Source: Dietzia sp. NCCP-2495 (GTDB lineage Bacteria > Actinomycetota > Actinomycetes > Mycobacteriales > Mycobacteriaceae). From it: a DNA stretch of 64,000 nucleotides. Numbering within the stretch: the first letter of the stretch is position 1; each line of letters begins with the position of its first letter. This document shows positions 1 through 64,000 of the stretch, piece by piece. The position numbers and the translations under genes are program-made. The notes under the pieces were generated by a model. The model ran no database searches and had not been told where the DNA came from. It was given only the letters and a program-made list of their open reading frames with translations. The DNA is taken from the NCBI RefSeq assembly GCF_026011735.1, contig NZ_BRVN01000002.1, positions 372,001 to 436,000 on the forward strand, read 5' to 3'.

Positions 1-1
1 G

Positions 2-1057
2 TCAGCTGTAGAGGTGGAAGCGCTGCCAGCGGCGGCGGACCTCGTCGGCCGAGCCGTCCGTGGTGCCCAGGAGTGCGGCCAGCAGGACGCGCGCCTGGCC
101 GGAACGGAGGTAACCGCAGCTGAGCACGCCGAGCTTGGCGAGTTCGGCGCCCCCGCCCGCGCCACCGTACGTCGGTTCCGCCTCGCCGCGGGGGACACGG
201 GTACCGGCCACCACCACGACATCGGGGTGCTCGGTGGCGAGCTCCCGCACGGCCGCGGCGACGAGCGGCGGCAGGTTCCCGGAACCCGTGCCTTCGAGGA
301 CGAGTCCGCGGGCTCCGGCCTCGACGCAGGCACGCAGCGCCACAGCGTCGGACCCCGGCGGGCAGGCCACCACGTCGACCCGGACGTCGGCGAACGAGGC
401 CCGTCCGCCCAGCAGCGGACGCTCCAGCTCGGGCGGCAGCCCCTCGACGGGGTGTTCGGGGGAGTTGCGGGCAAAGGCGACGGGGTCGGTGGTGTGCCAC
501 TTGCGTACCCCGCGGGCCTGCAGGATCGCGCGACCGAGGACCACGAGCACGCCCAGCTCCCGCGAGACGGGGTCCGCGGCCAGGAGGACGGCGTCTAGCA
601 GGTTCGCGGGGCCGTCGGCCTCGGGGTGGTCGGCGGCGAGCTGGGCTCCGGTGATGGCGATCGGGCGCGGATCGCGGTGGTGGAGGTCCAGCGCCATCGC
701 GGTCTCCTCGAGCGAGTCGGTGCCGTGGGCGATCACCACACCGGTCACCGACTCATCGGAGAGGACTTCCGCCACGGCATCGAGGAGGGTGTCCCATTCC
801 CGAGGCCCGAAGGCGGAGGAATCGCCGTCCAGCACCGACCGCACGCTGAGGCGGATCTCGTCCGGGATCACGGACTTCAAGCCCTCGATCATGGCGGTCG
901 CGGCCGCCTCGGAGTCGCCCGCGTGGACGGTCCCGTCCGGGGTCGTGGAGGCCATGATCGTGCCTCCGGTGGTGCAGATCACGACATGGGGGGTGTCTGT
1001 GCTGGTCTCTGCGTTGTTCACCCGGTCCACAGTGGTGGTCGCACGGCCCGTCGTCAA
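2..1057 (-). CDS. ansA: L-asparaginase
   Basis: Cytoplasmic L-asparaginase (asparagine to aspartate plus ammonia), 351 aa, complete. Both family signatures are visible: the first catalytic threonine loop CTTGGTIMAS at about residues 28-37 and the second motif AHGTDSLEET at about 110-119, which carries the second Thr and the Asp of the active site. TGAQ near residue 136 also fits the family. Length is normal. No signal peptide is seen. The start is uncertain: the longest form begins at a TTG, and in-frame GTG codons a few residues later (before DRVNN, about position 1030) are alternatives, because conserved sequence begins only near residue 24. It diverges from the lipoprotein gene at 1163. 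Confidence 0.93.
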   Translation of the reverse strand: MTTGRATTTVDRVNNAETSTDTPHVVICTTGGTIMASTTPDGTVHAGDSEAAATAMIEGLKSVIPDEIRLSVRSVLDGDSSAFGPREWDTLLDAVAEVLSDESVTGVVIAHGTDSLEETAMALDLHHRDPRPIAITGAQLAADHPEADGPANLLDAVLLAADPVSRELGVLVVLGRAILQARGVRKWHTTDPVAFARNSPEHPVEGLPPELERPLLGGRASFADVRVDVVACPPGSDAVALRACVEAGARGLVLEGTGSGNLPPLVAAAVRELATEHPDVVVVAGTRVPRGEAEPTYGGAGGGAELAKLGVLSCGYLRSGQARVLLAALLGTTDGSADEVRRRWQRFHLYS

Positions 1058-1162
1058 CCACCGGGGCCGTCAGGGATGGAACAATGACGCAATCGCGGCC
1101 CGAGAGCCGCACCGGTCCCGGTACGCGACACCGGAACCGCACATTCGACGAAAGGACCACGA

Positions 1163-1651
1163 GTGAGTCTTCGACGGACTATCGCCGCTGTCTCCCTGTC
1201 CGCTTTCGCCCTGGCCGGGCTCGCCGCCTGTGGCGAGGAGGAGAATGGGCGGGAGACCGCGCCTCCGCCCACCACGAGCGCTCAGGAAGCGGCGATCCCG
1301 ACCGCCGAGGATCTCTCGCTGCTGCTCGAGCAGGCCTCCGACCCGGCGGTCCCGGTGGAGCAGAAGGTCAACCTGGTCGAGGGTGGCGCCGAGGCGCCCG
1401 AGATCTTCGACCAGATCGCGGCGCTCAAGGCGGAGAAGGGCGCCACCGTGGTCATCACCGGTGTCGCGGAGGGCGACATCCCGGGCACCCTCATCGCCAA
1501 CGCGGTGATCCAGCAGCCCGGTCAGGAGGACATCAACGTCCAGGCCCAGTTCATCAAGCAGGGCACCGACTGGATGCTGCAGAAGTCCTTCGCCTGCGCG
1601 CTGATCACCAACGCCGGTCTGCAGCCGCCGGCCACCTGCGCGGCTGCCTGA
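1163..1651 (+). CDS. Mtb12-like lipoprotein
   Basis: Small lipoprotein, 162 aa. The N-terminus is a lipoprotein signal: basic residues, a hydrophobic stretch, then LAGLAACGE with Cys about residue 23 as lipidation site. The mature part resembles the mycobacterial low-molecular-weight antigen Mtb12/CFP-2 family: an LSLLLEQASDPAVPVEQK-type segment followed by NLVEGG, matching the family's LTSLLNxLADP...LVEGG pattern, and a late G-x-DWMLQKS resembling the family's WMLSR ending. The family has an NTF2-like fold and unknown function. Start GTG at 1163 has GAAAGGA upstream. It ends exactly one base before the convergent gene at 1652, so the two stop codons abut. Confidence 0.85.
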   Translation: MSLRRTIAAVSLSAFALAGLAACGEEENGRETAPPPTTSAQEAAIPTAEDLSLLLEQASDPAVPVEQKVNLVEGGAEAPEIFDQIAALKAEKGATVVITGVAEGDIPGTLIANAVIQQPGQEDINVQAQFIKQGTDWMLQKSFACALITNAGLQPPATCAAA

Positions 1652-2662
1652 TCAGTCCGCTCCGGCGAACCGGAGCACCGAGTCCTCGTCGTAGGTCGTG
1701 CGCTTCCCCGTGGAGGGGTCGACGTACACGGCCCGCGTCGAGGACTCGGTCGTTCCGTCGGCGGGCAGTGCCGCACGGAGGTCCACCGTCAGCTCGCCGG
1801 ACCCGGTGATCTCGTAGGTCTCCACGTCCAGGGACACATCGGGTCCGCCGTCGGGTGCCGGAGCGGTCAGGGTGTCGGAGGGGTCCGGAGCGCTCTGGTC
1901 GAGGCGGACGGTCGCCACGTCACCGTCGAGTGAGAGCAGCTCGTAGGTGGTGACCCGCGTCGGGGCCACCGCGTCGTCGACCTGTCGGGTCACGGTCCAG
2001 CGGGCGCCCTCGCCGATCGCCTCGGTCGGGAAGACGACGGTCGCGTCCGAGATGGCGTTGGCGGCGATCTCCACCGCCGCACGGGCGACGTCGGTCGCGT
2101 CGGCGGGCGCGGCCAGGCCGAGCTCGCGCACGATCCCGTCGGGCCCCCGGGTCCACGTCACCGTGAACCCGGGTGCCGTGGAGAACTGGGCGGCGCGGAG
2201 CTCGTCCACGGACGTGAACTCGCGGACGGTCGCCGAGGCGCGCTGGGCCCCGTCCACGTCGGGTTCGGACCGGCCCTCGAGGGTGAGGGTCTGCGCGGGG
2301 GTCTCGTCCACGCGGGCCTGGGCGCCCGGTACCTCGGTCCGCGCGGTGCCCGACTGGGTCACCTCGACCGTCGCCGGCTCGCGGGACGGGGCGTAGGTGA
2401 GGACCCGGCGTTCACCGGCACCCGGCTCCACCAGCTCCACCTCGGGGGCGGGACCGGGATCGACCGCGACCTCCGCCTCGAGGGACGTCTCGCCCGCGGC
2501 GGCGGACTCGCCGCCGGCACCGGCGGCGGGATCCGGGGAATCGGAGTCACCGCAGGCCGCGGCACCGGCCAACAGGGATGCCGTCAGGACGGCGCCGACG
2601 AGCCGGCGGCCACGGACGGCGACGAGCGGACGGGCGGGGAGACGCTTCGATCGGGGATCCAC
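1652..2662 (-). CDS. Lipoprotein of unknown function
   Basis: Exported lipoprotein, 336 aa from the GTG at 2662. An Arg-rich N-terminus precedes a hydrophobic helix and the lipobox LLAGAAACGDS (Cys about residue 36), then an acidic, Ala/Gly/Glu-rich linker. The rest is a beta-rich domain; the segment FPTEAIGEGARWTV recalls the P-x-x-x-(I/V)GxGAxW pattern of DUF6263-like proteins, which is only a weak resemblance. No catalytic motif is seen. The GTG start is favoured because the signal peptide begins just after it and a TAGGCT hexamer lies 7 nt upstream (leaderless pattern). Divergent from lspA. Confidence 0.8.
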   Translation of the reverse strand: MDPRSKRLPARPLVAVRGRRLVGAVLTASLLAGAAACGDSDSPDPAAGAGGESAAAGETSLEAEVAVDPGPAPEVELVEPGAGERRVLTYAPSREPATVEVTQSGTARTEVPGAQARVDETPAQTLTLEGRSEPDVDGAQRASATVREFTSVDELRAAQFSTAPGFTVTWTRGPDGIVRELGLAAPADATDVARAAVEIAANAISDATVVFPTEAIGEGARWTVTRQVDDAVAPTRVTTYELLSLDGDVATVRLDQSAPDPSDTLTAPAPDGGPDVSLDVETYEITGSGELTVDLRAALPADGTTESSTRAVYVDPSTGKRTTYDEDSVLRFAGAD

Positions 2663-2669
2663 GGCGTCG

Positions 2670-2675
2670 AGCCTA
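2670..2675 (-). promoter_or_regulatory. Putative -10 hexamer, leaderless start
   Basis: On the minus strand TAGGCT is followed by 7 nt and then the GTG start at 2662, with no ribosome binding site between. Transcription would begin at or next to the start codon. Confidence 0.5.
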
Positions 2676-2719
2676 GAGGGTCGCCCACCCGCGTCACGCG
2701 GCCCGGCGATCACATCAGG

Positions 2720-2725
2720 GATACT
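2720..2725 (+). promoter_or_regulatory. Putative -10 for lspA
   Basis: GATACT ends 7 nt before the lspA ATG at 2733, and no Shine-Dalgarno sequence is present. This is the same geometry as at several other genes in the window. Confidence 0.45.
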
Positions 2726-2732
2726 GGGCACC

Positions 2733-3416
2733 ATGACAGACACGGGCGGCACACGGTCGGACGCGGCGGAGCGTTCACCAGGGGACGCCGGGCGCAGCAC
2801 CACGGCGTCCGGGTACTTCAGGGCCGGGCCCGTGGTGATGCTCGTGATCGCGGTGATCGTGGTCGTGGCGGACCAGGCCGCCAAGATCCTCGCCGTGGCA
2901 CGGATGGAGCCGGGCCGACCCATCGAGCTGATCGGGGAGTCCGTCCGCCTGGTCCTCATCCGCAATCCCGGTGCGGCGTTCTCCCTGGGCACCGACCTCA
3001 CGCCGGTGTTGTCCGTCGTGGCGATGCTCGTGGTGCTCGGACTGGTGTGGTTCTCCCGCCGTGTCCACTCCCGCTGGTGGGCGTGGGGCCTGGGCCTCAT
3101 CCTCGGTGGTGCCGCCGGCAATCTCGTGGACCGGATCTTCCGGGATCCCGGCGCGCTCCACGGTCACGTCGTGGACTACATGGCCGTGGGCTGGTGGCCG
3201 GTGTTCAACATCGCCGACGCCTCCCTGGTCACCGGTGTGATCGTCATCGCCGTCGCCGTCCTGCGCAATCTCGACTACGACGGCACGAAGGTGGGCGAGC
3301 TGGCCGAGGAACCGAAGTCCGTGGGCGCGAAGACCGAGGTTCCGAAGTCCGAGGTCCCGAAGTCAGTGGCCCCGAAGACCGCCGGCGCGAAGACCGACGA
3401 GGTCGCCGATGAGTGA
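2733..3416 (+). CDS. lspA: Lipoprotein signal peptidase II
   Basis: Signal peptidase II, an integral membrane aspartyl protease that cleaves the signal peptide of prolipoproteins after Lgt has lipidated the Cys. 227 aa with four predicted membrane helices (about 33-50, 88-107, 115-130, 160-178). Family motifs are clear: RNPGAAFSL (78-85), [11 protein letters not shown] with catalytic Asp133, and FNIADASL with catalytic Asp162. The C-terminus has an unusual 40-residue hydrophilic tail rich in Lys, Pro and Glu with PKS/PKT repeats. The ATG at 2733 is chosen because homology starts shortly after it. It overlaps the pseudouridine synthase gene by 8 nt, so the two are probably cotranscribed. Confidence 0.95.
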
Positions 3417-4335
3417 GGTCCGCACGTTCCCCGTCCCCGACGGCCTCGACGGTATGCGGGTCGACGCCGGGATCTCCCGACTGCTGGGGATCTCCCGTAC
3501 CGCGGTGGCGGACCTGGCCTCCGAGGGCAAGGTCCTGCTCGACGGCCGATGTGTCGGCAAGTCGGACAAGCTCACGGGGATGAGCTGGATCGAGGTCGAG
3601 ATGCCTGCCCCCCGCGCCGAGCCCGCGATCGTCGCGGAGCCGGTGGAGGGCATGGCCGTCGTGTACGCGGACAACGACATCGTCGTCGTCGACAAGCCCG
3701 TCGGCGTCGCCGCCCACCCCTCGGTCGGCTGGACCGGGCCCACGGTGATCGGCGGCCTCGCCGCCGCCGGGTACCGGATCTCCACCTCCGGCCCGCCGGA
3801 GCGCAAGGGGATCGTCCACCGCCTCGACGTGGGCACCTCGGGACTGATGGTGGTCGCCGCGTCGGAGCGCGCCTACACACTTCTCAAGCGGGCGTTCCGC
3901 GACCGGACCGTCGACAAGACCTACCACGCGCTGGTCCAGGGCCACCCGGATCCGCTGTCTGGGACCATCGATGCGCCGATCGGGCGGCACAACTCGTCGG
4001 ACTGGCGGTTCGCCGTGACCTCGGACGGCAAACCGTCGATCACCCACTACGACACCCTCGAGGCCCACCAGGCCGCGACCCTCGTCGAGGTCAAGCTCGA
4101 GACCGGTCGCACGCACCAGATCCGCGTGCACTTCTCGGCGCTGCACCATCCGTGCGCGGGCGACCCGACCTACGGTGGGGACCCCGTCCTCGCCAAGCGC
4201 CTCGGGCTCGACCGGCAGTGGCTCCACGCCGTCCGCCTCGGCTTCGAACACCCCGGGACCGGATCGTTCGTCGAGTTCAGCAGCGACTACCCCGACGACC
4301 TCCAGCACGCACTGGACCTCCTGCGCTCCGCATGA
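3409..4335 (+). CDS. RluA/RluD family pseudouridine synthase
   Basis: Pseudouridine synthase of the RluA/RluD family that modifies uridines in 23S rRNA or tRNA, 308 aa. The order is an N-terminal S4 RNA-binding domain (about 12-60) and then the catalytic domain with [13 protein letters not shown] at 134-145, where Asp140 is the catalytic residue. Later, [11 protein letters not shown] is the second family signature. It lies next to lspA, a pairing common in bacteria, where the gene is usually called rluD or ylyB. The exact target uridines cannot be read from the sequence. Start ATG overlaps lspA; the stop overlaps the next ATG (ATGA). Confidence 0.94.
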
Positions 4336-5075
4336 CAGCCGCCGCACGGGTGGCGAAGGTCGCCGGTGTGGGCCTGGTGATCGTGCTCGCGCTGGTGGTG
4401 ATCCTCACCGCCCTGCGGACCGAACTGCCGCGCTCCGCGGGCGTGATGACCGACGCCGTGGGCCCCGAGTCCGGCGAGACGATCGCCGCGTACCGGGACC
4501 GCGCCGCCGCGACGCTCACCGTCGGTGGAAGAAGCGACGACGACAACCGGGCGAACGACGACCGGGCGGTCGGCGGCCACCACTGGGCGCTCGTCTCCGC
4601 GGACACGGAGTGGAGCCCGGCCGAGGCCGCGAGGGTCGTGCGGGACCTGCCGAGAGCGTCAGCCCTGATCGTCCGGGTTCCCGTCGATGGGGTGGCCATG
4701 CCCGTCACCGAGTCGGTCGTCGCCGAGCCGGTGGCGGGGGAGGACTCCCGCGTCGCGACGTTCACCCGCGCACTGGAGAGGACCGCTGCGGGGTCCGCGT
4801 CCGCAGCGGCCACGGTTCCGGCCGGGGACAGGGAAGGCCGGAAAGCCGCGCTCACGGCGAGCCGCATCCGGGCCGGCACGCCGGCGATCATCGGGCTCGT
4901 CGTGCGTGGCCCCGCGGACGACCTCCGGGCGATGGCGGACGCGCCCGGCGTCCGTGCGGTCGAGGCGCTGCCCGCCGACGCCGTGTGGGGTCAGTTCGCC
5001 GTGCGCCCGCTCCTGCCGCAGCAGACGGAGGCCGCGGACCCGCTACCCGACGACGCGCCGGTGCCCGACGCCTGA
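4332..5075 (+). CDS. Membrane-anchored protein of unknown function
   Basis: 247 aa. One hydrophobic segment near the N-terminus (about residues 9-25) would anchor the protein with the rest outside or in the periplasm-like space. The remainder is Ala/Asp/Val rich without a motif I recognise; residues about 180-225 have two short alpha/beta-like stretches ([26 protein letters not shown]), which look like a small binding domain. ATG overlaps the stop of the pseudouridine synthase gene (ATGA), so it is translationally coupled to lspA-rlu. Composition matches its neighbours. Confidence 0.75.
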
Positions 5076-5223
5076 CGCCGCGGACCCTCTGCCTGGTGAC
5101 TCGCCGCTTCCCTGCGACCCGCCGGCGCCGGACGCCCGACGCCGCGGGGGCGGTGCGCGGGGCTGGGCGGCCGACCAGCCGGGACTAGGGTGGCGCCGTT
5201 GACGGTCGATCGAGGAGGCGTAG

Positions 5224-6177
5224 GTGGGCGGCGGCGAGAGTGTGGACGAAGGCCCCCGACGGCAGAGCGTCGGTACGCCCGCGACCGGCGGAATGGCCGC
5301 GGGAATCGCCGCGTACACGCTCTGGGGGTTCTTCCCCGCGTTCTTCCCGCTCCTCGAACCCGCCGGAGCGGTCGAGATCCTCGCCCACCGGATCATCTGG
5401 TCACTGGTCTTCATGGCGATCGTGCTCACCGTGCTGCGGCGCTGGCGGGAGCTGGCGACCGTGGACCGCGCCTCGTGGGGATGGATCTTCGGCGCTGCGC
5501 TCTTCGTCTCCGCCAACTGGGGCGTCTACGTGTACACGGTCAACGCCGGGAGGGTGACCGAAGCCGCACTCGGCTACACGATCAACCCGTTGGTGAGCGT
5601 GCTCCTCGGCGTCCTGATCTTCCGCGAACGACTCACGCGCCCACAGTGGTTCGCCGTGGCCCTCGCCGTCGTCGCCGTCGGTGTCCTCACGGTCGGGTAC
5701 GGACACTTCCCGTACCTCTCCGTCATCCTCGCGGTGAGCTTCGGCCTGTACGGGGTCTTCAAGAAGAAACTCCGCGTCGATCCGGTCGTCGGCATGACCG
5801 GCGAGGTGGCGGTCACCGCGCCGATCGCCCTCGCGTTCCTGGTGTGGCTCGGGGCCACCGGGGCGGGGACGTTCGCCACCGAGGGGCCCGGACATTCCGT
5901 ACTGCTCGTCGCCTCCGGCCTCGTGACCGTGGTGCCGCTGCTGCTGTTCGCCACCGCCGCGCAGCGGATCCCGCTGGCCACCATCGGCATGCTCCAGTAC
6001 ATCGTCCCGGTGCTCCAGATGGCGTGGGGACTGGTCGTGGTGGGGGAGCAGCTGGACTCCGTCCAGTGGGTCGGATTCGCCCTCATGTGGGCGGCCGTCA
6101 TCGCGTTCACGCTGGCAGGGCGCTCGCCCCGCAGAGGTGTGGCCCGGGAGTCGAGGCCTGTCGTAGATCCGACCTAG
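5224..6177 (+). CDS. rarD: EamA-family transporter RarD
   Basis: Inner-membrane protein of the drug/metabolite transporter superfamily, RarD branch, 317 aa with about ten membrane helices and two EamA repeats. The N-terminal GIAAYTLWGFFPAFFPLL and the early HRIIWS are typical of RarD. In other bacteria RarD was linked to chloramphenicol sensitivity, but substrate and direction are not known here. The GTG start at 5224 is supported by GAGGAGG five to ten bases upstream. The stop overlaps a TAGACT hexamer that may serve dnaE. Confidence 0.9.
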   Translation: MGGGESVDEGPRRQSVGTPATGGMAAGIAAYTLWGFFPAFFPLLEPAGAVEILAHRIIWSLVFMAIVLTVLRRWRELATVDRASWGWIFGAALFVSANWGVYVYTVNAGRVTEAALGYTINPLVSVLLGVLIFRERLTRPQWFAVALAVVAVGVLTVGYGHFPYLSVILAVSFGLYGVFKKKLRVDPVVGMTGEVAVTAPIALAFLVWLGATGAGTFATEGPGHSVLLVASGLVTVVPLLLFATAAQRIPLATIGMLQYIVPVLQMAWGLVVVGEQLDSVQWVGFALMWAAVIAFTLAGRSPRRGVARESRPVVDPT

Positions 6178-6210
6178 ACTGGGCCGGACTAGTCGTAGGA
6201 GGAATGCTGC

Positions 6211-9200
6211 GTGGCCGGTTCCCAGTTCGTGCATCTGCACAATCACACCGAGTTCTCGATGCTCGACGGGATGGCGCAGATCGATCCCCTCTTCGCGGAG
6301 GCGTCCCGACTCGGGATGCCGGCGGTGGGGATGACGGACCACGGCAACATGTTCGGGTCCTCGGACTTCTACAAGCAGGCCAAGAAGGCGGGACTCAAGC
6401 CGATCATCGGCATCGAGGCCTACGTCGCGCCCGAGTCCCGCTTCGAGAAGAAGCGCATCCTGTGGGGCGAGAAGCACCAGAAGAGCGACGATGTCGCGGG
6501 CTCGGGTGCCTACACCCACATGACCATGGTCGCCGAGAACGCCACCGGTCTTCGCAACCTGTTCCGGTTGTCCTCCCTCGCCTCGTACGAGGGGCAGCTC
6601 GGCAAGTGGGCGCGCATGGACGCCGAGATCCTCGCCGAGTACTCGGAGGGCATCATCGCCACCTCCGGCTGCCCGTCCGGGGAGATCCAGACCCGGCTGC
6701 GCCTGGGCCACGTCAAGGAGGCCTACGAGGCCGCGGAGAAGTGGCAGTCCATCTTCGGCAAGGACAACTTCTTCCTCGAACTGATGGACCACGGGATCGA
6801 CATCGAGCGTCGGGTCCGCGAGGACCTGCTCAAGCTCGGTAAGGACCTGGGCATGCCGCCGCTGGTCACCAACGACTGCCACTACGTCACCCGCGACCAG
6901 GCACACGCCCACGAGGCCATGCTCTGCGTGCAGACCGGCAAGACCCTGGCCGATGAGGGACGCTTCAAGTTCGACGGCGACGGGTACTTCCTCAAATCCG
7001 CCGAGGAGATGCGCGCCCAGTGGGACTCGGAGGTCCCCGGCGGGTGCGACAACACGCTGTGGGTCGCCGAACGAGTCCAGCCGTACGACGAGATCTGGAC
7101 GCCGCAGGACCGGATGCCCGTGTTCCCCGTTCCCGAGGGGCACACGCAGGACTCCTGGCTCGCCGAGGAGGTCCAGCGCGGCCTCGAGTGGCGTTTCCCG
7201 AACGGTGTCCCGCAGGAGTACCTCGACCGCGCGAAGTTCGAGCTCGAGGTGATCAAGGGCAAGGGCTACCCCGGCTACTTCCTCGTGGTCGGCGACCTCA
7301 TCGACCACGCCCGGTCGATCGGCATCAAGGTCGGCCCGGGCCGAGGCTCCGCGGCCGGCGCGCTGGTGGCGTACGCGCTCAAGATCACCAACATCGACCC
7401 GATCGAGCACGGCCTGCTCTTCGAGAGGTTCCTCAACCCGGAGCGACCGTCCGCGCCGGATATCGATATCGACTTCGACGACCGCCGCCGTGGCGAGATG
7501 ATCCGCTACGCCTCCGACAAATGGGGCTCGGACAAGATCGCCCAGGTGATCACCTTCGGCACCATCAAGACCAAGGCCGCGATCAAGGACTCGGCTCGCG
7601 TGAACTTCGGTCAGCCCGGTTACGCGATCGCCGACCGGATCACCAAGGCGCTGCCACCGGCGATCATGGCCAAGGACATCCCGCTGTCCGGGATCACGGA
7701 CTCGTCGCACGAGCGGTACGGCGAGGCCGCCGAGGTGCGCTCGCTCATCGAGACCGATCCGGACGTCAAGCGGATCTACGAGACCGCCCGGGGCTTCGAG
7801 GGCATGGTCCGCCAGGCGGGCGTGCACGCGTGCGCGGTGATCATGTCCTCCGAGCCGCTGCTCGACGTGATCCCCATGTGGAAGCGCGCACAGGACGGCG
7901 CCCTCATCACCGGCTGGGACTACCCCTCCTGCGAGGACATCGGCCTGCTCAAGATGGACTTCCTGGGCCTGCGGAATCTCACCGTGATCGGTGACTGCCT
8001 GGAGAACATCAAGCTCAACCGCGGCGAGGAGATCGACCTCGACACGCTGTCGACCGACGATCAGGCCACCTACGACCTGCTCGCCCGTGGCGACACGCTC
8101 GGCGTGTTCCAGCTCGACTCCGGCGGAATGCGCGAGCTGCTCAAGCGCATGAAGCCCACCGGCTTCAACGACATCGTGGCCGCCCTCGCACTCTACCGAC
8201 CCGGGCCAATGGGCATGGGTACGCACTGGAACTACGCCGACCGTAAGAACGGCAAGCAGGAACTGGTGCCGATCCACCCCGAGCTCGAGGAACCGCTTAA
8301 GGACATTCTCGGCGAGACGCACGGCCTGATCGTGTACCAGGAGCAGATCATGGCCATCTCCCGCGAGCTCGCGGGATATACGGCCGGTGAGGCTGACGGT
8401 TTCCGTAAGGCCATGGGTAAGAAGAAGGCCGAGGTGCTGGCCGCCGAGTATGAGAAGTTCTCCGGCGGCATGTTCGAGCGGGGCTTCTCCAAGGACGCCG
8501 TCGACGCACTGTGGGGCACCATCGAGCCGTTTGCCTCGTACGCGTTCAACAAGTCGCACGCCGCCGGCTACGGCCTGGTCTCATTCTGGACCGGCTACCT
8601 CAAGGCCAACTACCCGGCCGAGTACATGGCCGCCCTGCTCACCTCCGTCGGTGACGACAAGGACAAGGCCGCGCTGTACCTGTCCAACTGTCGGCAGATG
8701 GGCATCAAGGTGCTGCCGCCCTCGGTCAACGACTCGCTCACCAACTTCGCGTCGGTGGGCAAGGACATCCGCTTCGGCATGGGCGCGGTGCGCAACGTCG
8801 GAGCCCACGTGGTGGAGTCCGTCGTAGCAGCCCGGGAGGCGAAGGGCGCCTTCACGGACTTCTCCGACTACCTGTCCAAGATCGACCAGACCGCGTGCAC
8901 CAAGAAGGTCACCGAATCGCTCATCAAGGCCGGGGCCTTCGACGCACTCGAGCATCCGCGCAAGGGCCTGTTCCTGATCCACGCAGACGCCGTCGAGTCG
9001 GTGATGTCCACCAAGAAGGCCGAGGCGGTGGGTCAGTTCGACCTGTTCGGCGGGGGAGACGACCCGGGCGAGGACTCGGGCTTCGGCGACGTGTTCGCGG
9101 TGAAGGTCCCCGACGAGGAGTGGGACACCAAGCAGAAGCTCGCGCTGGAACGCGAGATGCTCGGCCTCTACGTCTCGGGTCACCCGCTTGATGGACTCGA

Positions 9201-9759
9201 GGCGTCACTGGAAGCCAAGACGGACACGTCGATCGCGACCATCCACGAGGGCGAACTCGCGCACGGCACGGCGGTGACGATCGGCGGGATCATCTCGGGC
9301 GTCGACCGCCGGGTCAACAAGAACGGTGAGCCGTGGGCGATCGTCACGATCGAGGACTTCAACGGCAGTGTCGAAGTGCTGTTCTTCCCGAAGACCTACC
9401 GGATCGCCGCGATGGACATCGCCGAGGACGCGGTGGTGTTGGTCAAGGCACGCATCAACATCCGCGAGGACCGCGTCTCGGTGTTCGGGGACACACTCGA
9501 GGTGCCGGACCTGGTCGTGGGCGGCAACGGTGCGCCACTGGCCCTGACGCTGCCCACCCGCGTGTGCACCATCGAGACGGTCACCGCGCTCAAGCAGGTG
9601 CTCACCCGGCACCCCGGGCCCTCCGATGTGCACCTGCGACTGGTCAGCGGGGATTCGTCGACGGTGCTGCGCCTGGACGATCACCTGCGGGTCGAGACGT
9701 CGTCGTCGCTCATGGGTGACCTCAAGGCCCTTCTCGGGCCGGGCTGCCTCACCGGCTGA
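6211..9759 (+). CDS. dnaE: DNA polymerase III alpha subunit
   Basis: Replicative polymerase III alpha subunit (DnaE1 type), 1182 aa, full length. The N-terminal PHP domain starts with [15 protein letters not shown] and contains further His/Asp metal ligands such as MTDHGNMFG. The palm has [12 protein letters not shown] at about 415-426, with Asp417 and Asp419 as catalytic metal ligands. A helix-hairpin-helix region and a C-terminal OB fold ([18 protein letters not shown]) follow. GTG start with GTAGGAGG upstream; the ATG at 6203 is out of frame. The gene is conserved over its length, with no sign of the error-prone DnaE2 form. Confidence 0.97.
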
Positions 9760-9816
9760 CCTGTTCCCGTGGTCGCCAGGTGACTGACCGGTTGGCGGCT
9801 GGCGAGGGCACGGTGG

Positions 9817-9822
9817 AACACT
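9817..9822 (+). promoter_or_regulatory. Putative -10 for ilvA
   Basis: AACACT is followed by 7 nt and then the GTG start of ilvA. No Shine-Dalgarno is visible, so a leaderless transcript is likely. Confidence 0.4.
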
Positions 9823-9829
9823 GGACACC

Positions 9830-11104
9830 GTGACCTCCACTGACTCAGCCGCCGACCAGGTAGTAACCACGGACGATATCGACGCCGCCGCCCGGCGTAT
9901 CGGCGACGTGATCACGTACACGAGCCTGGACACGAGCGAGCGACTCAGCGAGCACACCGGGGCCCGGATCCTGCTCAAGCGTGAGGACCTACAGGATGTC
10001 CGCTCGTACAAAATCCGTGGCGCGTTCAACCTCATGGCGCAGCTGACCACCGACGAGCGCAGCGCCGGCGTGGTGACCGCGAGCGCCGGAAACCACGCCC
10101 AGGGCGTGGCGTTCGCCTGCCGGTCCCTCGGGATCAACGGCCGGATCTACGTCCCGAGCAACACGCCCAAGCAGAAGCGCGACCGCATCCTCGCGCACGG
10201 CCGGAACTGGGTCGAGCTGGTGGTGACCGGCTCGAACTTCGACGCGGCCCAGTCCGCGGCCTGGGCTGACGCCGAGCGCACCGGCGCGACCATGGTCCCG
10301 CCGTTCGACCATCCCGACACGATGGCGGGACAGGGCACGATCGCGGCCGAGATCCTGGCCCAGCTCGAAGAGACGCCAGACGCCGTGGTGGTCCCCGTTG
10401 GTGGCGGCGGGCTCCTCGGCGGCATCGCCACCTACCTGGCGGAATACGCCCCGGACTGCAAGGTCATCGCGGTGGAGCCGGCCGGTGCGGCGTCTCTGAC
10501 CGCCGCGCTCGAGGTGGGGGAGCCGACGACCCTCGATGACGTGGACACCTTCGTCGACGGGGCCTCGGTGGCGCGACTCGGCGAGTTCCCGTTCGGCGTC
10601 ATCTCCTCGATGAGTGAGCGTATCCAGGTCCTCACGGTCGACGAGGGCGCCGTGTGCACCGAGATGCTCGAGCTGTACCAGAACGAGGGGATCATCGCCG
10701 AGCCCGCGGGCGCGCTGTCCGTGACGGCGCTGGAGAAGCTCGACATCGAGCCCGGCGCCACCGTCGTGTGCATCATCTCGGGCGGGAACAACGACGTCTC
10801 CCGCTACAGCGAGATCATCGAGCGCTCGCTCGTCCACCGCGGGCTCAAGCATTACTTCCTCGTGAACTTCCCGCAGGAGCCGGGCCAGCTGCGCCGCTTC
10901 CTCGACGAAATCCTGGGCCCCGAGGACGACATCACCCAGTTCGAGTACCTCAAGCGCAACAACCGCGAGTACGGGGCCGCGCTCGTCGGTATCGAGCTGG
11001 GCTCGGCGACGGGCCTGCACTCGCTGCTCGAGCGGATGGAGGCCTCCCGCATCGACTGCGAGCGCCTCGAACCCGGCACCGCGGCGTACGAGTACCTGAC
11101 GTAG
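9830..11104 (+). CDS. ilvA: Threonine dehydratase (biosynthetic)
   Basis: PLP-dependent threonine ammonia-lyase, first step of isoleucine synthesis (threonine to 2-oxobutanoate), 424 aa. The PLP lysine is Lys61 in RSYKIRGAFNLM. The glycine-rich phosphate loop VPVGGGGLLGG is near residue 188. SGGNNDVSRY closes the catalytic domain, and the last 90 residues (HYFLVNFPQEPGQLRRFL ...) form an ACT-like regulatory domain, so feedback control by isoleucine is expected. Only one ACT unit is present, the short corynebacterial form. It stands alone and is followed directly by a strong hairpin. Confidence 0.95.
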   Translation: MTSTDSAADQVVTTDDIDAAARRIGDVITYTSLDTSERLSEHTGARILLKREDLQDVRSYKIRGAFNLMAQLTTDERSAGVVTASAGNHAQGVAFACRSLGINGRIYVPSNTPKQKRDRILAHGRNWVELVVTGSNFDAAQSAAWADAERTGATMVPPFDHPDTMAGQGTIAAEILAQLEETPDAVVVPVGGGGLLGGIATYLAEYAPDCKVIAVEPAGAASLTAALEVGEPTTLDDVDTFVDGASVARLGEFPFGVISSMSERIQVLTVDEGAVCTEMLELYQNEGIIAEPAGALSVTALEKLDIEPGATVVCIISGGNNDVSRYSEIIERSLVHRGLKHYFLVNFPQEPGQLRRFLDEILGPEDDITQFEYLKRNNREYGAALVGIELGSATGLHSLLERMEASRIDCERLEPGTAAYEYLT

Positions 11105-11112
11105 CCTGGTGG

Positions 11113-11168
11113 AGCCAGAAGAAGAACCCCTGCCGGATCATAGTCCGGCAGGGGTTCTTCTTCTGGCT
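11113..11168. terminator. Perfect 25-bp hairpin, bidirectional terminator
   Basis: Arms 11113-11137 and 11144-11168 are exactly complementary over 25 bases, with a 6-nt loop. The outer part of each arm carries the purine or pyrimidine run AGAAGAAG / CTTCTTCT. It begins 9 nt after the ilvA stop and lies 31 nt from the end of the convergent gene at 11199, so it can end transcription from both sides. Confidence 0.88.
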
Positions 11169-11198
11169 AGGTGGCCGGGGTGACCGGCCGGATCAGCG

Positions 11199-11669
11199 TC
11201 AGTTGTCGGCAACGTTCTCGAGGGTGTCGAAGAAGTTGCCGATGGACGACTCGGGGATCTCGCCCAGCGAACCGGTAGCTCCCTGGTCCTCGGCGGACAT
11301 CGACTCTATGGAGCCCCCGACGACGTTGCCGAATCCCTGCGGATTGAGGAGCCCCGCCACCTCGCCGATCGAGCCCGCGGAACCGGAGGTCGAGCCCTGG
11401 GCGGTCTGAGCGCCTTCGGTGAGAGAGCCCGGATTGAGGAATGCCCCGAGCGAGCCAGCGCTGCCGGTGTCGGCCCCCTCTGCCGTGAGCGATCCGGTCA
11501 CCGAACCTTCGACGGCACCGAGATTGAGAATGCCGAACAGGGAGCCGAAGTCCGGGCCGCTTGCGTCCTCTTGCGCTCCGGCCGCCGGAGCGCCGAGTGC
11601 AACGGCGAGCCCGAGGGCGCCGGCCACGGCCGCCGACTTGGTGAACATGCGGGTGGAGATGGAAGCCAT
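11199..11669 (-). CDS. Small secreted protein with GSxG repeats
   Basis: Secreted protein, 156 aa, function unknown. A Sec signal peptide is clear (basic start, hydrophobic GALGLAVALGAP, cleavage near AGA/QED at about residue 33). The mature part is a low-complexity chain of Gly, Ser, Ala and Glu with an irregular repeat of about 35 residues: GSAGSLGAFLNPGSL, then GSAGSIGEVAGLLNP, then GATGSLGEIPES. There is no Cys and no catalytic motif. RBS GAAGGGGA precedes the ATG. The same GS(V/I/L)G motif occurs in other exported proteins of this window. It is convergent with ilvA. Confidence 0.8.
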   Translation of the reverse strand: MASISTRMFTKSAAVAGALGLAVALGAPAAGAQEDASGPDFGSLFGILNLGAVEGSVTGSLTAEGADTGSAGSLGAFLNPGSLTEGAQTAQGSTSGSAGSIGEVAGLLNPQGFGNVVGGSIESMSAEDQGATGSLGEIPESSIGNFFDTLENVADN

Positions 11670-11997
11670 CTGAATTCCCCTTCAGGTGAGAAAATGTGCC
11701 GCCGCCCCTGCGACGACAGAACGACGACAGAACAAGGTGCCCAGGTAACTGGACGCACAACTAAGTGTGACATAAAACTTAGTGTGATTGCAACCACATC
11801 GCAGAGTGTCTCCGAGGGATCCATTTTCGTGCTTGTGACATGCGGAGATAGCCGATCGCGCCGATGGCTCGCCAGCCGGTGTCGCCTGAAATAGCTTAGT
11901 TAAACATGATAGCTATTGAATTGCTTCCCGGTTGGAAGGCCTCGGAACCCTCCTAGATGCTGAACCGTTATATGAATGCGAGTGTTCGAAACCACGG
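11670..11997. other. AT-richer intergenic stretch with inverted repeats
   Basis: 328 bases without a gene that I can support. By eye it is clearly less GC-rich than the rest of the window. It holds ACTAAGT at 11760-11766 facing ACTTAGT at 11777-11783, each followed by GTGA, and AATAGCT at 11890-11896 facing AGCTATT at 11911-11917. The first pair lies about 90 bases upstream of the secreted-protein gene and could be a regulator site. The second could be a weak terminator or operator near the end of the gene at 11998. Confidence 0.5.
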
Positions 11998-12735
11998 TCA
12001 GAACCGACCGAGAGATCCGGACCTGAGGATTCCGCGGGGGTCTCGTTCGGGCTCGCTGCCGCCTTCGTATCCACCGAATGCCCAGACCGTGCTTCCGCTG
12101 GAGCAGAGGAAGAGGGCGCCGGCCTGGAAGTCCTCACGTGTCCCGGATGCCGGGTTGCCGAGGTTCGCGCTCCAGTTACGGGTGGCATTGTTGGCCAGCG
12201 TGAACGAGGCCATCTGCCCGGTCTGTCCCTTGACCTTGGCGGCGGCGAAACGCTCGGAGATGGCCTTGCTGGTGCCGTATGCGGGGCCGAAGAGTGGTGC
12301 GACGCTCCCTCCCGGTAGGAGGTTGGTGACCTCCTCCATGTTCATGTCGACCGTGATGCTGATCGAACCGGAGATGGACGGGGTGACCGTGGTTCCCGGC
12401 CGGGGACGGAGGGGGAAGTTTTTGTAGTACTCGAGGGAGGACTGCACGACGTCCGCCGGGGCCACGGTGCCCCCGACGTCGGCGGTCGAGGGGTAGCCGC
12501 GACAGTCCAGCGAGGCCCCGGTACGGTTGGTGAAGGTCCCGGAGATTGACGTGGCGGCGGCCCCGGCGCCGTTCACCGTCACGGTGCCGGCACTGGGAAC
12601 CACGCGGACCACGACACTGTCCGGAACATCCCCGGGGATCGTGGTCTGGGCATTTCCGGTGGCGGTGGTGGTCAGGAGAGCGGCGGCGGCCAACCCCAGG
12701 CCGGTGAGCGCACGAGTGTGGCGTCGGGTGATCAT
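11998..12735 (-). CDS. Exported protein, tandem family member A
   Basis: Exported protein of unknown function, 245 aa, last of three adjacent paralogues on this strand. Signal peptide: Arg-rich start, GLGLAAAALLTTTATG, cleavage near GNA/QTT at about residue 27. Shared family features, in order: a beta-rich N-terminal part ending in FTNRTGASLDCRG (first Cys), EYYKNFPLRP, VTNLLPGGSV, KGQTGQMASF, and a C-terminal AGALFLCSSG...WAFGGYEG (second Cys). The two Cys could form a disulfide. It ends in SGSLGRF. RBS GAAGGA lies upstream of the ATG. Spacing to member B is 29 nt. Confidence 0.8.
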   Translation of the reverse strand: MITRRHTRALTGLGLAAAALLTTTATGNAQTTIPGDVPDSVVVRVVPSAGTVTVNGAGAAATSISGTFTNRTGASLDCRGYPSTADVGGTVAPADVVQSSLEYYKNFPLRPRPGTTVTPSISGSISITVDMNMEEVTNLLPGGSVAPLFGPAYGTSKAISERFAAAKVKGQTGQMASFTLANNATRNWSANLGNPASGTREDFQAGALFLCSSGSTVWAFGGYEGGSEPERDPRGILRSGSLGRF

Positions 12736-12764
12736 GGTCGTCCTTCGGTTCGAGGTGGAGCGGG

Positions 12765-13466
12765 TCAGCGCGGTCCCACGCCGGGCGGGGGATCGGTGGG
12801 CACGACGTTGCCGTGGTAACCAGCGAACACGTACGAGTTGCCCCCTCCTTCGCAGAAGAACAGCGCGCCCGGCTGGAAGGCGGTGCGGATGCCCGTGCTC
12901 GGGTAGGTCAGGTCGGCATACCAACTGGTGGTCTGACCGGCGCCGACGGTGAAGTCGATCGAGTTGGATCCGGTGACGATCGACCCGGTGTGGCCACGCG
13001 TGTGCGCGCCGTCCTGGGCGTTGCGGAGATCGACGAGTGCCGACGTGGGGCTGCCGAGGGAGGCGGAGAGACTGCCGGTGGGGATGAGGTCGTACACGCT
13101 GCCCACTCCGATGTTGCCGACCACCGGCGCATCGATACCGCCGGGGGCGAAGATGTTCTTCGCGTAATAGTCCATGGCGGCTACCACGATGCGTGCGTCG
13201 GTGACCTGGTTCGGGGCACGGCCCGTGGCCGTGGGTTGGGAACACCGCAGGGAGAACGTCGCCCGATTGCTGATCGACCCGGAGACGCGGCCGCCGCTCT
13301 CCTGGCCGACGCTGACGCTGGCGAGCGTGCTGTCCGTGATCACCACGACGCCACTCTGGTCGGCGCCGGGGATGCGGGCCTGCGCGGCGTGTGGGGTGAC
13401 CGTCGCAGTGAGCGCGATAGCGGAGAGGGTGGCGGCGGTGAGCCGTCCGGAGAGGGATGGTGCCAT
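12765..13466 (-). CDS. Exported protein, tandem family member B
   Basis: Middle paralogue, 233 aa, unknown function. Signal peptide LTAATLSAIALTATVT with likely cleavage at AQA/RIP about residue 30. It has the same skeleton as its neighbours: NRATFSLRCSQ (first Cys), MDYYAKNIFAP, YDLIPTGSLSA, HTRGHTGSIV, then AGQTTSWYADL and PGALFFCEGGG...VFAGYHG (second Cys). It is the most diverged at the C-terminus (Pro-rich, no GSLG motif). Spacing is 29 nt to A and 53 nt to C, all in one direction, so the three are probably one transcript. Confidence 0.8.
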   Translation of the reverse strand: MAPSLSGRLTAATLSAIALTATVTPHAAQARIPGADQSGVVVITDSTLASVSVGQESGGRVSGSISNRATFSLRCSQPTATGRAPNQVTDARIVVAAMDYYAKNIFAPGGIDAPVVGNIGVGSVYDLIPTGSLSASLGSPTSALVDLRNAQDGAHTRGHTGSIVTGSNSIDFTVGAGQTTSWYADLTYPSTGIRTAFQPGALFFCEGGGNSYVFAGYHGNVVPTDPPPGVGPR

Positions 13467-13519
13467 GTGGGAGCTGCTTTCAGGAGCGGTGGGTGGGCGG
13501 CGGCGATCGGCGGGGGGCG

Positions 13520-14257
13520 TCAGCTGCCGAATCGTCCGAACCGGGACAGGTCCAGTGAGCCGGTCCCGCCCTGCGCCGGGGTATCGGGAGAGAAGCCCGC
13601 GTACACGTAATTGACTCCGCCGAACGTGCAGCCGACCAGGGCGCCGGCGTCGAAGGGCTGGCGACTCCCCTGGGATACCGGCGCCAGGGCGACGGAGACG
13701 CTCGTGCTGGAGTTCGCCGGAATCGACACATTCGCGGTGTGTCGGCCCGTCTGTCCCTGCATCCTCGCGTCGTCGAACTTCGAGGCGATCACGGATCGGG
13801 AGCCCTGTTCCGCCCAGATGTGGCGGGCCGCCGCGGCGGGAAGCATGTCGGTGACGCTCCCGAGCGGGACGGTGATGACACCGACGATCTGGATGTTGTT
13901 CGTGGTGATCTTGGGCTCCGGATACACCGGGTAGCGCGAATAGTGGTCCACCGACCGGGAGATCACCTCCGCAGGTGCGACCTCGATCGATCCGCCGCCG
14001 TCGAAGCCTCCGCAGGTCAGCTGCCCACCCGTGTTGTTCTGAACCGTGACGAGAACCCGGCCGGCGGCGACATCCGGCTGCGCCACCGCGACGCTCACGC
14101 GCGGGTCTCCGGTGGTGACCACGTAGGACGCCCGGTCCGTCGGGGCGTGGACACCAGGAACCTGAGAATTGGCTACTCCTGGAAGGGAAATCATCGCAAG
14201 GCCGGCGCACGCGGCGGACACGGCGGTCCGGACGGTTGTCCTGCTTTTCGAGCGCAC
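13520..14257 (-). CDS. Exported protein, tandem family member C
   Basis: First gene of the three-paralogue set, 245 aa from the GTG at 14257, which has AGGAG seven bases upstream; an ATG 30 codons earlier would put charged residues before the signal and is less likely. Signal peptide AVSAACAGLAMISLPGVANS, cleavage near ANS/QVP. Family features: VQNNTGGQLTCGG (first Cys), DHYSRYPVYPEP, VTDMLPAAAA, MQGQTGRHTA, FDAGALVGCTFGG...VYAGFSP (second Cys). It ends with GTGSLDLSRFGRFGS. It diverges from the exported protein gene at 14450 across 192 bases, which may carry shared control. Confidence 0.8.
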   Translation of the reverse strand: MRSKSRTTVRTAVSAACAGLAMISLPGVANSQVPGVHAPTDRASYVVTTGDPRVSVAVAQPDVAAGRVLVTVQNNTGGQLTCGGFDGGGSIEVAPAEVISRSVDHYSRYPVYPEPKITTNNIQIVGVITVPLGSVTDMLPAAAARHIWAEQGSRSVIASKFDDARMQGQTGRHTANVSIPANSSTSVSVALAPVSQGSRQPFDAGALVGCTFGGVNYVYAGFSPDTPAQGGTGSLDLSRFGRFGS

Positions 14258-14449
14258 TAAGTGACTCCTGATATTGATAACGGGGGCGCGATGGAAAGAT
14301 GGCCCTCTGGCCACGGGTTTGTGTGCTGGCTGTAATCTACGACACAATAAGCGAATGTTACAACTGGCCTACAGTCTAGGTCAGCTTCGGGCAGGTCGAC
14401 CTCTGGGTCGGGACTCGACGCACGCTGTACGTCAGATAAGGGGATTGAT

Positions 14450-16027
14450 ATGCGAGGGTTCTCGGCCGCCGGTGCGGTGATCGGCACGGGCGCCATGGTG
14501 GTGTCCCTGGTGGCGGTACCCGCGGCTTTGGCCCAGTCGACCGAGATCGACCGCACCGTCCGGGTCACGCACAGCTGCGTAACGAGGGGGGCCGGTGGCA
14601 CCGCGGCCACGATCTCCCCCAATGACATCCAGGTGACCTACCCGGAATCGGTGAGGCCGGGGGAGGTCTACACCGCCACCATCTGGCCGGGGGAGATGAG
14701 ATCGGGTAGCGAGACCGGGAGGTTCACCTACGCGCTGGCGCTGCCCCCGAATGTCGACGTGATCAACGTGGCCAACGGGGGCGGGGACTACGGACTGCTG
14801 ACCAGCAGTGGCAGGAGCCTGGCGGTCGAGCTGGTCGACTCCTCCGGAGATCCTCATGTCGACGGCACGCACGTCCGTATCTCCGCGGGGATGACACCGA
14901 ATTTCGGCGGCGACACCGCCAGCCACCTGACTCTCCCGTACCAGTGGGGTGTCGGGCTCCACTCGCGAGAGAACACGAACTTCCGGCTCCCCAAGGTAGA
15001 GGTGACCCTGCGCGCCCCGGTGGACCGCACGCCGACCCCCATCAAGATCGGGCTCCACGGTGGTACCGGAGGTCAGTCAAACGGGACGAACAACGCACTC
15101 CAGTACCTGCACACGGGTACCTGGTCCCTCGGTCAGCGGTATCACTACTGCGGCAGGACCTACCCGGCGGGATCGGACTCGCTCACCGCAACGGCCATCA
15201 CGTCCGACGCACCGCTCGTGGCGCAGTCGTCCGCGGAAATGATCGGCGAGGATCGGGCGGTGGCGGGTGGCGAGAATACCTCGCTGATCGCCCGGGTCGC
15301 CGTCTCCGGGGCGTCGGGGCGGGAGATGAGTCGAGGGCGGGTCACGTTCCGCCGCACGGACACCGGTGAGGTTCTCGGCACCGCGACGCCGAACCGGGAC
15401 TCGGGAGAGGCGGTCCTGACCCGCTCGTTCCCCGGGACGATGGACGGGTACTCATTCGAGGTCACGGCGACCTACGACGGGGTGGTCCGCGGGGGTGTCC
15501 AGTCCATCGCCGGCAGCAGCGCCAGCGGATCCCTGGGCGTGACGATCAACCCCAATCGGATCGCCTACCTCGTCAACATCACCCAGGCACGCCGACTTCC
15601 GGACAGCGGCGGCTCGGTCCCGGTCGAGCTCACCACCACCATCTCGAGGCCCGGTGGCGGTGCATTTGCCACCGGTCTGCAGGCGCAGCTGTACCGCGAC
15701 GGTCAGCCGGTGGGGGCCCCGCGTCCGGCGACCTCGACCATGACATTCACCGATAGCCTCCCCCGCGCCGAAGCGGCCCGCACCTACTACTACGAGGTCA
15801 AGTTGCTGCCCTTGACGGTCGGGGAGTTCGAGCACGGTGGTCAGACCGCAGGCGCGACCGGCGTGATCATCACGGGGACCTCGCCGACGGTTCCCGAGGA
15901 CCTCGAGTTCGTGGACGCCCCCTGGAACTCCTCGGAGATCTTCGTCCCGGGTGGCCTCGAGGGATCGCTCGAGTTCGGCGCCGGTTCGATCGGGAGTGTG
16001 TCGCCGTTCGTCACCGGGGCGTCCTAG
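14450..16027 (+). CDS. Large exported protein with Ig-like domain
   Basis: Secreted protein, 525 aa, function unknown. Signal peptide GAVIGTGAMVVSLVAVPAALA, cleavage before QST at about residue 29. The N-terminal half is beta-rich and recalls bacterial surface 'VTYP...VRPGEVYTATI' domains with two Cys (HSCVTRG and YHYCGRT). Residues about 250-345 look like a bacterial Ig-like repeat (ALVAQSSAEM...GRVTFRRTDTGEVLGTA...VTATYDG). The C-terminus carries EGSLEFGAGSIGSVSPF, the GSxG motif seen in other exported proteins here. RBS AAGGGG precedes the ATG. No membrane anchor or sortase signal is visible. Confidence 0.82.
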   Translation: MRGFSAAGAVIGTGAMVVSLVAVPAALAQSTEIDRTVRVTHSCVTRGAGGTAATISPNDIQVTYPESVRPGEVYTATIWPGEMRSGSETGRFTYALALPPNVDVINVANGGGDYGLLTSSGRSLAVELVDSSGDPHVDGTHVRISAGMTPNFGGDTASHLTLPYQWGVGLHSRENTNFRLPKVEVTLRAPVDRTPTPIKIGLHGGTGGQSNGTNNALQYLHTGTWSLGQRYHYCGRTYPAGSDSLTATAITSDAPLVAQSSAEMIGEDRAVAGGENTSLIARVAVSGASGREMSRGRVTFRRTDTGEVLGTATPNRDSGEAVLTRSFPGTMDGYSFEVTATYDGVVRGGVQSIAGSSASGSLGVTINPNRIAYLVNITQARRLPDSGGSVPVELTTTISRPGGGAFATGLQAQLYRDGQPVGAPRPATSTMTFTDSLPRAEAARTYYYEVKLLPLTVGEFEHGGQTAGATGVIITGTSPTVPEDLEFVDAPWNSSEIFVPGGLEGSLEFGAGSIGSVSPFVTGAS

Positions 16028-16037
16028 CGGCCCGGCG

Positions 16038-17809
16038 CTACCTCTGTAGAGTCCGCACCACCGCGAAGCCGAACGGCCGGCAGGACACCGAGTCCGTGGC
16101 GTCCTGTGAGCCGGCGACGACCTCCGCGCCGGAGGTGAGCACCGCCTCGCCGGACACCGGGACCCGGCACGGCTCGCTGCCCAGGTTCACCACCAGCGCC
16201 AGCGGCCCCGGTGCAGCACCAGCCACCGGTCGTCCGGGGATTCCGAGCCCACCTCCATCCGGACGGTTCCGAGCCACGGGTCGGACAGTGCGGGCTCGGC
16301 CCGCCGCAGGGCGATCAGCTCGCGGTAGGTCCGCAGGATCCCGGCGTGCGGTTCGCAGGCCAGCTCGGCGCGGTCGAGCACGGACCGCCGGAACGTCTCC
16401 GGATCCTGCGGGTCCGCCACCGTGTCGGGATCCCAACCCATCGCCGCGAACTCGCGGGTCCGACCTTCGCGCACCGCCTCGGCCAACTCCGGCTCGGGAT
16501 GCGAGGTGAAGAAGCAGAACGGCGTCCGCGCGCCCCACTCCTCGCCCTGGAACAGCATCGGCGTGAACGGCGAACACAGCACGATCGCGGCCTTGGCCAG
16601 CTGCTGCTGCGGCGTGAGATTCATCGACGGGCGATCACCGGCCGCGCGATTACCCACCTGGTAGTGGGTCAGCGTGTAGGCGACGAGCCGACTGCCCGGC
16701 ACCCGGTCAACGTCCAGCGGCCGCCCGTGCACACGACCTCGGAAGGTCGAGTACGTGCCTGCGTGCAGGAACGCGCCCGTGAGCACCTGCCGCAACGACT
16801 CGAGCGACCCGTAGTCCACGTAGTAGCCCTGCCGCTCCCCGGAGACGGCGGCGTGGACGGCGTGGTGCACGTCGTCGTCCCACTGCCCGTCCAGGCCGAG
16901 CCCACCGGCCTCCCGCGCGGTGACGGTCCGCGGATCGTTCTGGTCGGACTCGGCGATCAGCGACAACGGCCGCCCGAGGTGCGTCGACAGCGCCTCCACC
17001 TCCACCACCAACTGCTCCAGCAGGTGCACAGCCGAGGCGTCGGGAGCGCGTGCACCGCATCCAGCCGGAGGGCGTCGACGTGGAACTCGTCGAACCAGCG
17101 CAGGGCGTTGTCGATAATGTAGCGCCGCACCTCGCCCGAGTGCTCACCGTCCAGGTTGAGCCCCGACCCCCACGGCCCGTCCGCGGCCGACAGGTACGGC
17201 CCGAACTCCGGCAGGTAGTTCCCGGACGGCCCCAGGTGGTTGTAGACCACGTCCAGACACACCGCGAGCCCTCGAACATGGCAGGCGTCGACGAACGCCT
17301 GGAACGCGTCCGGCCCGCCGTACGGCTCGTGCACCGCGAACCACGACACCCCGTCGAAGCCCCAGCCGTACTCGCCGTTGAACGCATTGAGCGGCATCAC
17401 CTCGACCATGTCCACACCCAGCTCGACCAGCTCGTCGAGGTGCTCGATCGCGCCGGTTAGTGTGCCCTCGCGGGAGAACGTGCCCACGTGCATCTCGTAG
17501 ATCACCGACCCGGCCAGCTGCCTCCCCGTCCATGACGTATCGGTCCAGCGACCGCGGGTCGGGCCGCGGCGGGCTGACCTCGTCGTCGTCGCCGGTCAGG
17601 CGGAATCCGTAGTCACGGCCCTCCTCCCGGCGGAGGTCGGAGGTCCACCAGCCGCCGGTGGCGCAGTCCATCGGAATCGGCGGAGCGTCGGCCGAATCGA
17701 GGACCAGGCCGACGGTGCGGGCGCGGGGCGCCCAGACGGAGTACACGTCTATGGGGATCGGGGAGAGGGGGTCGGTGGGTGAGACGGTCGGCGGTCGCGT
17801 GGGGGTCAC
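16038..17809 (-). pseudogene. treZ: Decayed malto-oligosyltrehalose trehalohydrolase
   Basis: TreZ releases trehalose from maltooligosyl trehalose. All parts are present in order but in four reading segments. Segment 1 (from GTG 17809) has the N-terminal VWAPRARTVGLVLD domain and stops matching at PDPRS. Segment 2 has [21 protein letters not shown] and the catalytic Asp in LRLDAVHAL. Segment 3 runs from [11 protein letters not shown] through the catalytic Glu in LIAESDQND to WLVLHRG. Segment 4 gives PLALVVNLG to the stop. Between 1 and 2 (near 17550) the expected QPDGVHGPSR stretch is missing; near 17030 and 16205 single bases appear lost in GC runs. No treY or treS lies nearby. Real decay or sequence error cannot be separated here. 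Confidence 0.85.
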
Positions 17810-17849
17810 ACGGACCAGGGTAGGTACGGCGCGCCCCCTGCGGCACCGC

Positions 17850-17855
17850 GATACT
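17850..17855 (+). promoter_or_regulatory. Putative -10 for yigZ-like gene
   Basis: GATACT is followed by 6 nt and the ATG at 17862, without a Shine-Dalgarno. This fits a leaderless transcript. Confidence 0.4.
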
Positions 17856-17861
17856 GGTGGA

Positions 17862-18539
17862 ATGGACCAGCCCCGACCTCGCGTGCTCCGGCTCACCGCC
17901 GGTCAGGACGTGACGGGGGAGTACGAGGAGAAGCGCTCCAGGTTCGTCGCGGTACTGAGACGGGTCGACGACGAGGACGCCGCGCGCGCCTTGATCGCCG
18001 AACTCCGCTCGACGTATCCCACCGCGCGCCACCATTGCAGTGCTTTCCTGGTGGATGTCGAGGGCGCCAGCAGGATCGAGCGGTCGAATGACGACGGCGA
18101 ACCCTCCGGCACGGCCGGCACCCCGATGCTCGACGTGCTGCGGGGAAGCGGACTGACCGGGGTGAGCGCGGTGGTCGTCCGCTGGTTCGGCGGCACCAAA
18201 CTCGGGACCGGTGGCCTGGCGAGGGCGTATTCCGCGGCGGTCGCGGCCGCCGTCGATGAGGCCTGGCGGACTGGTCGGGTGGTCGAGGTGATCCGGACGC
18301 CGGCGTGGGTCGCCGAGGTCGACCATGTTGTGGCCGGCGGGCTCGAATCCGCCGTTCGCGCGGCCGGGGCCCACGTGCTGAATGTCGAGTACGGGCGCCG
18401 GGTGCGTTTGACGGTGGCGGGGGAGTACGACGTGCTGTCGCCGATCCTCGCTGCGCGCACGTCAGGTGGCGCTGAATGGGCAGAGGCAGGGGTCACTACC
18501 ACCGAGAACGCGGCGCTTCGCAGCGATATGGAATCCTGA
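17862..18539 (+). CDS. yigZ: YigZ/IMPACT family protein
   Basis: Member of the UPF0029/IMPACT family, 225 aa. The N-terminal domain carries the family signature: RHHCSAFLVD, then SNDDGEPSGTAGTPMLDVL at about residues 78-96, then VVVRWFGGTKLGTGGLARAY at about 107-126. A C-terminal ferredoxin-like domain (DUF1949 type) follows. In eukaryotes IMPACT binds Gcn1 in translational stress; the bacterial role is not settled. It is divergent from the treZ remnant, and the next small gene starts 4 nt after the stop, so the two are probably cotranscribed. Confidence 0.92.
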   Translation: MDQPRPRVLRLTAGQDVTGEYEEKRSRFVAVLRRVDDEDAARALIAELRSTYPTARHHCSAFLVDVEGASRIERSNDDGEPSGTAGTPMLDVLRGSGLTGVSAVVVRWFGGTKLGTGGLARAYSAAVAAAVDEAWRTGRVVEVIRTPAWVAEVDHVVAGGLESAVRAAGAHVLNVEYGRRVRLTVAGEYDVLSPILAARTSGGAEWAEAGVTTTENAALRSDMES

Positions 18540-18543
18540 AGAC

Positions 18544-18780
18544 ATGAGCATGCAGCCCTACCAGACGAACTCGATCGAGCTGAAGAAGCAGCAGGTTCGC
18601 AAGGATTCGCGAAATACGGCGATCGCGCTGGGCGTGACGGTCGTGTCGCTGCCGATCGCGTTCTGGGCGGCGAGCGGGGTCATCGTCATCTCGATCCTCG
18701 CCGGCATCGCGACGATCTACTACGGACTCAAGGTCCGCAAGGCCATCTCCGGCAAGCCGAACCAGGGCCAGCTGCACTGA
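18544..18780 (+). CDS. Small two-helix membrane protein
   Basis: 78 aa, unknown function. A hydrophilic N-terminus (MSMQPYQTNSIELKKQQVRK) is followed by two closely spaced hydrophobic helices (about 27-44 and 46-62) and a basic tail, which predicts a hairpin in the membrane. It begins 4 nt after the yigZ stop. A second ATG two codons later is possible. No family is recognised. Confidence 0.65.
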   Translation: MSMQPYQTNSIELKKQQVRKDSRNTAIALGVTVVSLPIAFWAASGVIVISILAGIATIYYGLKVRKAISGKPNQGQLH

Positions 18781-18855
18781 CCCCAGCCCTGCGCTGCCCT
18801 GCCTGGCACGCCCCCGCCCGGCCCGGCCCGGCAGGCACAGCCCGCCGGTGGGGAC

Positions 18856-19548
18856 TCAGCCGTGGCGACGGACCACGTCGGACAGGTCGGCACGCTCCGT
18901 GCGGAACCCGTTGGCGGGATGGTCGTCATCGGCGTAGCCGAACGCGATTCCGCACACGATGAGGCGGTCCTCCGGGATGCCCAGGTGCTCGCGGACGCCG
19001 TCGGAGTACAACGCCAGCGCTGCCTGCGCGCACGTGTCCACCCCCAGCGACGACGCCGCGGCGAGGAAGGTCGACACGTACGCGCCGCAGTCCACGGCGC
19101 CATAGGTGCCCAGGCCTGCGTCCGAGGTGATGATCGCGACGTGCGGGGCACCGAAGAAGCGGTAGTTCTCGAGCATCTGACGCATGCGTGCGTCATGGTC
19201 CGAGCGTTCGATCCCCAGTGCCGAGTACAGGCCGTACCCGCTGGCTCGCCGGCGGTCGCCGTAGACGCCGTCGTAGCGCTCCGGCGCCGGTAGGTCCGAC
19301 TTCATGGGGTTGGACGCCACATAGTCGGTGAGCGCCTTGCCGAACGCGGGCGTGGCGTCGCCGGTCACCAGTTCGACCTGCCAGGCCTGCGAATTGCACC
19401 AGGACGCCGTGCGTTGGGCCATCTGCAGGATCCGGTCGATCGTCTCCTCGGGGACGGGCTCGGAGGTGAACCCGCGGCAGCTGAACCGGTCGTCGAGGAT
19501 CTTCTCGAGGGCGGCGGCAGTGTCTGTGCCGAGTTCAACGTTGGTCAT
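18856..19548 (-). CDS. Nitroreductase family protein
   Basis: FMN-dependent nitroreductase-like oxidoreductase, 230 aa. The N-terminal RFSCRGFTSEPVPEETI has the Arg-rich FMN phosphate-binding start, and TASWCNSQAWQVELVTG matches the SPSWxNxQPW motif of the family. Near the C-terminus, VCGIAFGYADDDHPANGFR corresponds to the G(I/L)xxGYPDxxxPxNxxxxxR ending. The substrate is unknown: quinone, nitroaromatic or enone reduction are all possible. ATG has GGAGG upstream. It diverges from the S4-domain gene across 153 bases. Confidence 0.9.
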   Translation of the reverse strand: MTNVELGTDTAAALEKILDDRFSCRGFTSEPVPEETIDRILQMAQRTASWCNSQAWQVELVTGDATPAFGKALTDYVASNPMKSDLPAPERYDGVYGDRRRASGYGLYSALGIERSDHDARMRQMLENYRFFGAPHVAIITSDAGLGTYGAVDCGAYVSTFLAAASSLGVDTCAQAALALYSDGVREHLGIPEDRLIVCGIAFGYADDDHPANGFRTERADLSDVVRRHG

Positions 19549-19689
19549 GGGTCCTCCGGTCGCACTCACGTGATGTGATCCCAGTCTCGCACGTCGGTCG
19601 CGGCTGGCGTTCTCCGGACGGCTGCAGGACAGCTGCTGGACGGCTGGCGACGCCTGCCGGACCGCTGTCGGTCGGCTCCGGGGGATCGA

Positions 19690-19695
19690 TACCCT
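19690..19695 (+). promoter_or_regulatory. Putative -10 for S4-domain gene
   Basis: TACCCT is followed by 6 nt and the ATG at 19702. No ribosome binding site lies between, so translation would start from a leaderless mRNA. Confidence 0.45.
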
Positions 19696-19701
19696 TCGTG
19701 T

Positions 19702-20073
19702 ATGGGTGTGCGAGTCGATGCGTGGACGTGGTCGGTGCGATTGTTCCCGTCGCGGACCAAGGCGGCCGCGGCCTGTCGGGGCGGTCACGTCAAGGTCAAC
19801 GGCGAGGCGGTGCAGCCGTCGAAGAATGTGGTGCCCGGTGACCGGGTACAGGTCACCGGCGCTCTCGGTCGTCTCCGGATTCTCGAGGTGGTCGAGACGG
19901 TCAGCAAGCGCGTCGGGGCGCCGGTGGCCGCGACCTGCTACATCGATCATTCGCCCCCGCCGCCGCCCAAGGAGATCCTGGCGTCGCAGCCGAGGCGCGA
20001 CCGGGGTGCCGGCCGTCCGACCAAACGCGAACGTCGCGAGACCGACCGGCTCTTGGGTCGCGAGCCTCGGTAG
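19702..20073 (+). CDS. S4-domain RNA-binding protein (HslR/RqcP type)
   Basis: Small RNA-binding protein, 123 aa. The S4 domain covers about residues 1-60 (VRVDAWTWSVRLFPSRTKA, then GGHVKVNG and PGDRVQV), matching heat-shock protein 15 (HslR) and RqcP-like proteins that bind 50S-peptidyl-tRNA complexes and help ribosome rescue. The C-terminal 50 residues are Pro- then Arg/Lys-rich (SPPPPPKEI, RPTKRERRETDR), giving a basic tail. Which of the two roles applies cannot be told from the sequence. It is convergent with the acyltransferase gene. Confidence 0.88.
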   Translation: MGVRVDAWTWSVRLFPSRTKAAAACRGGHVKVNGEAVQPSKNVVPGDRVQVTGALGRLRILEVVETVSKRVGAPVAATCYIDHSPPPPPKEILASQPRRDRGAGRPTKRERRETDRLLGREPR

Positions 20074-20105
20074 GCCGGGACCCCGGCAAGTCGGGACCGC
20101 GGGGG

Positions 20106-22265
20106 TCACCACCAGCCGGTGGCGGGCCCCAGTTGGCGTGCGAGTTCGCCGGAGGCGGACCGGACCCACGAACCGGACAGGTGATGGGAGTCGTGGTAGA
20201 CGATCACGTTGCCCACGACGGCCGGGCAGTCCTCGGGATCGCACAAGCCGTCGGTCAGGTCGAGGAGCTGGACCGTGTCGAGGCCGGCGGCGGCGAGGGA
20301 GGCGGGATTGATCGGTGAGATCGACCTCTCGCGGGGCATCCCGCACTCCTCGGGCGTGCCGCCGTCGCCGAGGCAGTCGCTCGCGCGGATCGGGCCGCGG
20401 CCCTTGTTGAGCCACGGGGTGTCGCGGATCGCGATCACGTTGATTCCCTGTTCGCCGAGTGCGTTCCACAGGTCGGCGTACTGTCGCGGCGTGACGTCGG
20501 GGCCCATCACGCCGACCGGTCGGCTGGCGTTGGTGAACACGAAGTCCGGCTGCAGTCCGACGAGCGCCGCGAGCGCCTCGGGGGTCCATTCCGCGCAGCT
20601 CTCGTACAGTTGCTCGCCGCTGTCGGAGACGGTCGAGTCGAGGGTGAGCGGGCAGCCCATCTTGAGCACGGTGATCACGCGGAACCCGTAGTGCTTGCCC
20701 ACCTCGTCGAGTCCGCTGATCCAGTGCTCGGCGTGGGAGCCGCCGACCAGGGCGATGGTCCGCGGCGAGGTCTCGTCTCCGTAGACGCACATGGTGACCT
20801 CGCTGGTCTCGAAGTCCGAGATGCAGCCGTCCATGGTGCTGGCGGGGAGATCGTGGCTGACCTGGAGGATCGAGGGGAGGAAGGGCACGTCGTCCGGCGC
20901 GTCGATGTCGTCGAGGAACGCGCGGGCGCCGGGGTGGTCCGGGTCGGAGAGGGAGTCGACGTAGGGGACCGCCGAGCGGGACGACGCGGTGGCGGTCCAC
21001 CAGCCGATGGTGCCGAGCGTGGCCACGGCGACGACGACGACGAGGCTGGTCGCCCCCACGAACTGCCGCTTCTGCGCGGGGGTCCGTACCGGACCACCCC
21101 GGAGGAGGTCGCGTGCGACCGCGGCGGGGGTCTTCCCGCCCTTGGCGCGGCTGGCCATGCGCAGCGGCCGCTCGACGTACTTCTCGGTGAGCAGGGCCAG
21201 GACGACGGAGATCGCGATGATCGCGGTACCGGAGCCGAGCGTGATCCGGTTTGCGATGTCAGAGGAGAGCCACAGGATGAGCAGGGGCCAGTGCCACAGG
21301 TAGAGGGAGTACGCGATGTCTCCCAGGCGACGGAAGACCTTCGCCGACAACAGCCAGGTGATCGGGTCCTTGAGCGGTGTGGGCGTCTGGCCGGCAGGGA
21401 GGTTCCCGCCGAGCACGATGAGCAGTGCTCCGCCGATCGGATACCACGCCAGGGGGCCGGGGAAGTAGGCGGCGCCGTCGAAGTAGAACCCGGTGCTGAC
21501 GATGAGGAACAGTCCCGCCGCGGTGGCGAGCAGGCGCAGGGGCCAGGGCAGGACGATGCCGGCCAGGACGATCGCCACGAGGCCGCCGACCAGCAGCTCC
21601 CACATGCGGGCCGCGGTGTCGTAGTAGTTCCAGGGCGGGTTGGCCTCCTGGCCGAGGACCGACCACCAGACGGAGAAGGCGGTACCCGCGGCCACCACCA
21701 ACACGAGGAACCATTTGGGACTGCCGCGGCGGATGACAAGCCGCCAGAGCGCGGACAGTCCGAGGATCACGGCCAGGACGATCACATAGAACTGGCCCTG
21801 GACGGACATGGACCACAGGTGCTGTAGCGGGGAGATAGAGGCGTCGGCCGCGGCGTAGTCGCCGGCGGTGAGCGCGAGCTCCCAGTTCTGGTAGTACAGC
21901 AGCGAGGCGATCGCTTGGTCGAAGATGGCCGACCACTGGGTGGGCGGCTTGATGAGGATCGTGCCCAGCAGCGTCGCGGCGATGGTCACCACGAGCGCGG
22001 GATACAGGCGCCTCACGAGGCGCTTGAGGTGGGGGATCGGGTTCAGGGACGTGCGGGGATTGTCCGCGCCGCGCAGGAGCGAACCCACGAAGAAGAAGCC
22101 GGACAGGGTGAGGAACACGTCCACGCCGCCGGAGACGCGGCCCATCCACACGTGGAAGACCACCACGAGGGCGATCGCCAGTCCCCGGAGACCGTCGATG
22201 TCGTACCGGTAGGCCATCTTCCCGCGTTGCCGACCGGAGGTCGCGGGGGCGGTGGTGGTGGCCAC
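20106..22265 (-). CDS. Acyltransferase with SGNH domain (OafA-like)
   Basis: Membrane O-acyltransferase fused to an extracytoplasmic esterase-like domain, 719 aa. The N-terminal part (about 20-400) is an acyltransferase-3 domain with ten or more helices; YDIDGLRGLAIALVVVFHVW contains the conserved His38, and SGFFFVGSLLRG is the second motif. The C-terminal part (about 450-719) is SGNH-like: ALVGGSHAEHW at the nucleophile block, with Gly in place of the usual Asp of GDSH, TNASRPVG, and DSHHLSGSW as the terminal Asp-x-x-His block. Such proteins acylate envelope glycans or lipids; the target is unknown. A single gene, convergent with the S4 gene. Confidence 0.9.
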   Translation of the reverse strand: MATTTAPATSGRQRGKMAYRYDIDGLRGLAIALVVVFHVWMGRVSGGVDVFLTLSGFFFVGSLLRGADNPRTSLNPIPHLKRLVRRLYPALVVTIAATLLGTILIKPPTQWSAIFDQAIASLLYYQNWELALTAGDYAAADASISPLQHLWSMSVQGQFYVIVLAVILGLSALWRLVIRRGSPKWFLVLVVAAGTAFSVWWSVLGQEANPPWNYYDTAARMWELLVGGLVAIVLAGIVLPWPLRLLATAAGLFLIVSTGFYFDGAAYFPGPLAWYPIGGALLIVLGGNLPAGQTPTPLKDPITWLLSAKVFRRLGDIAYSLYLWHWPLLILWLSSDIANRITLGSGTAIIAISVVLALLTEKYVERPLRMASRAKGGKTPAAVARDLLRGGPVRTPAQKRQFVGATSLVVVVAVATLGTIGWWTATASSRSAVPYVDSLSDPDHPGARAFLDDIDAPDDVPFLPSILQVSHDLPASTMDGCISDFETSEVTMCVYGDETSPRTIALVGGSHAEHWISGLDEVGKHYGFRVITVLKMGCPLTLDSTVSDSGEQLYESCAEWTPEALAALVGLQPDFVFTNASRPVGVMGPDVTPRQYADLWNALGEQGINVIAIRDTPWLNKGRGPIRASDCLGDGGTPEECGMPRERSISPINPASLAAAGLDTVQLLDLTDGLCDPEDCPAVVGNVIVYHDSHHLSGSWVRSASGELARQLGPATGWW

Positions 22266-22406
22266 TGGCGGATACTTCCTGACGTCTCGACTGGCTGCTG
22301 ACGTGTGGTCCCGCCCTCTGCCCGGTGCTCGCGGGCGCTAGCGGAGCCGGGTCCGATTAGACCACAGGTGGACCGGATATCCCGTCTCGCATGTTTCCAC
22401 CGTTGG

Positions 22407-22412
22407 TACAGT
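22407..22412 (+). promoter_or_regulatory. Putative -10, leaderless start
   Basis: TACAGT is followed by 7 nt and the ATG at 22420. No Shine-Dalgarno is present. One of the clearest leaderless layouts in the window. Confidence 0.5.
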
Positions 22413-22419
22413 CCGGCAG

Positions 22420-23067
22420 ATGACCAGCACGTCCACCGCCCCTGGTGACCATCGCGACGACCCGATCGGCGTCGGGGCAGACGAGGGACGCCGCTCCCGG
22501 CCGGTCTCCCGTGTCGTGGCCGGGCTCCTGGGATCCTTCGTCCCGTTCGTGATCGCGGTCCTGGTGTGGATGGTCGCGGCCCCGCGCTCGGAATTCGTCG
22601 CCGTGGGCGACGGGCGGGGGATCCGACTCACGGACTCCGGAGCGGCAGGGACCGGGCAGATGCTGATGTTCGTGATCCTGTCGGGGTTCGCCGCGGTGTG
22701 CTGCGTGCTCGTGCTCTGGGCACGACTCCCGGGACTGCGCCGACCCCGGGGGGTGGCGGTCCTGGCCCTGGTGCCGGGGGCGTGGTGCGCCGTCTCCGCC
22801 GCGGTCGCGACCGGCGTCGCGGACCTGTTGGTGGCTCCGGCGTCAGATGCCCCGTACGGCTCTGTGGTGGCGCAGTCCCCGGCCGTGGGCGCGCTGTTCT
22901 TCGACCGGGCGTTCTTCGGTACCTCCGGCCCGTCGTGGGACCTGCTGCCCGCCTCGGCGGGCTGGCTGGTGTGGGGCGCGATGGTCGCACTGTTCACGGT
23001 TGCGGCTCTGGCCAATTTCAGCGACTCGCCGGACCTGGCGGACGGAGGGTCGCGAACTGATCGGTGA
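22420..23067 (+). CDS. Four-helix membrane protein of unknown function
   Basis: 215 aa integral membrane protein. A charged N-terminal region of about 30 residues precedes four hydrophobic helices (about 33-52, 77-98, 110-133, 180-200). It has no motif I recognise. Its last 16 codons overlap the end of the convergent Nudix regulator gene by 50 bases (23018-23067), so the two reading frames share DNA on opposite strands. Confidence 0.72.
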   Translation: MTSTSTAPGDHRDDPIGVGADEGRRSRPVSRVVAGLLGSFVPFVIAVLVWMVAAPRSEFVAVGDGRGIRLTDSGAAGTGQMLMFVILSGFAAVCCVLVLWARLPGLRRPRGVAVLALVPGAWCAVSAAVATGVADLLVAPASDAPYGSVVAQSPAVGALFFDRAFFGTSGPSWDLLPASAGWLVWGAMVALFTVAALANFSDSPDLADGGSRTDR

Positions 23068-23725
23068 TCCGCAGTCGACGCTCGGCGAAGCGGTAGAGCG
23101 CTGCGGGCCTGCCACCCGACGGGCCCGGGGGCGCGCTGCGCCCGCACCGGACGAGCTCGCCCCGGCGGGTGAGGATCCGCTGCAGATTGGTCGGGTCGAC
23201 AGGATGACCGAGTGCGGCGGCATAGAGCTGCGCGAGGTGGGAGAGCGTGAACTCCTCGGGTGCCAACGCGAATCCCAGAGTGGAATAGGAGAGCTTCGCC
23301 GCGAGGCGGAGCCGGGCGCGGGCGATGATCTCCGAGTGGTCGAACACCGTCTCCGGGAGGGCGTCGACTCGGAACCACGCGGTGTCGGTGGGGATGTCCG
23401 GGTCGGCGTCGCTGGGCAGGACCCCCAGGAACCCGGAGGCGAACATCCGTCGTCCGGGCACGCGCGCGGGATCCGAGAAGTCGGAGACCGACTCGAGGTG
23501 GCTGAGTTCGCGGACATCGACCTTCTCGTCGAGCTGCCGTGCGGCGGAGGTGGGGAGGTCCTCGTCGTCCCGGACCTCGCCGCCGGGCAGGGCCCAGCAC
23601 CCTGCGGCGGGCCCCATCGAGTGCTGCCAGAGCAGGACGTGCAGGGCCTGGGTCTCGTCGTCGGAGACGGAACGTACCTGACCCACCACGACGAGTACCT
23701 CGTGACCGGTGTTACACTTGTCCAC
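23018..23725 (-). CDS. nrtR: Nudix-type transcriptional regulator (NrtR-like)
   Basis: 235 aa. The N-terminal half is a Nudix domain: [29 protein letters not shown] followed by a degenerate box ([11 protein letters not shown]) in which the catalytic REXXEE is altered, as expected for a ligand sensor rather than an enzyme. The C-terminal half (about 145-235) is the winged-helix DNA-binding domain of NrtR ([28 protein letters not shown]...GRPAALYRF). NrtR proteins repress NAD genes and respond to ADP-ribose-type ligands; this one diverges from nadA. Start GTG has a TACAAT hexamer 7 nt upstream, so it is probably leaderless. The 3' end overlaps the convergent gene by 50 nt. Confidence 0.87.
23713..23718 (+). 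promoter_or_regulatory. Putative -10 for nadA
   Basis: TACACT on the plus strand would place the transcription start about 23725, at the edge of the palindrome 23726-23748, leaving a leader of about 73 nt before the chosen nadA ATG. Confidence 0.35.
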
Positions 23726-23748
23726 GTTTTCGATTGTAAGACGAAAAC
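23726..23748. promoter_or_regulatory. Palindromic operator between regulator and nadA
   Basis: GTTTTCG (23726-23732) and CGAAAAC (23742-23748) are perfectly complementary around a 9-nt spacer. The spacer holds the minus-strand -10 TACAAT (23738 to 23733) of the Nudix regulator, whose GTG begins directly at the edge of the palindrome. A protein bound here would block the regulator promoter and stand at the start of nadA transcription, so it is a good candidate for autoregulation and nadAC control. Confidence 0.6.
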
Positions 23749-23798
23749 ACGGACCGATGGGGTATCGGCCCGGAGTGACTACCCGAGAGGGGGCAGGG

Positions 23799-24878
23799 AT
23801 GAGCTCTGCCACTGAACTGAACACCGCCACCGTGCTGCCCGCCGCGGCCGGGCGCCTCGACTCGCCTCTGGCCGCGAAGATCGTCCACGACGGCGCGGTG
23901 TACACCGGCGTCGAGGCGGACGAGGAGTGGGCGTCGGAGATCAGGCGCCTGGCCGCCGAGCGGGACGCGGTGATCCTGGCGCACAACTACGAGATCCCGG
24001 CCATCCAGGAGATCGCCCACCACGTCGGTGACTCCCTGGCGCTGTCGCGGATCGCCGCGAGCTCCGAGCAGTCGACCATCGTGTTCTGCGGTGTCCACTT
24101 CATGGCCGAGACCGCCAAAATCCTCTCTCCGGAGAAGACGGTCCTCATCCCGGACGAGGCGGCAGGCTGCTCGCTGGCGGATTCGATCACCGCGGAGCAG
24201 TTGGCCGAGTGGAAGTCGGAACACCCCGACGCCGTCGTCGTCTCCTACGTCAACACCACCGCGGCGGTGAAGGCGCTCACCGACATCTGCTGCACGAGCT
24301 CCAACGCCGTCGACGTGGTGGAGTCGATCGACCCCTACCGCGACGTCCTTTTCCTCCCGGACCAGTTCCTCGGCGCGCACGTGCGCCGCAAGACGGGCCG
24401 CGACAACATCTACGTCTGGGCCGGCGAGTGCCACGTCCATGCGGCGATCAACGGCAAGCAGCTCACCGCCAAGTCCGAGGCCCACCCGGACGCGGAGCTG
24501 TTCGTCCACCCGGAGTGCGGCTGCGCCACGAGCGCGCTGCACCTGGCGACCGAGGGGGCGGTGCCCGCCGATCAGGTCAAGATCCTGTCGACCGGTGGCA
24601 TGGTCGACGCCGCCCGTGCCTCCGGTGCGCGCGAGGTGCTGGTGGCCACCGAGATCGGGATGATCCACCAGCTGCGCAAGGCCGCGCCGGAGATCGACTT
24701 CCTGCCGGTCAACGAGGACGCGAGCTGCCCGTACATGAAGATGATCACCCCGGCCGCGCTGCTGCGTGCCCTGGTCGAGGGTGCCGACGAGGTCGACGTG
24801 GATCCCGTCACGGCCGAGGCCGCGCGCGGGTCGGTCGAGCGCATGATCGCTATCGGCAACCCGGGGTCGGGGGAGTGA
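23799..24878 (+). CDS. nadA: Quinolinate synthase A
   Basis: Quinolinate synthase, a 4Fe-4S enzyme that condenses iminoaspartate with DHAP to quinolinate in NAD synthesis, 359 aa. [27 protein letters not shown] is the substrate-binding start. Cluster cysteines are recognisable in [16 protein letters not shown] and [17 protein letters not shown] and AGECHVH are further conserved blocks. The ATG at 23799 has GAGAGGGGG upstream and is preferred; an in-frame ATG at 23757 would add 14 residues. nadC overlaps the stop (GTGA). No nadB lies between or next to the two genes. Confidence 0.96.
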
Positions 24879-25876
24879 CGGGCGGCGCGGTGGGCGGCGG
24901 CGTACCGGTCGCCACCGTGTCCGGCGAGAGGGGAATGGGCGACGACGACGTGGTGCTCGATCCCGACACCCGGGCCGACGCCCTGATCGCGATCCGGCGC
25001 GCCCTCGAGGAGGACCTGCGATACGGCCCGGATGCCACCTCGCTCGCCACGGTGCCGGCGGACGCGTGGGCGACGGCCCGGCTCGCCTCGCGTGGAGACG
25101 GCGTCGTGGCCGGTCTACCCCTGATCGAGTTGGTGCTCTCCGAGGTCCTGGGCTCCGGCGGCGCTGGCTCCGGCGGCGCTGGTTCAGGCAACTCGGACTC
25201 AGTCGGCCCTGGCTCGGTCGATTCGGCCGGGTACACGGTGACGCTGCACGCCGCCGACGGTGATCGGGTCTCGGCCGGCGAGGTCGTGGCCGAGATCTCC
25301 GCGCCCACCTTGGGGCTGCTCACCGCCGAGCGCACGTTGCTCAACCTCGTGTGTCACCTGTCCGGCGTGGCGACGCTGACCCGGGCGTGGGCCGACGAGC
25401 TCGCCGGGACCGACTGCGCGGTACGCGACACCCGCAAGACCACGCCCGGCCTGCGTCTCCTGCAGAAGTACGCCGTGCGGTGTGGTGGTGGGGTCAACCA
25501 CCGTCTGGGACTCGGGGACGCCGTCCTGGTCAAGGACAACCACGTGGTGGCCGCCGGCGGTGTCGTGCCCGCGCTCGCCGCGGTGCGGGAGCGGTTCCCG
25601 GAGCTGCCGTACGAGGTCGAGGTGGATTCGCTCGAGCAGCTCGACCAGATGCTCGACGAAAAGGTCGACCTGGTTCTGCTCGACAACTTCCCGGTGTGGC
25701 AGACGCAGATCGCCGTCCAGCGGCGCGATAAGGTCTCGCCCGGGACGCGTCTGGAGTCCAGCGGCGGGCTCACGCTCGACGTGGCCGGCGACTACGCGCG
25801 CTGCGGTGTCGACTTCCTCGCGGTGGGTGGGTTGACGCATTCCGTCGGCGTGCTCGATCTCGGCCTGGACATGTGA
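24875..25876 (+). CDS. nadC: Nicotinate-nucleotide pyrophosphorylase
   Basis: Quinolinate phosphoribosyltransferase, 333 aa, makes nicotinate mononucleotide from quinolinate and PRPP. Family blocks: [68 protein letters not shown] and the late LESSGGLTL. It is about 40 residues longer than usual: a weak N-terminal extension (an ATG at 24935 before GDDDVV is an alternative start) and a Gly/Ser low-complexity insert at about 93-118 built from a 15-bp tandem repeat. GTG start overlaps the nadA stop. It should share the nadA promoter. Confidence 0.95.
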
Positions 25877-25882
25877 GAACCG

Positions 25883-25944
25883 CCCCCGTCCGGCCCGGCG
25901 TCATGCCGCCACAGACCCGGCTTCGGGGAGTCGCCGGACGGGGG
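25883..25944. terminator. Branched RNA fold after nadC
   Basis: CCCCCGTCCGG (25883-25893) pairs perfectly with CCGGACGGGGG (25934-25944). Inside are two smaller hairpins, GGCG-TCA-TGCC and CCCG-GCTT-CGGG, which gives a three-way junction shape. It lies 6 nt after the nadC stop and has no T run. A terminator or processed 3' structure is most likely; a small structured RNA is possible. Confidence 0.55.
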
Positions 25945-26025
25945 TGACGGGGGCGTGTGATGTGCACCCCAGCCGGTCTCGCCGATGCGGCGTCGGCGGT
26001 CGCCGGCGGCGTAACATCGTCGCCC

Positions 26026-26556
26026 ATGACGGGCATGTGGGATTCGCACGGAGGATCGGCAGCGGAGCGGCGCCAGCGCCGCATAGAGGAGGCCCGTCGC
26101 AGGGTCGAGGCGGGAGAGAACACCCCGCCGCCACCGCCCAAGGCCCCGGCTGCCTCCCGGTCCGCCACCACCCGCACGCGGACGACCCGCACCGCCGGGG
26201 CGGCGGCGGTCGATCCGGCTGCCGTGGCCGATGCGCAGTTCGCGGTGTGGCGTAGTGTCCAGCACTTCTGCCAGAGCGACTCTCTGCCCGACGCGAGCGG
26301 GAAGAATCTCGATCTCCTCGTGGCGTGGTCCGATTCGATCCAGCAGTTCCGACTCCGTCAGCGCATCGTGGCGCGTCTCGACGCCGACGGTTCGTGGCTA
26401 CCGGTCTGCTATGCCAAGGACGGGTCCCGTGACGCCATCACCCACGCTCAGGCCGAGCGCTACCGTGATGCCCGCGTCGAGGGAGTGGCGCTGTCCGGCG
26501 GTGCCATGAAGCCGCTCAAGGAGACCGACCACCCGGAGTCGACGCTGGCCATCTGA
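26026..26556 (+). CDS. Conserved protein of unknown function
   Basis: 176 aa. The first 75 residues are highly charged and disordered-looking (RRQRRIEEARRRVEAGE, then a run of Pro, then TRTRTTRTAG). The C-terminal 100 residues look folded: VWRSVQHFCQSDSLPDASGKN, then FRLRQRIVARLDADGSWLPVCYAKDG. There is no membrane segment and no catalytic motif that I recognise. A TAACAT hexamer 8 nt before the ATG suggests a leaderless start. It lies 9 nt ahead of the truncated SDR gene. Confidence 0.65.
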   Translation: MTGMWDSHGGSAAERRQRRIEEARRRVEAGENTPPPPPKAPAASRSATTRTRTTRTAGAAAVDPAAVADAQFAVWRSVQHFCQSDSLPDASGKNLDLLVAWSDSIQQFRLRQRIVARLDADGSWLPVCYAKDGSRDAITHAQAERYRDARVEGVALSGGAMKPLKETDHPESTLAI

Positions 26557-26565
26557 CCAAGACCT

Positions 26566-27336
26566 TTGGCTGGACGCTCGTTCATGAGAAAACCCTCGAC
26601 GTTGCTTATTGATGTGTCTACTATTGGAGTCCGAGACCCGGGCCCCGCCACCGAGGCGGATCTGCAGGAGGCCATCGCCCAGGTCGAGCCGGCCGGTGGA
26701 CAGATCGTCGCCACCAAGGTCGACGTCCGCGACTATGCAGGTGTAGAGAAGGCGCTCAGGGAAGGCCTCGAGAAGTTCGGTGGTCGTCTGGACGTCGTCT
26801 CAGCCAACGCCGGGATTTTCGCATTCGGCGCCGAACTCGTCGACATCACGGACACGGAATGGGACGAGGTCGTCGACACAGATCTCAAGGGCGTGTTCCA
26901 CACGGTCAAGACCGCAGGAAAGCTCATGATCGAGGCCGGTAACGGTGGGTCGGTCATCATCACCAGCTCGGCGGCCGGGATCAAGGGCACCCAGAACGTC
27001 GGGGCATACACCTCGGCGAAGCACGCGATCGTCGGCCTGATGAAGACGGCGGCACTCGAGCTGGGGCGCCACCACATCCGCGTCAACACGCTCCATCCCA
27101 CCAGCGTGCGCACCAAGATGATCCTCAACGACGCGCCCTACAAGCTGTTCCTTCCCGACGTGGAGAACCCGACCATCGAGCAGTTCGACGACCTGTTCGT
27201 CCAGATGCGCCCGATCCCGGTCGCGGGCGTCGAGTCCGAGGATGTGACCAACGCGCTGATGTCCCTGGCCTCCGACGAAGCCCGGTATTTCACCGGAGCC
27301 CAGCTCAAGGTGGACGCCGGGTTCACGCTGCGCTGA
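26566..27336 (+). pseudogene. N-terminally truncated SDR oxidoreductase
   Basis: Short-chain dehydrogenase/reductase close to the mycofactocin-coupled SDR group, 256 aa as an open frame from a TTG. The catalytic core is present: NAG in SANAGIFAFG, Ser in ITSSAAGIKG, YTSAKHAIVG with Tyr and Lys, and HPTSVRTKM. The N-terminal Rossmann turn TGxxxGxG and first helix are missing: the frame reads MAGRSFMRKPSTLLIDVS where full-length homologues have about 25 more residues holding the nucleotide-binding glycines. DNA at 26566-26640 is less GC-rich than the rest. It is probably a non-functional remnant, although the rest of the frame is intact, so loss may be recent. Confidence 0.65.
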
Positions 27337-27391
27337 CCGGCGTCCCGCGGGCGACGCAGCGCGCACCGACGATCACGCGCCAGCCCTCACC

Positions 27392-27427
27392 TGCCGGCAT
27401 CGACGCGAGAGAGCGTCGGTGCCGGCA
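27392..27427. terminator. Hairpin between convergent genes
   Basis: Arms 27392-27406 and 27413-27427 pair over 15 positions with one G-T wobble, with the 6-nt loop GAGAGA. It lies between the SDR gene (ends 27336) and the CDF gene on the other strand (ends 27444) and can serve both. Confidence 0.82.
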
Positions 27428-27443
27428 CTGCCGTTGACGGATC

Positions 27444-28451
27444 TCACGACGGCCGGTGTTCGTCGTGGACGGTCGATACCACCGTCACGACCACGTCATC
27501 GAGTTTCCAACTCAGTGCCGTGAGCATCTCGCGTACCTGATCGAGCATGTCGACCGATACCTGCTGCCCGCCGGAAGGGACGAGGAACGCTTCGACATGG
27601 AAGACATGACCCTGGTCGCGGACGCGGGCTCCGTGGTCGTCTGCCCACGTGACCGTGTCGAGTGCGGTGTCGATCTCCCCGATCAACGGGTGCGGATCGG
27701 TGCCGTCGATTCCGGTCGGTCGAGCATCGGACAGTCCGGCGATCGCCCCGCGCAAGTTTGCCGCTCCGTCCCTGAGGATGGACACGCTGACGATGAGCGC
27801 GGCTACCGCGTCCGCCCACCACAACCCCATCCCGATGCCGAGCACACCTGCGATGGTGGCCACGCCGGTCTGCCAGTCGGCCCGGTTCATGTCCGCGTCG
27901 GCGGACAGGACCTTGTCGTGCAATGCTTCCGCGGGCGCGGTTTTCATCCGCCCGAGGATCACCGGACCGATGCAGGACAGTGCCATCACGAGCACCATCG
28001 GCCAGCCGACCCAGATCACGTGCCCGCCGACCTCCATCACGCCCAGGGGAGGGCGCTCGCCACCGAGCAGGCCTGACCCGGAATCGACCACGAGGAACAG
28101 GCCCATGGACAGCAGTGCCACACTCGCGACCAGGTGGCCGATTCCCACGGCGCGGTGGCGACCGTAGGGGTACCTCGCCGACGGCGACGCCCGGGCGACA
28201 CGAATGGCGATCAGGAACGCGATGGGTGGCAGAAACGACAGTGAGTCCTCGAGCCAGGCCGCCTTCATCGCCTGCGACTGTCCGGACACCGCGTATACCG
28301 CTGCCACGGTCACGACCATTACGGCGATGGTCGCCCACTCGAGCCGGATGGCCTTGTGTAGAGCCGCCTGCTGATCCGGCGGTAGTTTGTTTCCGCCGAA
28401 CGACGGTGCCGATGCCTCCTCGCCCCTTCCGGCCGGTGCGTCGCGGGTCAT
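27444..28451 (-). CDS. Cation diffusion facilitator-like transporter
   Basis: Membrane transporter of the CDF family, 335 aa: a charged N-terminus, about six helices between residues 40 and 250, and a C-terminal cytoplasmic domain with the ferredoxin-like pattern ending VVVTVVSTVHDEH. AEALHDKVLSADADMNRADWQTG corresponds to the helix-5 metal site region. The helix-2 site is unusual: it reads WLEDSLSFLPP, lacking the HxxxD of zinc or iron exporters, so the metal is uncertain. YPYGRHRAVGIGHL matches the conserved YPYGxxR after helix 2. ATG overlaps the stop of the upstream binding lipoprotein gene (ATGA), a strong sign that the two products work together. Confidence 0.85.
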   Translation of the reverse strand: MTRDAPAGRGEEASAPSFGGNKLPPDQQAALHKAIRLEWATIAVMVVTVAAVYAVSGQSQAMKAAWLEDSLSFLPPIAFLIAIRVARASPSARYPYGRHRAVGIGHLVASVALLSMGLFLVVDSGSGLLGGERPPLGVMEVGGHVIWVGWPMVLVMALSCIGPVILGRMKTAPAEALHDKVLSADADMNRADWQTGVATIAGVLGIGMGLWWADAVAALIVSVSILRDGAANLRGAIAGLSDARPTGIDGTDPHPLIGEIDTALDTVTWADDHGARVRDQGHVFHVEAFLVPSGGQQVSVDMLDQVREMLTALSWKLDDVVVTVVSTVHDEHRPS

Positions 28452-28951
28452 TGCGCTTCGCCCGTGTGTGCGAGATGCGTCTCGAGCGCCACGAGCAGGG
28501 CGTTCTCGCCCAGTGGTGTGGCCATCACCATCTTCTCCGTCTCCCCGTCCGGCGTCACCTCGGTGGCATACGGTCGGGTCAGAGCCACCTCTTTCGACCA
28601 CGGAGAATCCGCCGTCAGCCCACCGATCACCACGTCGAGATCCCCCCGCTTCATCGCCATGATCAGCTCGCTCTCGGCTCCGGGGGTCCAGTCCGGTTCG
28701 GCATCGATCGTCGCGGCGAACCCGGTCACCAGGTCGACTTCCCGACCGGCCACGCTGCCGTCGTCGAGGGACTCGGTCCACGGCACGTTTTCTGACACGC
28801 CCACTCTGAGCGTTCCGCCTGTGATCCGGTCCAGGCTGCCGTCGGTGTCCCGGGGGAACGGTCCGCCGCACGCCGTCGCGCACAGGGCGAGACTGAGGAG
28901 AACCGCGACGGCCTCCGTCCTGGTCCGGACTCTCGTGAGGTGAAACGACAC
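28448..28951 (-). CDS. Half-size solute-binding lipoprotein
   Basis: Lipoprotein, 167 aa. The signal AVAVLLSLALCATACGG has the lipobox Cys about residue 28. The mature part matches lobe 1 of amino-acid type (SBP family 3) binding proteins: GGTLRVGVSENVPW, REVDLVTGFAATIDA, and GDLDVVIGGLTADSPWSKEVALTRPY. Where lobe 2 should follow, the protein instead runs through KMVMATPLGENALL and stops, so it is about 60-100 residues shorter than the family. GTG start at 28951 has GAGAGGAGC upstream. It is coupled to the CDF gene by a 4-nt overlap, an unusual partnership. Confidence 0.75.
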   Translation of the reverse strand: MSFHLTRVRTRTEAVAVLLSLALCATACGGPFPRDTDGSLDRITGGTLRVGVSENVPWTESLDDGSVAGREVDLVTGFAATIDAEPDWTPGAESELIMAMKRGDLDVVIGGLTADSPWSKEVALTRPYATEVTPDGETEKMVMATPLGENALLVALETHLAHTGEAQ

Positions 28952-29056
28952 GGGTGCTCCTCTCAGCTTCCTCACGGCGCCGCCCTGCAGAGCCGCCTCG
29001 GTGATGGGCCCGACGCTAATCTCCGGCGAGGTCGTCCGCACCCGCTGATGCGTCGG

Positions 29057-30196
29057 TCAGCGGAGGATCAGTGGGATGTTCTGCTCGGCAGCCGTGTTGG
29101 CGCCGTGGTGACCACGCAGGGACGACTCCAGTTCTTCGTTCTTCGATCGGGTCAGCACCGTGTTCCCGGAGGCGATCGCGATCACGTCCCCCAGTCGGTC
29201 GGCATGGTCCCGCCCGGGACCGAAAAGGTGCTCTTCGAGGGCCTGCTCGCGGCTGATCACTCGCGCGTGGCCCGCGAGCTCCGATCCCCAGTTGTGCAAC
29301 ACGTCCTGCTCGGCGTCCGGTCGGGCATAGACGTGTCTGACGCGGGCTTCGCCGGCGACGGTTCGAACGTTCGCCAGAAGCGTGGGATGGGTGTCGATGT
29401 CGATGGGGGTGTCTGCGCGCACCATTCCGTGGTCCGCGGTCACGACGAGGCGGACATCGCGTGGCAGGTCGGTCGCCAGACCGGCGACGAAGGCGTCCAC
29501 GTCGCGGAGCTGGTCGAGCCATTCGTCTGATCCGGGACCGTGCAGATGCCCGGCCATATCGAGATCGCCGTAGTAGGCGTAGACGAAGCGTCTCGCGCGG
29601 GAGGGGCGGGCCACCACGTCAGTGATGGCGCGGGCGGTCTCGTCGAGTGTCGTGACCGCGCGGAAATGTCCCTCGGCCCGGAACGCCGCGCGGGTGAGCC
29701 CGGATTCGCGGAAGACCTCCCGCATCACATAGGTGATCTCGACACCGGAGTCCGCGAGGATCTCCAGCAGGCTCGGCATCGACTGCACGTCGCGGGGCAG
29801 GAACCTCTGGAGAGCAGACGGTCCTCCAGCGGACTCGAGCGTCCAGCGGAGGGGGTTGAACGAGACCGGCCCCTCCGCATCCGTCAGCCGGAAGCTGTAC
29901 CCGATGATCCCGTGCTGCGAACACGGTGCGCCCACGGCCAGACTCGTGAGGCTGGTCGCCGTCGTCGCGGGGAAGCCCGCCGTGATGACCCGCGTGGTCA
30001 GGGCCGCGAGGGTCGGTGCCTCGTCAGCATGCGCGCGGATGAGTTCCGCACCGAGCCCGTCGATCAACACCACCACGGTGTCCGCGGAGGGCTCCAGGTC
30101 CAGCGACCCACGGAGACCGACACCGAGTGACGCCGCCACAGACGGCATCACGTCGGCGAGAGAATGTCCGGAGGGCATCGCGGGGATAGCGGTCAT
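29057..30196 (-). CDS. Type I phosphodiesterase / nucleotide pyrophosphatase
   Basis: Alkaline-phosphatase superfamily hydrolase, 379 aa. Metal and nucleophile sites are visible: VVVLIDGLGAELI (first Asp), GFPATTATSLTSLAVG (Thr nucleophile in TAT), YYGDLDMAGHLHG (Asp and His), and VVTADHGMV (Asp-His). C-terminal HGAN...IPLILR matches the family's late His block. Substrate may be a nucleotide sugar, phosphonate or phosphodiester. No signal peptide is evident, so it is probably cytoplasmic. The start is not certain: ATG at 30196 is chosen, an ATG six codons earlier is possible. Confidence 0.88.
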   Translation of the reverse strand: MTAIPAMPSGHSLADVMPSVAASLGVGLRGSLDLEPSADTVVVLIDGLGAELIRAHADEAPTLAALTTRVITAGFPATTATSLTSLAVGAPCSQHGIIGYSFRLTDAEGPVSFNPLRWTLESAGGPSALQRFLPRDVQSMPSLLEILADSGVEITYVMREVFRESGLTRAAFRAEGHFRAVTTLDETARAITDVVARPSRARRFVYAYYGDLDMAGHLHGPGSDEWLDQLRDVDAFVAGLATDLPRDVRLVVTADHGMVRADTPIDIDTHPTLLANVRTVAGEARVRHVYARPDAEQDVLHNWGSELAGHARVISREQALEEHLFGPGRDHADRLGDVIAIASGNTVLTRSKNEELESSLRGHHGANTAAEQNIPLILR

Positions 30197-30388
30197 GCCC
30201 CCAGCATCCCCCATCGGGGAGAGATCCAGGCCGGGGTTGGCGACCGCGGGACAGGCCTGGCACGGAGCCGGCGGGACCCGAGCGATCACAGGAATGTAAC
30301 GGAGGCCCACCGGGTCGCTATATGTGGTGGACTAACTGTCGTCGATCTCGCCGGGGTGACCGCCCCTCTACTCTCCTCGGAGGCCACC

Positions 30389-30985
30389 ATGACCAAGACC
30401 ATCGCGTACGCCGGAGCCCTGGCGACGGCCCTTCTCGTCGCCTCTGCAGGTCCCGCCGTCGCGCAGTCCGGTGAGGGCCTGTCGACGGAGGGCCTCGGCA
30501 GCTCGTCGCTGTCCAGCGGGGCAGAGGGTGACGAGGCCGGTACCGAGGAGGAGGGGCCGCTCGGCTCGGTGGGCGAACTCGCCCCGGCCTCCGTCACCGG
30601 TTCCCTGCCCGGGTACACCACAGGCCCCATCGGCTCGACCGCCGCGGTCGGGTGCAACATCGGCACCGTCGCCGGATGGGCGGCGCAGGCCATGGCCATT
30701 CCGCTCCCCGTTCCGGTGGGCATCGTCTGCGGCATCGTGAACCCTGTCGCCCGGTCCCTGGACTCGCTGGTCGTGGGTGACGTGGACGGCTCGGTCGGCG
30801 AGGTCATCGGCGGAGTCCCGGTGGTCGGCAACTCACTCGCCGATCAGGTCGACACCGCGTCCGCGACGGAATCCGTTGAGGGGGTCGTGGGAGATCGTCT
30901 CGGTTCGCTGGCCGAGACCTCCCTGTCGCCGGAGACCCAGTCGCCGGAGGCCCAGGCACCGGAATCCCTGTCGCCGGAGAACTGA
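30389..30985 (+). CDS. Secreted protein with GSVGELAP motif
   Basis: Secreted protein, 198 aa, function unknown. Signal peptide TIAYAGALATALLVASAGPAVAQ, cleavage before QSGE at about residue 25. An acidic Gly/Ser/Glu linker is followed by GPLGSVGELAPASVTGSL, which closely matches the C-terminus of the lamin-tail protein at 43027. A central hydrophobic region (about 88-135) has two Cys (GCNIGT and VCGIVNP) that may pair. The C-terminus is a short SPE repeat (SPETQSPEAQAPESLSPEN). RBS CGGAGG precedes the ATG. A hairpin follows the stop. Confidence 0.78.
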   Translation: MTKTIAYAGALATALLVASAGPAVAQSGEGLSTEGLGSSSLSSGAEGDEAGTEEEGPLGSVGELAPASVTGSLPGYTTGPIGSTAAVGCNIGTVAGWAAQAMAIPLPVPVGIVCGIVNPVARSLDSLVVGDVDGSVGEVIGGVPVVGNSLADQVDTASATESVEGVVGDRLGSLAETSLSPETQSPEAQAPESLSPEN

Positions 30986-31012
30986 CACCCGGGCTGCCCT
31001 CAGCACTTACCG

Positions 31013-31056
31013 ACGCCCTCTGCGCCGCGCCAATTCAGGCGGGGCACAGAGGGCGT
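31013..31056 (+). terminator. Hairpin after secreted-protein gene
   Basis: ACGCCCTCTG (31013-31022) pairs perfectly with CAGAGGGCGT (31047-31056) around 24 nt that can pair further but imperfectly. It lies 28 nt after the stop at 30985. No T run. Confidence 0.6.
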
Positions 31057-31287
31057 TGCCATTTCCGGGGCGAGCGGAATCGCGTCCCACTGCGCCGGTA
31101 TCGCGGAGGAAATTGCCCGCCCCGCTCTATTGAGGTGTAGATCACAACTCCGGGATACCGCCTGTTCACGCGCGGATTGTCGCCGTGTCGCCTCCGCTCA
31201 CGGGCCGGGTGGCGCCCGTCCGTCGCTCCGCGAGGCATCGGTGTGGCTTGCGCGACACGGTGTCGAGGTCATACCGTTGTGCGCGAC

Positions 31288-31306
31288 ATAGGTAAGCCAA
31301 TCCTAA
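31288..31306. promoter_or_regulatory. IdeR/DtxR-like iron box
   Basis: ATAGGTAAGCCAATCCTAA agrees with the DtxR/IdeR consensus TTAGGTTAGGCTAACCTAA at 14 of 19 positions, including both GG/CC core pairs. It lies 38 nt before the start of the siderophore-binding protein gene, so the uptake operon is probably repressed by iron-loaded IdeR. Confidence 0.8.
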
Positions 31307-31343
31307 GTTGGCTGACCGTAGACGTTCAGAGACGGAGATCCCC

Positions 31344-32450
31344 ATGACCTCACCCGCCCCACGAGCTCGACTGGCAGTCGACCGGGCGAACGACCCCGTG
31401 CGCAGCCGGGCCCGCTACCTCCTGCTCGCGTTCTTCGCGATCGTGGCCATGGCCGCGCTGCTCGCCGGCTGCTCCACCGGCGCGGTCGACGGCGGGGAGG
31501 GGCAGGACACCGCCTCTGATGTCGAGCGCCAGGGACAGTTCCCGCGCACCATCACGCACGCCTACGGCGAGACCGAGCTCACCGAGGCCCCGACGCGCGT
31601 CGCCACCGTCTCGTGGGTGAACGCCGATGTCTCTCTGGCCCTCGGTGTGGTGCCGGTCGGCATGCCCCGCAACTCGTTCGGCGCCAACGAGAACGGCTCG
31701 ACGGACTGGTTCGACGCCGAGCTCGAGCGCGTCGGTGGCGAGATGCCCACCCTGTACTCCGAGACCGACGGCATCAACACCGAGGCGATCGCCGCGCTCG
31801 ATCCCGATGTGATCCTCGGCGCGTACTCCGGCATGACCGCCGAGGACTACGAGAAGCTGTCCAAGATCGCTCCCACCATCGCCATGCCCGAGGGTGACGT
31901 CGCATTCGGCACCGCGTGGCAGGACTCCACCCGCCTCATCGGCGAGGCGCTCGGCCGGTCCGACGCCGCCGAGGAGCTCATCGCGGACGTCGAGGGACAG
32001 ATCGCGCAGGTCTCCGAGGACAACCCGGACATCCAGGACACGACCTTCGTCTACGGCACCGTGGACCCGGAGGCCGCCGAGAAGATCTACGCCTTCACCG
32101 ACGTCGACAACCGTCCCCGGTTCCTCACCTCCCTCGGCATGACGCAGGCGCCGGTCATCGCCGAGGCCTCCGCGGGAGCCCCCGACCAGTTCGCCGTGCC
32201 GTGGTCCCCCGAGCGGGCCGATGAGCTCGAGTCCGACATCCTCGTGACGTACGCGACCTCTCCCGAGGTCCGGCAGGCGATCGAGTCCGATCCGCTGCTC
32301 GGTCGCATCCCGGCCGTCGAGGCCGGACGCATGGTGGTCCAGACCGACGAGCAGCAGGTCCTCTCGATCTCCGCCTCGTCGCCGCTGAGCCTGCCGTGGG
32401 CCCTGGAGAACGTGGTCCCCGACATCCTCGACGCAGCTCCGAAGTCCTGA
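31344..32450 (+). CDS. Iron-siderophore ABC transporter binding lipoprotein
   Basis: FecB/FhuD-type substrate-binding lipoprotein, 368 aa. After a long N-terminus the hydrophobic stretch and lipobox MAALLAGCSTG give Cys43. Mature motifs of the periplasmic binding fold: TITHAYGETELTEAPTRVATVSW, EAIAALDPDVILGAYSG and EDYEKLSKIAPTIA. It should capture a ferric siderophore, but which one cannot be read. First gene of a five-gene operon behind the iron box; 4 nt separate it from the first permease. RBS GACGGAGA upstream of the ATG. Confidence 0.93.
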   Translation: MTSPAPRARLAVDRANDPVRSRARYLLLAFFAIVAMAALLAGCSTGAVDGGEGQDTASDVERQGQFPRTITHAYGETELTEAPTRVATVSWVNADVSLALGVVPVGMPRNSFGANENGSTDWFDAELERVGGEMPTLYSETDGINTEAIAALDPDVILGAYSGMTAEDYEKLSKIAPTIAMPEGDVAFGTAWQDSTRLIGEALGRSDAAEELIADVEGQIAQVSEDNPDIQDTTFVYGTVDPEAAEKIYAFTDVDNRPRFLTSLGMTQAPVIAEASAGAPDQFAVPWSPERADELESDILVTYATSPEVRQAIESDPLLGRIPAVEAGRMVVQTDEQQVLSISASSPLSLPWALENVVPDILDAAPKS

Positions 32451-32454
32451 CCTC

Positions 32455-33537
32455 GTGACGCTGGTCGACGCCTCCACCACGACCCGCCCCCATCGCGGCA
32501 CCAGCCGCGTGGTGGCGGGCGTGGTGGTGTCCGTGCTCCTGTTCGCCGCGGCGGTCGTCGCCTCGCTCTTCATCGGCTCACGCACCGTCGACCCGATGGT
32601 CGCCGTGTCCACCCTGGCGGCCCTGCCCGGTCAGCTCTTCTCCGGAGATCTCGCCGCGGCGCTCGCCCCGGGATCCGCGGCGTCCATGGACGAGGTCGTC
32701 GTCGCGGCACGGGTGCCCCGGACCATCACCGCGGTTCTCGTCGGAGCAGCACTAGCCGTGGCCGGTGCCGGACTCCAGGGGGCGACCCGCAATCCACTCG
32801 GTGACCCCGGACTCCTCGGGCTGACCGCCGGCGCCGCGCTCGGCGTGGTCCTGGGCCTGGCCTTCGCACCCGCCGCGGCCGCGTCGACCGTCGCGTTCTT
32901 CGCGGTGGGTGGTGCCCTCGCGGCAGGCCTGGTAGTCACCGGCGCCGGTCGGATGGGCGCCGATTCGGGAGCCGGGCTCGTCCTGGCCGGGGCCGCCGTC
33001 ACCGCTGGCTGCACGGCTGTCACGTCGTCGCTGGTCATCGCCCTGCCGGGCGTGCTGGACCGGTTCAGGTTCTGGGGCCTGGGCACCGTTGACCGCTCGG
33101 GTCTGACCGAGATCGGAGCCGCCCTGCCGTTCATCCTGCTCGGCCTGGCGCTGGTCCTCGCCGGTGCCGCGACCCTCGATGCCCTCGCCCTCGGAGACGA
33201 CCTCGCCCGGGGCCTCGGTGTGGGGCCCGCCGCCGGACGCGCCGTGGTGCTGTCCGGCGTGGTGATCCTGTCGGGGGTGGCCACCGCTCTCGCCGGCCCG
33301 ATCGCGTTCCTGGGTCTCCTCGTCCCGCACCTCCTCCGCCGCCTGGTCGGCGTGGGCAACCGGGTCGTGTTGGGACTGTCGGTGATCGTCGGTCCGGTCG
33401 TGTTGCTCGTCGCCGACACCGTCGGTCGCGTGATCGCGCCCCCGGGAGAGATCGCAGTGGGCGTGATGACCGTCGCGATCGGCGTCCCGTTCCTCATCGC
33501 CCTCCTGCGTGCCGGCCAGGGGGTGAGCACCTCGTGA
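32455..33537 (+). CDS. Iron-siderophore ABC permease 1
   Basis: FecCD-family permease, 360 aa with nine to ten membrane helices. Typical blocks are RVPRTITAVLVGAALAVAGAGLQGATRNPLGDPGLLG at the N-terminal third and the coupling-helix region ALAGPIAFLGLLVPHLLRRLVG near the C-terminus (quoted by parts: RVPRTITAVLVGAALA, GPIAFLGLLVPH). It forms a heterodimer with the next permease. GTG start 4 nt after the binding-protein stop; its own stop overlaps the next GTG (GTGA). Confidence 0.94.
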   Translation: MTLVDASTTTRPHRGTSRVVAGVVVSVLLFAAAVVASLFIGSRTVDPMVAVSTLAALPGQLFSGDLAAALAPGSAASMDEVVVAARVPRTITAVLVGAALAVAGAGLQGATRNPLGDPGLLGLTAGAALGVVLGLAFAPAAAASTVAFFAVGGALAAGLVVTGAGRMGADSGAGLVLAGAAVTAGCTAVTSSLVIALPGVLDRFRFWGLGTVDRSGLTEIGAALPFILLGLALVLAGAATLDALALGDDLARGLGVGPAAGRAVVLSGVVILSGVATALAGPIAFLGLLVPHLLRRLVGVGNRVVLGLSVIVGPVVLLVADTVGRVIAPPGEIAVGVMTVAIGVPFLIALLRAGQGVSTS

Positions 33538-34592
33538 CCGCCGTACTCGACCGCACGACGCGATCCGATCAGACCGAGGAGCTCGTCCACGAGCTGGCCG
33601 TCCGACGCCGGCGTCAGGTGCTCCGGGTCGTCGTCGGCCTCGTCGTCGCGCTCCTGGCCGTCATGGCGGTGAGGGTCCTGCTCGGCCGCTACACCGTCAC
33701 CATCCCGGACTTCGTCGCCATTGTCGGCGGCGCGCAGATCCCCGGCGCCACGTTCGTCGTGATGGAGGAGAAGCTTCCCCGCGCCGTCCTCGGCGCCGTG
33801 GCGGGTCTCGCGTTCGGAGCCTCGGGTGCGCTGTTCCGGCGGGTCCTCGGGAACCCGCTCGCGAGCCCGGACATCCTCGGTATCGCCCACGGGGCGTCCG
33901 CCGGCGCGGTCACCGGAATGATGCTCTGGGGGCTCCGCGGGGTCCAGGTCGTGCCGGCCGCACTCATGGGGTCAGCCGTCGCGCTGGCCATCGTCCTCGC
34001 GGCCTCGGCCGGCCGTCACGGCGGCATCGTGGGGCAGCGGTTCCTGCTCGGCGGTGTCGCCGTGGCCGCGCTCGGTACCGCGGTGGTCACCCAGTTCATG
34101 GCGAGGCTGACCCTCAACGACGCGCATGAGGCCGCCGTGTGGACGGTCGGGTCACTGTCCGGCGCGTCCGTCGACCGGATCCTGTGGCTCGGTGCGGCCC
34201 TGGTGGTGTTGCTGCCGCTGGGCGCCTGGTTGCACGCGGCACTGCAGCCCGCCGAACTGGGGTCCGAGCTCGCCGTTGGCCTGGGTTCACGGCCCGTTCC
34301 CACGCGGGCCGCCGCGCTCGGCGTGGGCACGGTCCTCGCTGCCGCGGCCACCGCCGTCGCCGGCCCGCTCGCGTTCGTGGCCCTGTTGTCGACTCCCATC
34401 GCTACCGCCCTGGGGAGGGGCCGGCCGCACATCCTCGCCGCGGCGCTTACCGGCGCGGTGATCGTCGTGGCCGCCGACATCGTCGCCTCCGAAGCTCTCG
34501 GCACCGTCGATCTGCCCACCGGCGTGGTGACCGGCGCGCTCGGTGCACCCGCCATGCTGTGGATCCTCCTGAGATCCAGAAAGGTCGCCTGA
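33534..34592 (+). CDS. Iron-siderophore ABC permease 2
   Basis: Second FecCD-family permease, 352 aa, nine to ten helices. It has KLPRAVLGAVAGLAFGASGA, then NPLASPDILGIAHGAS, the equivalent of the NPLADPxLLG motif of permease 1, and the late GPLAFVALLSTPIATAL coupling segment; the usual PHxxR at this point is altered to TPIAT. Overlaps the upstream gene by 4 nt and the ATPase gene by 1 nt. Confidence 0.94.
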   Translation: MTAVLDRTTRSDQTEELVHELAVRRRRQVLRVVVGLVVALLAVMAVRVLLGRYTVTIPDFVAIVGGAQIPGATFVVMEEKLPRAVLGAVAGLAFGASGALFRRVLGNPLASPDILGIAHGASAGAVTGMMLWGLRGVQVVPAALMGSAVALAIVLAASAGRHGGIVGQRFLLGGVAVAALGTAVVTQFMARLTLNDAHEAAVWTVGSLSGASVDRILWLGAALVVLLPLGAWLHAALQPAELGSELAVGLGSRPVPTRAAALGVGTVLAAAATAVAGPLAFVALLSTPIATALGRGRPHILAAALTGAVIVVAADIVASEALGTVDLPTGVVTGALGAPAMLWILLRSRKVA

Positions 34593-35509
34593 TGTCCATC
34601 TCTGCGCCCGACGCACCCACCCGGCCCTCGACATCTGTACCGCGGGACGGGGGGACCGAGCCGGCGTTCCGTCTCCGCGGGCTGACGCTCGGCTACGGAG
34701 CCGATCCGGTGATCCGCGACCTCGACCTCGACATCCCCGCGGGCAAGACCACTGTGTTCATCGGTTCCAACGGCTGTGGCAAGTCCACCATCCTGCGCGC
34801 GCTCGGCCGGCAGCTCACGCCCACGTCGGGGTCCATCGAGGTGGGCGGCCGCGACCTCGCCCGGGTCAAGGCCCGCGATCACGCGAGGTCGGTGGCGTTC
34901 CTGCCGCAGTCACCGTTGGTCCCGGAGGGACTCACCGTCGCCGAACTCGTCGCGCGGGGCCGCCATCCCCACCGCCGGTGGTGGGGCGGGGGTGACGACG
35001 ACGAGGGGGTCGTGGCCGAAGCGTTGGACATGACCGACACCGCGTCGCTCGCCCATCGCCGGGTCGACGAGCTCTCCGGCGGGCAGCGGCAGCGTGTCTG
35101 GGTGGCGCTGGTCCTCGCGCAGGCCACGCCGACCCTGCTGCTCGACGAACCGTGCTCGTTCCTCGATCTGGCGCACCAGCTCGACATCCTGGACCTGGTG
35201 CACGACCTGCCGATGCCCGGGGCGACGCGGCCGGAGAATACGAACGGCGACTCGACTGATCGCGACGGCGCCGCGGGTGGTCGACGCACCGTGATCGCCG
35301 TGCTCCACGAGCTCAGCTTGTCGGCGCGCGTGGCGGACCACCTCGTCGCGGTGGCCGAGGGCGGCGTGGTGGCCGCGGGCACGCCCGACGAGGTGATCAC
35401 GACCGAGAACCTGCGGCGGGTCTTCGGCCTGGACGCCGACATCATCCCCGACCCCCTCACCGGACATCCCGTGGTCTTGCCACGGAGTCGACGAAAGGAC
35501 TTTGCATGA
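34592..35509 (+). CDS. Iron-siderophore ABC ATPase
   Basis: FecE/FepC-type ATPase, 305 aa. Walker A GSNGCGKST (about 58-66), Q-loop in AFLPQSPLVPEG, signature LSGGQRQRV, Walker B TLLLDEPCSFLD, and H-loop in VLHELSLSA. Between the D-loop and the H-loop is an unusual insert of about 25 polar residues (ATRPENTNGDSTDRDGAAGG), absent from typical family members. ATG overlaps the permease stop (TGATG), and its stop overlaps the next start (ATGA). Confidence 0.95.
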   Translation: MSISAPDAPTRPSTSVPRDGGTEPAFRLRGLTLGYGADPVIRDLDLDIPAGKTTVFIGSNGCGKSTILRALGRQLTPTSGSIEVGGRDLARVKARDHARSVAFLPQSPLVPEGLTVAELVARGRHPHRRWWGGGDDDEGVVAEALDMTDTASLAHRRVDELSGGQRQRVWVALVLAQATPTLLLDEPCSFLDLAHQLDILDLVHDLPMPGATRPENTNGDSTDRDGAAGGRRTVIAVLHELSLSARVADHLVAVAEGGVVAAGTPDEVITTENLRRVFGLDADIIPDPLTGHPVVLPRSRRKDFA

Positions 35510-36471
35510 CCGCTACGACCGTAGAGGCACCGCTCGTCTGTTCCGAGACCCGGGTGGTCGAGACCCGGGACCTGGGGGAGTCGTTCATCCGACTGGTCGT
35601 TGCCGGCCCCGAGCTGGCGCGCTGGTCGGCGGAGGTCATCGAGCCGGGAACCGTGCGCGACGCCTACGTCAAGCTCCTCATCCCGCCGCCGGGCGGGGAG
35701 GGGGTCGTGCCGGACCCGGCGGATATCCGCAGCTGGCTCGCACTCCCGGAGTCCGAGCGGGGCTGGATGCGGACCTACACGGTGCGCCGCGCGGACACCG
35801 TCGTGCTCGACGGCGACGCCGTCCCCGCGCTGACGATCGACATGGTGGTCCATCCCGGCGAGGACGAGGGCCCCGGCTCGGGCTGGGCGCGGTCGGTCCG
35901 GGTGGGGGACCTGCTCCGGATCGTCGGTCCGGGGCGCGGGCACGCGCCCTGGGCGGCCTGGGCGCCGGGCGAGGCGCGGCGGATCGTCTGCGCCGGGGAC
36001 GAGACGGCGGCTCCGGCCCTGCTCGCGATCGCCGAGGAACTCGCCGCCGCGGGTGCTGTACCCGGTGGTTCGCCCGGTGGCGCGCCCGATGCGAAGGCGG
36101 TCGTCCCCGAGGTGAGCATCCTCGTGGAGGTCCCCACCGAGTCCGATGCCGCGGCACTCGCGGCCGGTGTTCCCGAGTTCGTGTCCGTCTTCGCCCGCGA
36201 GGGCGAGGCGGGGTCGGCGGTCGCGCGCCGACTGGCCGGGGTCCTGGATCTCGGCGAGGACAGCGTGGCGACGGTGATGAGCGGGCAGCGTCCGACCGAG
36301 CGTGAATGGCAGCCGGCCACCGCCGTGTCCGCCGGGGAGCCGTATGTGTTCCTCGCTGGGGAGGCCGGATTGGTCCGGGCGATGCGCCGACTCGCGGTGG
36401 ACGCCGCCGGTATCCCGAAGGGCTCGGTGGCGTTCATGGGCTACTGGCGGCGAGGGGCCGCGGAGTCGTAG
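35506..36471 (+). CDS. Siderophore-interacting protein (FAD reductase)
   Basis: Cytoplasmic siderophore-interacting protein (SIP/ViuB family), 321 aa, that releases iron from imported siderophore by reduction with FAD and NAD(P)H. The FAD-binding motif MRTYTVRRAD is at about residues 88-97, followed by VVHPGEDEGPGSGWARSVRVGD and the phosphate-binding GPG. C-terminal domain: FLAGEAGLVRAMRRL and GYWRRG, both typical. Last gene of the iron operon, ATG overlapping the ATPase stop. Confidence 0.93.
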   Translation: MTATTVEAPLVCSETRVVETRDLGESFIRLVVAGPELARWSAEVIEPGTVRDAYVKLLIPPPGGEGVVPDPADIRSWLALPESERGWMRTYTVRRADTVVLDGDAVPALTIDMVVHPGEDEGPGSGWARSVRVGDLLRIVGPGRGHAPWAAWAPGEARRIVCAGDETAAPALLAIAEELAAAGAVPGGSPGGAPDAKAVVPEVSILVEVPTESDAAALAAGVPEFVSVFAREGEAGSAVARRLAGVLDLGEDSVATVMSGQRPTEREWQPATAVSAGEPYVFLAGEAGLVRAMRRLAVDAAGIPKGSVAFMGYWRRGAAES

Positions 36472-36576
36472 CCAGAGACACCGCGTGCACGGGAGAGCCC
36501 CTCGGGTGTGGCGCGGAGCACGAGTCGGTGCTACGGTCGCCACACTAGGTGGACAAAACCAAGGGTGGTGTAAACC

Positions 36577-37620
36577 ATGACGAACCGGTACCTCCGTCGC
36601 GACGAAGGCCTCTTCCCTGCGGATTCGGTGTCACGACGGGTGTGGTCATATCCCACGTCCGCGCTGCTCGGCTTCATCCGTGCGGTGACGATCGAACACC
36701 TCGATCCCGACCTCACCGCGGCCGTCGATGCCAGCGGCCAGGTCCTCCAGCGTCCCGCGCTGCGGTACGACAGGACCGTGCAGTACTTCGCCACGGTGCT
36801 GTTCGGGGACGCCGAATCGGTGATCAAGTCGTCGGACGTGCTCATGAAGGTCCACGCCCGGGCCCACGGGCCGAACCCGGTGACCGGCGGGACCTTCGAC
36901 TCCAACGACCCGGACTCGCAGCTGTGGATCCACATGACGGCGTGGCACTCGATCCTCTACGTCTACGAGAAGTTCGGCCCCGGCACGCTCTCCCGGGCGG
37001 AGGAGAACGAATACTGGCGGGAGTGTGCGATCGCGGCCTCCGTGCAGCCCATCCGCGTGGAGGACGTCCCGACCACGCGGGGCGAGGTGCAGAAGTACTT
37101 CGACGACTGGCGTGACCGGCTGGCCTCCTCGGAGGCGGCGGTGCACAACATCGACTTCATCCTCGACGGGATGCGCACCATCTTCACCGCTTTGCCGGCG
37201 CCGATGCGGTCGGTCCTGGGCCCGGTGATCCGATCCGGCGTGATCGCCACGTATCCGCGATGGATGCGTCCGTTGATGGGCGTCCGTCAGTCACGCCTGC
37301 AGGACGCGGTGGTCACCGGGCTGATCCGGCCGGGGATGGCGGCCCTGGCGCGGAGTCCGCGAGCCCAGATGTGGTTCCTCGAGCGTGTCGCGCCGCGAGG
37401 TGGACCGGTGCTCACGGGCTATATTCGGGGTGTACCCGCCGAGTCCTCGAGCGTCTACACCGCCGTGCAGGCCCGCGCGAAGTTCGGCGATCCCCGCACC
37501 CCGCTGGAGCAGTACGCGGACCAACTCGCCGCCCGGGGCGCGGACCCGGCGCTGGACCCGTACGAGCACAACCATCACGACGCTCCGCTGGAGTTCGTGG
37601 CTCCCCGGAGGGCCGGCTGA
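36577..37620 (+). CDS. MpaB-family oxygenase-like protein (DUF2236)
   Basis: Member of the MpaB/rubber-oxygenase (DUF2236) family, 347 aa, all-helical haem or metal proteins whose substrates are mostly unknown in actinobacteria. Recognisable blocks: VWSYPTSALLGFIRAVTIEHLDP, TVQYFATVLFGDAESV, VHARAHGPNPVTGG and DSQLWIHMTAWHSIL with the conserved His residues, and YWRECAIAA. No signal peptide. RBS AAGGGTGG upstream of the ATG. It stands alone, 105 nt after the iron operon, and may have its own promoter (TACGGT at 36532). Confidence 0.85.
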   Translation: MTNRYLRRDEGLFPADSVSRRVWSYPTSALLGFIRAVTIEHLDPDLTAAVDASGQVLQRPALRYDRTVQYFATVLFGDAESVIKSSDVLMKVHARAHGPNPVTGGTFDSNDPDSQLWIHMTAWHSILYVYEKFGPGTLSRAEENEYWRECAIAASVQPIRVEDVPTTRGEVQKYFDDWRDRLASSEAAVHNIDFILDGMRTIFTALPAPMRSVLGPVIRSGVIATYPRWMRPLMGVRQSRLQDAVVTGLIRPGMAALARSPRAQMWFLERVAPRGGPVLTGYIRGVPAESSSVYTAVQARAKFGDPRTPLEQYADQLAARGADPALDPYEHNHHDAPLEFVAPRRAG

Positions 37621-37622
37621 AG

Positions 37623-37666
37623 CGCTGGCCGGATGAAGTGCTGGCCAGCTGAGGTGGTGGCCAGCG
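37623..37666. terminator. Possible terminator with repeated CTGGCC
   Basis: CGCTGGCC (37623-37630) and GGCCAGCG (37659-37666) are complementary, and a further TGGCCAGC lies between them. The stretch also reads as three degenerate 16-nt repeats of (T/G)GGCC. Sits between two convergent genes. Confidence 0.4.
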
Positions 37667-37705
37667 GTTGTGTAGCGGCCGCACGGAGCCTCGACTGCGG
37701 GGGTC

Positions 37706-38305
37706 TCAGTCGTCGACGCCGCGCGCGGCCAACGCGTCGCCAAGCTGGTCGGCGGTGGTGAGCGCTCCGAGAACGGTCGGCACCACGAGCGCACGGATCG
37801 GCATCCCGAGCCCGCGGGCCTTGCGCGCCTCGGTGACCTGGCGCAGCTGCCGCGCGAGCAGCGGGATGGCGCGGATCGTCAGGACGAGGACCAGGGCGAT
37901 GCGATCGGGGGACACCCCGACATGGCGCAGCGGACCGGCTGCGCGGGTCACCGCGTCGAGCATGTCCGACACCCGGGTCGTGAGCGCCACCAGGCCGGCC
38001 ACCGCGATCGCGACCAGTAGCGTGCCCGTCACCCTCAGTGCCGCGTCACGATCCGCGACGATCCACTGCAACACTCCGATCGCGACGAGCATCGGCACCA
38101 CCGGTCGGACCTGATCCCACGCGGCACGGGCGGGGATCCGGCCGACCAGGTAGAGCACGACCACCAGTGCGATGGCCGGGAGCAGGTGCCACGGCTCGCG
38201 CACCAGGACCGTGACCGACACGATAAGCACGGCGACCAGCAGGATCTTCACGCCCGCCGACAGGCGGTGGAGCACCGAGTCGCCGGGCTGGTAGGTCGCG
38301 AACAT
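37706..38305 (-). CDS. bioN: ECF transporter transmembrane protein (EcfT/BioN)
   Basis: Energy-coupling-factor T component, 199 aa, with about five to six helices. The coupling motif appears as QVTEARKARGLGMP (the A-R-G signature) at about 153-166, and a second A-x-G-like ALAARGVDD is at the C-terminus. It joins the ATPase EcfA and the S component BioY to import biotin. Start ATG overlaps the ATPase stop by 1 nt. Short for the family (usual about 200-260 aa) but complete; corynebacterial BioN is similarly short. Confidence 0.9.
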   Translation of the reverse strand: MFATYQPGDSVLHRLSAGVKILLVAVLIVSVTVLVREPWHLLPAIALVVVLYLVGRIPARAAWDQVRPVVPMLVAIGVLQWIVADRDAALRVTGTLLVAIAVAGLVALTTRVSDMLDAVTRAAGPLRHVGVSPDRIALVLVLTIRAIPLLARQLRQVTEARKARGLGMPIRALVVPTVLGALTTADQLGDALAARGVDD

Positions 38306-39009
38306 CAGGTGCCCAGCGCGATCTGCCGGTACCCGTCGAGCGCAGGGCCGGGGGAGTCGTCGATCACCACGCGCCCGCCGTCGACCACCAGGACCCGGTC
38401 GAAGTCGGCGACCAGGTCGAGATCATGTGTCACCACGACAAGTTGCTGGGGCAATGTCGCGAACGTCTCCGCGACCAGCGCCCGGTTCCGCAGATCGAGC
38501 AGGGTCGTGGGTTCGTCCGCGACGACCACCGCCGGTTCCAGCACGAGGACCGCGGCCAGGGCAAGGAGTTGCTTCTGACCGCCGGACAACAGGTGGCAGG
38601 GATGGTCCGCGTGCCCGGCCAGACCGTACTTCTCGAGCACTTGGAGGGCTCGTCGTCGTCGTTCTGTGCTCGACAACCCGGAACGACGGAGCGAGAACTC
38701 CACGTCCTCCACCACAGTGGGCATGACGATCTGGGTGTCAGGGTCGGTGAAGCAGAAGCCGACCTGCTTGCGGACGCGACCGCCCTTGCGGCGGGTGTCC
38801 AGGCCGCCGACGGTGACCGCGCCGGAGGTGGGGACGACGAGCCCGTTGATCATCCGTGCGAGCGTCGACTTGCCGCCGCCGTTGACACCCACGATCCCGA
38901 TCCGGCGTTCGGTGAGCGTCAGGGTGACGTCGGACAGGACCGTGCGGTCGCCATAGCTGTGCCCGACCTCGTCGAAACGGATCTCCAGGGGCTCGCGTGG
39001 CTCGGTCAC
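38305..39009 (-). CDS. bioM: ECF transporter ATPase (EcfA/BioM)
   Basis: Energy-coupling-factor ATPase, 234 aa. Walker A GVNGGGKST, Q-loop FTDPDTQIVMPTV, signature LLSGGQKQL, Walker B AVVVADEPTTLLD, and H-loop VVVTHDLDL. The FxDPDxQ Q-loop is typical of EcfA. One ATPase only, as in corynebacterial bioYMN. 11 nt after bioY. Confidence 0.93.
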   Translation of the reverse strand: MTEPREPLEIRFDEVGHSYGDRTVLSDVTLTLTERRIGIVGVNGGGKSTLARMINGLVVPTSGAVTVGGLDTRRKGGRVRKQVGFCFTDPDTQIVMPTVVEDVEFSLRRSGLSSTERRRRALQVLEKYGLAGHADHPCHLLSGGQKQLLALAAVLVLEPAVVVADEPTTLLDLRNRALVAETFATLPQQLVVVTHDLDLVADFDRVLVVDGGRVVIDDSPGPALDGYRQIALGT

Positions 39010-39020
39010 GCCGGGATACG

Positions 39021-39623
39021 TTACGCGGCAGACGCGCGGTGGCCACGCAGCGGCGCGATGAGTCCCGGGCGGGCCTTGTGGACCTGCTGCGCCACCACCG
39101 CGGTGACGACCGCCTTCGCGAGATCGCCCGGCAGGAACACGCCGTTGGCGGCGAGAGCGGCGCCGAGGGTGAGGTCGGTGCGGAGGAGCATGCCCGCCAC
39201 GCCGACGGCGTAGATCACGACGATGCCGCCGAGGATCGTGATGAGCAGGCCCGGGATGAGGCGGTAGCGCGGCATCATCAGCGCGGTGAGCAGGCCGATC
39301 ACGATCACGGCCGGGATCCAGCCGATGAGGAAACCGGCGGTGGGGCCGGCGAGCGAGTTGAGCGAGGTGCGACCGCCGGCGAGAACCGGGAGGGCCAGGC
39401 CGATGATGATCACGGTCACGACCGACAGGGCGCCCTTGCGCCAGCCGAGCAGCGCGCCGGCGAGCATCACGCCGAGCGTCTGCAGCGTGATGGGCACTCC
39501 GGCCGAGCCGATGCTGATCTGCCCGGGGAGGCCGAGAACGACGATAAGCGCGGCGAACACCGCGATCTGCGCGAGATCACGGGTGGCGCTGCGGGCGGGA
39601 GCCCTGTCGATCGACGTGCTCAT
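39021..39623 (-). CDS. bioY: Biotin ECF transporter S component
   Basis: BioY, the biotin-binding membrane subunit, 200 aa with six helices. GSAGVPITLQTLGVMLAGALLG and RTSLNSLAGPTAGFLIGW are the substrate-binding segments conserved in the family; FLPGDLAKAVVTA closes the protein. ATG has GAGGAGAA upstream. First gene of bioY-bioM-bioN; a BioQ-like palindrome lies 38 nt upstream, so it should be repressed when biotin is sufficient. Confidence 0.95.
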   Translation of the reverse strand: MSTSIDRAPARSATRDLAQIAVFAALIVVLGLPGQISIGSAGVPITLQTLGVMLAGALLGWRKGALSVVTVIIIGLALPVLAGGRTSLNSLAGPTAGFLIGWIPAVIVIGLLTALMMPRYRLIPGLLITILGGIVVIYAVGVAGMLLRTDLTLGAALAANGVFLPGDLAKAVVTAVVAQQVHKARPGLIAPLRGHRASAA

Positions 39624-39660
39624 GGTTCTCCTCGGTTGTGACGAAGCCGCACCGCGGCCC

Positions 39661-39673
39661 TGAACGCCGTTCA
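39661..39673. promoter_or_regulatory. BioQ-like operator
   Basis: TGAACGCCGTTCA is a perfect 5-3-5 palindrome and matches the TGAAC-N3-GTTxx type of site bound by BioQ, the TetR-type biotin regulator of corynebacteria and mycobacteria. It sits between bioY (minus strand) and the helicase gene. Confidence 0.8.
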
Positions 39674-39759
39674 TTAGAACAGGTCGGCGTGGCGCCTGCC
39701 ACATCGCCCTCGTGGCGCAGCGGCACCGAGGAGGGTCGAACCTGGGGTATCCCTGTTAC

Positions 39760-41376
39760 ATGGCCCGAGTTCTCCCCGCCCACCCCGTCTACGGTCACCC
39801 CTCCGAGGAGTCGGTCGTCGAGCGCCTGCGCGACCAGCTGTCCGAGGACTCCCTCATCGTGGTGGGGCAACGCGTGTCGACGGACGAGAAGGAACACGAG
39901 GTGGACATCCTCGTCGCGATGCCCGGTGCGGGGATCGTCGCGATCGAGGTCAAGGCCGGTCAGATCACCGTCGAGGACGGGCAGTGGATCCAGGGCAGCG
40001 GGACCAAGCAGTTCGTGATCGACCCGGTAACCCAGTGCCGCGACGCCCTGTACGCGCTGCGAGGATTCGTCAGCGCCGATCCCCGCTGGCCGCGGCAGTA
40101 TCAGCGCTGGACCCACATGCTCGTGTTCCCCAACGCGCGGATCCCCGACGACTTCGCCCTGCCCGAGATCCAGCGCACTCGGATCGCCGACCGCGAGCAG
40201 CTGGACCAACTCGCGTCGATCGCCTACCGCCTCGCCCAGCAATCCGGACCCTCAGATCTGTCGTTCCTGGCCCCGGAGACGGTCAACCGCCTCGCGGAGG
40301 TCCTCGGCGGTCGTGGGCTACCGCAGCGGGACGTCGTCGCCCGGGCGTCGGAGAACGCCGACATCGCCGATGCCCTCACCCGCGAGCAATCGGTCCTCCT
40401 GCGCGCCGTCGACGCCCTGCCGAGAGTGGAGATCAGGGGAGGGGCAGGCAGCGGCAAAACCTTCCTCGCGCTGGAGCAGGCCCGACGGCTGTCCAGGGAC
40501 GGTCAGCGGGTGGCGCTCATCTGCTCTTCGCACGGACTGGCCGGATACCTCAAGCGTGTAACCAGCGGGTGGCGACGGCGGGAGCAGCCCGCCTACGTGG
40601 GGGAGTTCCACGCACTCGGCGTGGAGTGGGGCGCGCCCGTGGGCCCCGACGAGCGGGAGCGGACGGCCGAGGCAGCGAACTGGTGGGAGGAGGAGCTGCC
40701 GCGGCTCATGACCGAGCTGGCCGACCAGCTGCCCGAGGGTAAGAGGTTCGACGCGGTGATCGTCGACGAGGCGCAGGATTTCGCCGACACCTGGTGGAAC
40801 CCGGTCATCAGGGCACTGCGCGATCGCGAGAACGGGCGGTTGATGATCGTCGGCGACGCCGGTCAGAGTGTGTTCCAGCGGACCGGACGGCCACCGGTCG
40901 ACCTGGTCCCGCTGGTGCTCGACCACAATCTGCGCAACACACGCCAGATCGCGACGGCGTTCCTCCCACTGGTGGGCCAACGGATGGAGCTGCGGGGAGG
41001 CACCGGTCCCGCGGTGAGATACGTCGCCGTGGGCGAGGGCGAGGATCCCGTAACGATCGGTGACGACGAGGCCGTGCGGCTGCTCGACGAGGGCTGGGAG
41101 CCGCGAGACGTGGCGTTGCTCGTCACAGGATCGCGGCACCCGATGCAGGTGGAACTGCAGGCCGAGGGCAATGACTCCTACTGGGAGACGTTCTGGGACG
41201 GGGAGGACATCTTCTACGGGCACGTCCTGGGCTTCAAGGGACTCGAACGCCCCGCCGTGGTTCTCGTGTGTAACCACCGTGACGACATCGATCGACTGCG
41301 CGAACGCATCTACGTCGGGCTGTCCCGGGCGACGGACGTACTCGTCGTGGTGGGGAACACGGACACCTCCGACTGA
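39760..41376 (+). CDS. NERD-domain UvrD-like helicase
   Basis: 538 aa. The N-terminal NERD domain has the nuclease-like pattern EVDILVAMPGAGIVAIEVKAG, with Asp49, Glu63 and Lys65 positioned as in PD-(D/E)XK enzymes. A superfamily-1 helicase domain follows: Walker A RGGAGSGKT (226-234), Walker B AVIVDEAQDF, DAGQSVF, and the UvrD-type ending YVGLSRATDVLVVVG. NERD-helicases are thought to act in DNA repair, and some occur in phage defence; the function here is unknown. The ATG at 39760 is preferred. It is divergent from bioY and possibly not in the same transcript as the GTPase 115 nt on. Confidence 0.88.
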   Translation: MARVLPAHPVYGHPSEESVVERLRDQLSEDSLIVVGQRVSTDEKEHEVDILVAMPGAGIVAIEVKAGQITVEDGQWIQGSGTKQFVIDPVTQCRDALYALRGFVSADPRWPRQYQRWTHMLVFPNARIPDDFALPEIQRTRIADREQLDQLASIAYRLAQQSGPSDLSFLAPETVNRLAEVLGGRGLPQRDVVARASENADIADALTREQSVLLRAVDALPRVEIRGGAGSGKTFLALEQARRLSRDGQRVALICSSHGLAGYLKRVTSGWRRREQPAYVGEFHALGVEWGAPVGPDERERTAEAANWWEEELPRLMTELADQLPEGKRFDAVIVDEAQDFADTWWNPVIRALRDRENGRLMIVGDAGQSVFQRTGRPPVDLVPLVLDHNLRNTRQIATAFLPLVGQRMELRGGTGPAVRYVAVGEGEDPVTIGDDEAVRLLDEGWEPRDVALLVTGSRHPMQVELQAEGNDSYWETFWDGEDIFYGHVLGFKGLERPAVVLVCNHRDDIDRLRERIYVGLSRATDVLVVVGNTDTSD

Positions 41377-41491
41377 GGTGACGGCTGGCTACCATGCGGC
41401 AGGAGAACCAGGGGGAAAGCCGGGATGCTGATGTACTGATCGGCGCGGTCCCCGGCGCACAGCCGCACGCGCGGCGACGGAGAGGGAAACG

Positions 41492-42631
41492 ATGGCCCGA
41501 CCAGAGTTCGAGCAACACATCGCGCTGTTCGGCGAGAGCGGGAGTGGTAAGACTGTCCTGCTGTCGTCGTTCTACGGGCGCGCGCAGGAACCCGAGGTCA
41601 TCAACTCGAGCCGGCGCCACCTGGTCCCGGTGTCGCAGCCCCAGGGCAACAAGCTGCACAGCTACTACCTGGGAATGAAGAACTCGGCCACGCTGCCCCC
41701 GGCCAACCGGTTCTCGTGGGACTCCTACGGGTTCGACCTCAAACTGAAGCTGGACTCCGCTACCGGCGGAGGCACAACCGACGCACTGAGGTTGGTCTGG
41801 CACGACTATCCCGGCGAATGGTTCGAGGGCCGACGCGAGGGCGCGCGGGAGCGCGAGCGTCAGGCCGCGGGTTTCCGTGCGCTGCTGGAATCCGACGTGG
41901 CGTTCCTGCTGGTCGACGGGCAGAAACTCCTCGACCACAGGGGTGAGGAGGAGCGCTACCTCAAGTACCTGTTCACGAGTTTCCGCAACACGCTGCTGTC
42001 GATGCGCCCCGACATCCTCGAGGACGACAGGCGACTGGTGCGGTTCCCGAGGATCTGGTTCATCGCCCTGTCGAAGTCGGACCTCAACCCCGACCTGGAC
42101 GTCTACGGGTTCCGCGATCTCGTGATCGAAAAGGCGGTGGACGAGCTCGATCTGCTCCGCGAGGTTCTGGCCTCCTTCGTCGTGGCGCCGGAGGCACTGG
42201 CGGTGGGCGAGGACGTCCTCCTGCTCTCCTCCGGCCGGTTTGCACCCGGCGAGATCCACCTCGAACGACGCGTGGGGCTGGACCTGCTCCTTCCACTCGC
42301 CGCGATGCTGCCGTTCGAAAGGCATGTCAGATGGACCACCGAGTTGCGACTGCCCTCCAAGGTGTCCGGCGAGCTGCTCCGGAACTCGAAGCTGGTCGCG
42401 ACGGTCCTCTCTCTGGCCGCCGCGCGCCTGCCGAAACCGCTCGCGAGGGCGGTCGTGGCACTCGGTCCGTCCGTCCTCGCCGAGGTGGCTGCACTGGCGG
42501 GCAACAAGCTCCGGGAGCTCAACCGCAGCGCGCGGACCAAGGGAGACCTCCTCGGCTCTACCCTCTCCCAGTTCAAGATCGACCTGGAGGAGGCCGAGCA
42601 GGCGGTGACACTGATCAGGGGAGTGTCGTGA
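41492..42631 (+). CDS. GTPase-like protein of unknown function
   Basis: P-loop NTPase, 379 aa, probably a TRAFAC-class GTPase. G1/Walker A is LFGESGSGKT (12-21); G3 is VWHDYPGEW (102-110), with the DxPG switch; G4 reads ALSKSDLN (192-199) as a variant of NKxD. Specificity for GTP is therefore likely but not certain. The C-terminal third (about 260-379) is helical and Leu/Ala/Arg rich, with two mildly hydrophobic stretches that could touch the membrane. RBS GGAGAGGGAAACG precedes the ATG. Its stop overlaps the next start by 4 nt (GTGA), so the next protein is probably its partner. Confidence 0.78.
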   Translation: MARPEFEQHIALFGESGSGKTVLLSSFYGRAQEPEVINSSRRHLVPVSQPQGNKLHSYYLGMKNSATLPPANRFSWDSYGFDLKLKLDSATGGGTTDALRLVWHDYPGEWFEGRREGARERERQAAGFRALLESDVAFLLVDGQKLLDHRGEEERYLKYLFTSFRNTLLSMRPDILEDDRRLVRFPRIWFIALSKSDLNPDLDVYGFRDLVIEKAVDELDLLREVLASFVVAPEALAVGEDVLLLSSGRFAPGEIHLERRVGLDLLLPLAAMLPFERHVRWTTELRLPSKVSGELLRNSKLVATVLSLAAARLPKPLARAVVALGPSVLAEVAALAGNKLRELNRSARTKGDLLGSTLSQFKIDLEEAEQAVTLIRGVS

Positions 42632-42963
42632 CGATGATCTGGGCGACCCGGGGCTGGGACTGGGGCTTCCGATTCCTCCGCGACGGTGGGCTGGACGACC
42701 CCCTCGACGTCTATGACGCGGTGTTCGTCGGTGCCGGCGACGCCACCGAGCTTCTCGTCCACCGCGACGGCTACACCGGCCTGCGATTCCCCGATCCGGC
42801 AGGGCGGACGGACCGGTCCGGCCGACCGATCCCACACGAGTTCGTGCTGTGGGCCGGGGTGGTGACCGACCTCGCCTCCGTCGAGGCGGGGCGGGACTTC
42901 GTCTGGCCGCTCGTCGCGCGGGAGTACGACGCGACATGGCTGTCGCCCACGCCCCCCGAGTGA
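42628..42963 (+). CDS. Small protein coupled to GTPase
   Basis: 111 aa, not recognised. Starts at GTG within the stop of the GTPase gene; an ATG two codons later is possible. It is soluble and Trp/Asp-rich, with an alpha/beta-like layout: WATRGWDWGFRFLRDGG, YDAVFVGAGDATELL, then HEFVLWAGVVTDLASVEAG. No signal peptide or membrane helix. The tight coupling suggests a regulator, adaptor or GTPase-activating partner of the protein before it, which is inference from context only. Confidence 0.7.
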   Translation: MTMIWATRGWDWGFRFLRDGGLDDPLDVYDAVFVGAGDATELLVHRDGYTGLRFPDPAGRTDRSGRPIPHEFVLWAGVVTDLASVEAGRDFVWPLVAREYDATWLSPTPPE

Positions 42964-43026
42964 CCGGCCGGCGGTCTCGGGCGGCGCGGGCGACAGGCCT
43001 GCGGGTGGGCGGTGAGTAGTGGCGCT

Positions 43027-44535
43027 CTACAGCGCCGGCAGCGTCCCCATGACCGACTCGGTGGTCACGGGCACCGGCAGGTCGAGCGTGCCGAGCGACC
43101 CGAGCAGCGGCTCGAGCACCGGCGCGAGGTCGCCGACCGAACCGAGGAGGCCGCCGCCGGACTCACAGTCCTCACCGGAGGTGACAGCGGTACGCAGGCC
43201 GACTCCGTCGGCGCCGGCGTCGTCGGTCCACAGCATCCGCACGCGCGAGGTGGTCCCGGTCATGCACTCGACGGTCTCGCTGTGCGTGGCGAATCCCTCG
43301 TTGGCGTGGTTGGGCATGCCTTCTGGACGGGCGTAGAGGGTGCCGTCGGTGACGAACTCGGTGCCGTCGAACGTCATCTCCAGCGAGCGACCCTCGCACA
43401 CCTCGTCGCACAGGACCCGCAGGACGCCGGTCGAGGCGTCGTGGTCCAGCGCCATCACGCCCTGGAACGGGGAGTCGAAGGTCTGGTGCTCGGTGATCGA
43501 ACCGTCCGCTCCGAAGGAGACGAAGTGGACCGCTCCGGTGCCCTCGACACCCACGGCGAACGCTCCGCCCCAGGCCTCGGGGAGGTACTCGACCGCCTCG
43601 AGGCCGCCGTTGGCGGAAAGTGGTCCGGTGATGCCGGACAGGTCGTACTCGTCGGTCGCTGCCAGCTCGCCGGAGTCAGCGCCGGAGGGGAGTTCGAAGC
43701 GCAGCACGGACGGGCGGCTGATGTCGTCGGCTTCGTCGTTGCGCTCGGTGGCGACGTACACGGCGCCCTCGTCGTCGACGGTCACGCCCTCGGAGTCGGG
43801 GATGCCCGCGCCGTCCGGGTAACGCAGCGTGAAGGTCCGGTCCTCGGAGTAGGTGTCGGCGGCCCGGTCAAAGGTCAGGACGTGCAGTGTGCCCGCGCCG
43901 TTGTTCACCACGTACGCGGTGCCGTCGGCGGCGATGTCCACGCCGGACATGTCGTCACCGGCGAAGGCGCCACCGAGCTCCACCGGGGTGATGGTGAGCG
44001 GGTCGAAGGGCCAGGGGGAGGTCTCGACGGGGGCGGTGTCCTCGGCGGCGGTATTGCGGCCGCCCCGCGTCGACTCACCGGTGACGGCGAACTCGCCGGT
44101 CATGTCCGGCACGCGTCCCCAGGTGGTGGCGGAGTGGCCCGGCCAGGTGGTCACGTCGACCTGCGCGCCGGTGGCGTCGAACAGCGTGACTGTGTCGTCG
44201 CCGCCCAGTCCGAAGCCGTTCGGGCCCTCGTCGGTGTAGATCGAGAAGTAGCCGCCGGACTCGATGGTGGTGCCGGCCGGGAACACCAGGGGTTCGTGCT
44301 TGGGATCATCGTCGATGATCGACCAGCCGGAGATGTCCAGGTCCCGGTCGGTGTCGAGGTTCGCCAGCTCCACCCAGTCGCCGACCGGGTCGCCATTGGA
44401 CTCGACCTCGTTGATGACGATGTCGGCGGCGGTCGCGGGGACCGGGGCGGCGGCGACTGTCGCGGGCAACCCGACCGCCGCACCGGCGGCGAGGGCTGCG
44501 GCGAGGACGCCGGGGGTGAGGGAGCGAATACGCAT
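43027..44535 (-). CDS. Exported lamin-tail / propeller protein
   Basis: Secreted protein, 502 aa. Signal peptide LAAALAAGAAVGLPATVAAA, cleavage near residue 30. Residues about 35-145 form a lamin-tail domain (DIVINEVESNGDPVGDWVELAN, SGWSIIDD, WPGHSATTWGR). Residues about 180-440 look like an esterase-like/phytase propeller (ADGTAYVVNNG, DSEGVTVDDEGAVYVATERN, GGLEAVEYLPEAW, NEGFAT). The C-terminus carries LLGSVGDLAPVLEPLLGSLG, the GSxG motif shared with the protein at 30389. It probably acts outside the membrane; substrate unknown. 135 nt downstream of the frameshifted yceI gene. Confidence 0.82.
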   Translation of the reverse strand: MRIRSLTPGVLAAALAAGAAVGLPATVAAAPVPATAADIVINEVESNGDPVGDWVELANLDTDRDLDISGWSIIDDDPKHEPLVFPAGTTIESGGYFSIYTDEGPNGFGLGGDDTVTLFDATGAQVDVTTWPGHSATTWGRVPDMTGEFAVTGESTRGGRNTAAEDTAPVETSPWPFDPLTITPVELGGAFAGDDMSGVDIAADGTAYVVNNGAGTLHVLTFDRAADTYSEDRTFTLRYPDGAGIPDSEGVTVDDEGAVYVATERNDEADDISRPSVLRFELPSGADSGELAATDEYDLSGITGPLSANGGLEAVEYLPEAWGGAFAVGVEGTGAVHFVSFGADGSITEHQTFDSPFQGVMALDHDASTGVLRVLCDEVCEGRSLEMTFDGTEFVTDGTLYARPEGMPNHANEGFATHSETVECMTGTTSRVRMLWTDDAGADGVGLRTAVTSGEDCESGGGLLGSVGDLAPVLEPLLGSLGTLDLPVPVTTESVMGTLPAL

Positions 44536-44670
44536 AGAGAGCCTTTCCTGGGCAACACCTGTGAACGGTGGACCCGGAGAACCTACGAGTCGCGGGTGCC
44601 CGGAACACGACCGGCGGGTGACCGGGAACTGAACACTCGTCTACATGCGTCGTGGACGACGTGCAGGCGA

Positions 44671-45397
44671 CTACGCGCCGACGGGCCCGGAGTTCTCCAT
44701 CACGACCAGGAAGTCGACCGTGCCGCTCTCGGCGACCGTGACGAACCCCAGGCTCGGAGCTTGTACGCCGACCTCGGACCACGTCACCGGGATCGAGGCC
44801 GAGGCGATGAGGTGTTCGCCGGTCCGCAGCACATCCACGTCGACGGTCGCGGGCACGGTGGTGCCCTTGACGGTCAGCTCCACCGGCATCGGGATCGTCG
44901 CGGTGGTGCCGTCGCTGGGCAGCCCGGCGAGGTCGACCTCCCCGGTCAGGTCGAGCGTGGCGACCGGGTGCCCGTCCGCGTCGAGGATCTCGGGGGACCG
45001 CCCGGTTGTCGCGGGCGCCGTTGTCGGTGGCCAGGTCACCGACGCGGACGTCGAAGGAACCGGAGGTGAGGGTGGATCCGGCGATCTCGATGCGGCCGGT
45101 GACCTCGCCGGTGCTGCCGACCACCGTGACCGGTTCACCGTTGAGGATCTCGTCGACCGTGTATCCGGCGGTCGTCCGATTTGATCCGGAACCGGGGATG
45201 ACCGTCCACGTGCCCTCGAGCTCGCCGGCCGGCGCCTCGGCCCGGCCTGTGGAGATGGTGGTGACGGAGGAGTCGTCACCGCCGCGGGCGGCGCGGTAGA
45301 GGGACGGGCCGGCGACGATCCCGATGACGACGAGGACCAGTACGACTACTACGACGACGGCGACGAGCGGTCCGGGCTTCAGGGAGCGTGTCCGCAT
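44671..45397 (-). pseudogene. YceI-family protein, frameshifted
   Basis: YceI domain protein (lipocalin-like polyisoprenoid-binding family) with an N-terminal membrane anchor (VVVVVVLVLVVIGIVAG). Frame 1 runs from the ATG at 45397 through LEGTWTVIPGSGSNRTTAGYTVDE to FDVRVGDLATDNGARDNR. A second frame continues with RSPEILDADGHPVATL through TVKGTTVPATVDVDV to the stop at 44671. Removing one base from the run near 44990-45000 would restore a 241-residue protein, close to the expected size, so one inserted base is the simplest reading. Error or true mutation cannot be separated. It is 22 nt downstream of the response-regulator stop. Confidence 0.8.
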
Positions 45398-45419
45398 GGT
45401 CGGATTCTACTCGCGGCCC

Positions 45420-46088
45420 TCACACCAGACCGAGGTCGCGGGCCCGGGCCACCGCCGCGGTCCGTGAGGTGACACCGAGTTTGTCGAACACGTGCACCAG
45501 GTGCGTCTTGACCGTCGCCTCCGACACGTGGAGTGACGAGGCCGCCTGTCGGTTGGTGGCGCCTCCGGCCACCGCCTGGAGCACCTGCGTCTCGCGCTCG
45601 GTCAGCACAGGACGTGGGGCACGCAGGTGTCCCATCAGCGTCGCGGCGACGGTGGGGGACAGTGCACTCTCCCCGGCGGCTGCCGCGCGCACCGCCCCGA
45701 GCAGTTCCTCCGGGTCGGCGTCCTTGAGCAGGTAGCCGCACGCCCCGGCTTCGATCGCGCCCACGATGTCCGCATCCGTGTCGTGGCTGGTGAGTACCAG
45801 GACCTGGGGTGGGTCGGGGAGTGAGCGCAGGATGGCGGTGGCACGGACCCCGGCACGCGCGTCGCCGGCGAACCGCAGGTCCATCAGAACCACGTCCACG
45901 TCGCCGATCCGACTCCGATCGACCGCGGCCGTCGGCTCGGGAACGTCGGCGATCACATCGATCGTCTGATCGGAGGCCAGTAAGGCCCGCAGGCCGGTCC
46001 GGACCACGGCGTGGTCGTCCGCGATGAGTACGCGGATCCGGGTCGACGTGGGCTGCGACTGTGGATGCGGCGGCGGTGTCGTCGTCAT
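45420..46088 (-). CDS. LuxR-type response regulator
   Basis: NarL/FixJ-type response regulator, 222 aa. The receiver domain covers about 18-135 with Asp24/Asp25 in LIADDHAV and the phosphorylation site Asp70 in VVLMDLRFAG; Lys is in LLKDAD. The LuxR HTH is at about 155-215 (LTERETQVLQAVAGGATNRQ, then VSEATVKTHLVHVFDKLGV). ATG overlaps the stop of the sensor kinase gene by 4 nt. The likely target is the divergent ABC transporter, by analogy with similar pairs. Confidence 0.94.
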   Translation of the reverse strand: MTTTPPPHPQSQPTSTRIRVLIADDHAVVRTGLRALLASDQTIDVIADVPEPTAAVDRSRIGDVDVVLMDLRFAGDARAGVRATAILRSLPDPPQVLVLTSHDTDADIVGAIEAGACGYLLKDADPEELLGAVRAAAAGESALSPTVAATLMGHLRAPRPVLTERETQVLQAVAGGATNRQAASSLHVSEATVKTHLVHVFDKLGVTSRTAAVARARDLGLV

Positions 46089-47347
46089 GATTCTCTCCTC
46101 CCGGCCGGCCACACCGCACGCACCGTCGTACCGCGTCCCACCCCGGATTCCACCTCGAGCGTCCCACCCAGGTCGGCCACGCGTCGCGACATCCCGTCGA
46201 GCCCGAACGCGGCGGCGGTCCGTGGGGCACCCGGATCGAAGCCACGGCCGTCGTCGGTGATCGTCAGCGCCAGGCTGACGGGGGCCGCGTGCTCCTCGTC
46301 CGGCACGCTCACCTCCTCCGAGACGATCACCTCGTCCGACACGATCACCGTGATCTCCGACGGTGCGCCGTGCCGGACGGCATTGAACAGGGCCTCCTGC
46401 ACCACCCGCACCGACGCGGCCGCGAGCTCCGACGGAGGTTCGGTCGCCAGACCGCCCACCACGGTCACCTCGATATCCGGATACTCCGCACGGACCCGGT
46501 CGGCCACGCGGCCCAGGGCCCCGACGAGGGTGACCCCCTCCAGGGGCGCGGGGCGGAGCGCCTCGATCAGGCGGCGCGTCTCGGCGAGGTTCTCGCCGGC
46601 TACCTCACGGGCCAGGCGGATCTGCTCGACCGCCGGGTGGGACGGATCGGCGCGCTCGGCGGCGTGCAACAACATCCCGATGCTCGCCAGCCCCTGCGCG
46701 ACGGTGTCGTGGATCTCCCCGGCGAGCCGCGCACGCTCGCTCTCCCGCCCCACTTGACGTTGCCGCGCCGCGAGAACCGACCTCGTGGCCACCAGCTCGG
46801 CGATCACCTCACGCCGGGCGCGGGACTCCGCGTGCAGCGCGCGCACCCCCGCCGACAAACCCAGCGCGACCAGGGCACCGACCACCGGACCCACCACACC
46901 CGCGGGCGTGAACCCGTGGTGCAACCCGAGGGCCACCACCGCCACCGCCGCGAGCGCGGCCACCGCCACCGCGCCCACCCAGGCGCCGAGGAGGAACTGG
47001 GCGAGGAAGAACAACGGGAACACCAGGTAAGCGGCCTCCGGGACCTGGACGACCAGCGCGGCCCACAGCGCCAGGACCGCCGCGAGCCAGCCCAGCCGTA
47101 CCGCGCGCCTCGTTGTGCGGCGACGATCCCACACGGTCCCCGCCACGTACACGGCGGCGAACCCGACAGCGGCCGCCACCGCCGGGAGATCGGGCTCGCC
47201 CGTGGAGTCGCGATGAGCGGACACGAGAGTGAGGACCAGCAGCGCCGCCACCAAGGTGTGCAGAGCGACCTGCAACTGCGCGAACACCGCGCGCACCCCG
47301 GCCGACTCGGGAGGCAGCTCCATCTCGGGCACGGGCGCAGAGGTCAC
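46085..47347 (-). CDS. Sensor histidine kinase (HisKA_3 type)
   Basis: Sensor kinase, 420 aa from the GTG at 47347. About five to six membrane helices occur in residues 25-170, then the dimerisation/phosphoacceptor helix ERARLAGEIHDTVAQGLASIG with His213. The ATPase domain has VVQEALFNAVRHG (N box) and ITDDGRGFDPG (G1 box), and ends with GTTVRAVWP. There is no large extracytoplasmic sensor domain, so the membrane helices themselves are likely to sense. An acidic loop of about 20 residues lies in the ATPase domain (VIVSEEVSVPDEEHAAP). It is coupled to the response regulator and divergent from the ABC permease. Confidence 0.93.
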   Translation of the reverse strand: MTSAPVPEMELPPESAGVRAVFAQLQVALHTLVAALLVLTLVSAHRDSTGEPDLPAVAAAVGFAAVYVAGTVWDRRRTTRRAVRLGWLAAVLALWAALVVQVPEAAYLVFPLFFLAQFLLGAWVGAVAVAALAAVAVVALGLHHGFTPAGVVGPVVGALVALGLSAGVRALHAESRARREVIAELVATRSVLAARQRQVGRESERARLAGEIHDTVAQGLASIGMLLHAAERADPSHPAVEQIRLAREVAGENLAETRRLIEALRPAPLEGVTLVGALGRVADRVRAEYPDIEVTVVGGLATEPPSELAAASVRVVQEALFNAVRHGAPSEITVIVSDEVIVSEEVSVPDEEHAAPVSLALTITDDGRGFDPGAPRTAAAFGLDGMSRRVADLGGTLEVESGVGRGTTVRAVWPAGRRES

Positions 47348-47503
47348 CCGCTCGACGCTAGCGCCTGCGGTGAGGCGGGCGCATCCACCGAACGGTTGAC
47401 CCGCGACTCCACCGATCGACCCCGAGGAACCAACCGCTCGTCCGATTCGGATCCGCCGCGGCGCGACGAGCCTTGAGGGCAGACCTTCACGAGAGGAAAA
47501 CCC

Positions 47504-48562
47504 ATGTTCTTCGCACTGCGCGAACTCCGCACCGCCCGCTGGCGCTTCGCCCTGATCACCGGCGTCGTCCTGCTGCTGTCCGTCCTGGTGTCCGGGCTGC
47601 TCGGCCTCACCGCCGGCCTGGCCGGGCAGAGCGTGTCCGCGCTCCGCGCCCTCGGCAGTGGTGGCGCGTCCTTCGTCCTGCCCGCCGACGCCGACGGCGC
47701 CGTGGACCTCGACCGCGCCGCACTGACCACCGAACAGATCGACGCCGTCACCGCCGCCGACCCCACCGCGGTTCCGGTGGGGATCGCGCGCGTCACCCTC
47801 GACGACGGGAGCGAGACCGGCGTCGCGGCCGTCGCCGTGGGACTGTCGGCCCCCGTGGGCTCGGTGGCCGTACCCGGCGGGGGAGCGGGCCTGGTCACCG
47901 ACGGGGTCGACGACGAGCTGGGCGCCGACATCCGGTCGATCGGGGTCAACGGCACGTCTCTCGCGGTGACCGGTGAGGCCGGCGACCTCTGGCACTCCCA
48001 CACCCCGGTCGTGGTGACCGACCTCGACACCTGGCGTGACCTCGCGCCGCGGGGTGGGCCGGCCACGATGATGGCGGTCGACGGCGGGGGCTCGGGTGCT
48101 GTGGGCTCGGGTGACCCCGGCTCCGGCCTGGCGACGGTCGACGCCGACGGACTGGTCGATTCCCTGCCCTCGCACCGTGCCGAGAACACCTCGCTCACCA
48201 CCATGACCTCCATGCTGCTGGCTGTGACCGCGCTGGTCGTGGGTGCGTTCTTCACCGTGTGGGGCATGCAGCGCCGCCCCGACATCGCCGTGCTCAAGGC
48301 TCTCGGTGCCTCCACGGGCGCCGTGATCCGGGACTCGCTCGGTCAGGCCGCGTTCGTCCTCGCGGTGGGCGTGGGAGGCGGCGTCGCGATCACCGCGCTC
48401 CTCGGACTCCTCATCGGGGGAACCGTCCCGTTCGTCGTGTCCGCCGGGACCACGCTGGTGCCGGCGCTGCTCCTCGGCGGGCTCGGCCTGGCCGGTGCCG
48501 CGGTCTCCCTGCGCCCGGTCGTGACCGTCGACCCCACTACCGCCCTCGGCGCCTCGCGATGA
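47504..48562 (+). CDS. FtsX-like ABC transporter permease
   Basis: Permease of the MacB/FtsX type, 352 aa: one helix at the N-terminus (FALITGVVLLLSVLVSGLLG), an extracytoplasmic domain of about 170 residues (Ala/Asp-rich, with a Gly/Ser stretch GGGSGAVGSGDPGSG), then three helices at about 230-350. MQRRPDIAVLKALGASTGAV is the typical coupling segment. Starts with GAGAGGAAAA upstream of the ATG. With the ATPase it makes an export or envelope-sensing transporter, divergent from the two-component genes. Confidence 0.9.
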   Translation: MFFALRELRTARWRFALITGVVLLLSVLVSGLLGLTAGLAGQSVSALRALGSGGASFVLPADADGAVDLDRAALTTEQIDAVTAADPTAVPVGIARVTLDDGSETGVAAVAVGLSAPVGSVAVPGGGAGLVTDGVDDELGADIRSIGVNGTSLAVTGEAGDLWHSHTPVVVTDLDTWRDLAPRGGPATMMAVDGGGSGAVGSGDPGSGLATVDADGLVDSLPSHRAENTSLTTMTSMLLAVTALVVGAFFTVWGMQRRPDIAVLKALGASTGAVIRDSLGQAAFVLAVGVGGGVAITALLGLLIGGTVPFVVSAGTTLVPALLLGGLGLAGAAVSLRPVVTVDPTTALGASR

Positions 48563-48615
48563 CACGTCGCGACGCCTGTCCACACCACCTGCACACCTCA
48601 CAAGGGAGAACCCCC

Positions 48616-49383
48616 ATGTCCACCGCCCTGCGCCCCAACGGTTCGGCTTCGGCGAACCCCACCCACACCACACAGCACGCCGGGAGCAGCAACCAGGCGC
48701 TCCGCCTGGAGGACGTCGTCCTGACCTACCCCGACGGTCTGGGACGCGTGACGGCAGTCGACTCCGTGAGCCTGACGATCGATCGCGGGCGCAGTCTCGC
48801 GGTGACCGGTCCGTCCGGCTCCGGCAAGTCGAGCCTTCTCGCCGTGTCCGCCACGCTCACCCGACCCGACTCCGGGCAGGTGATGCTCCAGACCCCCGAC
48901 GCCCTGGTGGACCTCGCAACGGTTGACCGGACCCGCGCCGCCGAACTACGACGGACCGAGATCGGGATCGTCTTCCAGCAGTCCAACCTCCTGGACTCGC
49001 TCACCGCCCGCGAACAGCTCGAGGCGATGGCGTGGCTCGGGACGCGGCCCTCCCGGGCGGTACGGCACGCCGCCCGGACCCGCGCCGAGGGCCTGCTCGA
49101 CGTGGTGGGTCTGGGCGACATGGCCGGACGCCCGGTCGGCGCCCTGTCCGGCGGCCAGCGGCAGCGCGTGGCTGTTGCGCGTGCACTGATGGGACAGCCG
49201 TCGCTCGTCCTGGCAGACGAGCCCACCAGCGCGCTGGACTCCGAATCCGGCGCGGCGGTCATGGACCTGCTGCTCGGCACGACCCGCGACCTCGGTGTGG
49301 CGCTGATGCTCGTCACCCACGACGCGGGCCTCGCCGCCCGCTGCGATGACCAGATCACGGTGGTCGACGGCGCTGTGGTCTGA
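48616..49383 (+). CDS. ABC transporter ATP-binding protein (MacB/LolD type)
   Basis: ATPase partner of the FtsX-like permease, 255 aa. Walker [15 protein letters not shown]-loop [17 protein letters not shown], signature [17 protein letters not shown], Walker [17 protein letters not shown]-loop MLVTHDAGL. The first 25 residues are an unstructured-looking extension. 53 nt after the permease stop, with CAAGGGAGAA as RBS. A hairpin follows at 49401. Confidence 0.94.
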
Positions 49384-49400
49384 CCCGGGATCGGCGTGGT

Positions 49401-49423
49401 CCCGCCCCACCCGGGTGGGCGGG
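49401..49423 (+). terminator. GC-rich hairpin before hisD
   Basis: Inverted repeat with CCCGCCC-c-AC pairing to GT-GGGCGGG around CCGG, one bulged base. It begins 17 nt after the ABC ATPase stop and separates that operon from the his genes. Confidence 0.65.
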
Positions 49424-49446
49424 GCCGCGGGGCACGGACCCGTCAC

Positions 49447-49452
49447 TAGACT
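49447..49452 (+). promoter_or_regulatory. Putative -10 of the his operon
   Basis: TAGACT lies 28 nt before the hisD ATG and 23 nt after the hairpin. The start would fall near 49460, with AGGAAAGG as RBS just after it. No clear -35 is seen. Confidence 0.4.
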
Positions 49453-49480
49453 GGTCCCGATCCCTAGGAAAGGCCACAGC

Positions 49481-52661
<3,181 letters not shown>

Positions 52662-52668
52662 TGCCGAC

Positions 52669-53916
52669 GTGACTGCACCTGGTGCGACACCGGGGGCGTT
52701 GAGGCAGCTGATCCGGACGCCGGGTGTGCTCGCGGCGTTCGTCCTCGTACTCCTCGCGTTCGGCGGTTTCTCGCTGCTGCTGCCGGTGGTCCCGCTCGCC
52801 GTGGTCCGCGGCGGGGGCAGCGAGTTCGTCGCCGGTGCCACCACCGGTGTCTTCATGACCGTGACGGTGCTGTTCCAGCTCCTCACGCCGAAGCTGAACA
52901 CGCTGATCGGCTACCGCGGGACGCTCGCGGTGGGCAGTTCGCTCCTCGGCCTGCCTTCCGGACTGCTGGCCCTGCTCGACGGCCCGTTCGCGGTGCTCGC
53001 CATCAGTGGTGTCCGCGGAGCCGGTTTCGGCATGATGACCGTCGCCGGGTCGGCGCTCGTGGCCGAACTCGCGCCGCCCGGAATGCTCGGTCGGGCCACG
53101 TCGTTGGTCGGCCTGGCGGTCGGCATCTCCGAGGCACTGTTCCTCCCGGCGGGACTGTGGGTGCTGGACGTGTTCGGCCTCCCGACCGTCGCGTGGGGAG
53201 CAACTGCGTTCGGCGCGGTCGGCCTTCTCGCGGCGGTCCGGCTGCCGAAGGTCTATCCGGCTCCGGCGGAGCCCGCGGAGACCTCTGCGCTCGACACGCG
53301 GAGGGTCTTCGTCCTGCTCGCCGGGCCGTTCCTGGTGATGCTCGCCGTCTCGCTGCCCTACGGTGCCGCCGCGTCCTTCCTCTCCCCGGCCCTCGACTCG
53401 ATCGTCCACGGGAGCGGAGCGGTCGTCGCGGGCGTGGGACTCGGACTGCTCGGCGTCGGTGTGATCGTCGGACGGACCTTCGCGGGCCTCGTTTCCGACC
53501 GCCGTGGTCCGGGGGCGCTCGTCTTCCCGGGGCTCGGCGCGGCCGCGCTCGGCATGGTCGGGATCTCGGCGTTGGTGGCGACCGGGTCGGACCCGTGGTG
53601 GTTCCTCGTGCCGACCATCGTGTTCGGCCTCGGGTTCGGCGCGGTGCAGAACGATGCACTGGTCGCGTCATTCGAGCGCATGCCGCGGTCACGGCTCGGC
53701 ACCGCGTCGGCCTCGTGGAACATCTCGTTCGACACCGGCACGGGCTTGGGCTCGATCGTCATGGGCGGCCTCGCCGGCTTCGGCTACGTGGTGCTGTTCG
53801 CAGTGGCGGCCGGCATCGTCCTCGTCGTCGGTGGGCCCGCCACCGTCGCCGCCCGACGTACCCGCCCCGCGCGGGAGATACCCCTGCCCGACACCGGCGA
53901 TAAGGTGGACGAATGA
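52669..53916 (+). CDS. MFS transporter inside the his operon
   Basis: Major facilitator superfamily transporter, 415 aa, 12 predicted helices. Partial MFS features include [20 protein letters not shown] (helix 1) and [18 protein letters not shown] around the central loop. Related corynebacteria also place an MFS gene between hisB and hisH. Substrate unknown; export of an amino acid or intermediate is a guess. GTG start 7 nt after the hisB stop; its stop overlaps hisH (ATGA), which supports cotranscription. Confidence 0.9.
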
Positions 53917-54578
53917 CGACCAAGGCCACGCGCGTGGCACTACTGGACTACGGATCCGGCAATCTCCGATCAGCGCAACGGGCGTTGGAGAAGGTCGGCG
54001 CGACCGTCGACCTGACCTCGGACGCACGAACGGCCACCGAGGCCGAGGCGCTCGTGGTGCCCGGTGTCGGCGCGTTCGCCGCTTGCATGCAGGGCCTGGC
54101 GGAGGTCAAGGGACCACGGATCATCGGCGAGCGTCTCGCCGGATCCCGCCCCGTCCTCGGCATCTGTGTCGGGATGCAGGTCATGTTCGACCGTGGCCTC
54201 GAGTTCGCCGACGGGGAACACGTCGAGTCCACGGGCGTCGCGGGCTGCGGCGAATGGCCGGGAGTCGTGGAGCGGCTCGAGGCGCCGGTGCTGCCCCACA
54301 TGGGCTGGAACACGGTCGATGCCGCACCGGATACAGTGCTCTTCGACGGCATGGCCGCCGACGAGCGCTTCTACTTCGTCCACTCCTACGGTGTCCGCAG
54401 CTGGGAGATGGAACCGTCGGAGTACCTCCGCGCGCCGCTGGTCACGTGGGCGACGCACGGCAGCCCGTTCGTCGCGGCGGTGGAGAACGGTCCGCTCTCG
54501 GCCACGCAGTTCCACCCCGAGAAGTCCGGTGACGCGGGACTCCACCTGCTCGAGAACTGGATCCGGTCCGTTGGCTAG
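53913..54578 (+). CDS. hisH: Imidazole glycerol phosphate synthase, glutaminase subunit
   Basis: Class I glutamine amidotransferase, 221 aa, feeds ammonia to His[12 protein letters not shown] opens the domain; the nucleophile is Cys85 in [11 protein letters not shown]; His201 and Glu203 in TQFHPEKSG complete the triad. ATG overlaps the MFS stop. Confidence 0.97.
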
Positions 54579-54594
54579 GGGCGGGAGTTCGCCG

Positions 54595-54846
54595 GTGCCG
54601 GTGTCGTTCGCGACCCTCGCGCTGTGGGTCGCCGGGGCCGGAGTGCTCGGGCTCGGGCTCACCGCCGTCGTCGTCGCCCTTCTCCCGGTCGGTCCGGTGG
54701 GTAAAGCCATTGCGGCACTCGTCGGCATCATCGGCACGATCGTGGCGATGGGCGTCGCGTCGAGCAGGATCACTGACCGCGCGATCCGCGCCGAGTACGG
54801 CGACCCCTCCGACGAGGTGGGCGATGACGAACCCCCCGCTCCGTAA
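54595..54846 (+). CDS. Small membrane protein between hisH and hisA
   Basis: 83 aa, unknown function. Two hydrophobic helices (about 4-27 and 32-53) are followed by an acidic tail ([17 protein letters not shown]). The GTG at 54595 is chosen because GCGGGAG precedes it; a TTG at 54571 inside the end of hisH would add eight residues. Small membrane genes are often found at this place in the his cluster of related bacteria. Confidence 0.68.
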
Positions 54847-54850
54847 CGAC

Positions 54851-54856
54851 TAGGCT
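54851..54856 (+). promoter_or_regulatory. Putative internal -10 before hisA
   Basis: TAGGCT is followed by 7 nt and the GTG start of hisA/priA. No Shine-Dalgarno is present. It fits an internal leaderless promoter in the his cluster. Confidence 0.5.
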
Positions 54857-54863
54857 GACCCCC

Positions 54864-55622
54864 GTGACCAACGCTTCTTACCTCGAACTCCTGCCCGCCG
54901 TCGACGTCGCGGACGGCCAGGCCGTCCGCCTCGTCCAGGGCGAGGCGGGGACCGAGACCTCGTACGGATCGCCGCTGGACGCCGCACGGCAGTGGCAGAC
55001 GGACGGAGGCGAGTGGGTCCATCTCGTGGACCTCGACGCCGCATTCGGGCGGGGGAGCAACCGCGAGTTACTCGCCGAGGTCGTGGGGACCCTCGACATC
55101 AAGGTCGAGATGTCGGGCGGCATCCGCGACGACGCGTCGCTCGAGGCCGCACTGGCCACCGGGTGTGCCCGCGTCAACATCGGCACCGCCGCACTGGAGA
55201 ACCCGGACTGGTGCCGCTCGGCGATCGACCGCCACGGTGACCGGATCGCTGTGGGGCTCGACGTCCGCGTGGTGGACGGTGAGCCCCGGCTGCGCGGACG
55301 GGGCTGGGTCTCCGACGGCGGCAACCTCTGGGAGGTCCTCGAGCGCCTCGACCGGGACGGATGCGCCCGTTACGTCGTGACCGACGTCTCCAAGGACGGG
55401 ATGCTGAACGGCCCGAACCTCGAGATGCTCTCGCAGGTCTGCGCGGCCACCTCCGCACCCGTCGTCGCCTCCGGTGGGGTGTCCTCCGTCGCCGACCTCG
55501 AGGCCATTGCCACGCTGGTCCCGCAGGGCGTCGAGGGCGCGATCGTGGGCAAGGCGCTCTACGCCGGACGCTTCACCCTGCCCGAGGCACTGGCCGCCGT
55601 CAGCGTGCGCCACACGTCGTGA
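54864..55622 (+). CDS. priA: Phosphoribosyl isomerase A (HisA/TrpF dual)
   Basis: TIM-barrel isomerase, 252 aa, acting on ProFAR in histidine synthesis and, in actinobacteria, on PRA in tryptophan synthesis. [19 protein letters not shown] carries the first catalytic Asp (residue 14); [11 protein letters not shown] carries the second (Asp174). The trp genes downstream have no trpF, which fits a PriA-type dual enzyme; dual activity is inferred. GTG start is leaderless by pattern. Confidence 0.94.
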
Positions 55623-55668
55623 CAGTCGGGTAGCTCCGTACGCCACGACCTCGAGCAGGAGGACCGAG

Positions 55669-56580
55669 ATGACTGATCTGACCGGAGACTCGCTGCCGAC
55701 GACCCTGCCCGTCGACCCTGACGAGGCGATGGCACTGGCGTCGCGCCTCCTCGACGAGATCACCCCGAGGTTCATCGACGGAGTGGGTGCACCCGGCATC
55801 CAGTTCAAGAGTTCTCGCAACGATTTCGCGACCGAACTCGATCTCGAGTTGGAGCGGCGCCTCGCGGTCGGACTACGCGAGGGCACCGGTCTCGAGGTAC
55901 ACGGCGAGGAGTTCGGTGGGCCGCCGGTCAACGAGGGAACGCTGTGGGTCGTGGACCCGATCGACGGCACCGCGAACTACTCCCTGGGGATCCCCACGAC
56001 CGGCATCCTGGTGTCCCTCGTCCATGAGAGCCAGCCCGTACTCGGGTTGACCTGGCTCCCGCTGCTCGGTCTCCGGTTCACCTCCGTGGCGGGCCGCCCG
56101 CTCCGGCAGAACGGCGACGAGCTGCCGCGACTCGGCGAGGTGTCGATCCGCGACTCGGCGCTCGGACTGGGCTCACTCTCAACGGGCGCACGGGGCACGT
56201 ACCCTCCCGCCTACCGACGTGAGGTGTCCGACCGGCTCTCCGTGGCCGCCGCCCGCACCCGCAAGTTCGGGTCCACGGGCGTCGACCTGGCGTTCGTCGC
56301 CTCGGGCAGACTCTCCGCGGCGGTGAGCTTCGGCAACCACGCCTGGGACAACGCCGCCGGGGCGTCGCACATCCGGTCCGCCGGCGGAGTGGTCACCGAC
56401 CTCGCAGGACAGCAGTGGTCGATCGAATCACGGTCGATGCTCGCCGCGGGGCCGCTCGCGCACGCCGAGGTCCTCAACACCGTCTCCGAACTGGGAGGAC
56501 CGGGCACTTTCCTCGAAGTGGGTCGCCGACGGGCGGCCCCGGAACCCGAGAGCCCGCGTCCGCGGCTCGAGGGAGAATGA
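55669..56580 (+). CDS. impA: Inositol-monophosphatase family protein
   Basis: Mg-dependent phosphatase of the IMPase family, 303 aa. Signatures: [18 protein letters not shown] (metal-binding DPIDGT) and [19 protein letters not shown] (WDxAAG). The position between hisA and hisF is that of mycobacterial impA. It may make inositol or dephosphorylate histidinol phosphate (HisN activity); position alone cannot decide. GCAGGAGG before the ATG at 55669. Confidence 0.92.
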
Positions 56581-56590
56581 TAGGAGAACC

Positions 56591-57364
56591 ATGTCACTGG
56601 CAACCAGGGTGATCCCCTGCCTGGACGTCGACGCCGGCCGCGTGGTCAAGGGCGTGAATTTCCTCGACCTGCGTGACGCCGGCGACCCTGTCGAACTGGC
56701 CGCCGCGTACGGCGCCCAGGGGGCCGACGAACTGACGTTCCTCGACGTGACCGCGTCCTCGTCCGGTCGCGGCACGATGATCGACGTCGTCAAGCGCACC
56801 GCCGACCAGATCTTCATCCCGCTGACCGTCGGGGGCGGGGTGCGGACGGCCGAGGACGTCGACCAACTGCTCCGCGCCGGCGCCGACAAGGTCAGCGTCA
56901 ACACCGCCGCCATCGCCCGCCCGGAGCTGCTCGGCGAGCTCAGTCGGCGATTCGGATCGCAGTGCATCGTCCTGTCCGTCGACGCCCGTACCGTTCCGGA
57001 GGGTGAGGCGGCCACGCCGTCCGGATGGGAGGTCACCACGCACGGCGGCCGTCGCGGAACCGGGATCGACGCGGTCGAGTGGGCCGTGCGCGGTCAGGAG
57101 CTCGGGGTGGGGGAGATCCTCCTCAACTCGATGGACGCCGACGGCACCAAGGCAGGGTTCGACCTGGACATGGTCCGTGCAGTCCGCGCGGCGGTCACCA
57201 TCCCCGTCATCGCCTCGGGTGGCGCCGGTGCGGTCGAGCACTTCGCCCCGGCCGTGCACGCCGGCGCCGACGCTGTCCTCGCGGCGAGTGTCTTCCACTT
57301 CGGTGAGATGACGATCGGGGACGTGAAGCAGGCGATGGCCTCCGACGGGATCACTGTCCGATGA
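56591..57364 (+). CDS. hisF: Imidazole glycerol phosphate synthase, cyclase subunit
   Basis: TIM-barrel cyclase, 257 aa. [17 protein letters not shown] holds the first catalytic Asp (residue 12); [10 protein letters not shown] holds the second. [21 protein letters not shown] is another conserved block. Works with HisH. 10 nt after impA with AGGAGAA RBS. The stop overlaps hisI (ATGA). Confidence 0.97.
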
Positions 57365-57714
57365 GCGGGTACCACCTGGACGCAGCCATCGCCGAGCGAC
57401 TCACCCGTACCGCCGACGGACTCGTCGCGGCGGTCGTGCAGGACGCCACCTCGGGTCGGGTGTTGATGATGGCGTGGATGGATGACGCCGCGCTCGCCGA
57501 GACCCTGGCGACCCGACGCGGCGTGTACTTCTCCCGATCGCGCGGTCAGCGGTGGGTGAAGGGGGAGACCTCCGGCCATGTCCAGCATGTGCGCAGCGTC
57601 GAGATCGACTGCGACGGCGACACCGTCTTGCTCCGGGTCGACCAGACGGGCGCGGCCTGCCACAACGGCACCACCAGTTGTTTCGACACCGCCACACTTC
57701 TCCGGGAGGACTGA
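57361..57714 (+). CDS. hisI: Phosphoribosyl-AMP cyclohydrolase
   Basis: Zinc enzyme of step 3 of histidine synthesis, 117 aa, monofunctional (no HisE part). ALLMAWMD-type start appears as [41 protein letters not shown] (metal Asp and Cys) and [14 protein letters not shown] follow. ATG overlaps the hisF stop. Confidence 0.96.
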
Positions 57715-57720
57715 TCACTC

Positions 57721-57900
57721 GTGCCCTTCATCCAGATCAACCAGCTCGCCGGCATGCCGGCAGCGGACAAGGCCCGCGTGATCGAGGCTGTCACGGCCGC
57801 GTACGCCGAGGCGTCGGGGAAGGACCCGGCCAAGGTGTGGGTCCACGTGGCCGACATGCCACGCGATTCCTTCGGGGTCGGCGGCAAGGTCGCCGAATGA
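57721..57900 (+). CDS. 4-oxalocrotonate tautomerase-like protein
   Basis: Very small tautomerase-superfamily protein, 59 aa. After removal of the initiator residue it starts with Pro, the catalytic base of the family: [21 protein letters not shown] later [18 protein letters not shown] matches the family's VxVxIxExPxxxWxxGG pattern. 4-OT proteins isomerise enol or keto acids; the substrate here is unknown. GTG start 6 nt after hisI stop; the stop overlaps the trpE ATG (ATGA), so it is translationally coupled to trpE. Confidence 0.85.
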
Positions 57901-59456
57901 CCACCCGGACCACCTCGTTCGAACAGTTCCGGGCGCTTGCTGCCGGGCACCGCGTGGTCCCCGTGGTGCGCACGGTCCTGGCGGACTCGGAGACCCCGCT
58001 GTCGGCGTACGTCAAGCTCGCCGGCGACCGCCCTGGCACGTTCCTGCTCGAGTCCGCCGAGCACGGTCGGTCGTGGTCCCGCTGGTCGTTCATCGGGTGC
58101 GGCGCGGCGGCGGCGCTGACGGTTGATCCCGAGGGTGAGGCGACCTGGTGGGGCAACGTGCCGGCGGGTGCGCCGACCGGCGGTGACCCACTGGAGGCGC
58201 TGCGGCGGACACTGGAGCTGCTGCGTACGGACCAGATCGAGGGGCTCCCGCCGCTGACCTCCGGCATGGTCGGCTACCTCGGGTACGACATCGTGCGCCG
58301 CCTCGAGAGGATCGAGCCCGACACGATCGACGACCTGCAGGTGCCCGAGCTGGTCCAGCTCCTGGCCACGGATCTCGCCGCCTTCGACCACCACGAGGGG
58401 CGCATCCATCTCATCGCCAACGCGGTCAACTGGGACGGTAGCGACGAGCGGATCGACGAGGCCTACCGGGACGCGGTGGCGCGGGTGGAATCGATGACCT
58501 CAAGGCTCGCCACACCCGGCGCCGGCGGGGTCAGCGTCTTCGACACCGCCGTGCCGGACGTACGCCGCGGAACGGACGAGGCGACCTACCACGCCAGGGT
58601 CGCGGACATCATCGAGCAGATCCATGCCGGTGAGTCGTTCCAGGTGGTGATCAGTCAGCGCTTCGAGGTGGACGCCTCCGCCTCCCCGCGGGACGTCTAC
58701 CGGATCCTGCGGACCACGAACCCGAGCCCGTACATGTTCCTCATGACCATCCCGGACGGGACCGGCGAGGACGGCTTCGGCGGCACCGCGTTCACCATCG
58801 TGGGGTCGAGCCCCGAGGCGTTGGTGACCGTCACCGACGGGACGGCGACGACGCACCCGATCGCGGGGACCAGGCCCAGGGGTGACGACGACGAGCACGA
58901 CGTACTGCTCGCCAAGGACCTCGTCGCCGACGAGAAGGAGAACGCCGAGCACCTCATGCTCGTCGACCTGGGACGAAACGACCTGGGCCGGGTGTGCGAA
59001 CCGGGGACCGTGACGGTGACCGAGTTCCGCCAGGTCGAGCGCTACAGCCACGTGATGCATCTCGTCTCGACCGTGACGGGGCGACTCGCGCAGGGCTACT
59101 CCGGTCTCGACGCGGTGACCGCGTGCTTCCCGGCGGGAACCCTCTCGGGCTCTCCCAAGCCACGGGCGCTGCAGATCATCGAGGACCTCGAGGACACGCG
59201 GCGCGGGGTCTACGGCGGCGTTGTCGGCTACGTCGACTTCGCCGGCAACACCGATCAGGCGATCGCCATCCGGTCCGCCGTCATCAAGGACGGCACCGCG
59301 TACGTCCAGGCGGGCGCCGGGATCGTCGCCGACTCGGTCGCGGCGTCCGAGGACGAGGAGTGCCGCAACAAGGCGATGGCGGTGCTGCGCGCGGTCGCGG
59401 CGGCGGAGACGCTGCGCGACGCCGGTGCGCCGGACGACGGGGAGGGGACACGGTGA
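57897..59456 (+). CDS. trpE: Anthranilate synthase component I
   Basis: Chorismate to anthranilate with glutamine amidotransferase TrpG, 519 aa. [18 protein letters not shown] holds the Ser-containing tryptophan feedback site; [28 protein letters not shown] and [15 protein letters not shown] are catalytic blocks. trpG and trpD are not in this window. ATG overlaps the tautomerase stop; the end overlaps the next gene (GTGA). Confidence 0.97.
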
Positions 59457-60100
59457 ACCAACGGTCACGCCTGCTCGTCCCCGTCGTGCTGCTGCTCGTC
59501 GGGGCGATCCTGCTCTGGATCGCCTCCCGTGTGGTCTGGCTCGACGTGGAGGCCTTCAACGACCAGTCGGGCACGGCGGCCCGGTCGCTGACCGGCGGGC
59601 AGTGGCAGCCTGCGCTGGTCCCGCTCGCGCTCGGCGCGGTGGCGGCCATCGCCGCCGTGGCCCTGGTCCGTGGACTGGGCGCGCGCATCGTCGGTGCCGT
59701 CGTCGCCCTCCTCGGTGTGGCGGCGGCGACGCTCGCGTTCTCCGGTATCGGGGGCATCGACGCCGACAGGGTCCACTCGATCGTCACCAGTGGGGAGGGG
59801 CCCGCCCGCACCAACGCCGGTCCTGACCAGACGGGCACGGCCGCCGTCCCCGTCTGGTCGCAGATCTCCGAGATCTCCGCCCGGTCGACGGGGCCCGCGG
59901 CGACAGGAGCCGGTGCCGCAGCGCTGCTCGCGGCGGGTCTGCTGGTGATGGTGCGACCGGCCGCCGCGGTGCGGCGGGACGACCGCTACGTCACCCCTGC
60001 CGCCCGGCGGGCCGAGAAGGCCTCCGCCGACGGTGGCGGGAGTGACACCGGTCGTGACCTCTGGCAGGACCTGGACGACGGCAACGATCCGACCGTCTGA
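59453..60100 (+). CDS. trp-region conserved membrane protein
   Basis: 215 aa membrane protein of the family known as the trp operon-associated membrane protein (TIGR02234), whose role is unknown. Four helices at about 7-24, 50-70, 75-95 and 155-170; WLDVEAF after helix 1 is typical of the family. The C-terminal tail is hydrophilic and charged. GTG overlaps the trpE stop. The place between trpE and trpC is the same as in mycobacteria. 95 nt follow before trpC, with no gene or clear attenuator. Confidence 0.88.
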
Positions 60101-60195
60101 GGCGAGAGCGGGGGACCCGATTCGGGAACCCCGCCGCGGGCCTCTATGGTTGATCTCGATCACACTTTTCCCCATTTCTACCGAGGGAGGTCGCG

Positions 60196-61008
60196 GTGGG
60201 CACCGTGCTCGACTCGATTCTCGACGGGGTCCGTGAGGACGTCGCCGCTCGAGAGGCGGTTCTCGATCTGGAGTCGGTGAAGAAGGCGGCCAAGTCCGCT
60301 CCCGCTCCGATCGACGCGCTCAAGGTGCTGCGCGAGCCCGGTGTGGGCGTCATCGCGGAGGTCAAGCGGGCGAGCCCGTCCAAGGGGCAGCTCGCCGACA
60401 TCCCGGATCCGGCCGTCCTGGCGCAGATGTACGAGGACGGTGGGGCGCGGATCATTTCCTGCCTCACCGAGGAGCGCCGGTTCCACGGCAGTCTCGCGGA
60501 CCTGGACGCCGTTCGCCGTGCCGTGAACATCCCGGTGCTCCGCAAGGACTTCGTGGTGGGTCCGTACCAGATCCACGAGGCCCGGGCGCACGGTGCCGAT
60601 CTGGTCCTGCTCATCGTCGCCGCTCTCGAGCAGGAGGCGCTCGTGTCGCTGCTGGACCGCACCGAGTCGCTCGGGATGACCGCGCTGGTCGAGGTCCACA
60701 CCGAGGAGGAGGCGGACCGGGCGCTCGAGGCCGGGGCCACCGTGATCGGTGTCAACGCGCGCAACCTCAAGACGCTCGAGGTGGACCGCGACGTGTTCTC
60801 CCGCATCGCGCCAGGCCTGCCGTCCGACGTGGTGAAGATCGCCGAGTCCGGTGTCCGGGACGCCTCGGATCTGCTGGCGTACGCCAGTGCGGGCGCGGAC
60901 GCCGTGCTCGTGGGCGAGGGCCTGGTCACCCAGGGCGATCCCCGTGCCGCCTGCAACGCACTGGCCACGGCGGGCGCACACCCGTCCTGCCCGCAGGGCC
61001 CCCGCTAG
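60196..61008 (+). CDS. trpC: Indole-3-glycerol phosphate synthase
   Basis: TIM-barrel synthase, 270 aa, monofunctional (no TrpF part). [49 protein letters not shown], and [12 protein letters not shown] are catalytic blocks; GLVTQGDP closes the barrel. GTG start with CGAGGGAGG upstream. Preceded by 95 nt that may hold a promoter. Confidence 0.97.
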
Positions 61009-61029
61009 GCCTGTCGGCCGGCGCTCCGG

Positions 61030-61035
61030 CAGACT
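61030..61035 (+). promoter_or_regulatory. Putative -10 before trpB
   Basis: CAGACT is followed by 6 nt and the GTG start of trpB. A GGGAG also lies here, which could serve as a ribosome binding site instead, so the call is weak. Confidence 0.3.
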
Positions 61036-61041
61036 GGGAGC

Positions 61042-62370
61042 GTGACTTCCAACTCTCTGCCCTCACTTCCCACCATGGGGGAGGTCGTACGGACCCCCAC
61101 CGCCCACGAGCCCGATCCGAAGGGCCACTGGGGGGACTTCGGCGGACGCTACGTCCCCGAGGCGCTCATGGCGGTGATCGACGAGGTGACGGATTCGTAC
61201 GCCAAGGCGCGCATCGACGAGGGCTTCCTCGGGGAGCTGGACCGTCTGCAGCGCCACTACACCGGTAGACCCTCGCCGCTGTACGAGGCGGAGCGGTTCG
61301 GCGCCGAGGTGGGCGCACGGGTGTTCCTCAAGCGTGAGGACCTCAACCACACCGGGTCGCACAAGATCAACAACGTGCTCGGCCAGGCGTTGCTCGCCAA
61401 GCGCATGGGGAAGAAGCGCGTCATCGCGGAGACGGGTGCGGGTCAGCACGGTGTCGCCACCGCGACCGCGTGCGCGTTGCTCGGGCTCGAGTGCAAGGTC
61501 TTCATGGGTGCGGTCGACGTGCGGCGCCAGGCGCTGAACGTGGCCCGCATGCGGCTGCTCGGCGCGGAGGTGGAGGCCGTCGAGATCGGCTCGGCCACGC
61601 TCAAGGACGCGATCAACGAGGCCATGCGCGACTGGGTCTCCCGCGCCGACGACACGTATTACGCGTTCGGCACCGCGGCCGGACCGCACCCGTTCCCGGT
61701 GATGGTCCGTGATTTCCAGCGGATCGTCGGCAGTGAGGCGCGGGTCCAGATCCTGGACCAGGCCGGACGGCTGCCGGACGCCGCGGTCGCCTGTGTCGGT
61801 GGCGGGTCCAACGCGATCGGCCTGTTCCACCCGTTCATCGACGACGAGTCGGTGCGGCTGGTCGGCTGCGAGGCCGGTGGCGACGGCGTCGATTCCGGGC
61901 GTACGGCGGCCACCGTCAACGCCGGTCGCCCGGGGGTGTTCCAGGGTTCGTACGCGCATCTCATGCAGGACTCCGACGGGCAGACCATCGAGTCCCACTC
62001 GATCTCGGCGGGGCTCGACTACCCGGGCGTCGGCCCGGAGCATTCGCACCTGTCGGACATCGGACGCGCCGAGTACCGGCCGGTCACGGACACCCAGGCC
62101 ATGGACGCCTTCGCCCAGCTGTGCCGCACCGAGGGCATCATCCCGGCCATCGAGTCGGCGCACGCGATCGCTGGCGCGGCGCAGCTCGCCGCGGAGGGCG
62201 TGGACCTGATCCTGGTCAACGTCTCCGGTCGTGGTGACAAGGACGTGGACACCGCCGCACGGTGGTTCGGACTGTTGGGTGGGGGTGCCCCGCCCGAGGC
62301 GGGGGTCGATGCCCACAGGGGCGACGACGACGGCAACGGTGCGTACGCGGATGGGGGAGTCGAAGCATGA
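61042..62370 (+). CDS. trpB: Tryptophan synthase beta subunit
   Basis: PLP enzyme joining indole and serine, 442 aa. [13 protein letters not shown] is the typical start; PLP Lys108 in [38 protein letters not shown] phosphate loop; [14 protein letters not shown]-terminal extension of about 20 Gly/Asp-rich residues follows the family's end. Translated 33 nt after trpC; its stop overlaps trpA (ATGA). Confidence 0.97.
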
Positions 62371-63158
62371 GTGTTCTCAGTGACGTGTTCGTCAGGTGCC
62401 GGGCCGAGGGGCGGGCAGCGCTCATCGGTTACTACCCGGCCGGGTTCCCCACACTGGAGGGCTCGCTCGAGGCCGTGCGCACGATGGTGGCGAACGGTTG
62501 TGATGTGGTCGAGGTGGGGATCCCGTACTCCGACCCGATGATGGACGGTCCCACAATCCAGGCGGCCGCCGACACCGCGCTCGAGGCGGGATTTCGCGTG
62601 CGCGATGTCTTCGAGGTCGTCCGTGCGGTCGCCGACGCCGGTGCCGTGCCCGCGGTCATGAGTTACTGGAACCCGATCCTCCAGTACGGCGTCGATCGGT
62701 TCGCCCGGGATTTCGCGGCGGCCGGGGGAGCCGGGGTGATCACGCCGGATCTCATTCCCGACGAGGCGGCGGACTGGATCGCCGCCACCGACGCGCACGG
62801 GGTCGACCGGGTGTTCCTCGTGGCGCCCTCGTCCACGCCGGAGCGGCTGGCCACGACGCTGGCGCAGACCGGTGGGTTCGTCTACGTCCAGGCGGTCATG
62901 GGCGTCACCGGCGCGCGGGACGTCGTCACCGATGCGCCGAAGGTGCTCACCACCCGTGTGCGTGAGGTCTCTGACCTCGCCTGCGGCGTCGGACTCGGTG
63001 TCCGCAACGGTGACCAGGCCGCGGAGATCGCCTCGTACGCCGACGGCGTGATCGTCGGCTCGGCGCTCATCTCCGCCGCGACGGAGGGGCTCGACGAGTT
63101 GGGCCGGCTCACCGCTGAGCTCGCGGAGGGTGTGCGACGGCCGGGGACCACGGCATGA
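62367..63158 (+). CDS. trpA: Tryptophan synthase alpha subunit
   Basis: TIM-barrel aldolase giving indole and glyceraldehyde 3-phosphate, 263 aa. Catalytic Glu in [16 protein letters not shown] and Asp in the same block; [23 protein letters not shown] and [11 protein letters not shown] follow. ATG inside the trpB stop; the stop overlaps lgt (ATGA). Confidence 0.97.
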
Positions 63159-64000
63159 TCCCCAGTCCTCCCCAGGGCGTCTGGGAGATCGGACCGTTCC
63201 CCTTGCGCGCCTACGCACTGTGGATCATCCTCGGGATCGTCATCGCGATCTGGTGGGGCGAGAAGCGCTGGGCCGCGCGTGGCGGCAAGCCCGGGGTGGT
63301 GATCGACACCGCACTGTGGGCGATCCCGTTCGGTCTCATCGGCGGCCGCGCCTATCACGTGGCGACCGACTGGTACCGCTACTTCGGGGAGGGCAAGAAC
63401 CCCGTCGACGCCCTGAAGATCTGGGACGGGGGCCTCGGGATCTGGGGCGCCGTCGCACTGGGTGCCGTCGGTGCGTACATCGGACTCCGGCAGCAGGGCA
63501 TCCGGGCGATCGGTGCGTTCGCGGACTCCGTGGCGCCCGGCATCGTCCTGGCGCAGGGGATCGGTCGCCTGGGCAACTACTTCAACCAGGAACTGTACGG
63601 TCGCGAGACCGACGTCCCGTGGGCTCTGGAGATCTATCAGCGCTACGACGAGGTGTACGGGTACTCCGAGACGATCGGGCGGTCCACCGGCCAGGTCCTG
63701 GCCACCGTCCACCCGACGTTCCTCTACGAACTGCTGTGGAACGTACTCGTGGCGATCGTGTTGGTCCTGCTCGACCGCCGGTTCCGGCTCGGTCACGGCC
63801 GGGTCTTCGCGCTGTATGTGGCCCTGTACTGTTTCGGCCGATTCTTCGTGGAGCTCATGCGCGCCGATTCGGCGACGCACGTGTTCGGCCTCCGGATCAA
63901 CACCATCGTCTCGGTGGTCGTCATGATCGCCGCGCTGATCTACTTCGTGAGGGTCAGGGGCCGACGAGAGGACCCGTCGGATCTTGAGTCGACGAGAGAC
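63155..64000 (+). CDS. lgt: Prolipoprotein diacylglyceryl transferase (partial)
   Basis: Lgt transfers diacylglycerol to the lipobox Cys, the step before LspA. 282 residues are seen and the gene runs past the window end. [33 protein letters not shown], the signature [15 protein letters not shown], and [11 protein letters not shown] are diagnostic; seven helices are predicted. ATG overlaps trpA stop, the same trpA-lgt order as in mycobacteria. The visible C-terminus is already hydrophilic, so the stop is probably close to or within the usual actinobacterial Lgt extension. Confidence 0.96.

Follow-up and report, generated by a model that had tools for sequence, protein, structure and literature searches.

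A fixed three-gene cassette of exported paralogues and its divergent partner in Dietzia suggest an undescribed cell-surface structure

The locus studied here raises the question of what three adjacent, dissimilar genes for exported proteins may build, and whether they build it together. It lies in the window, a stretch of 64,000 nucleotides of contig NZ_BRVN01000002.1 of Dietzia sp. NCCP-2495 (G000 in the genome set). The three open reading frames of the original prediction, which had been made from the sequence alone, were recovered at the same positions and lengths: member A (11998..12735, 245 aa), member B (12765..13466, 233 aa) and member C (13520..14257, 245 aa). All three lie on the minus strand, which the prediction had not mentioned, and a plus-strand reading of the same coordinates gives stops or an unrelated open frame. 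The order of transcription is C, B, A, and we refer to C as the first cassette gene (class 1), to B as the second (class 2) and to A, by its position, as the third (class 3). C starts with GTG, its frame extends open slightly farther upstream, and its product ends in ...FGRFGS. The N-terminus of each protein carries the expected Sec-type signal, as judged by eye and by a hydrophobicity scan.

The low identity claimed for the three members was confirmed by a three-way alignment (30% for both A-B and A-C, about 30% overall). A search of the window's genome with A as query recovered C at 2.7e-20 and B at 6.2e-17, with no further match at E <= 10; the paralogy is therefore far above chance. Among the motifs described, GxTG, YY/HY and (A/P)GAL-x-x-C were seen among A, B and C; they were found to be looser in the wider family. 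The conserved cysteine pair was confirmed. Past residue 30, every one of the 51 triplet members of the 17 complete loci has two cysteines and no more, and neither C78 nor C211 varies in an alignment of 43 members, which covers the triplet proteins save nine of the 51 (those of G013a, G016b and G002p), leaves out G003 and includes one lone protein of G008.

We then asked whether the family has a name. A, B and C gave nothing at E <= 1 in Pfam and NCBIfam, C had one match in PHROGs (E 0.21), and the triplet-family profiles found no meaningful match among PDB sequences (best E 0.1). A Pfam scan of the 43 family members hit four families with one member each (best E 0.004), and the three homologues on plasmid NZ_CP015454.1 are all annotated as 'hypothetical protein'. 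The triplet family is thus without a name in the libraries used (Pfam, NCBIfam, PHROGs and PDB sequences), and the view of the three genes as old tandem paralogues of an unnamed exported family is supported by these searches, by the plasmid annotations and by the tree described below. The four-part locus, formed by the triplet and a divergent gene, is not named in the titles and abstract openings that searches of the open-licence Dietzia literature listed, and the accessible part of PMC12472514 holds nothing that bears on the cassette. A phage origin was also considered and set aside: one class-2 protein, searched in a phage collection, had no match.

Like the constant order of the three classes and the larger superfamily reported below, the divergent gene is absent from the original prediction. 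It encodes a large exported protein of 525 aa, D (14450..16027, plus strand), and faces the first triplet gene. Divergent promoters are presumed in the intergenic region between them (14258..14449, no strand assigned), in which a scan for the sigma-70 consensus found none. Downstream of the triplet lies a small exported protein of 156 aa (11199..11669, minus strand), followed by dnaE- and ilvA-like genes (6211..11104, plus strand; names given by eye). The small protein is an optional neighbour, with homologues below only 4 of the 16 other cassettes (G002a, G012a, G013a and G017a).

Complete triplets were found at 17 loci in 11 of the 23 Dietzia genomes, five of which carry two or three cassettes each; G002b and its plasmid near-copy form a non-independent pair among the 17. 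Gene order was kept at all 17 loci, the intergenic gaps were 18–89 bp throughout (start codons of the relatives were picked by a script heuristic), and a D homologue was divergent and faced the first gene in every case (in G006, D runs off the contig). ORFs that match the dnaE- and ilvA-like genes in size and order adjoin the cassettes G002a, G012a, G013a and G017a, which places five of the 17 cassettes at the same chromosome site by that measure. The plasmid copy among the 17 is on NZ_CP015454.1 of D. psychralcaliphila ILA-1 (L116, 453-6402), a MOBF plasmid typed as mobilizable; its third gene has an apparent frameshift near the end. One gene separates this plasmid cassette from an MpaB-family oxygenase gene. 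Presence in the genus is patchy: among the 15 near-complete genomes, nine have a full triplet and six are without it, and in three of these (G004, G009 and G010) we found no triplet-family gene, save one weak match in G010. As for incomplete loci, a third-class gene lies at a contig edge in G003, a lone triplet-family member without any D match occurs in G008, and a triplet-family fragment adjoins a D gene in G021. We also observed that in L124 (G021) and L044 (G020) D adjoins no more than the remains of a third-class gene, which would fit a loss of the first two genes; both are short contigs, in which an assembly error is possible.

The prediction had proposed looking for the triplet in Dietzia, Gordonia, Rhodococcus and Corynebacterium. 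Among the nearest 61 genomes the matches were confined to one of 36 genera, Dietzia. A first scan of the genome collection gave no match; the search with twelve class-2 proteins gave four loci, all from Dietzia (two in Dietzia sp. SLG310A2-38A2, one each in D. alimentaria and D. aurantiaca). At the level of the order (397 genomes including the window's own), 21 of the 396 others matched, none better than E 7.6e-4; nearly all of these matches cover the first 100 residues, which form the signal-peptide part, and the ORFs of the 19 of these 21 genomes whose locus was read look like unrelated exported proteins. At the level of the class (394 genomes) there was, besides the window's own genome, one weak match (G462, E 3.9e-4, residues 111-208). 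Both searches scored only about six candidates per genome, so that very distant relatives could escape them; within this scope, nothing convincing was found outside Dietzia.

We built a tree of 53 proteins, which leaves out G020 (a fragment) and three proteins of the compact type described below. The labels of the first, second and third genes changed 1, 1 and 2 times on this tree, against a mean of 14.5 after shuffling; the first, second and third genes are three paralogue classes, save a few third genes on long branches, the window's A among them. In particular, G000_3 (the window's A), G011_3 and G016a_3 fell outside the main third-gene clade, and G000_3, itself on a long branch, adjoined class 1 (support 88/77); the long branches make the placement of these three genes unsure. 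Class 3 appeared as one group in only 12% of the bootstrap trees, and the window's A was assigned to it by position and by the class-3 alignment. In each class the cassettes of the dnaE-ilvA site were separate from the others, even within one genome, and in the five multi-cassette genomes the members clustered with those of the same cassette type and not with those of their own genome.

In five pairs of related cassettes dN/dS was 0.06-0.32; the top value comes from the plasmid copy's third gene, with its apparent frameshift, and the synonymous distance exceeds 1 in several pairs. The genes are therefore constrained and under purifying selection. The distance matrices of classes 1, 2 and 3 (17 loci) and of D (13 loci) were correlated at r 0.82-0.91, as high as in none of 2000 permutations, a correlation that is also expected from common descent alone.

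We next focused on the partner D. D-type matches were present in 20 of the 23 Dietzia genomes, some of them to one region only and some without a triplet. D is variable: in an alignment of 13 of the 17 D proteins, at least two versions were without one stretch, which holds an Ig-like region in the others. Its AlphaFold2 model, built from 5 sequences, was poor overall (pLDDT 54) but mostly at pLDDT 65-90 in two Ig-like regions of its C-terminal half. The best Foldseek match was 3lso, a putative membrane-anchored protein of Corynebacterium diphtheriae (E 4.5e-7, with a TM-score of only 0.23). The window's D had no significant match in Pfam; one of the 13 D proteins, from another cassette, matched PF16640 (Big_3_5) at 1.3e-5, and the plasmid homologue is annotated as 'Ig-like domain-containing protein'. 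Homology between D and the triplet was considered and rejected, the best match (score 24.1) being nine columns at the C-terminal tails. Two side observations concern D itself. The window's genome has a second D-like gene (G000:C26:8220-9899; L121:8226-10214, minus strand), which ends in GSLGS and lies on a contig with no triplet-family match. The N-terminal part of D also has relatives in another family of the order, encoded by ORFs of about 230-244 aa (L126-L128).

The fold of the triplet proteins was approached through A. Its AlphaFold2 model, from a 15-sequence alignment, reached a pLDDT of 71, with 87 of 245 residues at pLDDT >= 90; strands flank a helical insert at about residues 94-168, partly of low confidence, and both cysteines are within strands. 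This moderate model suggests an Ig-like beta-sandwich with a helical insert. Its structural neighbours were generic Ig-like domains with Z up to 6.7, in a range (Z < 8) that is common by chance and functionally uninformative, and Foldseek gave nothing under E 0.001. Exported Ig-like proteins as such are common.

A set of compact exported proteins (170-256 aa) shares the motifs N-x-(S/T)-G-x-x-L-x-C, then A-x-x-x-G-x-x-G, then A-x-x-x-C. With signal peptides removed, the triplet profile matched the compact profile over the part that holds both cysteines (E 1.1e-6, score 47.5), against scores of 13.1 for the reversed profile and 15.2 for the best of 200 column shuffles. Per class, the match was strong for class 3 alone (E 8.6e-7) and weaker for class 1 (E 0.0022) and class 2 (E 0.004). 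The compact-family profile matched 21 of the 23 Dietzia genomes and none of 35 other genera; a mature-domain profile confirmed compact members in 19 of the 21, G018 having been left out of that step and the G006 locus being the triplet itself. These comparisons place the triplet in a wider superfamily of exported domains that we have seen only in Dietzia. In the window's genome the compact proteins adjoin a purA-like gene (by eye), and three other compact-protein loci adjoin an ORF of the same size. Most of the other superfamily members examined were stand-alone ORFs with one domain. Near the purA-like gene of the window's genome (contig C29, L123:2927-4408, minus strand) we also found a 493-aa exported ORF with three tandem compact domains, the one case of a three-domain chain among the loci examined; this chain echoes the three-gene arrangement.

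The C-terminal ends are a further common feature. All 17 class 1 proteins have a Gly-Ser C-terminus. In class 2 the C-terminus is GSLGS in 6 of 17 cassettes and GSVGS in one, and the tail is nearly absent in G002a, G012a, G013a and G017a. In class 3, six cassettes of the dnaE-ilvA type (G000, G002a, G011, G012a, G013a and G017a) have a terminal GS-(L/V/M/T)-G-x-x, and most other cassettes have GSLG-type motifs with an acidic or Gly-rich stretch after them. The accessible sections of PMC11066868 describe O-mycoloylation sites in flexible Ser/Gly-rich stretches and liken them to eukaryotic acylation motifs. Such stretches were found in class 1 (17/17) and class 2 (7/17), which is a weak criterion for O-mycoloylated proteins, because the same sections report no strict consensus. 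The raw DNA pattern for GSLGS was not enriched over the backwards control (G000: 9 matches, control 20; G005: 8 matches, control 17). Six of the 9 matches in G000 and 5 of the 8 in G005 are at a true stop; all six in G000 end ORFs of at least 292 codons, several of them exported by eye, and only two of the five in G005 end long ORFs. A common C-terminal tail on unrelated exported Dietzia proteins is possible, and the counts are no more than suggestive. The six long ORFs of the window's genome that end in GSLGS or GSFGS (L167, L169-L173) include phosphatase-, glycosidase-, sulfatase- and peptidase-like proteins by eye.

The triplet and D suggest an undescribed cell-surface structure. Our preferred reading, a tentative one with somewhat less than an even chance, is that A, B and C have adapted to one another as subunits that cannot replace each other, and that they form a single exported assembly at the surface with D. 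We favour one assembly because the gene set, the order and D are constant and share a history; separate binders in one operon would also fit these facts. Several observations tell against it: the unclean class 3, the lone member of G008, the near-complete genomes without a full triplet, the apparent frameshift in the plasmid copy, and tails that differ between classes and cassettes. Each subunit, exported by its sequence and with one conserved Cys pair, would fold into the Ig-like beta-sandwich with helical insert that the model predicts, with the disulfide closing after export. The three subunits would bind one another and D, and D would serve as a longer stalk or as the ligand-binding part. 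The Gly/Ser tails may act as flexible mycomembrane anchors, perhaps via O-mycoloylation of Ser, and the likely role of the whole would be to bring the cell into contact with surfaces, substrates or other cells. A more elaborate version, which we regard as improbable as a whole, is a partly mobile, genus-specific four-gene system that makes a surface hetero-oligomer of three paralogous one-disulfide Ig-like subunits with a multi-Ig partner, in which the Gly-Ser tail would fix the structure in the mycomembrane as a lipid-attachment signal shared with other exported Dietzia proteins, and the three-domain chain would be a fused version of this three-part layout.

Three other accounts have to be weighed against the single assembly. 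The three proteins may be independent secreted binders of different ligands (nutrient, metal, lipid or polysaccharide), adjacent through a common promoter and not as a complex. The lone member in G008 and the stand-alone, one-domain form of most other superfamily members examined fit this account, and operon linkage and co-inheritance require no contact; against it stand the same order and the same divergent D at all 17 complete loci and the lack of member exchange between cassette types in the tree, and we consider it rather unlikely. Phages, predators or competing bacteria may instead have shaped a partly mobile surface set, which would then be a variable antigen or an antagonism module; this would explain the copy on a mobilizable plasmid, the two or three different cassettes in each of five genomes and the patchy presence. 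The dN/dS range given above speaks against it, with no diversifying selection at the whole-gene level, and the five of 17 cassettes at one site (by ORF size and order) make inheritance look partly vertical, so that we judge this module to be quite improbable.

The least probable account in our view is a mycomembrane channel, in which the triplet would form a hetero-oligomeric pore in place of the MspA porins. In its favour, PF09203 (MspA) matched 0 of 23 Dietzia genomes and 11 of 14 genomes of other genera of the same family, which served as a positive control, and a channel was purified from D. maris (PMC4901239), where its gene is not named. Against it, the three near-complete Dietzia genomes named above are without a triplet-family gene, the model of A has no predicted long beta hairpin, and the comparison with two MspA proteins gave no profile similarity (score 12.6); moreover, the available portion of PMC9233653 assigns the Dietzia channels to the MspA superfamily, which is at odds with the PF09203 result. 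The outer surface of mycolate-bearing bacteria has been little mapped, and here a four-part exported locus stays together at several sites of the chromosome as well as on a plasmid; if the surface assembly is real, the locus would offer a clean system for multi-subunit structures built outside the mycomembrane, and its Gly-Ser tails bear on whether the lipid anchoring of proteins known in Corynebacterium operates in Dietzia.

Finally, we compared the locus with known systems. The MspA porins (PF09203) are, like the triplet proteins, exported, of similar size, from the same bacterial family and in some genomes encoded by neighbouring paralogues; their profile matched 11 of the 61 genomes, all 11 from other genera of the family, several with neighbouring copies. 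Unlike them, the triplet proteins have a conserved Cys pair, and they share no sequence or profile similarity with the porins: kinship was rejected at the sequence level, with no MspA match for A, B and C at E <= 1 or for the 43 members at E <= 0.1. That MspA is missing among the Foldseek chains shown for A is no evidence either way. D resembles the Big_3_5 (PF16640) proteins in its two modelled Ig-like regions, in the single D protein of 13 that matched and in the annotation of the plasmid homologue; the window's D differs from them in its lack of a significant Pfam match and in its N-terminal relatives, the ORFs of another family mentioned above. The periplasmic pilus chaperones YadV and FimC are exported and have the Ig-like beta-sandwich that is modelled for A (Z about 6). 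Chaperones of this type take part in making surface fibres. What A would share with them is a common fold alone, at Z in the chance range, and A has no PDB sequence match. The O-mycoloylated envelope proteins of Corynebacterium have flexible Ser/Gly-rich stretches and belong, like the triplet, to mycolate-bearing bacteria (PMC11066868, in its accessible sections); the likeness is one of tail composition, and by analogy the Dietzia tails might carry a similar modification.
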